A stretch of 38,420 nucleotides of DNA from Gemmataceae bacterium (GTDB lineage Bacteria > Planctomycetota > Planctomycetia > Gemmatales > Gemmataceae), in assembly GCA_019694755.1 (NCBI GenBank), contig JAIBBI010000036.1:1-38420 (forward strand). The letters are read 5' to 3'. Positions 1 to 38,420 of this stretch are shown here, in pieces. The notes beneath the pieces are model-generated. The model was not told where the DNA came from. It made no database searches and saw nothing but the letters and a program-made list of their open reading frames with translations. Every line of letters begins with the position of its first letter. Position 1 is the stretch's first letter. The position numbers and the translations under genes are program-made.

Positions 1-402
1 CTCGCCGACGACAAAGCCAGGCCAAAGCCCGCGGACGCCGCCAAGGCGGCGGTGTCGAAGTTCTATTCCAACATCGCCGAGGGGAAGGCGGTCGAGAATA
101 GCGAAATGTTCTTTTCCGCCGACGTGCCGGTGACGGGGACGATGCCGCACGAGTTTCAGAAGACACCGGGCCGGACCCTGTGGCGCAAGTCGGCGAAAGA
201 GTATCTCGAAAGTCACGGTAAGAAACCGAACTACCTTAAGGTCGATTCGATCATGGTGGACCTCGTTCACGACGGACTGGCGACGGCCCGCATTTCGTAC
301 CGGAAATCCGGCCAGTCAGTCCATGCAGCAGCGGCAGTGATCTTCGAAGCCGGCCATTGGAGGATCGCCAGCCTGTTCGAGGAATCGTTCTTCATCTGGT
401 GA
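1..402 (+). CDS. NTF2-like / SnoaL-fold protein, 5' end cut by window
   Basis: The frame is open from base 1, so the N-terminus lies outside the window. A GTG at 52 is a possible internal start, but the upstream codons continue in frame as a Lys/Ala/Pro-rich linker. The rest (FYSNIAEGKAVE near the start, then VDSIMVDLVHDGLATARISY and a C-terminal HWRIASLFEESFF) has the alternating helix and strand pattern and the closing W-R-I strand of small NTF2-like proteins. No catalytic residues can be assigned. The fold call is by resemblance only; the role is unknown. It ends 92 bp before the kinase gene on the same strand. Confidence 0.5.
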   Translation, partial: LADDKARPKPADAAKAAVSKFYSNIAEGKAVENSEMFFSADVPVTGTMPHEFQKTPGRTLWRKSAKEYLESHGKKPNYLKVDSIMVDLVHDGLATARISYRKSGQSVHAAAAVIFEAGHWRIASLFEESFFIW

Positions 403-421
403 ACGGTCGCCGCGATCGCAA

Positions 422-450
422 TTTCCGGCGGCGGGGAACTCGGGTACAAT
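422..450 (+). promoter_or_regulatory. Possible sigma-70-like promoter before the kinase-sigma operon
   Basis: TTTCCG at 422-427 and TACAAT at 445-450 are separated by 17 bp. The -10 matches the consensus at five of six bases; the -35 is weak. It would start transcription near 457, shortly before the kinase start at 495. The surrounding DNA is GC-rich, so an A/T-rich -10 stands out, but a chance match is possible. Confidence 0.3.
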
Positions 451-494
451 CTCGGGATGCGGACTTGACCTTCCCCGTCTGTTGTTCCGGACTG

Positions 495-2471
495 ATGACG
501 CCAATTCCGTCGAAGAACGATGCCGGCCGAGAAACGCCCGCGGAATGTCCGTCGTTGGTACGGCTCGAGTCCTTCCATTCGGGCCGGTGTACTGAAGAAG
601 AAGTCGAACGCATCGGTTCGCACATCGAGTCGTGCCCGGCCTGCGAATCGCGACTATCGCAATTGGACACCGCGGACGATGCCATCGTCGCGGGTCTGCG
701 TGATGCTGTACCGTCAATGTTTGAATGGCGGCCCGGTACTGTCATCGGTGAATACGAATTGATCGAACTTCTCGGTGCAGGTGGTATGGGGCGGGTCTGG
801 AAGGCCCGGCACAGGCGGATGAACCGCGAGGTGGCGATCAAGGCCATGCACCGGCCCGCACAGGCGACCGCCCAATTGACGCAGCGGTTTCAGCGAGAAG
901 TGGAAGCCCTGGCCGCCCTGCGTCATGCCAACATCGCGATGGCATTCGATGCCGGCGAAAACCAGGGACAACCGTATCTGGTGATGGAATATCTTGCGGG
1001 GCAGGATCTTGGGCAACGCCTGACCGCCAGCGGCGCGATGCCCATCAAGGAAGCGTGTGGATACGTCCTTCAAGCGGCACGCGGACTGGCCTACGCCCAT
1101 GAGCAGGCGCTGATCCATCGCGATGTCAAGCCGGCGAATCTGTTCCTGACACAAGAAGGGACCATCAAAGTCCTTGACCTCGGTCTCGTCAGACGGCCCG
1201 AGGACGAGGAGTCCCCGTTACCGGGCACCGGCGACACGCTCCGTGACGTGAAGCTGACATCGGCAACGACGATCATGGGCACGCTCGACTACGCGGCCCC
1301 GGAGCAGTTCACGAATTCGCTCTCAGTCGATCATCGGGCCGACGTTTACGGGTTGGGTGGCACGCTGTTCGCAATGCTGGCCGGCAAGAGTCCGTTTACG
1401 CGATCCACGCCGCAGAAAACGTGGCAAGCGCATTTGCGGGACGAGGCACCGCCGTTGCGGACGTTGCGGCCCGACGCGCCGGCCCGGCTGGAGCGACTAT
1501 GTCAGAAAATGCTGGAACGCGACCCGTCCCGGCGTTGTTCGTCGATGCAGGAAGTTATCCGCGAGCTTGAGGCAATATTGTGCCGGCCACGCCGGGTTGG
1601 ACTATTAGCCGGTCTGACAGCGGCCGCCTTACTCGCTGCCGGTGCGGGATACTGGTGGAGTCGCCCCGCTCCGGCAGAGCCGTTGATCGCGCCCGTTGCA
1701 TCGGCCGTCGCTGCGGCCAGTCAGTCGCAGTGGGCCCGATGGTTAGGCGTGGAAGTCCAGACGACGAATAGTGTCGGTATGGCGCTTGTGCTTGTGCCGC
1801 CGGGCGAGTATGCGGACGGGAAAGCTCGGCTGTCCGAGCCGGTTTATGTCGGCGCGCATGAGACGACGATGGCCGCATTCCGTCAGTTCGTTCAAGCGAC
1901 CGGATACGTTACGGAACCGGCGCGGACCAAGGGTGGTTGGATGCCGAAATATGAGCGCAAACCGAATGAAAGTCCCTTTTCCGAAGACAAGAAGTGGAGC
2001 TGGGAAACCCCGGGTTATGCCGTAGTCGAGAACAACCCCGTTACCCAGGTGAGCTGGAATGACACGATGGCCTTTTGCGGGTGGCTCAGCGCAAAAGAAG
2101 GTGCCGTCTATCGGCTGCCCACTGAGGCGGAGGCACGGTGGTTCATGCGGGCAGGGGCGGGGACGCGATACTATTTCGGCGACGACAGCAAGCGGACTGC
2201 GGATCACGCATGGTACGATTCCAATTCCAACCGTCGGGCTCGTGGAGTGGGCTACAATCGCCCGAACGTATGGGGCTTGTACGACACCATCGGCAACGCG
2301 ACAGAGTGGTGCAGCGATTGGGTCAAGTCGGAGCCGCAGCGTTACAAAGTGGTGTTCGGCGGCTCATACTTCGACAAAGAAGAATCGCTTCTTCAAACGA
2401 TTGGCTATCATGTAGACCGCGGGGCTTCGATGATCGGATTCCGAGTCGTCCGCGAGATCGCCCGACCATGA
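495..2471 (+). CDS. Zinc-finger/Ser-Thr kinase/FGE-like fusion, membrane-anchored
   Basis: A 658-residue protein. Residues 18-50 hold an anti-sigma-type zinc motif (C18, C32, then H43-x3-C47-x2-C50). Residues 87-365 are a protein kinase: GAGGMG glycine loop at 94-99, VAIK lysine K116, HRD at 208-210, DLG (not DFG) at 228-230, APE at 268-270. A single membrane helix follows at about 369-387. Residues 425-655 are an FGE/SUMF1-fold domain (RLPTEAEARW, NVWGLYDTIGNATEWCSDWV, GGSY, GFRVVRE) that would lie outside the membrane. The cysteine pair of true formylglycine-generating enzymes is absent after GGSY, so it is probably a binding or sensor domain. The start is uncertain: ATG 495 has no clear ribosome site, and TTG 465 preceded by GGGA is an alternative. 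The stop overlaps the next gene's start (ATGA), so the kinase and sigma factor are probably translated together. Confidence 0.9.
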   Translation: MTPIPSKNDAGRETPAECPSLVRLESFHSGRCTEEEVERIGSHIESCPACESRLSQLDTADDAIVAGLRDAVPSMFEWRPGTVIGEYELIELLGAGGMGRVWKARHRRMNREVAIKAMHRPAQATAQLTQRFQREVEALAALRHANIAMAFDAGENQGQPYLVMEYLAGQDLGQRLTASGAMPIKEACGYVLQAARGLAYAHEQALIHRDVKPANLFLTQEGTIKVLDLGLVRRPEDEESPLPGTGDTLRDVKLTSATTIMGTLDYAAPEQFTNSLSVDHRADVYGLGGTLFAMLAGKSPFTRSTPQKTWQAHLRDEAPPLRTLRPDAPARLERLCQKMLERDPSRRCSSMQEVIRELEAILCRPRRVGLLAGLTAAALLAAGAGYWWSRPAPAEPLIAPVASAVAAASQSQWARWLGVEVQTTNSVGMALVLVPPGEYADGKARLSEPVYVGAHETTMAAFRQFVQATGYVTEPARTKGGWMPKYERKPNESPFSEDKKWSWETPGYAVVENNPVTQVSWNDTMAFCGWLSAKEGAVYRLPTEAEARWFMRAGAGTRYYFGDDSKRTADHAWYDSNSNRRARGVGYNRPNVWGLYDTIGNATEWCSDWVKSEPQRYKVVFGGSYFDKEESLLQTIGYHVDRGASMIGFRVVREIARP

Positions 2472-3076
2472 GCCGGCAGGACGCTACATCGCTGACTCTG
2501 CTGCAAAGGCTCCAGGGGCAGGACGATGCCGCGTGGTCGAGATTCGCATTCCTGTACCGTCCCCTGATCGTGTACTGGTGTGGCCGATGGAATGTCATGC
2601 CGGCCGACGAAGACGACCTCGTGCAGGAAGTAATGAAGGCCGTCCACACCCATTTGCCGGATTTTGAAAGGCTCGGCGAGTCGGGCAGCTTCCGTGCTTG
2701 GCTGCGGGGGATCACCCGGAACAAACTGCTGGAGTACGACCGCCGCCGGCGGACGAGGCTTCCGGTCGCCGAGGGCGGATCGGATGCTCAGGCCCGGTTG
2801 AATGCGGTCGCCGATTCCGCGCCGGCACTGGACGAAGGCCCGGCAGAGCTGGCAGGGTTGTACATGCGAGCCGCCGAAGCGATTCGCGGCGATTTTAACG
2901 ACCAGACCTGGCAGATTTTTTGGCGTACGACAGTGGAGAGTCAGTCGCCGGCGCAGGTCGCTACCGACCTGGGGCTGAAGCCAGCCGCGGTGCGGATGGC
3001 CAAAGCTCGGGTTCTGCGCCGGCTTCGTGAGCAGGTCGGCGACTTTGCCGATGGAGAACAAGCGAATGGAGATTAG
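2468..3076 (+). CDS. ECF-type RNA polymerase sigma factor
   Basis: A 202-residue sigma-70-family protein. Region 2 covers about residues 20-95 (LYRPLIVYWC, DEDDLVQEVMKAVHTHL, the core- and -10-binding SFRAWLRGITRNKLLEYDRRRR). Region 4 covers about 130-190 and includes the helix-turn-helix SPAQVATDLGLKPAAVRMAKARVLRRLRE, which reads the -35 element. The start ATG 2468 overlaps the kinase stop by four bases. The kinase carries a zinc motif of the kind found in anti-sigma factors, so it is the likely regulator of this sigma factor; that link is inferred. The stop overlaps the stop of the convergent gene at 3073. Confidence 0.9.
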   Translation: MSRQDATSLTLLQRLQGQDDAAWSRFAFLYRPLIVYWCGRWNVMPADEDDLVQEVMKAVHTHLPDFERLGESGSFRAWLRGITRNKLLEYDRRRRTRLPVAEGGSDAQARLNAVADSAPALDEGPAELAGLYMRAAEAIRGDFNDQTWQIFWRTTVESQSPAQVATDLGLKPAAVRMAKARVLRRLREQVGDFADGEQANGD

Positions 3077-3507
3077 ACCTCTTCGCTCTCCGTCTCCCAG
3101 GATGCCATTTCGAGAGCATTCTCTTCCGAAAGTTCTTCGACCCGTTTGTTCATCCGGGTCTTGTTGATCAGATTGTGCTGTCGGAAGACGCCGAACTTGT
3201 GCTTGATGGTTTCGTGTCGGACCTTGACGCCCCACGCCAGATAGGCCCCGAGGCCATGCAAGACCTTTTTTTTCGTCTTGCCGTCTTTTTGTTGGGCGAA
3301 CGCAATGATGAACTTGGGTTCGATCAGGCCGGTCGTCGAATCGCCGGTGCCGTAGGCCCGGATGGAGCTGGAATTCGCGCCTTTGGCCAGTTTGTAAAAC
3401 TGGGTCCACTTGCTTCCACTGTAAAGAAATGGGGTGCGATCAAAACGCTTGAGCCCTCCCATCCAAACCAGCATGTCTTCCCAGGTTTCGAATTTCTGAT
3501 ACTGCAT
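3073..3507 (-). CDS. Conserved-looking hypothetical protein, 144 aa
   Basis: Not recognised. The chosen start is ATG at 3507, preceded by GGAG with an 8-base spacer; the frame stays open upstream, but that part would be non-conserved and lacks a better ribosome site. The protein is soluble in appearance: an aromatic N-terminus (QYQKFETWEDMLVWMGGL), a middle with FIIAFAQQKDGKTKKKVLHGLG, a basic segment (KVRHETIKHKFGVFRQHNLINKTRMNKR) and an acidic C-terminus ending WETESEEV. No signal peptide or membrane helix is visible. It converges on the sigma gene, their stops sharing four bases (TTAG at 3073-3076). Lysine-rich composition and sensible codon use support a real gene. Confidence 0.7.
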   Translation of the reverse strand: MQYQKFETWEDMLVWMGGLKRFDRTPFLYSGSKWTQFYKLAKGANSSSIRAYGTGDSTTGLIEPKFIIAFAQQKDGKTKKKVLHGLGAYLAWGVKVRHETIKHKFGVFRQHNLINKTRMNKRVEELSEENALEMASWETESEEV

Positions 3508-3699
3508 CGGATGGTCTCCGTAGTGTGGTGATGTGTTTGGGCGAGGGGCCGCTGTTCCGAAATTGCACGAGCGCAACGCGAAAGCTGAAAAAGACTGTCC
3601 GGGTCAGGAATTCTGAAAAAAAACCGGTCGTAACGGAAATAAGAAGTAGAGGGTGGCCCCGGGCGCTCCCCGGAGTGCGCACCCGCCGAAGGACGAAGA

Positions 3700-4986
3700 T
3701 TGACGACCACGGGCGACACGACGGAAATTCGAGCCGTTCTCCGTCTTCCTGACTGCGAACTGGTCACACGGTTCGCAGACGCGGCCGACGAAGGTGCGTT
3801 TGGCGAACTGCTGCGCCGCCACGGGCCGATGGTGCTCGGCGTCTGCCGGCGGATCCTCCGAAACGAGTCGGATGCCGATGACGCCTTCCAGGCTACGTTC
3901 CTGGTGCTGGTCCGGAAGGCCGGCAGTATCGAGCCGCCGGGACTTGTGGGCAACTGGCTGTACGGCGTGGCTTACAACACCGCGTTGAAAGCGCGAGCTA
4001 TGAGTCAGAAACGTCTGGCGAGGGAAAACGCTGTCGTTCCGCGGACCCCGCCGACCGATGCCGGGATGTCGTGGGAGGAGATTCGGCCGATCCTCGATCA
4101 GGAATTGAACGCGCTGCCTGACAAGTACCGGGCGCCCGTGCTGCTCTGCGACATTGAAGGCAAGTCCCTGAAAGACGCGGCCGGGCACCTCGGCTGGCCG
4201 CTGGGGACAGTGGGGACCCGGGTGGCGCGCGGCCGGCAGATGCTGCGCCGGAGACTCGCCCGGCATGGCGTAACGCCCACTCTGGTCGCGCTCCCCCTTT
4301 TGCTGACGGAAAATGCCGCGAGCGCCGCCGTGCCGGCGCAATTGGCGAGTTCGACTGTGCAGTCGGCGGCGATCGTCATGCACGCGCCGGCCAATGCCGC
4401 GCTCGCGGTTTCAAAATCGGTCTTGTTGCTGTATCTCGCCGCGTTGCGGTCGCTCTTGCTTCGCCGGGTGAGCGTGCTGGCCACTTGGCTACTCGTCGCC
4501 GCGGCGGTCGGGGCGGCGGCAACGTCAGTTGTCTATTGGCAGATTTCCCCGTCCGCGTCGAAGACCGGTGGCACGACCAAGCCGCAATATCACCGACTGC
4601 ACGGTGAATGGGCACTGATATCCGTGACGCAGGGCGGTCGGATGCTGGCTCCCGAAGAATTTCGGCAGCATGCGAACTGGGCGTTTGACTGCGACAAATT
4701 GCTCGTGACGACTTCGGGCAAGGCTAGCGGGCGTTTCGCCGCCGACTCGATCAACTCGCCGAACGAATTGGAACTCTGGATGACCGGGGGCGACCGCGCG
4801 GTGTTCCCGCTGCGGGCTCTGGGGATCTATGAACTGGAATTGCGGACGCTGCGGATCGGATTACCCGGGCCGGGGACGCATTGGAACGAGCGTCCGAAAT
4901 CTCTCCAATCCCAGCCGGGCGATCATCCGATCACCGTGCTCGAGTTTCAGCGGGTGAACCGAAACAAATCTCGCGCTGCCAGTTGA
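3700..4986 (+). CDS. ECF sigma factor with membrane helix and C-terminal TIGR03067-like domain
   Basis: A 428-residue protein, about twice the usual ECF length. Region 2 is at about 30-100 (AFGELLRRHGPMVLGVCRRIL, DADDAFQATFLVLVRKA, GNWLYGVAYNTALKAR) and region 4 at about 130-190 (LPDKYRAPVLLCDIEGKSLKDAA, then PLGTVGTRVARGRQMLRRRLARHG). After it come hydrophobic stretches around 193-212 and 240-255 and a clear membrane helix at about 257-280. Residues 297-420 start with LHGEWALISVTQGGR and match the pattern of the planctomycete lipocalin-like TIGR03067 domain. The sigma part would be cytoplasmic and the last domain outside. Start TTG 3700 follows AAGGA with a 6-base spacer. The next gene, an exported dehydrogenase, starts 54 bp on and may be a target or operon partner. 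Confidence 0.85.
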   Translation: MTTTGDTTEIRAVLRLPDCELVTRFADAADEGAFGELLRRHGPMVLGVCRRILRNESDADDAFQATFLVLVRKAGSIEPPGLVGNWLYGVAYNTALKARAMSQKRLARENAVVPRTPPTDAGMSWEEIRPILDQELNALPDKYRAPVLLCDIEGKSLKDAAGHLGWPLGTVGTRVARGRQMLRRRLARHGVTPTLVALPLLLTENAASAAVPAQLASSTVQSAAIVMHAPANAALAVSKSVLLLYLAALRSLLLRRVSVLATWLLVAAAVGAAATSVVYWQISPSASKTGGTTKPQYHRLHGEWALISVTQGGRMLAPEEFRQHANWAFDCDKLLVTTSGKASGRFAADSINSPNELELWMTGGDRAVFPLRALGIYELELRTLRIGLPGPGTHWNERPKSLQSQPGDHPITVLEFQRVNRNKSRAAS

Positions 4987-5040
4987 GCATGACGATCGGC
5001 GACCGGTAGTCCGAACATACGCCCCGGGAGGGATAGCACC

Positions 5041-6723
5041 ATGACGTCGCGACACCAGGACCGGCTCCGCCGGCAATTATCCTGTCGACTCCGACTCGAA
5101 CGGCTGGAAGACCGGGCGGTCCCCGATTCGACGCCGGCCGCGGTCCTCGACCCCAACCTCCAGGTGTCGACGGTGGTCGGGTCGGGGATCACCCAGCCGA
5201 TGGGGATCGTGTTCCTGAGCGCGAACGACTTTTTCGTGCTCGAGAAGGCCTCGGGTCAGGTCAAGCGGGTAATCAGTGGCGTAATCCAGCCCACGCCTGC
5301 ACTCGATCTGGCCGTCAATTCAGCGTCCGAGCGCGGGCTGCTGAGTATGGCGCTGCATCCCAACTTCCCGACGACCCCGTTCGTGTACATTCGGTGGACC
5401 GAGAGCAGCACCGGCGCGGATACCACGGCGACGGCCAACGTCCCGCTGTTGGGTAACCGCGTTGACCGGTTTGTCTGGAACGGCTCGACCCTGACGTTTG
5501 ATCAAAGCATCATCGCCCTCCGCGCCCGGCAGACAGATAACGTCGCCGTCCCCGGGCATGCTGGAACTACGAATGCCAATGAGAACGGTAACCACAACGG
5601 CGGCGTCATCAAGTTCGGTCCCGACGGCAAGCTGTACATCTTCATGGGCGATGCCGGTCGACGCGGGTACATGCAGAACCTCGTTGACGGGCCGTTCCTG
5701 ACCGCACCACAGGTGGACGACACGTTTGGCGGCCCCGCTCCTGATAACAATCATCTCACCGGTGTGATCATCCGGTTGAATGACGACGGTACGACGCCGA
5801 CTGACAACCCCTTCTTCGCGGCCGGCGCGGCTCTCGGTGGCGAGGTCGGTGCGAACCTTCAGAAGATCTACTCGTACGGGCACCGCAACGGCTTCGGCAT
5901 GGCGTTCGACCCGATCTCCGGATCGCTCTGGGAGACAGAGAATGCCGACGATGCGTACAGCGAGTTGAACCGCGTCGTCCCCGGCATGAACGGCGGCTGG
6001 ATTCAGTTCGCCGGGCCGCTGAGCCGTGTGGCCGACTTCAAGTTCATCGAGACCACGCAGTTCACGCGGGCCCTGCAACAGGTGCGATTCCCCCCGACGC
6101 GTATCGCGTACACTCCCGCGCTCGCATCGTCACGAATGTTCATGCTGCCAGGTGCGGTTTATGTCGACCCGGATCTGAGTTGGCGTTACGAAATCGGACC
6201 GGCCGGCACGACCTTCGTGGCCGGCAACGGTTTGGGTGCGGAGTACAACGGCACGCTATGGATGGGCTCGGCCCGAAGCAATCAGCAGGTCGGCGGCAAC
6301 GGCGGATCATTGTACCGGATGAAACTGACCTCGGACCGCCTGCATGTGGACGTCAGCGCGGATCCGCGTCTGGCGGACCGTGTCGCCGACAACCTGTTCA
6401 CGGCGACCAAATTCGACGGGACCGAGAGCGAGACTTTGAAGATCGGCTCCGGCTTCGGGATCACGCCGGCCATCGAGCAGGGGCCCGACGGCAATCTGTA
6501 CGTCGTCTCCAACACCGACAACGTGATTTACAAGATCAGCCGGATCACTCCGCGGCCCGCGCCTCTGCCCCCGGGCAAGACCGTCGGACAGGAGAAACTC
6601 GGCGGAACACTACCCTTGATTCCCGGTGTACCAACCGTGGATGAAACCGCGGCCGTCTACTTCGCCGCGGACGACGATGCGATCGACGCGATTCCGCTTT
6701 TGGGAATCTCGGTGTTGCCGTGA
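5041..6723 (+). CDS. Exported PQQ-type glucose/sorbosone dehydrogenase-like protein
   Basis: A 560-residue six-bladed propeller protein of the GSDH family, which oxidises sugars with PQQ. Visible family motifs are RGLLSMALHPNF at 99-109, GNHNGGVIKFGPDGKLYIFMGD at 183-204, YSYGHRNGFGMAFDP at 278-291 and LWETENADD at 296-304. The N-terminus has RLERLEDRAVP at 18-28, the LEDRxxP tag that opens many large exported planctomycete proteins, in place of a classical signal peptide. No C-terminal sorting motif was seen. A ribosome site GGGAGGG precedes ATG 5041. The substrate is unknown; some family members act on aldoses and others have no known activity. Confidence 0.85.
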   Translation: MTSRHQDRLRRQLSCRLRLERLEDRAVPDSTPAAVLDPNLQVSTVVGSGITQPMGIVFLSANDFFVLEKASGQVKRVISGVIQPTPALDLAVNSASERGLLSMALHPNFPTTPFVYIRWTESSTGADTTATANVPLLGNRVDRFVWNGSTLTFDQSIIALRARQTDNVAVPGHAGTTNANENGNHNGGVIKFGPDGKLYIFMGDAGRRGYMQNLVDGPFLTAPQVDDTFGGPAPDNNHLTGVIIRLNDDGTTPTDNPFFAAGAALGGEVGANLQKIYSYGHRNGFGMAFDPISGSLWETENADDAYSELNRVVPGMNGGWIQFAGPLSRVADFKFIETTQFTRALQQVRFPPTRIAYTPALASSRMFMLPGAVYVDPDLSWRYEIGPAGTTFVAGNGLGAEYNGTLWMGSARSNQQVGGNGGSLYRMKLTSDRLHVDVSADPRLADRVADNLFTATKFDGTESETLKIGSGFGITPAIEQGPDGNLYVVSNTDNVIYKISRITPRPAPLPPGKTVGQEKLGGTLPLIPGVPTVDETAAVYFAADDDAIDAIPLLGISVLP

Positions 6724-6761
6724 CCCTGTCTGCATTGCCCCGCCCCGGGAGGAGAGCCTCG

Positions 6762-7508
6762 ATGACTTCCATCCAAACAAAGACTTCACGAACTGTCGTG
6801 GCAGTCGCCTTGCTGCTTCTCGCGGCAGGGCCGGCGTCGGCCCAGGTGATCACGACCAACGGCAGCTTTGAATCTGGACTGGCGGGTTGGACCGTGGTGA
6901 ATCAACTCGGCAGCGACGGGACGTTTGGCTTGCAGACTGGGACGCTGAGCCCGGCTAGCGGGACGACCGTTCCCGCGCCGCCGGCCGGATTGTCTGCCGC
7001 GATGTCCGATGCGCAAGGGCCGGGCTCACACGTGCTCTATCAAGACGTCGTCGTGCCGAGCGGGCCGATCGCGTCGGCCACATTGAGCTTCAGTGTTTTC
7101 GTTGGAAACCGCGCAACGGGGTTCTTCATCCCCTCGCCCAATTCGCTCGACTTCAGCACGCCAGCGCTCAATCAGCAGGCACGGGTGGATCTCATGCTGA
7201 CGGCGGCCGACCCGTTCAGCGTCGCCCCGGGCGACATACTCTTCAATGCCTACCAGACCGCCATTACCGACGCACTGGTGTCCGGATATTCCAACGTGTC
7301 GCTCGACGTGACGGGCCTGCTTTCGGCCCAACTCGGCAACACGCTGCGTCTCCGTTTTGCCGAGGTGGATAACGTGTTTACGTTTCAATTCGGCGTCGAC
7401 AACGTGAGCTTGAGTATCGTCCCCGTCCCCGAACCTTCCAGTCTCGTACTGGCGGGATTGGCCGGAGCGGTCGGAATTGCCCGCCGGTATCGGCGACGTG
7501 TGGTCTGA
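6762..7508 (+). CDS. PEP-CTERM exported protein
   Basis: A 248-residue protein with a signal peptide at 1-27 (TVVAVALLLLAAGPASA, cut before QVI). The body is a beta-rich module starting NGSFESGLAGWTVVN and ending FGVDNVSLSIV, as in carbohydrate-binding-like jelly rolls. The end is a PEP-CTERM signal: VPEP at 222-225, a hydrophobic helix and the basic tail RRYRRR. Such signals direct export and processing by exosortase, with the protein often ending in the extracellular matrix. ATG 6762 was chosen because GGGAGGAG lies 7 bases upstream and the signal peptide begins there; the frame also has a GTG at 6720 overlapping the previous stop. Confidence 0.87.
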   Translation: MTSIQTKTSRTVVAVALLLLAAGPASAQVITTNGSFESGLAGWTVVNQLGSDGTFGLQTGTLSPASGTTVPAPPAGLSAAMSDAQGPGSHVLYQDVVVPSGPIASATLSFSVFVGNRATGFFIPSPNSLDFSTPALNQQARVDLMLTAADPFSVAPGDILFNAYQTAITDALVSGYSNVSLDVTGLLSAQLGNTLRLRFAEVDNVFTFQFGVDNVSLSIVPVPEPSSLVLAGLAGAVGIARRYRRRVV

Positions 7509-7548
7509 GAATCGCAACCGGAATCAGCACCCATCCAAGAGAAACGAT

Positions 7549-8271
7549 ATGAACCGAATCAAGATTGTACGCCGGCCGGTCCGTGGCGGAATGTTGCTGG
7601 CGATCGTCGTTGCGATGTCGCTGGCATCGGGCCGAGCCAATGCACAGATTCTATCCGGTCAGGTAGATACCTTTTCGGGCGGTAGCATTGCGAACTGGAC
7701 CGAAGGACCTGGCAGCCCGAATCCTCCGGTCAACGTATCCACCGGCGGCCCACTCGGTGCCGGCGACTCGTTCCTCCAGAACATCTCTTCGGGCGGAGGA
7801 GGGCCGGGATCGAAACAGGTCATGTACAACCAGTCGCAGTGGACCGGCAGTTACACCGCGGTCAATGTCAACAGCCTGACCGCAATGATGGCGAACTTCG
7901 GCGCGGCCCCCGTCAGCATGCGGGTCGCGATTCAGGGCGGGCCAGGCCTTACGCAATTCGGCTCCCTCACGCCAGTTGTCCTTCCGGCCGACGGCATCTG
8001 GCGACCGGTGACGTTCAACCTCTCTCCGTCGGGGCTGTCTCTGATCGCCGGCAGTGATTCGCTGGCGACTGTGCTCGGTAGTGTCAGTGAGCTTCGCATT
8101 CTTGCGGCGGCCTCGGGCCCGTCATTCAACGGCGACGCCATTGCGGCGAACATCGGCCTCGACAACCTCACCGCGACATCAGTCCCCGAACCGGCGTCGA
8201 TCGTGCTGGTGGGCGTCACCGGCTTCAGCGTCGTTCTCGGGCGTATGCGCAGTCGGCGGCGCAAGGTGTGA
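7549..8271 (+). CDS. PEP-CTERM exported protein, paralogue-like neighbour
   Basis: A 240-residue protein. A signal peptide at about 1-33 (MLLAIVVAMSLASGRANA) is followed by a glycine- and serine-rich beta module with W50 (GSIANWTEGPG), SKQVMYNQSQWTGSYTAVNV and the closing IGLDNLTATSVPEP. The PEP-CTERM signal is VPEP at 212-215, a hydrophobic helix and RMRSRRRKV. It starts 40 bp after the previous PEP-CTERM gene with only a weak ribosome site (AAGAGA), so it is probably in the same transcript. The middle suggests a laminin/CBM-like sandwich, but no ligand can be named. A hairpin terminator follows. Confidence 0.85.
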   Translation: MNRIKIVRRPVRGGMLLAIVVAMSLASGRANAQILSGQVDTFSGGSIANWTEGPGSPNPPVNVSTGGPLGAGDSFLQNISSGGGGPGSKQVMYNQSQWTGSYTAVNVNSLTAMMANFGAAPVSMRVAIQGGPGLTQFGSLTPVVLPADGIWRPVTFNLSPSGLSLIAGSDSLATVLGSVSELRILAAASGPSFNGDAIAANIGLDNLTATSVPEPASIVLVGVTGFSVVLGRMRSRRRKV

Positions 8272-8291
8272 CACAACTGTTGGATCACAAA

Positions 8292-8323
8292 GGCCGGCTG
8301 ATTGTCAGGCCGGCCACGCTTTT
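8292..8323 (+). terminator. Intrinsic-type terminator after the PEP-CTERM genes
   Basis: GGCCGGCTGA at 8292-8301 pairs with TCAGGCCGGCC at 8305-8315 across a 3-base loop, with one bulged G. ACGC and TTTT follow at 8320-8323. The stem is very stable but the U-tract is short. It lies 20 bp after a stop and 75 bp before the next sigma gene, so it probably separates the two transcripts. Confidence 0.55.
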
Positions 8324-8397
8324 CGATCACAATTCGGAGCACACTCCGATTGCCCGGTTTGGTATCATTCTCCTCGGTTTGTTAATCGGGGAGAAAA

Positions 8398-8976
8398 GTG
8401 GCCGAACAGCCTTCCGTAACGACTTGGCTCAGCAAACTCCGCGACGGCGATGATGCGGCCGCCCAGTTTCTCTGGGAACGCTACTTCGCGAGATTGCTTG
8501 GTGTTGCGCGGACCAAGTTGCGGGGAACCTCACTTCGTGCGGCCGACGAAGAAGATGTCGCACTCTCGGCATTTCACAGCTTCTTTCGCGCGGCCGACAA
8601 GTTCCCAAGACTCAACCACCGTGGCGACCTCTGGCAAGTACTCATTGTGTTGACTGCACGCAAGGCATGTCAGGAAAGGCGGCGACAGAACACGACCAAA
8701 CGTGGGACTGCCGCCAAAAATTCACCGGCCTCCGATATCGAGATTGACTCGATCATTGGCGACGAACCTGATCCGGAATTTGCAGCATTGGTCGTTGATC
8801 AAGTTGAGTCTCTGGTCAACCTTTTGCCCACCTCGGAATTACGCCAGGTGGCCCGCTGGCAACTCGAGGATTACAGCAATGCGGAAGTGGCGGCCCGACT
8901 TGGTTGCAGCGAGCGCACAGTCGAGCGAAAACTAGCCCTGATTCGGCGGTACTGGGAAGAAAAGTCGCCGCCGTGA
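8398..8976 (+). CDS. ECF-type RNA polymerase sigma factor
   Basis: A 192-residue sigma factor. Region 2 is at about 14-98 (LRDGDDAAAQFLWERYFARLLGVAR, DEEDVALSAFHSFFRAADK, DLWQVLIVLTARKACQERRR). Region 4 is at about 135-188 (LPTSELRQVARWQLEDYSNAEVAARLG, then CSERTVERKLALIRRYW). The start is GTG 8398 with GGGGAG a few bases upstream. A kinase gene follows in the same direction after 68 bp, with a hairpin and T-tract between. Sigma factors of this kind beside kinases are typical of planctomycetes; control by the kinase is inferred. Confidence 0.9.
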   Translation: MAEQPSVTTWLSKLRDGDDAAAQFLWERYFARLLGVARTKLRGTSLRAADEEDVALSAFHSFFRAADKFPRLNHRGDLWQVLIVLTARKACQERRRQNTTKRGTAAKNSPASDIEIDSIIGDEPDPEFAALVVDQVESLVNLLPTSELRQVARWQLEDYSNAEVAARLGCSERTVERKLALIRRYWEEKSPP

Positions 8977-8989
8977 CGGCATTCGGGTT

Positions 8990-9009
8990 CTCCTTGCGAG
9001 GAGCTTTTT
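8990..9009 (+). terminator. Possible weak terminator or attenuator between sigma and kinase genes
   Basis: CTCCT at 8990-8994 and AGGAG at 8999-9003 form a 5-bp stem with a TGCG loop, followed by C and TTTTT at 9005-9009. The stem is short, so any termination would be partial. It could lower kinase expression relative to the sigma factor. The AGGAG may also be an accidental ribosome-site look-alike. Confidence 0.3.
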
Positions 9010-9044
9010 GTGGTTCATGGAAGCAATTCGGGAATAGATCGTTT

Positions 9045-12000
9045 ATGAAGGTCACGCTAACTCTCGATCAGCAATTGGCCGTCGACGAATGCTGTACTGA
9101 GTTTGAGCAGGCGTTGCGTGCGGGCGGTTCTGCGACCGCCGCCGATTACTGGACCCGCGGCGAAGCCGCCGGTCGCCCGGAACTCCTTGAAGAACTCGTC
9201 GCTATCGAGATTGATTATTATCTGAGCCGTGGCGATGCGATTCGCGTCGAAGAATATCTGAGCCGATATCCCATTGCCGAGAAGGCTGTACGGACCGCTT
9301 TTGCCATTACTCGTGTGCGGCCGGAAACGCGCCAGACAGCACCAAATCCGCAGGTCGGCTTGCCGAACGTCGAGCGGTTCCTGATCGAGCGGGAACTGGG
9401 CCGAGGTGGAATGGGTGTCGTTTATCTGGCCCGACAGCCAACTCTTAACCGCCGGGTCGCGCTTAAGATGCTTCGGTCGCATGACACGGCCTCGCCGGAG
9501 CAGAAAGCCCGGTTCGAGATCGAGGGTGAACTTCTCGCCAGATTGCAGCACCCGAACATTGTCCGTGTTTACGAGTATGGTGATCGCGGCGGCCTTGCTT
9601 ACCTCGCAATGGAACTCGTCGACGGCGGTTCGCTCTCTGATCGCCTGAAATCCGAAGCCATGGCCGCGATAGAAGCGGCGGACCTCTGTGTCACGCTAGC
9701 CCGTGCGATCGAGTATGCGCACCGCAACGGCGTGATCCACCGCGACATCAAGCCGGGAAACGTCCTGTTTTCTTGCGAGGGTGTGCCGAAGATTGCGGAT
9801 TTCGGGCTGGCATTGTCCGAAGCGTCTGAGCAACGACTGACCATCAGCGGCGTGATCGCGGGTACGCCGAGTTACATGGCGCCGGAGCAAGCCGCCGGCG
9901 CAAGGCACCTCGGCCCGGCCGTTGACGTCTATGCCCTCGGCGCGGTCTTGTACGAAATGCTCAGCGGTCGCCCGCCGTTCCTCGGCGATAACGCCATCGA
10001 GACCAGCCGCAGGGTGTTGTCTGATGAGCCGGTTTCGCCGCGCAAAGTCCGGGCGGATGTGCCCGCGGACCTCGCGACAATAGCACTCAAGTGCCTGGAA
10101 AAAGACCCGGCCCGGCGGTATGCGACTGCCGGGGAATTGGCCGAAGACCTTGAGAGATGGCGGCGGTTCGAGCCGATCGTCGCCCGTTCGGCGGGTCGAG
10201 TCGAGCGGGTATTGAAGTGGTGTCGCCGGCAGCCAGTGTGGGCTACGGCAGTCGGCATGCTCTTCCTGGCATTTTTCATCGCGACATCGGCGGCCGTTAT
10301 TCTTCGTCGCGAACGCAACGCACTGACTCTGGAGCGGGAGCAAAGGAAACTGGCCGAGTGGGCGAGAACATGCGAACGCGTCGAAGGCCTGCTGACAACC
10401 GCTCCGGACCGTGTGCCCGGGTTGCTCGACGATCTCATCGACAACCGTGATCAGGTGTTGCCCCTGCTGCTTGAAGCGAAAAACTCTCCCGACAGACTCA
10501 AGCGATTTCGTGCGCTCGTGGGCATTTCCGCGCTCGAGCGAAACGACAGAGTTAGCTTGCCGCCGGAAGCGCTTGACGTGCCCGTGGCCGAAAGTCGGAA
10601 TTTGGGCCGATTACTACGTGTTGCCACTCCAGAGTCGTTGGCAGGTCTGCGCAAGCAAGCGAGAGAATCAGGTGCCGAACAGGGGCGGGCAGCCGCGATC
10701 CTGATCAGTGCGGGCGAGTTCGAGCCGGCCGAGGAGATGCTGGCCACAACGAGTGACCCTACACCACGGACTAGATTCATCGAGGAGTTTGCCGCATGGC
10801 ATGGCGACGTTGCTGGAGTGATCGAGCGACTTCGCGATCGGCCACCTGCAATTCGGTCCGGCTATTGTGCCGCGCTCGGTCGTGTCGATCTTGCTACCCT
10901 TCCTGCGACCGACCGCGAAGCGGTCGTTGCCGCGATAACACAAATTTATCGCGAAGACCCGGATGCCGGAACGCATAGTGCGGCCGGGTGGGCATTGCGC
11001 CAATGGTCAGCCGCGCCGCCGGAACTGGCGCGATCCCGTATTTCGGAGCCCGGCCGGGGGTGGTTCGTCAATCTCACGGGGCAGACGATGATTGCCGTGA
11101 ATCCCGGGGTGTATGTCCGGACAAACGGCGTCCCCGTAATCCTCACCGAGCAGTACTACCTGGCCGATCGCGAAGTTTCAGTAGACTTGATCCAGAAGTT
11201 TCGCGGAATCCCTAATTCCACTCCTGATAACCGGCCGGTGCTGGAGATTGACCGCACCGAGATGCTGAGATTCTGCAATTGGTTGAGCGAGCGAGAAGGG
11301 CGAACGCCCTGTTACCGGCCAAACGGTGAGTGGGACCGGTCGGCCGACGGTTACCGCCTGCCGACTGACGCAGAATGGGAGTACGCTCTGCGCGCTGGGG
11401 CCACGACGCGGTTCTTCTTCGCTGATGATCCGCGGTGGTTGCCGATGTACGCGAACATCGCCGCGTCCGGCCCTGCCCCGGGGGGGAGCAAGTTGCCCAA
11501 TCGCTGGGGCTTCTTCGACATGGTCGCCAACGCCTGGGAACTCGTCTGGGACTACGACGGATCCGAGTCAGGTTCGCTGAAAATCAATCCGACAGGGCAA
11601 ACGACGGGCACCCGTTGGATTACGCGGGGCGGCGCCTTCGACTCTGGAAGTTACGACACCTGGAGTGGCGCCAGGCACAGCATTGGCAATTCTCGTAGTC
11701 CCACCGTCTCGTTTCGTGTAGCTTGTGGCAAACCGGGGCCACAGGTCTTGGACGAGACCGAAATACTCCGCCGGCTTTCAGATTCGCCTGTCGGAAGTAC
11801 CCCGTCATATGAACGCCTACTGGCCGACCTCCATGCGGGAGCCCGGCAATGGACGCGGGCCGCCCGGCGGTACGAAGCGGTGCTTCGTAAGTCGTCGCAA
11901 CCCTTGGAACGCCAATGGGCCTTCTTCCTTGGCGGCGCGATGTACATGCTGGCAGGGGAGACCGAAGAGTTTACTCGTCTCCGTCGTGAGTTCCTGACGA

Positions 12001-12458
12001 ACCTAGCCGTACCGGAATCACCGATCGCTGCAGAGACTCTGGCAAAGGCCTGCTTGATAGCCCCGATTTCGCCGGCCCAAACGGAACTACTCGACAAACT
12101 GTCCCGGCACGGAACATCCACGGGTCCGACCAACTGCCATTTTTCGTATGCGGCCATGACCCGGGGCCTCTTCGAGTACCGGGCGGGAAATGACGCCGAA
12201 GCTCTCGCCTGGTTGAAAAAGTCGGAAAATGCGGACCGATTGAATTCGCCCAGTCGGGCGGTTCTTTCGTACTGTCAGGCAATGGCTTACCAGCGTACGG
12301 GCCAGGGGCCGAAGGCGATCCGTGCCTTGCAAGCAGGCGACGAAGCCATCGCAAGTGATGAGGCGGCATGGAGATCCGGCACACACGTACCCTTTGTCCA
12401 CGATTTTTATCTCGCATTGGTCTGGCGGGCAGAGGCTCACCGAACGGTTACGCCGTGA
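9045..12458 (+). CDS. Membrane Ser/Thr kinase with FGE-like domain and helical C-terminus
   Basis: A 1137-residue protein. Residues 1-100 are helical, of a type common before planctomycete kinases. The kinase is at 111-375 with GRGGMG at 119-124, VALK K141, HRDIKPGN at 232-239, DFG at 252-254 and APE at 279-281, so it looks active. A membrane helix lies at about 397-419. Residues 430-665 are helical and repeat-like. An FGE/SUMF1 fold covers about 670-895 (RLPTDAEWEYALRAGATTRFFF, NRWGFFDMVANAWELVWD, RGGAFDSGSYDTWSGARH, FRVAC); the catalytic cysteine pair after RGGAF is missing. Residues 920-1130 look like TPR repeats. The start ATG 9045 has GGGA 11 bases upstream. The gene probably acts with the sigma factor just before it. 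Confidence 0.9.
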   Translation: MKVTLTLDQQLAVDECCTEFEQALRAGGSATAADYWTRGEAAGRPELLEELVAIEIDYYLSRGDAIRVEEYLSRYPIAEKAVRTAFAITRVRPETRQTAPNPQVGLPNVERFLIERELGRGGMGVVYLARQPTLNRRVALKMLRSHDTASPEQKARFEIEGELLARLQHPNIVRVYEYGDRGGLAYLAMELVDGGSLSDRLKSEAMAAIEAADLCVTLARAIEYAHRNGVIHRDIKPGNVLFSCEGVPKIADFGLALSEASEQRLTISGVIAGTPSYMAPEQAAGARHLGPAVDVYALGAVLYEMLSGRPPFLGDNAIETSRRVLSDEPVSPRKVRADVPADLATIALKCLEKDPARRYATAGELAEDLERWRRFEPIVARSAGRVERVLKWCRRQPVWATAVGMLFLAFFIATSAAVILRRERNALTLEREQRKLAEWARTCERVEGLLTTAPDRVPGLLDDLIDNRDQVLPLLLEAKNSPDRLKRFRALVGISALERNDRVSLPPEALDVPVAESRNLGRLLRVATPESLAGLRKQARESGAEQGRAAAILISAGEFEPAEEMLATTSDPTPRTRFIEEFAAWHGDVAGVIERLRDRPPAIRSGYCAALGRVDLATLPATDREAVVAAITQIYREDPDAGTHSAAGWALRQWSAAPPELARSRISEPGRGWFVNLTGQTMIAVNPGVYVRTNGVPVILTEQYYLADREVSVDLIQKFRGIPNSTPDNRPVLEIDRTEMLRFCNWLSEREGRTPCYRPNGEWDRSADGYRLPTDAEWEYALRAGATTRFFFADDPRWLPMYANIAASGPAPGGSKLPNRWGFFDMVANAWELVWDYDGSESGSLKINPTGQTTGTRWITRGGAFDSGSYDTWSGARHSIGNSRSPTVSFRVACGKPGPQVLDETEILRRLSDSPVGSTPSYERLLADLHAGARQWTRAARRYEAVLRKSSQPLERQWAFFLGGAMYMLAGETEEFTRLRREFLTNLAVPESPIAAETLAKACLIAPISPAQTELLDKLSRHGTSTGPTNCHFSYAAMTRGLFEYRAGNDAEALAWLKKSENADRLNSPSRAVLSYCQAMAYQRTGQGPKAIRALQAGDEAIASDEAAWRSGTHVPFVHDFYLALVWRAEAHRTVTP

Positions 12459-12549
12459 CATTTTTCTTTTTTTGTGTCGGGTTGCCCGTCGTTTCCGCCA
12501 GTACTGGGTTAGAAGCCAGTAACTCACCCAACCCTGATGGGAGACAGCG
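12459..12549 (+). other. Intergenic stretch with T-rich tract and small hairpin
   Basis: The kinase gene is followed by a T-rich run at 12462-12475, behind only a 4-bp stem (ACGG/CCGT), so it is at best a weak terminator. TACTGG at 12502-12507 then pairs with CCAGTA at 12516-12521 over an 8-base loop in what would be the leader of the next gene. Its ribosome site GGGAG lies about 6 bases before ATG 12550. Confidence 0.3.
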
Positions 12550-13065
12550 ATGGATATCCGCTCTTGCGTCCGCTACCTGAACATCGGTGAACGACTCTCG
12601 ATCACCAAGCTCTGGTCGGAAGGCCACAGTCAAATGGACCTGGCCTATAACGCCGTAACCGCAAGGCCGCTGACTTTCACTTTTCATCTGGATCAACCGG
12701 AAATGGTCTTCTTCTTCATCGGTGGCCGTTCGTCACTGGCGGCGTATTTCTCGGAGCGTGCCAATCTCCGCGTTTTCATCCCAAGGGAAGGGCAGGAAAT
12801 CGGTCTGATATTCGACCGAAAGTCCTACATGTTGAAAAAGGACAAAACGCTTGTCGGCGTGTGCAACGCCAGTCTGCGGTGCGGCTACGACGTGACACCG
12901 ATCACCAATTACAACGGTCAGCGAGGCGTCGCACCCCTCGACACCAACGGTTCCAACATCACGACGGCGCAACTTGCGACTGTGGTGCGAAATGCGTTCT
13001 TCTGCCCGGTCCGGGAAGCGGAGAACATGAAAAACGTCCTTCAGGCCACTGGCATTGGCTGGTGA
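12550..13065 (+). CDS. Hypothetical protein, 171 aa
   Basis: Not recognised. ATG 12550 has GGGAGA 5-6 bases upstream. The protein has no signal peptide or membrane helix; two beta-rich hydrophobic stretches stand out (LTFTFHLDQPEMVFFFIGG at about 41-59 and FIPREGQEIGLIFDRKSYMLKK at about 76-97), then Cys104, Cys110 and a C-terminal FFCPVREAENMKNVLQATGIGW with C152. The alternating pattern suggests a compact alpha/beta or beta-barrel domain. It stands alone, with an intrinsic terminator right after it, and may be expressed independently of the kinase upstream. Confidence 0.7.
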   Translation: MDIRSCVRYLNIGERLSITKLWSEGHSQMDLAYNAVTARPLTFTFHLDQPEMVFFFIGGRSSLAAYFSERANLRVFIPREGQEIGLIFDRKSYMLKKDKTLVGVCNASLRCGYDVTPITNYNGQRGVAPLDTNGSNITTAQLATVVRNAFFCPVREAENMKNVLQATGIGW

Positions 13066-13085
13066 TAATTCGACACATCTGAACA

Positions 13086-14462
13086 TCAACCGGCCGGGGG
13101 CGGCGCGATATGCGACCCCGGCCGGTTTTGCTTTTCGGCTTCGGTCCGCGGTTCGTTCGTGATCAGCCGGGCCGAGCGGTTGCGGGTGAAGTAATTCCAG
13201 GCCCACTGGTGTAACACCAGGATCCGGTTCTGAAACTGGATCAGATAGATCAAGTGAATGAAGAGCCAGGCGAGCCAGGCCGGGTACCCGGAAAAGCCGA
13301 TCCAGCCCAGGTCGGCCACCGCACTTGCCCGGCCGATGGTCGCCATGCTCCCCTTGTCCCGGTACACAAAAGGCGGCGGCGGCGATTGACCCGCGACTCG
13401 CCGGCGGATCATGTTTGCGACGTACCGCCCCTGCTGCATGGCCACGGGCGCGACGCCGGGCAGGGTCGCGGGCGGGGCTGGCGCGTTCATCGGAGCCGAG
13501 GCCTTCTGCGACGGCGCGGCCTGTGACACGGCCGCCAGATCGCCGATCACGATGATTTCGGGATGACCCGCGACCGTGAGATCCGGGCCGACGGGTACGC
13601 GACCCTGTCTGTCCGCCTCGATGCCGCACCCCCGGGCGATGACCCGGCCGAGCGGCGACGCGGCCACGCCCGCGGCCCACATCACGGTGCGACACGGCAC
13701 CACCGATTCCGCACCGTCGCGAAGCACCCGAACCGCGTCGGGTGATATGTCAGTCACTTTCGCGCCGGTCCACACTTCGACGCCGAGATGACGCAGGGAC
13801 CGGTCGGCTTTCTCTGAAAGGGCGGGCCGAAACGGCGGTAGAACACGGTCGGTCCCCTCGATGAGCAGGACGCGGGCCCGGGCCGGGTTGATGTGTCGGA
13901 AGTCCCGTCGGAGCGTGTGCCGGGCCAACTCGCTGATCGCCCCGGCCATTTCCACGCCGGTCGGCCCCGCACCCACGACCACGAACGTGAGCAACGACTC
14001 GATCTCGGCCGGGTCGTCGTGTCGCTCGGCGAGTTCGAATGCTCTCAGTACCCGCCGGCGGATTTCGGTGGCGTCTTCGATGGTCTTCAGGCCGGGGGCG
14101 TACTGCTCCCAGTCGGGCCGACCGAAATAATGATGCGACGAGCCTGTCGCGACCACGAGCGTGTCGTAGCGGATGGTCCCGTCTACCAGCGTGAGCCGGC
14201 GATTCGCAACATCCACGTCGCGGACCTCGCCGAGGAGGACTTCGGTGTTGCGTTGCCGGCGGAGCAGCGAGCGGAGCGGGGCGGCGATGTTGGCCGGCGA
14301 CAGGCCGCCCGTGGCCACCTGATACAGAAGCGGCTGAAACAGGTGAAAGTTCCGGCGATCGATCAACGTGACCCGGACATCGCACCGGCCGAGTCCGAGG
14401 GCGACATTCAGCCCGGCGAATCCTCCGCCGACGATCACAATCCGTGGCATGTCATTGCTCAT
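13086..14462 (-). CDS. ndh: Type II NADH dehydrogenase (NDH-2)
   Basis: A 458-residue flavoprotein that passes electrons from NADH to quinone without pumping protons, at the inner face of the membrane. The FAD-binding Rossmann motif is GGGFAGLNVA at 12-21. The second, NADH-binding motif is VVGAGPTGVEMAG at 162-174. IVIGDLA at 305-310 and PGVAPVAMQQGRYVA at 335-349 close the FAD and quinone sites. FSGYPAWLAWLFIHLIYLI at about 390-408 is the usual C-terminal membrane-associated helix. Between GDLA and PGVAP lies an Ala/Pro-rich run longer than typical. ATG 14462 was chosen; GTG 14468 and ATG 14450 are possible, and none has a strong ribosome site. The 104-bp gap to the divergent gene must hold both promoters; none is obvious. 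Confidence 0.93.
   Translation of the reverse strand: MSNDMPRIVIVGGGFAGLNVALGLGRCDVRVTLIDRRNFHLFQPLLYQVATGGLSPANIAAPLRSLLRRQRNTEVLLGEVRDVDVANRRLTLVDGTIRYDTLVVATGSSHHYFGRPDWEQYAPGLKTIEDATEIRRRVLRAFELAERHDDPAEIESLLTFVVVGAGPTGVEMAGAISELARHTLRRDFRHINPARARVLLIEGTDRVLPPFRPALSEKADRSLRHLGVEVWTGAKVTDISPDAVRVLRDGAESVVPCRTVMWAAGVAASPLGRVIARGCGIEADRQGRVPVGPDLTVAGHPEIIVIGDLAAVSQAAPSQKASAPMNAPAPPATLPGVAPVAMQQGRYVANMIRRRVAGQSPPPPFVYRDKGSMATIGRASAVADLGWIGFSGYPAWLAWLFIHLIYLIQFQNRILVLHQWAWNYFTRNRSARLITNEPRTEAEKQNRPGSHIAPPPAG
13088..13135 (+). terminator. Strong intrinsic terminator inside the 3' end of ndh
   Basis: AACCGGCCGGGG at 13088-13099 and CCCCGGCCGGTT at 13116-13127 form a perfect 12-bp stem with a 16-base loop, followed on the + strand by TTGCTTTT. 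It sits 22 bp after the stop of the unknown gene and so terminates that transcript. The same bases encode the last Pro/Gly/Ala-rich residues of ndh on the other strand, where the downstream bases are not U-rich. Confidence 0.65.
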
Positions 14463-14566
14463 ATGCACATTATCGCCGGGCGGGCCCGCGTTGGCCGGTG
14501 GTGTGCGGATACTGTCGGGATGGCTAGATTAGCCGTCGCAGCGATAGGGCCCGGGGAGATGTCATA

Positions 14567-16066
14567 ATGTGTCGTGTGATATTCGCCTTGCTCCTCGTCG
14601 GATGGGCCGCGTCACCGGCACGGGCCGACGAGCCGGCCCGGCAATGGCGGGCGTTCTGGGTCGACGGATTCAACCCCGGCATCAAGACCCCTGAGCAGGC
14701 GGCCAAGCTAATTGCCGACCTGAAATCGCTGAACGGTAACACCCTGATCGTGCAGGTCCGCAAGCGCGGCGACGCGCTGTTTCGCAAGAGCGTCGAGCCG
14801 TTTGCCGAGGACGCGACCATTCCCGAGGGGTTCGACCCGCTCGGCCATCTGCTCAAGCTGGCGAAAGAGCAGGGGGTGCAAGTTCATGCGTGGGTCAACG
14901 TCTCGACCATCTGGCCGGGGAAGGGCGACGCACCGAAATCGCCCGACCACGTATTCAACAAACATGGACTGAATGCCACGGGCCGGGCCAACTGGCTCTC
15001 GATGGATGATTCGGGAAATCCGAAGTTCGGCTCCGGCCATTTCGTCGACGCGGGCCATCCGGACTACGCCCAGCACTTCGTCCGGGTCGTGCGGGAACTG
15101 GTGAAGGAATATCCCGTCGATGGCATCCACTTCGATTACGTGCGTTACTCCGAGACGGAAGGCAGCCTCGAGGCCGGCTACGGCGCGGGCTACAACCCGA
15201 CAAATGTCGCGCGGTTTAACCGCGTCCACGGGCGGACCGGCAACCCGGACCGTGGCGACCCCGCGTGGCAGGATTGGCGGCGGGCGCAGATCACCGCGAT
15301 CGTCCGCCGGGTGCGCGTTGCGCTCCTCGAAGACAAGCCGGAAGTTATGCTCTCGGGTGCGCTGATCCCGTGGGGCGGCGGCCCGGCTGACGAGGCGGGA
15401 TGGTATCGCACGGCCCCATACAACCGCGTGTTTCAAGACTGGCACGCCTGGCGCAAGGAAGGCCTGCTCGACCTGATCGTGCCGATGAACTACGACCGCG
15501 ACGCCAACCCGGCGCACAAAACCTATTTCGACCAGTGGATCCGGTTCGAGAAGATGTTCCGCGACCGCACGCTCTCCGTGGTCGGCGTCGGCGCGTACAT
15601 GAATACTGATGCCGACACGGCTTCGCAGATCACCCGCGCCCTCGCGCCGTCCGATCAATTCCCTGGGGCCGACGGGATCAGCATTTACAACTACGCATTC
15701 TTCAACCGCGAGCGCGACGGGAAGCGCGGCATGGACGGGTTGCGCGAGAAACTCGTAAGCGCCCCCAATGCCCCGTTCGCGAAGCCGGCGCAATTACCGG
15801 TCGTGCCTCGATTGGCCAAGCCGATCGAGGGCGTGATCGCGGGTCGGGCGACAGGAGCAGACGGCCAACCGCTCGATACGGTGACGATCCCGGTCGCGCC
15901 CGTCGGCGGTGGAGCGCCGGTGTATGCCGTCACCGATGGAAACGGGCACTTCGCGGCATTTCAGTTGAAGCCCGGGCGGTATCGGCTGGCAGTCCCCGTT
16001 CAAGGCGTCGCCAAGCCCGTCGCCGTCGAAGTGGCCGCGGGGCGGGTAACCCGCGTCGGCCAATGA
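14567..16066 (+). CDS. Secreted GH10-like (GHL10/DUF187) glycosidase
   Basis: A 499-residue protein with a signal peptide at 1-20 (cut after ARA). The TIM-barrel domain at about 25-400 shows family features: WRAFWVDGFNPG at 27-38, VQVRKRGDALF at 62-72, VHAWVNVSTIWPG at 106-118, VDGIHFDYVRYS at 184-195 and DLIVPMNYDRD. In relatives this fold hydrolyses glycans or cell-wall-linked sugars; the exact substrate is unknown. Residues 419-499 form a carboxypeptidase-regulatory-like beta sandwich (GRATGADGQPLDTVTI, TDGNGHFAAFQLKPGRYRL), probably for binding or spacing. GGGGAG lies 8 bases before ATG 14567. The next gene begins 62 bp on in the same direction, perhaps in the same transcript. Confidence 0.88.
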   Translation: MCRVIFALLLVGWAASPARADEPARQWRAFWVDGFNPGIKTPEQAAKLIADLKSLNGNTLIVQVRKRGDALFRKSVEPFAEDATIPEGFDPLGHLLKLAKEQGVQVHAWVNVSTIWPGKGDAPKSPDHVFNKHGLNATGRANWLSMDDSGNPKFGSGHFVDAGHPDYAQHFVRVVRELVKEYPVDGIHFDYVRYSETEGSLEAGYGAGYNPTNVARFNRVHGRTGNPDRGDPAWQDWRRAQITAIVRRVRVALLEDKPEVMLSGALIPWGGGPADEAGWYRTAPYNRVFQDWHAWRKEGLLDLIVPMNYDRDANPAHKTYFDQWIRFEKMFRDRTLSVVGVGAYMNTDADTASQITRALAPSDQFPGADGISIYNYAFFNRERDGKRGMDGLREKLVSAPNAPFAKPAQLPVVPRLAKPIEGVIAGRATGADGQPLDTVTIPVAPVGGGAPVYAVTDGNGHFAAFQLKPGRYRLAVPVQGVAKPVAVEVAAGRVTRVGQ

Positions 16067-16127
16067 ACGCGGGCGGGCAGCGAACAAGATCATGATCGAC
16101 CTATCTGATTTCTCACAGGAAAGCGAT

Positions 16128-18173
16128 ATGCGGAAACTGAGTCATCGAGTGATTCTGGCCATGATGGCCGGGGCCGCGACCGCCTCGGCGGCGGATCCCG
16201 CCCCGACGCCGGTCGGCAAGGAAACCGGGCTGGTCAGTCGCAAGGTCTACTTCGGCAATGCCGACAAGTCGGCCGTGCGTTACAGCCCCGACGGCAGCCA
16301 GATCAGCTTCATCGCCCCGGTCGACGGCGTGATGAATGTTCACGTCGGGCCGGCCGACAAGCCCGAGGCCGCCAAGCCCGTCACCCGCGACACCAAGCGC
16401 GGCATCCGCCAGTATTTCTGGGCCTACACCAGCAAGCACCTGCTCTACATGCAAGATGAGGGCGGCAACGAGAACTTCCACCTCTTCAGCGTGAACCTCG
16501 CCGACGGCACGGTGAAAGACCTGACCCCGGAGAAGAACGTCCGGGCGATGCCGGATTCGCCGAACCCGAAGTTCCCGACCAGCCTGCTCGTCGGGATCAA
16601 CGACCGCGACCCGCGATTCCACGACCTGTACCGCGTCGACATCGTAACGGGCGAACGGAAACTGATCGAGAAGAACGAGGGCTTCGCAGGCTACCAGACC
16701 GACAACGACGACAAGGTCCGCCTCGCGCAGAAGACGATGCCCGACGGGTCGATGCAGTACATGCAACCCGATGGAAAGGGCGGCTGGAAGGACTTTCTGA
16801 ACATCCCGATGGAAGACTCGCTGACGACGCACCCGGCCGGGTTCGACAAGTCGGGCGACATCATGTACTTCGTCGACAGCAGGAAGCGGGACACCGGCGC
16901 GCTGACGGCGATGGACCTCAAGACCGGCAAGCAGACTGTGATTGCCGAGGACCCGAAGTGCGATGCCGGCAACGTGCTGACGCACCCGACCGAGCACACC
17001 ATTCAGGCGGTGAGCTTCACTTACGACCGCACTCGCTGGGACTTCAAGGACCCGGAGGTGAAGGCGGACTATGAAGTGCTCCGCAAGGTGGCCGACGGCG
17101 ACGTCATCTTCTCGTCGCGGACGCTCGACGACAAGCGCTGGATCGTCGCGTTCCTGATGGACGACGGCGCGATGCGCTACTATCGGTACGACCGCGCGAC
17201 GAAGAATGCGAGCTTCCTGTTCACAAACCGCAAGGACCTCGACGGCGTGCCGCTGGCCAAGATGCACCCGCGGGTGATCAAGTCGCGCGACGGGCTGAAC
17301 CTCGTCAGCTACCTGACCCTGCCGTTGGGCACGGACAAAGATAACAACGGCGTGCCGGACAAGCCGGTGCCGATGGTGCTGTTCGTTCACGGCGGCCCGT
17401 GGGCACGCGACGACTGGGGCCTGAACCCGTACCACCAGTTCTACGCCAACCGCGGCTATGCCGTTCTGAGCGTGAACTTCCGCGGCTCGACGGGGTTCGG
17501 CAAAAGCTTCCTGAATGCCGGCAACCGTGAATGGGCCGGCAAGATGCACGACGATCTGATCGATGCCGTTAACTGGGCGGTCGACCAGAAAGTCGCGATC
17601 AAGGACAAGATCGCCATCGTCGGCGGCAGTTACGGCGGCTATTCGACGTTGGTCGGGCTCACCTTCACGCCGGACACGTTCGCCTGCGGCGTCGACATCG
17701 TCGGTCCATCAAACATCGTCACGCTTCTCAACACCATCCCGCCCTACTGGGCGCCGATGGTCCAGGTGTTCAAGGACCGCGTCGGCGATCACACGAGCGA
17801 AGCGGGCAAGCTATTCCTTGCCGAGCGGTCGCCGCTGACGCACGTCGACAAGATCCGCCGGCCGCTGCTGATCGCCCAGGGCGCTAACGACCCGCGGGTG
17901 AAGCAAAGCGAATCGGATCAGATCGTCAAGGCGATGCAGGAACACAAGATTCCGGTGACCTATGTGCTGTTCCCGGATGAGGGGCACGGCTTTCAGCGGC
18001 CGACCAACAGCCTCGCGTTCAATGCCGTCACCGAGGCGTTCCTCGCCAAGTACCTCGGCGGGCGGTTCGAGGCGATCGGCGACGCGTTCAGCAACTCGAC
18101 GATCACCATCCCGGCCGGCGCAGGCGACGTGCCCGGCATTGAAGGTAAGCTGCCCGTGAAGGCCTCGAAGTAA
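16128..18173 (+). CDS. S9 family (prolyl oligopeptidase-like) serine peptidase, exported
   Basis: A 681-residue peptidase. A signal peptide covers about 1-21 (MMAGAATASAA). Residues 35-375 are a beta-propeller with repeated blades (RYSPDGSQISFIAP, HLLYMQDEGGNENFHLF, WIVAFLMDDG). The alpha/beta-hydrolase domain is at about 385-645: oxyanion HGGPW at 421-425, nucleophile Ser501 in GGSYGGY, Asp588 in GANDPRV and His620 in DEGHGF. The triad is complete, so it is probably an active dipeptidyl/acylaminoacyl-peptidase. ATG 16128 is preceded by AGGA; an earlier in-frame ATG at 16092 would spoil the signal peptide. It ends 4 bp from the stop of the convergent sulfatase, with no terminator visible. Confidence 0.92.
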   Translation: MRKLSHRVILAMMAGAATASAADPAPTPVGKETGLVSRKVYFGNADKSAVRYSPDGSQISFIAPVDGVMNVHVGPADKPEAAKPVTRDTKRGIRQYFWAYTSKHLLYMQDEGGNENFHLFSVNLADGTVKDLTPEKNVRAMPDSPNPKFPTSLLVGINDRDPRFHDLYRVDIVTGERKLIEKNEGFAGYQTDNDDKVRLAQKTMPDGSMQYMQPDGKGGWKDFLNIPMEDSLTTHPAGFDKSGDIMYFVDSRKRDTGALTAMDLKTGKQTVIAEDPKCDAGNVLTHPTEHTIQAVSFTYDRTRWDFKDPEVKADYEVLRKVADGDVIFSSRTLDDKRWIVAFLMDDGAMRYYRYDRATKNASFLFTNRKDLDGVPLAKMHPRVIKSRDGLNLVSYLTLPLGTDKDNNGVPDKPVPMVLFVHGGPWARDDWGLNPYHQFYANRGYAVLSVNFRGSTGFGKSFLNAGNREWAGKMHDDLIDAVNWAVDQKVAIKDKIAIVGGSYGGYSTLVGLTFTPDTFACGVDIVGPSNIVTLLNTIPPYWAPMVQVFKDRVGDHTSEAGKLFLAERSPLTHVDKIRRPLLIAQGANDPRVKQSESDQIVKAMQEHKIPVTYVLFPDEGHGFQRPTNSLAFNAVTEAFLAKYLGGRFEAIGDAFSNSTITIPAGAGDVPGIEGKLPVKASK

Positions 18174-18177
18174 CAGC

Positions 18178-19668
18178 CTAACGAGCTGACTTGTCGAGTG
18201 CCTTGATCGAGAACTCTTTCGATGAGACGTGTTCCCGATCCATGATGGATGTCAACTTTCTGACCTCGTCGGGCATCTGCCCGGCGAGGTCTTTCGTTTC
18301 CGCCCGGTCGGCGGCTAGGTCGTACAGTTCGACGCCACCTGGCGACTTATCCTTGGCTTTCGCTCCGGGGTTCAGGTTTCGGCGGATCGCCTTCAAGTTC
18401 CCGACCCGCACGCACTGCTGGCCGCCGTACCCGGGCGACTCGCGGTACAGAAACGCCCGGGCCGGTTGCTGTTCGCCGCACAGCGTGGGCCAGAAGCTGA
18501 TTCCGTCGATGTCGCGGGGGACAGCGTTCTTCGCGCCGGCCATCTCCAGCAACGACGGCAACCAATCCTCGAAGCCGGTGACGCGGTCGCTGACTGTGCC
18601 GGGAGCAATCCGGCCCGGCCAGGCGACGATGCCCGGCACGCGGAATCCGCCCTCGTAGAATGAACCCTTCCGCCCGCGAAGGCCGGCCGCACTGTCGAAG
18701 AAGGCCGAGTCGGTGCCGCCAAGTTGATCGTAGAGTGGGCCGTTGTCGCTCGTGAACACAACGACGGTGTTGTCGGCAATCTTCAACTCGTCGAGCAGAC
18801 TCAACAGCCGACCGATGTCGCGGTCCATGCGAGTGATCATCGCGGCGTAGGCCGCCCGCGGCCGCGGGTGTGGCAGGTAGCCGCGGTTCCCCGTGTAGGG
18901 CGTCTCGGGAAACGCGTCGGCATACTCGCGGAGTGAGTCCTCCGGCACTTGCAGCGCGAGGTGCGGCACTGTCGTCGGGTAATACAGAAAGAACGGCCGG
19001 TCACGGTGCTCGCGCACGAACTCGAGCGCCTTTTCGGCAATGACATCGGGTGCGTACTCCTTCCCGGCATAGCCCGCGTAGGTCTTGGGGTCGTTGAGGT
19101 CTGCGCCGGTCGGGAGTTTCTGATGGGCCGCGAGTTTCGGGTTGTTCAGCGGGTATGGCTTGGCGTTATCCCAAAGACTGGTCGGGTAGTAGTTGTGGGC
19201 GACGGCCTGGCAGTTGAATCCGAACCAGCGGTCGAAGCCCTGCTTCAGTGGGTCACCCGGGCTGCCCACCGGGCCAAGACCCCATTTGCCGAACCCGCCG
19301 AGGGCGTAGCCCTGCCGCTTGAGCGCGAGCGGCAGGCCGAGGTAATCGGCCGGGACGCTTTCCTGACCTTCTGGATAGCCCTTCTGCTGGCGGTTATCGC
19401 GGATGTAAGCGTGCCCGGGGTGTCGGCCGGTCATGAGCACGCACCGCGACGGAGCGCAGACATTGCTGCCGGAGTAGTGCGAAGTCAGCCGCATGCCGCG
19501 GGCCGCGAGAGCGTCGAGGTTCGGCGTGCGGATCTTCGGTTGCCCGAAGCAGCCGAGATCGCCGTACCCGAGATCGTCCGCGAGGATGAAGACGATGTTC
19601 GGCAGCCGATCGGCGGCGGTCGCGGTAGTACAAGCGAGCGTGAACAGAATCGTGGCTAAAGCACGCAT
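18178..19668 (-). CDS. Secreted type I sulfatase (arylsulfatase family)
   Basis: A 496-residue sulfatase that removes sulfate esters, probably from sulfated polysaccharides. A signal peptide covers 1-19. Metal ligands D31 and D32 are in FILADDLGYGD, and D308/N309 in FTSDNG. The active-site motif CAPSRC begins at C71, the cysteine that a formylglycine-generating enzyme must oxidise. TGRHPGH at 80-86, K128 in GFGKWG, H236 in TVPHLAL and K334 fit the family active site. Start ATG 19668 has GGAGAG 5-6 bases upstream. The gene shares a 143-bp divergent region with the aldehyde dehydrogenase gene, which holds an imperfect hairpin (GTGCC/GGCAC) but no clear promoter. Confidence 0.94.
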   Translation of the reverse strand: MRALATILFTLACTTATAADRLPNIVFILADDLGYGDLGCFGQPKIRTPNLDALAARGMRLTSHYSGSNVCAPSRCVLMTGRHPGHAYIRDNRQQKGYPEGQESVPADYLGLPLALKRQGYALGGFGKWGLGPVGSPGDPLKQGFDRWFGFNCQAVAHNYYPTSLWDNAKPYPLNNPKLAAHQKLPTGADLNDPKTYAGYAGKEYAPDVIAEKALEFVREHRDRPFFLYYPTTVPHLALQVPEDSLREYADAFPETPYTGNRGYLPHPRPRAAYAAMITRMDRDIGRLLSLLDELKIADNTVVVFTSDNGPLYDQLGGTDSAFFDSAAGLRGRKGSFYEGGFRVPGIVAWPGRIAPGTVSDRVTGFEDWLPSLLEMAGAKNAVPRDIDGISFWPTLCGEQQPARAFLYRESPGYGGQQCVRVGNLKAIRRNLNPGAKAKDKSPGGVELYDLAADRAETKDLAGQMPDEVRKLTSIMDREHVSSKEFSIKALDKSAR

Positions 19669-19811
19669 GACAACTCTCCGCGACTGATGCGATTGGGCTC
19701 AGTGTATACTCGCCGGTGCCGCGTTGGCACGAGTCACCGGGTGAGCCTGATCCATACAATTCCCGGACCACGTGAGTGGTGTCATTGGCTGGAAATCACC
19801 GGGAGATCTCG

Positions 19812-21314
19812 ATGCTAGAGTATTCGAACGATGCGGTGCAGATTGGCCGGCGGTCGGTCGCCGGTAAGGGCGAGTCGCTCGCCGTTCGTTCTCCCATTGA
19901 CGGCTCGACTCTGGGCACGCTTACCTCGGCCGGGGTCGGCGACCTGAAGCACGTTATCACCGCCGCCAGCGAAGCGTTCGTGCATTGGCGGGTCGTGCCC
20001 GCGCCGGTGCGGGGCGAGTTCGTCCGCCGGATCGGCGAGAAGCTGCGCGAGCGGAAGAAAGACCTCGCCGAGATTGTCAGCCGGGAGGCGGGCAAGATCA
20101 CGGCCGAAGCGCTCGGCGAAGTGCAGGAAATGATCGACATCTGCGACTTCGCCGTCGGCCTCAGCAGGCAGCTTTACGGATTGACCATCGCCAGCGAGCG
20201 GCCGGGGCACCGGCTTATGGAGCAGTGGCATCCGCTAGGTCCCGTCGGCGTGATCTCGGCGTTCAACTTTCCGGTGGCCGTGTGGGCGTGGAATGCCATG
20301 CTCGGCCTCGTGGCCGGCGACCCGATCATATGGAAGCCGTCGCCGAAGACTCCGCTCTCGGCCTTGGCTACGCACGGCATCGTCCGCGAAGTGATGGCAG
20401 AGTGCCCCGACGTCCCGGATGGCGTGCTGAGCGTCATCGTCGGCGCCACGGCGGTGGGCGTCGCGCTCGTCGACGCGCCGGAGTTGCCTTTGATCTCTGC
20501 GACCGGCTCGATCGGCATGGGCCGGGCGGTCGGGCAACGCGTGGCGGCCCGGCTGGGTCGGGTGCTCCTGGAACTCGGCGGCAATAATGCCATGATCGTC
20601 GCGCCCACGGCGGACCTGGAGTTGGCCGTGCGCTCGATTACGTTTTCCGCGGCCGGGACGTGCGGGCAGCGGTGCACGACGCTCCGCCGGCTGATCGCGC
20701 ATGAATCCGTCGCCGATGCATTGGTGACCCGGCTGAAGAGCGTGTTCGCCAAGTTGCCGATCGGCAACCCGCTCGATGCCGGGGTGCTGGTGGGCCCGCT
20801 CGTCGATGCCGGGGCGTTCGAGGCCATGCAGAACGCCCTCGCCGCCGCGAAGAAGTCGGGCGGCGTGGTGACGGGTGGCGAACGGGTCACCGCGGGGGTG
20901 CCGGCCGGGGGCTATTACGTCCGGCCGGCGATCGTCGAGATCGATCCGACAGCGCCGATTGTCGCCGAGGAGACGTTCGCGCCGATCCTGTACGTGATGA
21001 AGTACCGGGATCTGACCGACGCCGTGCGGATTCAGAACGGCGTGCCGCAGGGGCTCGCCTCGGCGATCCTGACCAACGATGTGCGCGAAGCCGAACTGTT
21101 TCTGTCACCCGCGGGGTCCGATTGCGGTATCGCCAATGTCAACATCGGCACCAGCGGCGCGGAGATCGGCGGCGCGTTCGGCGGGGAGAAGGAGACGGGC
21201 GGCGGGCGGGAAAGTGGCTCCGACGCCTGGAAGGCCTACATGCGGCGCACGACGAACACCATCAACTACTCGCGCGACCTGCCGCTGGCCCAGGGCATCA
21301 AGTTCGAGGTCTGA
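19812..21314 (+). CDS. amaB: ALDH7-family aldehyde dehydrogenase (aminoadipate semialdehyde / P6C dehydrogenase)
   Basis: A 500-residue NAD-dependent dehydrogenase. Catalytic residues are N152 in FNFPVAV, E254 in LLELGGNN and C288 in GTCGQRCTT. The C-terminus carries the antiquitin signature: GAEIGGAFGGEKETGGGRESGSDAWKAYMRR split over about 452-482, then TNTINYSRDLPLAQGIKFEV. ALDH7 enzymes oxidise alpha-aminoadipic semialdehyde (in equilibrium with piperidine-6-carboxylate) in lysine and pipecolate breakdown, and also detoxify aldehydes. Start ATG 19812 has GGGAG 7 bases upstream. No other lysine-catabolism gene is nearby, so the aldehyde-protection role remains possible. It ends 5 bp from a convergent gene. 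Confidence 0.92.
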   Translation: MLEYSNDAVQIGRRSVAGKGESLAVRSPIDGSTLGTLTSAGVGDLKHVITAASEAFVHWRVVPAPVRGEFVRRIGEKLRERKKDLAEIVSREAGKITAEALGEVQEMIDICDFAVGLSRQLYGLTIASERPGHRLMEQWHPLGPVGVISAFNFPVAVWAWNAMLGLVAGDPIIWKPSPKTPLSALATHGIVREVMAECPDVPDGVLSVIVGATAVGVALVDAPELPLISATGSIGMGRAVGQRVAARLGRVLLELGGNNAMIVAPTADLELAVRSITFSAAGTCGQRCTTLRRLIAHESVADALVTRLKSVFAKLPIGNPLDAGVLVGPLVDAGAFEAMQNALAAAKKSGGVVTGGERVTAGVPAGGYYVRPAIVEIDPTAPIVAEETFAPILYVMKYRDLTDAVRIQNGVPQGLASAILTNDVREAELFLSPAGSDCGIANVNIGTSGAEIGGAFGGEKETGGGRESGSDAWKAYMRRTTNTINYSRDLPLAQGIKFEV

Positions 21315-21319
21315 ACGGG

Positions 21320-23290
21320 TCAGCCGTTCGACTGATCTACTTTGCCAAATCCGAGCTTGCTCAGGGCTTTGAAGAAGTAAGTTGACAGGCTGCTGCCGGG
21401 TCCCGCGGGATTCTGGGTCGGATCCTGAGCCCCGGGGCTGATCGGGTCGGAGAGGACCGCGCCGCTCAGCCGGAACGCGATCGGTGTGGTCACGTCGAGC
21501 GATGTCGGTGTGGCGGAAACCCGCTGGTATCGCACGGTGTAAACACCTTTGGGTAGCAGCACGGGGCGGTTGTTGGCCATCTGCCCGCCCATCACCGTCA
21601 GGTCATAATACCGGCCGCCCGGTCCATCGATCGTCATGCGCAGGCCGAGTGAGCCCGGTGCGATGACAGACAGCATCAGGTGGAAGACCGAATTCTGCAC
21701 GACGTTCAGTTGAAACGTCTGCGCCATTCCATCGACAGTGCCAGACATCAGTCGCATCGGATTGACGACCAATGAGCCCTGCAACACGCTGAGGTCGTAG
21801 TTGCCAATGGCGGTGGGCGCTGCGGCGGAGAGCTTGACGATGTAATCGGTGTTGGGCAGCAGGGATCGTGCCTGCACGGTCAGCCGGCCGTCGCCGTTGA
21901 AGAGCACGGTGCCGGGGATCGATTGGCCCGTCGAGGTCACGAATCTGACGGCGGGCATCGTGCCATTCACGTCCGCGGCGCGGACAGTCGCAGTCAGTGA
22001 AACGGGTTGCGTCCCGGTGGCCGTGTGCAGCCGGTAGGCATCAACATCGGTCGCGGTTTCGATCGCGCCAGTCGCGGCGAAGAGCCGCTGCACGGCGGTG
22101 AGTGGGGTGGACATCGCGATGTCGTCGTCGCTGCCACCGTCTTCGTTGAACAACGCATGGGTCGGGTCGATGAATAGTTCCGAAAGGTCTTCGGAATCCA
22201 GTTCGATGTACGGACCTGCGTAAACGGAAGGAAGATAAGCCAGAGCGGCCGGAGTGACGGCCGCGTCAAAAGTGGCCGAGACGGCATACCGCCCGATGCC
22301 GAACTCGTCGGCCGTCGCTCCCTCGACCCGAAGGTAATAGCTCTTGTTCGGCACCGTGAGATTGAGGTGAATCGAGACCGTGCCGCCGCCGAGTTCCGTC
22401 GAATACGATTGAGCGATTACTTGTCCGTCGCCGTTGACGAGCGAGAGCTTGGGCGCCAGCAGGCTCAAGCCCCTACTCTGTAGGGTGAAGGTCATCGGGC
22501 CGGAGTAGTTGTCGAGATTCTTGATCTCGAAGAAGTCCAGGTCCGCGTTCGTAGTGATGTCGGCAAAGGCGATCAGCGGATACTCGCCGACATAGGCCGG
22601 TGTGCCTGAGCTGTGGTCCGGCTCGATGTGGTATGAGTGATCGACGGTGTTGTTGTTGCCGATCCGGTCGTACTGGTCCGGTTGCCGGGCACCGTACAGC
22701 GCCTGAATCGAGGCGATGTCGCTCGGCGCGAGTTGCGTGGCCGGTGTGGTGGCGAACTGATTCATGACGGACCCGGGCGCAGTCGAGCCGGCCAGCCCAA
22801 ACGCATGCCCGAGTTCATGTGCAAATACGCTGTACAACGTTGCCTGGGCCGGATTCAGCACATTGGTCGAGTTGTAGACGATGGTACCGGACCAGTAATC
22901 CGCGAAGAACGGGTCGGGCGGCAGCCCGATCGCCAGCGACGAGGCAGGTTGGGGAGTCGCCCCGACGCGGATGTCGCCGGCATGGCGCGACGTGCCGCTG
23001 CCGGGGTTGGAACCGAAGGCCACGCCCGTGTCGACGACCATTCCCAGATCGATGTTGGTGACCGAAGCCCACGACTGGGCCGCCCGCAGAATCTGTTCCT
23101 GCCAGGCCGCGGTCGAGGGGTATTGCGTGTTCAGCGTCTGAAACAGCGAGCTCTTGGCCGTGCTGACTGGGGTCTGGTCTGGGGCAAAACTGATTTTCAA
23201 ATACCGCGGGTCGGCCCAGGGAATGCCGAACGTAGCCGGCAAAGACCGGTCCTCCAGCAAACTGACCCGAAGAAGTGCGGATTTACTCAT
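21320..23290 (-). CDS. Exported matrixin-like metallopeptidase with PPC-like domains
   Basis: A 656-residue protein. The N-terminus has the LEDRSLPA tag at 12-19 typical of large exported planctomycete proteins. Residues 20-205 resemble a metzincin catalytic domain: VFAHELGHAFGLAG at 155-168 with H158, E159 and H162, then a Met-turn-like SVMNQF at 174-179, and LAPSDIASIQALYG at 187-200. The consensus third zinc ligand (HExxHxxGxxH) is Gly168. Residues 248-341 and about 415-505 look like prepeptidase C-terminal (PPC) beta domains (DLDFFEIKN, YYLRVEGA; DVDAYRLHT). Start ATG 23290 has GGGA 5 bases upstream. It begins 54 bp after the stop of the TPR kinase gene on the same strand, so sigma, kinase and peptidase probably share a transcript. 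Confidence 0.85.
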   Translation of the reverse strand: MSKSALLRVSLLEDRSLPATFGIPWADPRYLKISFAPDQTPVSTAKSSLFQTLNTQYPSTAAWQEQILRAAQSWASVTNIDLGMVVDTGVAFGSNPGSGTSRHAGDIRVGATPQPASSLAIGLPPDPFFADYWSGTIVYNSTNVLNPAQATLYSVFAHELGHAFGLAGSTAPGSVMNQFATTPATQLAPSDIASIQALYGARQPDQYDRIGNNNTVDHSYHIEPDHSSGTPAYVGEYPLIAFADITTNADLDFFEIKNLDNYSGPMTFTLQSRGLSLLAPKLSLVNGDGQVIAQSYSTELGGGTVSIHLNLTVPNKSYYLRVEGATADEFGIGRYAVSATFDAAVTPAALAYLPSVYAGPYIELDSEDLSELFIDPTHALFNEDGGSDDDIAMSTPLTAVQRLFAATGAIETATDVDAYRLHTATGTQPVSLTATVRAADVNGTMPAVRFVTSTGQSIPGTVLFNGDGRLTVQARSLLPNTDYIVKLSAAAPTAIGNYDLSVLQGSLVVNPMRLMSGTVDGMAQTFQLNVVQNSVFHLMLSVIAPGSLGLRMTIDGPGGRYYDLTVMGGQMANNRPVLLPKGVYTVRYQRVSATPTSLDVTTPIAFRLSGAVLSDPISPGAQDPTQNPAGPGSSLSTYFFKALSKLGFGKVDQSNG

Positions 23291-23344
23291 GGATTCCCAC
23301 GCCCGAACGCACGCTCATTCTAAGAGGAGTCGCCTGCCGCCGGG

Positions 23345-26311
23345 CTATCCGCCCGGATTTTCCACCTTTTTCCAACGGCGGGCTTCTTCCAGCAGATGCC
23401 GGATTTCCGGTGCAGTGCGGATCGACTCCAATTCCGGATCGCGGTCAACCAGGTCCACGCCGTACCCTTCGTGGATCGCCCGGCCAAGCAGGTCGACCGC
23501 CCGAGCCCGGTCTTCGGGTTTGTCGCGTGCCGTCAGAGCGTAAATCCCGGCCACCTGATAGATGACATCCGCCCGATCGTCGAGGCCGAGCTTCTTATCA
23601 CCGGCCGCCAGCTTCAGAGCTTGGGCCGCATCCTCGCGTGCGCCGGACCAGTCGCTCATGCGAGCCTTCAGCACGCCCCGGCCGGCCCGGAACTCCGCCT
23701 CGCGCGGTTGCAACCGGATAGCCGCATCGAGGGCGGTTATGGCCCGCGCCGTCTTTTGCAGATAGTCGGTGTCGATGTGCGCTTTCTGCGCCCAGGCGCG
23801 GGCCGACTTCGGGTACACCTTCAGGCACTCCTCGGCATCGATCAGCGCGCCGGCCGGGTCGCGGGGAAGCCGGGCCGATGACCGCGCGAGCCAGTCGTTC
23901 TCCGTGATCGGCGTCGCGGCCAAACCCTGCTTGAAGTCGGTATCCGCGCCGGCTTTATCACCCTTCGCCCGCCGGATGCGCGACCGCAGGAACCAAAGTC
24001 GGGTCTCCGGATACCCGGTCTCGATTACGCGCGACAACTCGGCTTCCGCGCCGGTGTAGTCTTTCATCGCCATCAGGATGATCGAACGGTCGATGCGGGC
24101 GGCCGCCTGGGAATCGTCCAGTTTCAGAGCCCGGTTGATGTCGCGGATCGCCTGTTCAAGTTGGCCAAGTCGGAGGTAACTCAGCGCCCGGCCGTGATAA
24201 CCGTCCGCCACAGTAGGCCCCAGCGCGATACACGTGGAGAACGATCGTGTGGCCGCGAGGTCGGAGCCGAGCGCGGCTTCCGCCTGCCCCCGGCCGAACC
24301 ACGCGTGCATTGAATCCGGTTCATGAATCGTCGCTTCGCGGAACTGTTCATACGCGGCCCGGACCCGCTGTGTGCCGAGCAGCACCAGCCCCTGCACAAA
24401 CCGGTCGGCGCCTTCGACATTTGGATAGCTCGCCGCGACTTCGCCGGGCCCGTCCATGCTTGTCTGCCAGCGCACTTGCTGTTCGGCCAGCGTCGAATTC
24501 GGGCCTGCCAGCAGGGCGGCCTTCTGGTTCCATTCGCGAGCCGTATTCGTGTGTTGCTCGGCCTTTTGCGGCTCCCACTGCGATTGTTGCCAGGCGGCCC
24601 GCGCCAGCAGGAGCGCGAGTGTCGCCCGCTCCTGACGATGGGCCGGGTCCTCGACCGGGAATCGTGCCATGGCCCGCTCGGCCGTTGCCACTCCACGGCG
24701 AAAGGCGTCAGGCGAGAGGTCGGGCAACGCGAGCGCCAGTTGGGCGGTACGCGATTCATCGCGAAACAGGCACGCATTCTCGACCTGACGGAGCCGTTCG
24801 CGGTCACGCCGCAACTCCAACCCGATGGCTCCCATCGTCGCGAGCGCGGCGACCGCCAACGCGGAGATGCTGCTCGCCGAAGTCAGTCGCGGGTGGCGGC
24901 GGTACCATTTCGCCGCCCGTTCCCGCCACGAGGGCTCGGCCGCGTGGGCCAGTGGGCGGTCCTGCAGCTGCGCGAGCAGATCGTCGTGTAACTCCCGCGC
25001 GGTGCGGTAGCGCTGGCCGGGGTCCGGGGCAAGGCACTTGCGGACGATGGCGGCGACGGCCGGCGATGCTGCAGTTTCGACGCGGGCGACATCCGGCACC
25101 GCATTCTTCCGATGCTGAAGGATGCGTTCCATGAATGACTCGACCGATTCACCCTTCCGCGGCCGCTCAGCAGGGACGCCGAATAGCTCAGCCAGCACCA
25201 GGCCGAACGAGTAGACGTCGGCCCGGGCGTCCGGTGCCGACCCGCCGAGTCGGAACGACTCGAGCTGCTCGGGTGCCATGTACGGGAGCGTACCGCCGAC
25301 CATCGCCGCCGCCGCGATCCGGTCGGCCGACTCTGCCGCCAGGTTGAAGTCGAGCAACAGCGGTTCGCCGTCGTCGGCGATCAGGACGTTGGCCGGCTTG
25401 ATGTCGCGGTGACAGATGCCGCGTTCATGGGCGTGGGCGAGTGCGTCCGCCAGCCGGGCGAATTTGTTCAGGGTGGCCCACGTCGCCTCGCGCGGGGTCG
25501 GCTTCGAGCCCTGTCGGCCGGGGATCAGGCCGGCGATTGCCTCGGCGGCGGATCGGGCCGTGCCGGCGTTCATCGCCCGTACGACGTCGGCCAGCGTGGT
25601 CGACCCGCGGTAAGGCATGCAGATGATCGTGTGGTGTTTCGTCCGCTGGGCCGAGTAGATCGGCATGATGTTCGTGTGCTGGACCCGTGCGAGGGCCTGA
25701 ATCTCGAATTGCGCTTCGGTCGAGAATTTGACGACGATCCGCCGGCCGTCGACCGCGGCCTCGGTGGCCAGGAACACACGGCTGAACGCGCCCCGGCCCA
25801 GTTCTTCAAGGAGGCGGAACCCGGCCACTGATTGGCCGGCGATGGGAAAGCTGGCGATGGCGTCTTCGTAAGTTTGTGCTGCCTCGGGCTGCCGGCTGCG
25901 CAATTCGTCGACGAATCGGGTGATCGCCGCGTCGCGCTCGTCGGCCGCCGGGTCGCGGGCCACCGCCGTCGAGCCCTGGGCCTTGGCCGTGCCGGCCGCA
26001 GTCCGCCCGGTGCCGCTCGCGCTCTCCGCTTGCTGCAGGCGTCGCTCTTCAAACAGAATCTTGTCGCGGAGTTCCGGGTCGCGGCGCAGCGCGGGAAATC
26101 GACGAAGGTACATCTCGGCGGAGGTCGGTCGGCCTGCGGCCCGAGCCAATTCCATCTCCACGCGGACGAGTTCGACCAGAGCAGTGGAATACAGCTCGCT
26201 GTCGGCCGGAGGGAGGAAGTCGGCCAGGTCTGCGCCCTGCGGCGCGTGAAACGCCTCCTCGAATGCGGAGACGATTTCCTCGAGTTCGGTCATCGTCGCC
26301 GACCAGGTCAT
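23345..26311 (-). CDS. Membrane Ser/Thr kinase with TPR repeats and DFN motif
   Basis: A 988-residue protein. Residues 1-95 are a helical lead common in planctomycete kinases. The kinase is at 164-450: GRGAFSRVFL at 172-181, K195 in IVVKF, an insertion at about 250-275, CHRDIKPANV at 300-309, DFN (not DFG) at 321-323 and PYMAPEQ at 343-349. A membrane helix lies at about 479-499. Residues 510-985 carry repeated TPR-like units (for example YHGRALSYLRLGQLEQAIRDINRAL split across about 690-720, and later LVRDPE-like end units). The start ATG 26311 overlaps the sigma stop as ATGA, with GGAGAG upstream. Translational coupling to the sigma factor is likely; the TPR part would be the sensor or docking surface. 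Confidence 0.9.
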   Translation of the reverse strand: MTWSATMTELEEIVSAFEEAFHAPQGADLADFLPPADSELYSTALVELVRVEMELARAAGRPTSAEMYLRRFPALRRDPELRDKILFEERRLQQAESASGTGRTAAGTAKAQGSTAVARDPAADERDAAITRFVDELRSRQPEAAQTYEDAIASFPIAGQSVAGFRLLEELGRGAFSRVFLATEAAVDGRRIVVKFSTEAQFEIQALARVQHTNIMPIYSAQRTKHHTIICMPYRGSTTLADVVRAMNAGTARSAAEAIAGLIPGRQGSKPTPREATWATLNKFARLADALAHAHERGICHRDIKPANVLIADDGEPLLLDFNLAAESADRIAAAAMVGGTLPYMAPEQLESFRLGGSAPDARADVYSFGLVLAELFGVPAERPRKGESVESFMERILQHRKNAVPDVARVETAASPAVAAIVRKCLAPDPGQRYRTARELHDDLLAQLQDRPLAHAAEPSWRERAAKWYRRHPRLTSASSISALAVAALATMGAIGLELRRDRERLRQVENACLFRDESRTAQLALALPDLSPDAFRRGVATAERAMARFPVEDPAHRQERATLALLLARAAWQQSQWEPQKAEQHTNTAREWNQKAALLAGPNSTLAEQQVRWQTSMDGPGEVAASYPNVEGADRFVQGLVLLGTQRVRAAYEQFREATIHEPDSMHAWFGRGQAEAALGSDLAATRSFSTCIALGPTVADGYHGRALSYLRLGQLEQAIRDINRALKLDDSQAAARIDRSIILMAMKDYTGAEAELSRVIETGYPETRLWFLRSRIRRAKGDKAGADTDFKQGLAATPITENDWLARSSARLPRDPAGALIDAEECLKVYPKSARAWAQKAHIDTDYLQKTARAITALDAAIRLQPREAEFRAGRGVLKARMSDWSGAREDAAQALKLAAGDKKLGLDDRADVIYQVAGIYALTARDKPEDRARAVDLLGRAIHEGYGVDLVDRDPELESIRTAPEIRHLLEEARRWKKVENPGG

Positions 26312-26892
26312 TGCGTGCTCTCCTCGAGCTGGCTCGCCAGGGCGTTGCGGAATTCCTGGAGGATTCGCTCGACCGACCGTTTCGCCCGGCCCGTGGTCGC
26401 GGCGATCGCATTCACATCGTTGCCCTCGATCCGGAGCGTGATGATCCGGCGCGATGACTCCGGCAGCCCGGCCAGGATCTCATCGATCGTCATCCGCAGC
26501 GTCGTCAGGGCTTCCGTTTCGTTGCCGTCGGCGTGCGGCGGCAGGATATCAAGCTCCGTGCCGGTCGCCGTGTTGCGTGCGTCGCGCATGGCCGCCCGGT
26601 GGTAGGCCCCGGTAGCCCGCGCCTTGTTCAATGCGATGACGAGGAACAGCTTCCAGAGTTCCTCGCCGTCCGGCACCGAATACTGCCCGAGAGCGGCCCG
26701 CCGGAAGAACGTGCGGAAGACGGATTGGACGATGTCCTCGGGGTCGACCCGGCTCTGAAGTTCGGAGCCGGTCTGCTTCCGCGCCAGGGCGTGCAGACGC
26801 CCGGCATACTTCAGGTAGAGCTGAGTGGCGGCATCGTCCTGGCCCTGCCGGAACCGGGAAAGCAGATCACGATCCGATTCGCCCGGTTCCAT
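26308..26892 (-). CDS. ECF-type RNA polymerase sigma factor
   Basis: A 194-residue sigma factor. Region 2 is at about 10-98 (LLSRFRQGQDDAATQLYLKYAGRLHALAR split at 10-38, DPEDIVQSVFRTFFRRA, ELWKLFLVIALNKARA). Region 4 is at about 128-190 (LPESSRRIITLRIEGNDVNAIAATTG, then RAKRSVERILQEFRNAL). ATG 26892 follows GAGG with 5 bases; GTG 26910 in the same frame is an alternative adding six residues. The stop overlaps the kinase start by four bases. It lies about 40 bp after the stop of the second RND gene, so readthrough from the efflux operon is possible. Confidence 0.9.
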   Translation of the reverse strand: MEPGESDRDLLSRFRQGQDDAATQLYLKYAGRLHALARKQTGSELQSRVDPEDIVQSVFRTFFRRAALGQYSVPDGEELWKLFLVIALNKARATGAYHRAAMRDARNTATGTELDILPPHADGNETEALTTLRMTIDEILAGLPESSRRIITLRIEGNDVNAIAATTGRAKRSVERILQEFRNALASQLEESTQ

Positions 26893-26933
26893 CGGTGCCT
26901 CGTCGCCCACATCGAGAGTAGTCGAAAATGGAT

Positions 26934-29900
26934 CTACCCTCCGCCATTGTACCCGTTTTCAGGCGGATTCGGGCCGGCCGGGGCCAGGAACTTCCCTTTC
27001 CAGCCCTGCACGACGGCGAAGAATACCGGCGTCAGGAAGATTCCGAACAGCGTGACGCCGAGCATCCCCGCGAACACGGCCGTGCCGAGAGTGTGCCGCA
27101 TCTCGGCGCCCGCACCGGACGCGAGAATGAGCGGGACGACACCGACGATGAACGCGAACGAGGTCATGACGATCGGCCGGAGGCGCAACTGACACGCCGC
27201 CAGCACCGCCTGATGCACGGGCACGCCATGCTCAGCCCGGACCTTGGCGAACTCCACGATCAGGATCGCGTTCTTGCACGCCAGGCCGACGAGCACGACG
27301 AACCCGACCTGCGTAAAGATGTTGACATCGAGCTGCGCCATAAGTACGCCCGCGATCGAGCAGAGCAGGCACATCGGCACCACGAGAATCACCGCGAGCG
27401 GCAGGATCCAGCTCTCGTACTGGGCTGCGAGGACCAGGAACACGAGGACCACGGCCAGCACGAACGCGATCACGGCCGTCCGCCCCGTCTGAAGCTGGAG
27501 CAGCGCGAGTTCCGTCCACTCGGCCCGCATGTCGCGGGGCAGTTGCGACTGTGCGATCGCATTGACGATATCGATGGCCTGGCCCGAGCTGACTTGCGGG
27601 GCGGGATACCCGTTCACCGCGGCCGACGGGTACAGGTTGTACCGCGTGACCATCACCGGGCCGGAGGTCTCGCGGATGCGGAGCAGCGCGCCGAGCGGCA
27701 CCATCTGCCCTTGTTCGCCGCGAAGGCGGAGTTGCTTCAGACCCTCGACCTGCCGGCGGAAGTTCGCATCGCCCTGGACGTTGACCTGCCAGGTCCGGCC
27801 GAAGCGGTTGAAGTCGTTGATGTACAGCGATCCCAGGTACACCTGCAGTGCGCTGAACAGCTCGCCCATCGACACGCCGAGCATGCGTGCCTGCGTGCGA
27901 TCGATATCGAGGTACAGCCAGGGAGTGTCGGCGCGGAAGGCGCAAGTGATGCGCTGGAGATCGGGGTGTTCGCCGGCGGCCTGTGCCACGGAGTCGGACA
28001 CGGCCTGGAGCGCCTGCGGGCCCGTGCCGCCCCGGTCCTCGATCATCAGCTTGAAGCCGCCGGCCGTGCCCATGCCCTCGACGGGCGGCGCGCCGAACAC
28101 GCCGACGAGCCCCTCGCCGACTTCCTCCTGGAGGTTGTGGAGCAGGCGGTCGGCAGTCGCCCGGCCCGTCAGTTCGTGGCCGGTGCGCTCATGGAAATCC
28201 TTGAGCATGACGTACATCGAGCCGAAGTTCGGCGCGTTGGCATTGAGCAGAAGCGACTGGCCGGCAATCGCGACCGTGTGCCGGGTGGCGGGGTCCTGCC
28301 GGGCGAGTGCTTCGAGTTGCTTCATCACGGATTGCGTGCGCTCGAGCGACGCGGAATCCGGAAGCTGGACGTTGACGAGCAGGTAGCCCTTGTCCTGCTC
28401 GGGGATGAACCCGGCCGGGGCCGCGGAGAAGCCCAGCCAGGTGAGGCCGAGCAGCCCCGCATAGGCGACCAGCACGAGAGCGCTCACCCGCAGCAACCGG
28501 GCAACGATGGTCGTGTATCCGACTGTAACGGCGTGAAAGACCCGGTTGAAGAGGGCAAAGAACCGGCCGAGCAAGTGGTTGAGTCGCGGCCCCAGCCAGT
28601 AGCCGACCAGACCGCCGAACCAGACGCCGACGAGGTGCGGGAGAATTGTCACCCAGCCGCTGTCGAGCGTCCACGGGGCGAGCCCACGGGAGATGACCTG
28701 CCAGCCGACAACAGCCCCCAGAATCGGGAATGCCACCCGTGGCAACGCCTCCAACTCCGACTTCGGTCGCAGCAGGAGAGCCGTCAGCGCGGGGCTGAGT
28801 GTCAGCGAGTTGAATGCCGAGATGAGCGTGGACACCGCAATTGTCAGCGCGAATTGGCGATAGAACTGGCCCGAGATCCCCGTAATGAAAGCGCACGGCA
28901 CGAATACTGCCGACAGCACCAGTCCCACGGCGATAACGGGTCCGGACACTTCCGACATGGCCCGGACCGTCGCATGGTACGGCGGTATGCCGTTTTCGAT
29001 GTGATGCTCCACGGCTTCGACGACGACGATGGCGTCGTCGACCACGATGCCGATGGCGAGTACCAGGCCGAAGAGCGTCAGGTTGTTCACGCTGAAGCCA
29101 AGGATCGCCATCACGGCGAACGTGCCGATCACGGCGACCGGAACGGCCGCGAGCGGGATCAGTGCGCTCCGCCAATTCTGGAGAAACAGCAGCACGACGA
29201 GCGAGACCAGCAGTACGGCGTCGCGCAATGTCACGAACACTTCGCCGATGCTCTCCTCAATGAACGGCGTCGTGTCGTACGCGATGGCGTAATCCACGCC
29301 GGCCGGGAACCGGGCCTGCAACTCCTCCATCTTCGCGCGGACCAGTCGGGCGGTCTTGAGCGCGTTCGAGCCCGGCAACTGGTAGACGGAAAGAGCTACC
29401 GAGGGCCGGCCGTCAAGCGTGCAGGACTGATCGTAGACCTGCGCCCCGAGTTCGACCCGCGACACGTCCTGCAGGCGGACCACTCGGCCGTCGGTATCCG
29501 CCTTCAGGATCATCTGCGAGAACTGCTCGACGTCCACGAGCCGGCCCAGCGTCGTCATCGCGTACTGGAAGACCTGCCCCGCGCCGACGGGCGGCTGGCC
29601 GAGTTGCCCGGCCGCGACCTGGACATTCTGCTGGCCCACGGCACGGACCACGTCGTCGGCCGCCAGACCGCGTGCGCTCATCTTCTCGGGATCGAGCCAG
29701 ACCCGCATGGAGTAGTCGCGCTGGCCCAGGTAGGTGATGTCGCCGACGCCCGGTAGTCGGGCCAGTTCGTCGCGGATTTGAATGGTGGCATAATTCGAGA
29801 GGTACAGGTTATCGCGGCTGGTGTCGGGGCTGAAAAGGTTGACGATCATCAGCACCGTCGGCGACTTCTTCTTGACCACGACGCCACGGCGGCGCACGAG

Positions 29901-30263
29901 ATCAGGCAGCACCGGCTCGGCCAGCGCGACGCGGTTCTGCACCAGCACCTGGGCCATGTTCAAGTCGACGCCGAGCTGAAAGCTCACGGTCAGCGTGTAG
30001 GTGCCGTCGTTGGTACACTGCGACGACATGTACAGCATGCCCTCGACGCCATTGACCTGTTGTTCGATCGGGGCGGCCACCGTGTCGGCGACGACCTGCG
30101 CGTTGGCCCCGGGGTACACGACCGACACCTCGACCGTCGGCGGCGCAATATCCGGGTACTGCGCGACCGGAAGCGTCCAGATCGCGAGACTCCCGGCCAA
30201 CGTGAACACCAGCGAGAGCACGGTGGCGAAGACGGGGCGGTCGATGAAAAATCGCGCGAACAC
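26934..30263 (-). CDS. RND efflux permease, HAE1 family (second copy)
   Basis: A 1109-residue inner-membrane proton-driven exporter of the AcrB type. Start GTG 30263 was chosen because the family's N-terminus begins there (FARFFIDRPVFATVLSLV), with GAGG 6 bases upstream; the frame runs open far upstream, inside the previous gene. Key residues are the proton-relay pair D409/D410 in GIVVDDAIVVVEAVEHH and the lysine in VGLACKNAILIVEFA. The porter domains carry the usual AQYPDIAPPTVEV and NGVEGMLYMSSQ. An insertion at about 505-567 adds two hydrophobic segments between TM6 and TM7. It starts 8 bp after the stop of the first RND gene. Drug versus other substrates cannot be told from sequence. Confidence 0.93.
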   Translation of the reverse strand: MFARFFIDRPVFATVLSLVFTLAGSLAIWTLPVAQYPDIAPPTVEVSVVYPGANAQVVADTVAAPIEQQVNGVEGMLYMSSQCTNDGTYTLTVSFQLGVDLNMAQVLVQNRVALAEPVLPDLVRRRGVVVKKKSPTVLMIVNLFSPDTSRDNLYLSNYATIQIRDELARLPGVGDITYLGQRDYSMRVWLDPEKMSARGLAADDVVRAVGQQNVQVAAGQLGQPPVGAGQVFQYAMTTLGRLVDVEQFSQMILKADTDGRVVRLQDVSRVELGAQVYDQSCTLDGRPSVALSVYQLPGSNALKTARLVRAKMEELQARFPAGVDYAIAYDTTPFIEESIGEVFVTLRDAVLLVSLVVLLFLQNWRSALIPLAAVPVAVIGTFAVMAILGFSVNNLTLFGLVLAIGIVVDDAIVVVEAVEHHIENGIPPYHATVRAMSEVSGPVIAVGLVLSAVFVPCAFITGISGQFYRQFALTIAVSTLISAFNSLTLSPALTALLLRPKSELEALPRVAFPILGAVVGWQVISRGLAPWTLDSGWVTILPHLVGVWFGGLVGYWLGPRLNHLLGRFFALFNRVFHAVTVGYTTIVARLLRVSALVLVAYAGLLGLTWLGFSAAPAGFIPEQDKGYLLVNVQLPDSASLERTQSVMKQLEALARQDPATRHTVAIAGQSLLLNANAPNFGSMYVMLKDFHERTGHELTGRATADRLLHNLQEEVGEGLVGVFGAPPVEGMGTAGGFKLMIEDRGGTGPQALQAVSDSVAQAAGEHPDLQRITCAFRADTPWLYLDIDRTQARMLGVSMGELFSALQVYLGSLYINDFNRFGRTWQVNVQGDANFRRQVEGLKQLRLRGEQGQMVPLGALLRIRETSGPVMVTRYNLYPSAAVNGYPAPQVSSGQAIDIVNAIAQSQLPRDMRAEWTELALLQLQTGRTAVIAFVLAVVLVFLVLAAQYESWILPLAVILVVPMCLLCSIAGVLMAQLDVNIFTQVGFVVLVGLACKNAILIVEFAKVRAEHGVPVHQAVLAACQLRLRPIVMTSFAFIVGVVPLILASGAGAEMRHTLGTAVFAGMLGVTLFGIFLTPVFFAVVQGWKGKFLAPAGPNPPENGYNGGG

Positions 30264-30271
30264 GGCAGGCC

Positions 30272-33200
30272 TCAGTGGCGATGGGTGGCGAGTGTGGCGG
30301 GCAGCCGGCGAAGGAACCGGAACAGCATCCGGAGCGATAGCACCCCGAGGATGAATCGGCCGACCTGATCCACGACGGCAGGGCGGGAGTGGGTACCGGA
30401 TGTCAGTCCGTCGATGACGACGAAGAAGACCGGAGTGAGCACCAGGCCGAACAGCGTGACCCCGAGCATGCCGCTGAATACGGCCGTGCCCAGCGTCCGC
30501 CGCATCTCGGCCCCCGCGCCGGTCGCGAGAACCAGAGGCAATACGCCGAGGATGAACGCCAGCGAGGTCATAACGATGGGCCGGACGCGGAGTTGGCACG
30601 CCTCCAGAGCGGCATCCACGGCCGAGGCCCCGGACTGGCGTTTGGTCCTGGCAAACTCGACGATCAGGATGGCATTCTTGCTGGCCAGGCCGACGAGGAC
30701 AACGAAGCCGACTTGAGTGAAGATGTTGATGTCCATTGACGCCAACCAGACACCGGTGATGGCCGAGAGAAGGCACATCGGCATCACGAGGATCACCGCC
30801 AAGGGCAGCGCCCAGCTTTCGTACAGTGCGGCCAGCACGAGAAACACCATCACCACCGCCGCGGCGAAGACCATGAGGGCGGTGTTCCCGGCCTGCAACT
30901 CCAGAAAGGCCATTTCGGTCCACTCGGTGGTTACCGAGGCGGGCAGTTCACGCCGGGCGAGTTGATTCATCAGTGCGATACCCTGCCCGGAGCTGACGCC
31001 GCGGACGGTGTTGCCCGTGATTGCGGCAGCCGGGTACATGTTGTAGCGCGTCAGGATCAGCGGGCTGTTGATCTCGCGGAGCCCGGCAATCGCACCCAGC
31101 GGCACCATCTCGCCCTGCGAGTTGCGCACCCGGAGCCGGGCCACGTCACGGGGCTCGTCGCGAAACTTCGACTCGGCCTGCGCCACGACCTGCCAGGTGC
31201 GCCCGAGCATGCCGAAGTCGTTGACGTACAGCGAGCCCAGATAAACTTGAAGCGTGTCGAACACTTCGCGGAGCGGCACGCCGCGAGTCATCGATTCCGT
31301 GCGGTCGAGGTCGACGAAGATCTGCGGCGAGTTGGCACGGAAGACGCTGAACAGCCCGGTCAGGTTGGGTTGCCGGTTACCCTGCTCGACGAGCCCGTCG
31401 GTCTGCTCCTGCAGCGCGCTGGGGCCGATGTCACCGCGGTCTTCGAGCATGAGCTTGAACCCGCCCGCCCGACCCACGCCGCGCACCGGCGGAGGCGAGA
31501 AGATCACGGGGGTGGCTTCGAGGATGTCGCTGGCGTACCGCTTGCGGATACTCGCGGCGATCGCCTCGCCGTAAAGCTCCGGCTTCAGTCGTTTGTCGTA
31601 GTCGTCGAGCAGCACGAACTGCGAGCCGAAGTTGGAGCCGAACGCGCTGAGCAGGAACGATTGGCCCGTCACCGTGAGTACGTGGTTCACGCCCGGCGTA
31701 TCGAGGGCGATCCGCTCCAGCTTCCGCATCACCTTGTCGGTCCGCTCCAGTGACGCGGCATCCGGGAGTTGCACGTTCACGAGCAAATAGCCCATGTCCT
31801 GCGCGGGGATGAACCCCGTCGGCAGCGCCCGCAACCCCCACAGGGTCAGTGCGACCAGCGTGGCATACGCGATGAGAACGGCCCGGCCCCGTCGGACGAG
31901 GAACCGCACGAGGCGGAGATACCCCGTCGTCAGCCAGGCGAATACGCGGTCGAATCCGCGGAGGAGGGATGTGAGCAGGTGGTTGATTCCGAGCCGGATC
32001 AGCAAGCCGATGGCCGCGAGGAGCCCCGCCGTTGCCCACCGGCATACGTCGGCCGACCAGCCGTCGAGCGCCAGCCGCCGGGCGAGGAACGGTCCGCCGA
32101 CCCACAGGCCGAATGCCGCGCCGGCCAGGAGGTAGCTCACGCGCGGCAGCGGTTCGGCCACCGTGTGCCGGGAGCGGAGCAGCCGGGCCGCGAGTGCGGG
32201 GCTGAGCGTCAGCGAGTTGAACGTGGAGATCACCGTCGAGACGGCGATCGTCAGGGCGAATTGCCGGAAGAACGAGCCGGTGATTCCACGGATGAACGCG
32301 CAAGGCACAAACACCGCACACAGCACGAAGGCCACGGCGATGATCGGGCCGGAGACTTCCTTCATTGCCTGGACGGTGGCCGGGTGCGGCGCGAGCCCGC
32401 GCTCGATGTGGTGCTCGACCGCTTCGACGACGACGATCGCGTCGTCGACCACGATACCGATGGCCAGCACAAGGCCGAACAGCGTGAGATTGTTGAGGCT
32501 GAAGCCCACGACCGCCATGACCGCGAAGGTGCCGACGATGGCGACCGGCACGGCAATCAGCGGGATCACCGCCGACCGCCAGCTCTGGAGAAACACAAGC
32601 ACGACGATCGCCACCAGCACGACCGCCTCGGCCAGCGTGAAGTACACCTCGCGGATCGACTGGCTGATGAAGGGCGTCGTGTCGTACTGGATTTCGAAGA
32701 TCAAGCCCTCGGGGAAATCCTTGCTCAGCTCCTTCATCTTGGTCTTCACGGCCCGGGCCACGTCGAGGGCGTTGGCGTCGGGGAGCTGAAAGACCGGCAT
32801 GCCGACCGACGTCTTACCGTCGAGCCGGCAGGTCACGTCCTCGCTCTTGGCCCCCAGCGTCACCCGGGCCACGTCGCCCAGTCGGAGGAGGTGCCCTTCG
32901 GGAGTCGAACGGAGGATGATGTCGGCAAACTGGTACGGGTTGCGGAGCCGGCCCAAAAGGTCCAGCGTGATCTGTTGCGGCTGGCCCGAAGGCGTGGGTG
33001 GCTGGCCGACCTGTCCGGTGGCCACGTCGATGTTTTGTGAGCGCAGAGCGGCGACCACGTCGCTGGCGGTCAGGTTCCGTGCGGCCATCTTGTCGGCATC
33101 GAGCCAGATCCGCATCGAATAGTCGCGCTGTCCCGTGATCAGCACGTCGCTGACGCCCGGCAGCCGGACGAGTTCATCCCGCAGACGGGTCAGCGCATAG

Positions 33201-33670
33201 TTGGAAAGAAAGAGCTGATCGTACCGGCCGTCGGGGGCGTTGATGTTCACCGAGAGCAGGATGTCCGGCGAGCGCTTGCGGGTGGTCACTCCGGTCTGCT
33301 TGATGACTTCCGGCAACGACGGGATCGCCAGCGACACCCGGTTCTGCACCAGCACCTGCGCCATGTTGAGGTCCACGCCGGTCTGGAAGGTGACGGTGAG
33401 GTTGTACGAGCCGTCGTTGGTGCATTGCGACGACATGTACAGCATGCCTTCGACGCCGTTGACCTGTTGCTCGATCGGCGAGGCGATCGTCTCGGACACC
33501 ACGGTCGCACTCGCGCCGGGATACCGGCAATCGACCTGGATCGTCGGCGGCGTAATGGCGGGGTATTGCGCGATGGGCAGCGTGAACACGGCGATGCCGC
33601 CGGCCAGCGTCATGACGATGGACAGCACGGCAGCGAAGATCGGGCGGTCGATGAAGAATCGCGCCAGCAC
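30272..33670 (-). CDS. RND efflux permease, HAE1 family (first copy)
   Basis: A 1132-residue AcrB-type exporter, closely similar to its neighbour, so the pair is a tandem duplication. Family features are MLARFFIDRPIFAAVLSIV at 1-19, SPIEQQVNGVEGMLYMSS at 64-81, proton-relay D409/D410 in GIVVDDAIVVVEAVEHH, and K998 in LASKNAILIVEFA. The protein is about 80 residues longer than AcrB; most of the excess is an insertion at about 507-570 with two hydrophobic stretches (VSYLLAGAAFGLWVGGPFLA, WATAGLLAAIGLLIRLGI). Start GTG 33670 has GAGGA 7 bases upstream and follows the adaptor gene by 16 bp. It may form trimers alone or mixed trimers with its paralogue, as MdtB and MdtC do. Confidence 0.93.
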   Translation of the reverse strand: MLARFFIDRPIFAAVLSIVMTLAGGIAVFTLPIAQYPAITPPTIQVDCRYPGASATVVSETIASPIEQQVNGVEGMLYMSSQCTNDGSYNLTVTFQTGVDLNMAQVLVQNRVSLAIPSLPEVIKQTGVTTRKRSPDILLSVNINAPDGRYDQLFLSNYALTRLRDELVRLPGVSDVLITGQRDYSMRIWLDADKMAARNLTASDVVAALRSQNIDVATGQVGQPPTPSGQPQQITLDLLGRLRNPYQFADIILRSTPEGHLLRLGDVARVTLGAKSEDVTCRLDGKTSVGMPVFQLPDANALDVARAVKTKMKELSKDFPEGLIFEIQYDTTPFISQSIREVYFTLAEAVVLVAIVVLVFLQSWRSAVIPLIAVPVAIVGTFAVMAVVGFSLNNLTLFGLVLAIGIVVDDAIVVVEAVEHHIERGLAPHPATVQAMKEVSGPIIAVAFVLCAVFVPCAFIRGITGSFFRQFALTIAVSTVISTFNSLTLSPALAARLLRSRHTVAEPLPRVSYLLAGAAFGLWVGGPFLARRLALDGWSADVCRWATAGLLAAIGLLIRLGINHLLTSLLRGFDRVFAWLTTGYLRLVRFLVRRGRAVLIAYATLVALTLWGLRALPTGFIPAQDMGYLLVNVQLPDAASLERTDKVMRKLERIALDTPGVNHVLTVTGQSFLLSAFGSNFGSQFVLLDDYDKRLKPELYGEAIAASIRKRYASDILEATPVIFSPPPVRGVGRAGGFKLMLEDRGDIGPSALQEQTDGLVEQGNRQPNLTGLFSVFRANSPQIFVDLDRTESMTRGVPLREVFDTLQVYLGSLYVNDFGMLGRTWQVVAQAESKFRDEPRDVARLRVRNSQGEMVPLGAIAGLREINSPLILTRYNMYPAAAITGNTVRGVSSGQGIALMNQLARRELPASVTTEWTEMAFLELQAGNTALMVFAAAVVMVFLVLAALYESWALPLAVILVMPMCLLSAITGVWLASMDINIFTQVGFVVLVGLASKNAILIVEFARTKRQSGASAVDAALEACQLRVRPIVMTSLAFILGVLPLVLATGAGAEMRRTLGTAVFSGMLGVTLFGLVLTPVFFVVIDGLTSGTHSRPAVVDQVGRFILGVLSLRMLFRFLRRLPATLATHRH

Positions 33671-33686
33671 GTGTGCTTCCTCTGGT

Positions 33687-34877
33687 TCAGCGGCCGGCCG
33701 GCGCCCCGCCTGCGTTCGCGGCCGGGGGAGAGGCCGGCCCTGCGCCTGGCATGTCGACCAGACGCGCCTCGACTGTCACGCCCGCGCGTACACGCTGCAG
33801 GCCGCTGACGATGACGCGGTCGGTCGCGGTGAGGCCCGATTCAATGACCCGCAGACCTTCGTGGAGCGACCCGACCTTGATCTTGCGCGGCTGCACGACG
33901 TTCTTCCCGTCGACCACGAAGACCGACTTTTGGCCCTGATCAGTACTCAGCGCCTGCTCGGCGATCATCATCGCGGAGTAGGGGTCGCCGACGTTGATGC
34001 GGGTACGGACGAAAAGCCCCGGCGAGAGCAGCGCGGTCGGGTTATCGAAAACGCCACGCACACGGAGCGTGCCGGTGTTGGCGATGAGCCGGTTGTCGAT
34101 GAAGTCGATGGTGCCCTTGAGCGAGTAGCCGTCTTCGTCGGTCAGGCCCAGTTCCACGGGCATGGAGTTGCCGCGGGCCGAGCGGATTTTTCCGGACTGG
34201 ACCAACCGGCGGAGGCGGAGCATCGTACGCTCGTCGATGTCGAAGTAGGCGTACATCGGCTTCCAGACGACGATGGACGTGAGCACGGTGTCGTCGGCTT
34301 TCACGAGGTTGCCGGGGTCAATCATCATCCGGCCGATCCGGCCGCTCACAGGCGCGACCACCTTCGTAAAGCCGAGATTGAGCCGGGCGACTTCCTGCCC
34401 TGCCCTCGCGACGTCGACCGACGCCATGGCCTCGGCGCGGTCGCTGGCGACGCGGTCGTAGTCTTCCTGGCTCATCGCCTTGCTGGCGAGCAATTCTTTC
34501 GCCCGGATGAGATCGGTCTCGAGTCGGGCGAGGCGGGATTTTGCGAGCGCGACGTTGGCCTCGGCCCGGTCCACTTCCGCCTTGTAGGTGCGGGGGTCGA
34601 TCTGAAAGAGCGGGTCGCCGGCCTTCACGTCCGCGCCCTCTTTGAAATCCACGCGGTCGAGGTATCCGGTGACGCGGGCACGTATGTCGACGGACTGCGA
34701 AGCTTCGGTCCGCCCGCTGAACTCCTCGTGCTCGGAGACCGTGCGCGTGATCGGCATTGCGACCAGAACGGCCGGGGGCTTCGGCGGGGCCAGTTGCGGC
34801 GCGTTGCGGCCGCATCCCGCAGCGAGAGATACGAACACTATCAGGCCCGCGGCCCATCGGCAGGGCGTGGACTTCAT
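33687..34877 (-). CDS. RND periplasmic adaptor (membrane fusion protein), lipoprotein
   Basis: A 396-residue adaptor that links the RND pump to an outer-membrane channel. The N-terminus has a lipobox LAAGC at 18-22, so it is probably lipid-anchored at C22. Residues 60-95 and 165-200 form the split lipoyl domain (RVTGYLDRVDFKEGADVKAGDPLFQID; VVAPVSGRIGRMMIDPGNLV) around a coiled-coil hairpin at about 98-165. Beta-barrel and membrane-proximal domains follow (to about 375), then a Pro/Ala/Gly-rich tail. Start ATG 34877 overlaps the TetR stop (ATGA) and has GGGAGG 5 bases upstream. No outer-membrane factor gene lies in the window, so the pump must borrow one encoded elsewhere. Confidence 0.94.
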   Translation of the reverse strand: MKSTPCRWAAGLIVFVSLAAGCGRNAPQLAPPKPPAVLVAMPITRTVSEHEEFSGRTEASQSVDIRARVTGYLDRVDFKEGADVKAGDPLFQIDPRTYKAEVDRAEANVALAKSRLARLETDLIRAKELLASKAMSQEDYDRVASDRAEAMASVDVARAGQEVARLNLGFTKVVAPVSGRIGRMMIDPGNLVKADDTVLTSIVVWKPMYAYFDIDERTMLRLRRLVQSGKIRSARGNSMPVELGLTDEDGYSLKGTIDFIDNRLIANTGTLRVRGVFDNPTALLSPGLFVRTRINVGDPYSAMMIAEQALSTDQGQKSVFVVDGKNVVQPRKIKVGSLHEGLRVIESGLTATDRVIVSGLQRVRAGVTVEARLVDMPGAGPASPPAANAGGAPAGR

Positions 34878-35512
34878 GCAGACCTCCCGCGACGACGCTC
34901 CGGCTGACTGAGAATCCCGAGCAGGAAGATGTCGAGGACATCGTCGGCCTGCTGCTGCCAGGTCTTGCGCGACCCGGTGAAATGGTTGATGAAGATCGTT
35001 CCGTAGAGCGCGCTGCTCAGAACGTCCGAGATTCGCTCGACGGGCACGTCGCGGAGCCGACCCCGGCCGATCATCTCGCGGTACAGGTCCTGCCATTTCT
35101 TGATGTGGGCTTCGCGGTGCTCGAAGTAGGTGGGCGTCGGCCGGTCTTTGAACGCGGCCCGCTCCTGGATGAGCAACTCGACAAACTGCGGGTGCACCGA
35201 ACAGAACTTGAGAAACGCCCGCACGCCGACTCGGACCCGATCCAGCGGGTCGTCGATCCCGGTGAGTTCGTCGGTGACGAATTGACGGAGCCGCCTCATG
35301 AGCCGGTCCGCGGCCGCGAGAAACAACGCCTCCTTGCTCGGGAAGTAGCGGTACAGCGTTCCTTTGCCAACCTTCAGCCGGGCGGCGAGTTCGTCGGTGT
35401 CCGTGCCGGCAAAGCCGTGCTCGGCGAAGAGCACCGCGGCCGCATCAAGGATTTCGTGCCGGCGTCGCTCGGCCCGCTCGCTCCGGCGGTCGACGGCCTG
35501 TTTCACAGCCAC
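34874..35512 (-). CDS. TetR/AcrR-family transcriptional regulator
   Basis: A 212-residue repressor. The N-terminal helix-turn-helix is at about 20-62: HEILDAAAVLFAEHGFAGTDTDELAARL, then KVGKGTLYRYFPSKEALFLA. The C-terminal ligand domain (about 75-205) includes FLKFCSVHPQFVELLIQERAAF and NHFTGSRKTWQQQADDVLDIFLLGIL. GTG 35512 was chosen because GGAGGG lies 6 bases upstream; TTG 35530 and GTG 35506 are in frame. The gene is first in the efflux operon, its stop overlapping the adaptor start, and a palindrome upstream overlaps the predicted promoter. It probably represses its own operon until a toxic ligand binds. Confidence 0.93.
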   Translation of the reverse strand: MAVKQAVDRRSERAERRRHEILDAAAVLFAEHGFAGTDTDELAARLKVGKGTLYRYFPSKEALFLAAADRLMRRLRQFVTDELTGIDDPLDRVRVGVRAFLKFCSVHPQFVELLIQERAAFKDRPTPTYFEHREAHIKKWQDLYREMIGRGRLRDVPVERISDVLSSALYGTIFINHFTGSRKTWQQQADDVLDIFLLGILSQPERRRGRSA

Positions 35513-35533
35513 GCCTGTCCCTCCCCGCAAAAC

Positions 35534-35553
35534 GATACTGACTAGTCCGTATC
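35534..35553. promoter_or_regulatory. Probable TetR operator, 20-bp imperfect palindrome
   Basis: The half-sites GATACTGACT (35534-35543) and AGTCCGTATC (35544-35553) match in 9 of 10 pairs, a typical TetR-family operator layout with central GACTAGTC. It overlaps the -10 of the predicted promoter for the efflux operon and lies 22 bp before the regulator's start codon. Bound repressor would block RNA polymerase. Confidence 0.7.
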
Positions 35554-35579
35554 ATATCCCGTCATTCGAGCCCACACAA
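35551..35579 (-). promoter_or_regulatory. Predicted promoter of the tetR-efflux operon
   Basis: On the minus strand, TTGTGT (35574-35579) and TATGAT (35551-35556) are separated by exactly 17 bp, matching a housekeeping sigma promoter, with a -10 of five out of six. Transcription would start within the operator. The region lies between the WD40 kinase stop (35594) and the TetR start. Confidence 0.55.
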
Positions 35580-35593
35580 TCCAAGTCGCATGA

Positions 35594-38420
35594 TTATTCG
35601 CGGGGGCCGGAAAGCGGGCGCAGGTCGAAAATGTTGATGCTGCCGTCCCAATTACTGGAGACAAGGCGGGTGCCGTCCGGCGAAAATGCCACCCGGCAGT
35701 CGGCCGCCATGTCTTCGGGTCGGGGCGGCGCGAGGCCGCGGATCTGCACGATCTGCTGCCGGTTGATCGGATCAAACAGCGTTATGATCCCGTCATAACC
35801 GATCGTCGCCAGCCGGCTGCTGTCCGGGTGGTAAGCCAGGCACGTATTCGTCTTGTCGCAGGGTAACTCGAATCGCGGCTGCAGGTCCGGCCACGAAAAT
35901 CCGCGTACCGTGCCGTCGACTGTCACGGCCACCTCCCGGCCGTCCGGTCGGAAGACGGGCGCGGTCCACGCGCCGCGCCCGCGGGTGATCTCGCGCGTCG
36001 AACCGGTCGCGACGTCAATGGAGCCGACGACCGTCATCGCGGCCGGGTTCGCCTCCACGGCGCAGTATCCGATGGCTCGCCCCGTGGAATCGATGCCGAT
36101 GCAACGCACCCGCACGCCCGACAGCGGCCAGGGCCCCGTGAGCAACTTGTTTTTCGAGTCCCAGCACCGGACAACGGACCCTTCGCCGGCCTTGGCCGCC
36201 CAGACGACATACTGCCCGGCCGGGTCCGACCCGAGTGCATAGACAGGTTCCTCGTTGGCCCACGACCGGACGAGCCGGCCGTCGGTTGCGGACCACAGGC
36301 CAACCTCGATCGTACGATCTTTGCGGATACCGAAGACAACGTCGGGCTCCGCGAGGAACCCGGTGTATCGTGCCGGGTAAATGGGCCGGGCCTGGATGTC
36401 GGCCGTGGTTGAGAATTGCCGGGAGCCGTCGGCGATGTTCCACCGGGTCAATTTGCCGTTCAGCGCGACGGCCGTCACGGTATCGTTGGTCACGAGGATG
36501 TCGTTCAGCCTGTTGTCGAAGGTCAGTAGTTTGCCCGTGCCGACGTTTTTCAAGTCCCACCAGCGGATCGTGCCGTCCTGCCCCCCGGACACCATCCAGA
36601 TATCGTTCGGATCGACGGCGATGCAGCGCACGGCAGACTCATGGCCGCGCCAGGTTCGGATCAACTGGCCGGTGGCGGCCCGCCAGGCGCAGATGGTCTT
36701 ATCCGCGCCGCCGGTGAAGAGCGTCGCACCGTCGCGCGACCAGGCGACGGCATAAACGGGGCCGGGGTGCGCCTGCCAGCGGCGGATCTGCTCCCGGTCG
36801 GCTGTCCGGTACAGCGTGACCGTGCCGATCGTGGAACCGAGCGCGATCTGCTGGCCGTCCGGTGCAGTCGCCAGCCCGGCCGCCATCGCGGGTCGCAAGT
36901 CCACGCGGTTCTGATTTTCGAGTTGGGGCCAATCGGCGAATCGAAGCACGCTCCAGCCGGCCACGGCGATCGCCTGAGTCGCATGCGACCCGGCCATCAC
37001 GACCGGCCGACCGACTTGAAACGGGACTTCCCGAATCACCGCGCCGCGGGTGCAGTCAATTTCAGCCACGAAGCTGGGTTGCGTGACGCAGGCCGCGAGC
37101 AGTGTTTCCGTGTTACCGACAAACGTCAGGTGCGCGACCTCGGCCCGCAAGGACAGGCGGTGCAGGAGTTGACCGGACGAATCCGCAATGACCACCTGTC
37201 CCGCGGTGGTGCCCCATGCGAGGATGCGGCCGGAGGGGCTGGCGGCCACGCAACTCGCCCCGCCCAGGACTTCGGGGCCGAACCGCCGGTGGCCTTCGCT
37301 CGACGTGATCAGCGTCAGCCCGTCGTCCGGGCGGATCTCCTGCGTGACGGTGTAACGCGGCCGACCGATGGCCGCGGCCACCTCGTTCACCTGGCCCGGA
37401 ATCAGAACCAGCGAATTAACCCAGTTCGCGACGCGGTCGACTCGCGTTTCGGGTTGAAACACCCGCGTCAGATAATTCCACTCGCAGCCGCGCAGGTTGG
37501 CCCGGCCGGGAGCGGGTCGGCAGTTGTCCAGGACTCGCCGGGCCTGCTCGGTGTCGCCGCTCTCCCACAGCAGGATTGCCTGGGCCAGCCTGCCCGTGTA
37601 CAGGTTCTGCTCGGCAACCGCCCGCTGGGCCGCCTCCTCACGTCGCGCTGCCACCGCTGCCCGCCACTGCCAGAGCACCCCGAGCATTCCGATGACAAGG
37701 GACACGGCGACGGAGCAGAGCAGCCCCGTCGTCACCGGGTGACGGCGGACAAGTTTGACGACCCGCCCGGCAAGCGACAATGGTCGCGCTTCGGTCGATT
37801 GTCCGTTCAGGAACCGCTCGAGATCGTCGGCCAGTAATCGGGCCGAGGCGTACCGCCGGCCCGGTGACTTCTCCAGACACTTCAGGCACACCGACTCGAG
37901 ATCGCGCGGGATGCCCGGCCTAAGTCGGGCCGGGTGGACCGGGTCGGAGTTGGCCACGAGCATGAGGATCGAGATCGGGTTGTCGCCCTCGAAAGGCGGC
38001 CGACCCGTGAGACACTCGTACAGGATCGCGCCGAGCGCGTAGATATCGGCCGGGGGGCCGACCCGCTTCGCGCCGGACGCTTGCTCGGGCGCCATATAGC
38101 TTGGCGTGCCGATCATCTCGCCGCTTTGCGACAGTCCGACCTGCGCCAGGTCTTTCACCAGGCCGAAGTCCGCGACCTTGGCCGTCGCGAAGGGCGATTG
38201 CCGGCTGCCCGATCCGGTCGACGACGAGCCTGCTGCGCTGGTCGCACGGCTCTCGGGTGACCGGTCGACTTGCGGGTTGGTGAAGAGAACATTGGCCGGC
38301 TTGAGGTCACGGTGGACGAGATTGGCCTCGTGGGCGGCGTGGACCGCGTCGGCCACGGTGCGGATCAACTCGGCCGCCTCGCGGGGCCGGAGCGGTCCGT
38401 CGCGCAGGCGGTCGGCCAGC
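35594..38420 (-). CDS. Ser/Thr kinase with C-terminal WD40 propeller, 5' end cut by window
   Basis: The frame is open to the right edge, so the glycine loop and catalytic lysine are outside. Visible residues (941) begin LADRLRDGPLRPREAAELIR, then HRDLKPANVLF (HRD at 36-38), an unusual Ser/Gly/Arg-rich insertion before VADFGLVKD, SYMAPEQA and the C-lobe, ending with RRYASARLLADDLERFL. A membrane helix at about 218-240 (TTGLLCSVAVSLVIGMLGVLW) follows. The rest is a repeat region of WD40 type, for example AHPGPVYAVAWSRDGATLFTGGADKTICAW and GHESAVRCIAVDPNDIWMVSGGQDGTIRWWDL, where each ends in a Trp-Asp-like strand. The propeller would be the sensor. No sigma gene is adjacent within the window, although one could lie beyond the right edge. 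Confidence 0.93.
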   Translation of the reverse strand, partial: LADRLRDGPLRPREAAELIRTVADAVHAAHEANLVHRDLKPANVLFTNPQVDRSPESRATSAAGSSSTGSGSRQSPFATAKVADFGLVKDLAQVGLSQSGEMIGTPSYMAPEQASGAKRVGPPADIYALGAILYECLTGRPPFEGDNPISILMLVANSDPVHPARLRPGIPRDLESVCLKCLEKSPGRRYASARLLADDLERFLNGQSTEARPLSLAGRVVKLVRRHPVTTGLLCSVAVSLVIGMLGVLWQWRAAVAARREEAAQRAVAEQNLYTGRLAQAILLWESGDTEQARRVLDNCRPAPGRANLRGCEWNYLTRVFQPETRVDRVANWVNSLVLIPGQVNEVAAAIGRPRYTVTQEIRPDDGLTLITSSEGHRRFGPEVLGGASCVAASPSGRILAWGTTAGQVVIADSSGQLLHRLSLRAEVAHLTFVGNTETLLAACVTQPSFVAEIDCTRGAVIREVPFQVGRPVVMAGSHATQAIAVAGWSVLRFADWPQLENQNRVDLRPAMAAGLATAPDGQQIALGSTIGTVTLYRTADREQIRRWQAHPGPVYAVAWSRDGATLFTGGADKTICAWRAATGQLIRTWRGHESAVRCIAVDPNDIWMVSGGQDGTIRWWDLKNVGTGKLLTFDNRLNDILVTNDTVTAVALNGKLTRWNIADGSRQFSTTADIQARPIYPARYTGFLAEPDVVFGIRKDRTIEVGLWSATDGRLVRSWANEEPVYALGSDPAGQYVVWAAKAGEGSVVRCWDSKNKLLTGPWPLSGVRVRCIGIDSTGRAIGYCAVEANPAAMTVVGSIDVATGSTREITRGRGAWTAPVFRPDGREVAVTVDGTVRGFSWPDLQPRFELPCDKTNTCLAYHPDSSRLATIGYDGIITLFDPINRQQIVQIRGLAPPRPEDMAADCRVAFSPDGTRLVSSNWDGSINIFDLRPLSGPRE
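38180..38281 (-). other. Low-complexity insertion in the kinase catalytic region
   Basis: Between the catalytic loop (HRDLKPANVLF) and the DFG motif, kinases of this family usually have about ten residues. Here about 34 residues intervene, rich in Ser, Gly, Arg and Thr (positions 47-80 of the visible part). Such a loop could be phosphorylated or flexible. No function is known. Confidence 0.6.

Follow-up and report, generated by a model that had tools for sequence, protein, structure and literature searches.

A planctomycete receptor kinase with a predicted N-terminal anti-sigma domain is encoded beside an ECF sigma factor

We analyzed 38,420 nucleotides of contig JAIBBI010000036.1 (hereafter the window) from the 5.6-Mb, 97% complete assembly of a planctomycete, a Gemmataceae bacterium (GCA_019694755.1). 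Close to the start of the window, a Ser/Thr kinase gene runs directly into an ECF sigma factor gene (Table 1). The initial annotation had described a kinase with a C-terminal FGE-fold domain past the membrane, whose stop codon overlaps the sigma start; Pfam matches and hydropathy place kinase domain, hydrophobic segment and outer FGE-sulfatase domain in this order, and the ATGA overlap is present. The catalytic set of the kinase is complete (K116, E135, HRD 208–210, N215, and DLG 228–230), and judged by these residues the domain is an intact Hanks-type Ser/Thr kinase. A hydrophobic segment C-terminal to the kinase domain is found in 80 of 84 relatives. Close orthologues of the whole protein were not found at E 1e-100 among the 12 candidates scored per genome in 94 further genomes from the family, nor by a peptide scan.

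Table 1. Features of the kinase-sigma locus (window coordinates)
Feature	Position	Strand	Details
Anti-sigma-domain receptor kinase gene	495..2471	+	658 aa
Class I anti-sigma-like zinc domain	543..710	+	residues 17–72
Zinc-domain ligand codons	C18 546–548, H43 621–623, C47 633–635, C50 642–644	+	
Hanks-type Ser/Thr kinase domain	753..1550	+	residues 87–352; Pfam Pkinase, 7.7e-50
Predicted transmembrane helix	1596..1652	+	residues 368–386; hydropathy
FGE-sulfatase-like domain	1824..2453	+	residues 444–653; Pfam FGE-sulfatase, 2.9e-30
ATGA overlap, kinase stop / sigma start	2468..2471	+	TGA 2469–2471, ATG 2468–2470
ECF sigma factor gene	2468..3076	+	202 aa; Pfam Sigma70_r2
Acidic motif DEDD, sigma region 2.2	2606..2617	+	residues 47–50; DxxD position of canonical ECFs

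Active FGE carries a catalytic/copper cysteine pair after an EWxxDW motif. The domain of the 495–2471 kinase has no cysteine after C606; an enzymatically active FGE was rejected because the catalytic pair is absent, and we read the domain as a sensor or scaffold, probably a sensor. Its fold is not illuminated by the full-length model, in which the FGE part partly has pLDDT values below 50 and for which only kinases are among the Foldseek matches listed. A role as target of a diversity-generating retroelement was also rejected, as no RVT_1 match is found at E up to 0.001 in the assembly. The window further contains a sulfatase gene with a C-A-P-S-R motif (18178–19668, minus strand), which shares the contig with two FGE-domain kinases; the FGE domain described here is without the cysteines needed to activate this sulfatase. 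Planctomycete Ser/Thr kinases with a sulfatase-modifying-factor domain likewise combine a kinase, one transmembrane helix and an outer FGE domain, and FGE ranks third in frequency among the accessory domains of the surveyed planctomycete kinases, mostly on the periplasmic side (PMC11032199).

A C/C/H-x3-C-x2-C zinc-finger arrangement had been proposed for the N-terminus of the kinase. Four of these residues stand, giving the ligand set C18-x24-H43-x3-C47-x2-C50, whereas C32 was rejected as a ligand because it is not conserved, its column normally being Leu among aligned relatives. In a search with the single protein, zf-HC2 matches residues 29–50 with 16.6 bits, short of the Pfam cut-off of 22.2; this is weak evidence, whereas that from the family is strong. 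From kinases adjoining relatives of the sigma gene we took 86 N-terminal segments, aligned them and built a profile. All 86 have H43, C47 and C50, by construction, because the rows were picked for Hx3Cx2C. The first ligand, 25 residues before the His, lies at a position free of this selection and is Cys in 63/89 and His in 12/89 sequences. Other unselected columns are conserved as well (relative to the His: Leu at −19, aromatic or Leu at −16, Gly at −13, and Leu at −11).

When the profile was run against all PDB sequences, six hits had E-values under 0.1: DdvA (6.8e-9), a CHAT-domain protein sharing the DdvA N-terminus (2.1e-8), ChrR (8.1e-8 and 9e-8), RslA (1.1e-7), and RsiW (0.022). Two more, at E 0.72, are at chance level. 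The ligand columns align with ChrR residues 6, 31, 35 and 38, and at a permissive threshold 50–56 of the 86 members are hit by models of the ChrR family, RsrA and other anti-sigma factors. Judging by the −25 ligand, the pattern of hydrophobic positions and the profile matches to anti-sigma factors, all of them free of the row selection, we consider that the ligand arrangement is not due to chance.

An AlphaFold model of the zinc domain predicts helices at residues 21–29, 34–46 and 48–71, with pLDDT above 90 at about residues 20–60. Foldseek ranks ChrR (in complex with SigE) first, followed by AlgU-MucA, RsiW and RslA, with a few unrelated chains interspersed; the E-values are all above 0.5, which is expected because the segment has only 84 residues. 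VIA-align Z-scores are 7.4 for ChrR, 5.6 for RslA, 5.5 for RsiW and 5.4 for MucA, with the first unrelated chain at 3.1, and these Z- and E-values are modest for such a small helical domain. The segment thus combines the Hx3Cx2C motif over helices 2–3 and an upstream Cys/His ligand with homology to solved class I anti-sigma domains (ASDIs), a predicted small helical bundle and, in the window, an overlapping ECF sigma gene, features of ASDI/ZAS factors. From sequence and model we assign it to the ASDIs. The anti-sigma-type identity and the helical fold first suspected for this region are therefore upheld by the PDB profile matches and by a predicted fold like that of ChrR, RsiW, RslA and MucA. 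The closest known system is ChrR, the zinc anti-sigma factor of SigE in Rhodobacter sphaeroides, which shares ASDI homology over profile positions 1–58 and the ligand spacing, and is the best structural match. ChrR is a soluble protein with a cupin-type C-terminal part; the domain described here is fused to a membrane kinase.

Such a domain could act as a redox or zinc switch, with thiol oxidation releasing the sigma factor as in RsrA while the kinase serves other substrates. The ligand set fits ZAS factors, and the RsrA model TIGR03988 matches 56/86 members at E up to 1. However, six kinases match the anti-sigma profile without having Hx3Cx2C (loci L125, L134, L146, L221, L239 and L242) and so resemble zinc-free ASDIs, and the first Cys can be replaced by His, as noted above. 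Both observations favor a structural role for zinc, and the loss of ligands in the six kinases makes sigma binding a likelier conserved function than the sensing of zinc or redox state; we regard an RsrA-like switch as quite improbable.

The adjoining sigma factor bears on a second alternative. Ser/Thr kinase-activated ECF43 factors are without the acidic DAED motif and gain the charge by phosphorylation (PMC8103513, PMC8999054, PMC13147305), and the ECF43 systems EcfP-PknT and EcfK-PknS likewise have a transmembrane Ser/Thr kinase gene beside an ECF sigma gene. If the present pair worked in this way, the kinase would activate its sigma factor by direct phosphorylation and the zinc domain would be merely a docking piece. 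Such a mechanism would agree with the kinase-ECF gene pairing, with the listing of planctomycete ECF59, ECF61, ECF62 and ECF217 as phosphorylation-regulated (PMC8999054), and with the finding that EcfK is phosphorylated in its linker too (PMC13147305). In ECF43 sigmas, however, DxxD is replaced by uncharged residues, whereas our sigma factor has DEDD at residues 47–50 and its relatives have Asp or Glu at position 47 in 115/118 rows and at position 50 in 117/118. In addition, the kinase carries a homologue of anti-sigma inhibitors, for which EcfP has no counterpart. Retention of DxxD argues against EcfP-type activation, which we consider unlikely at this locus. The groups associated with Ser/Thr kinases besides ECF43 retain the acidic motif and may act differently (PMC8999054). 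ECF59, ECF61, ECF62 and ECF217 come from the same phylum and have a kinase neighbor, and the sigma factor of 2468–3076 may well be a putative member of one of them; they are listed as usually lacking an anti-sigma factor (PMC8999054), whereas here the kinase carries an anti-sigma domain. A kinase-borne domain that inhibits the sigma factor would provide the control that is missing when the sigma factor keeps DxxD. A search for a shared ECF-type promoter motif upstream of 99 operons gave nothing above shuffled sequences.

We then surveyed relatives of the sigma gene; the window and 120 retrieved stretches together gave 117. For 89 of these, Hx3Cx2C is present in the nearest kinase. By profile, the nearest kinase has the domain in 92/117 cases and is without it in 10, while the remaining 15 lack a kinase domain inside 3.5 kb. 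Three gene orders occur: sigma then kinase (69), divergent (15), and, as in the window, kinase then sigma (5). Scanning a named collection as well, we found a domain-bearing kinase at 58 of 71 loci, including those of Zavarzinella formosa DSM 19928, Schlesneria and Pan216; because part of these records duplicate loci of the first survey, this set is only partly independent. The sigma-gene coupling that the annotation had read from the ATGA overlap is kept by relatives, which retain the cysteines together with the sigma neighbor. In the genome of the window, the domain is present in 9/9 kinases adjoining such a sigma gene versus 0/21 others (Fisher p 7e-8), a comparison drawn from the 30 kinases ranked most similar to the 495–2471 kinase and hence not a random sample. 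Clear matches to zf-HC2 in kinase frames, searched genome-wide, adjoin sigma genes of the same family. Outside the class, 2/75 sampled genomes matched at E 1e-25, and by these counts the family is concentrated in this planctomycete class. One sigma-kinase pair of the same genome (L082, C168:3049–4439) has stops inside the sigma match and a zinc-domain frame apart from the kinase frame, and is a decaying copy or an assembly error.

Within genomes, sigma and zinc-domain distances correlate (r 0.34; 10 of 2000 partner permutations reach the observed value), no more strongly than sigma and kinase distances do, and linkage alone could produce so weak a correlation. The domain might bind a partner other than the adjoining sigma factor, the pairing reflecting shared operon ancestry only. 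Contact between domain and sigma factor is something we infer, and the window kinases adjoining PF07638-type sigma genes carry a different N-terminal segment. Set against this, the domain occurs in kinases beside this one sigma type, in three gene orders, in the DNA examined, and every good match among solved structures is either an anti-sigma factor or a protein with the N-terminus of one. To us another partner appears very improbable, slightly more so than the redox switch.

Two further sigma-kinase pairs lie in the window. A PF07638-type ECF sigma gene (8398–8976, plus strand) is followed by a kinase gene (9045–12458, plus strand) encoding more than 1100 residues with an FGE domain and without the zinc domain. 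In the other pair, on the minus strand, the kinase (23345–26311) has a TPR outer part and its gene overlaps the sigma gene (26308–26910) by four bases. The kinases paired with PF07638-type sigmas have an N-terminal segment in common (9045–9380, plus strand; 25826–26311, minus strand) of approximate pattern FE.A...ELV..E.......EYL.R(F/Y)P (BLASTP 1e-6 over 64 residues), which is possibly another sigma-binding module. As these two kinases pair with sigma genes and are without the zinc domain, kinase-sigma pairing does not need the domain.

For the 495–2471 kinase, we think it slightly more likely than not that the protein serves as its own anti-sigma factor at the membrane, releasing the sigma factor once the outer domain is triggered. 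The N-terminal zinc domain, presumably cytoplasmic and with its predicted ASDI fold, would keep the adjoining ECF sigma factor at the membrane, and the FGE-like domain, not an active FGE, would take in a signal on the outside. The kinase would then become active and phosphorylate one or both of the partners, anti-sigma domain and sigma factor, and this phosphorylation would be the release step that frees the sigma factor for RNA polymerase. A precedent with separate proteins exists in Mycobacterium tuberculosis, where PknB phosphorylates RshA and SigH is freed (PMC8999054, PMC13147305). The PknB-RshA-SigH system likewise joins a kinase, a zinc anti-sigma factor and an ECF sigma factor in one pathway, there as three separate proteins.

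The pairing is widespread in planctomycetes, and the window locus is one member of a common, apparently little-described design. The initial annotation knew of no characterized case of the exact three-part fusion. The fusion is not singular: it is found again in the same genome (L080 and L092) and is one version of a large planctomycete family whose outer modules can be exchanged. FGE modules occur in about 7/90 domain kinases, including these two, a lower bound obtained with one query sequence, and WD40 propellers are present in about 24/84. With somewhat less confidence than for the single locus and short of an even chance, we raise a more general reading. It concerns a large class of planctomycete ECF-kinase pairs that are classified as regulated by phosphorylation and lacking an anti-sigma factor. 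In these, the kinase would fill that role itself, a single polypeptide combining outside sensing, inside phosphorylation and release of the sigma factor bound to it.

Each component of this design is already known. The text of the planctomycete kinase survey makes no mention of a zinc or anti-sigma domain (PMC11032199), and among the openly searchable papers on ECF factors, kinases and anti-sigma domains none describes a kinase with a fused ASDI, although the main ECF classification papers may already do so. If our reading is true, many planctomycete sigma factors come with an inhibitor of their own, which escaped notice through its position at the N-terminus of a kinase, and receptor kinases can act on transcription directly. 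One conserved cytoplasmic core with exchangeable outer modules (WD40, FGE and others) would help to explain the multiplication of signaling in planctomycetes. Downstream of the locus, the window contains another ECF sigma gene (3700–4986, plus strand), whose product has a long C-terminal extension with a hydrophobic stretch.
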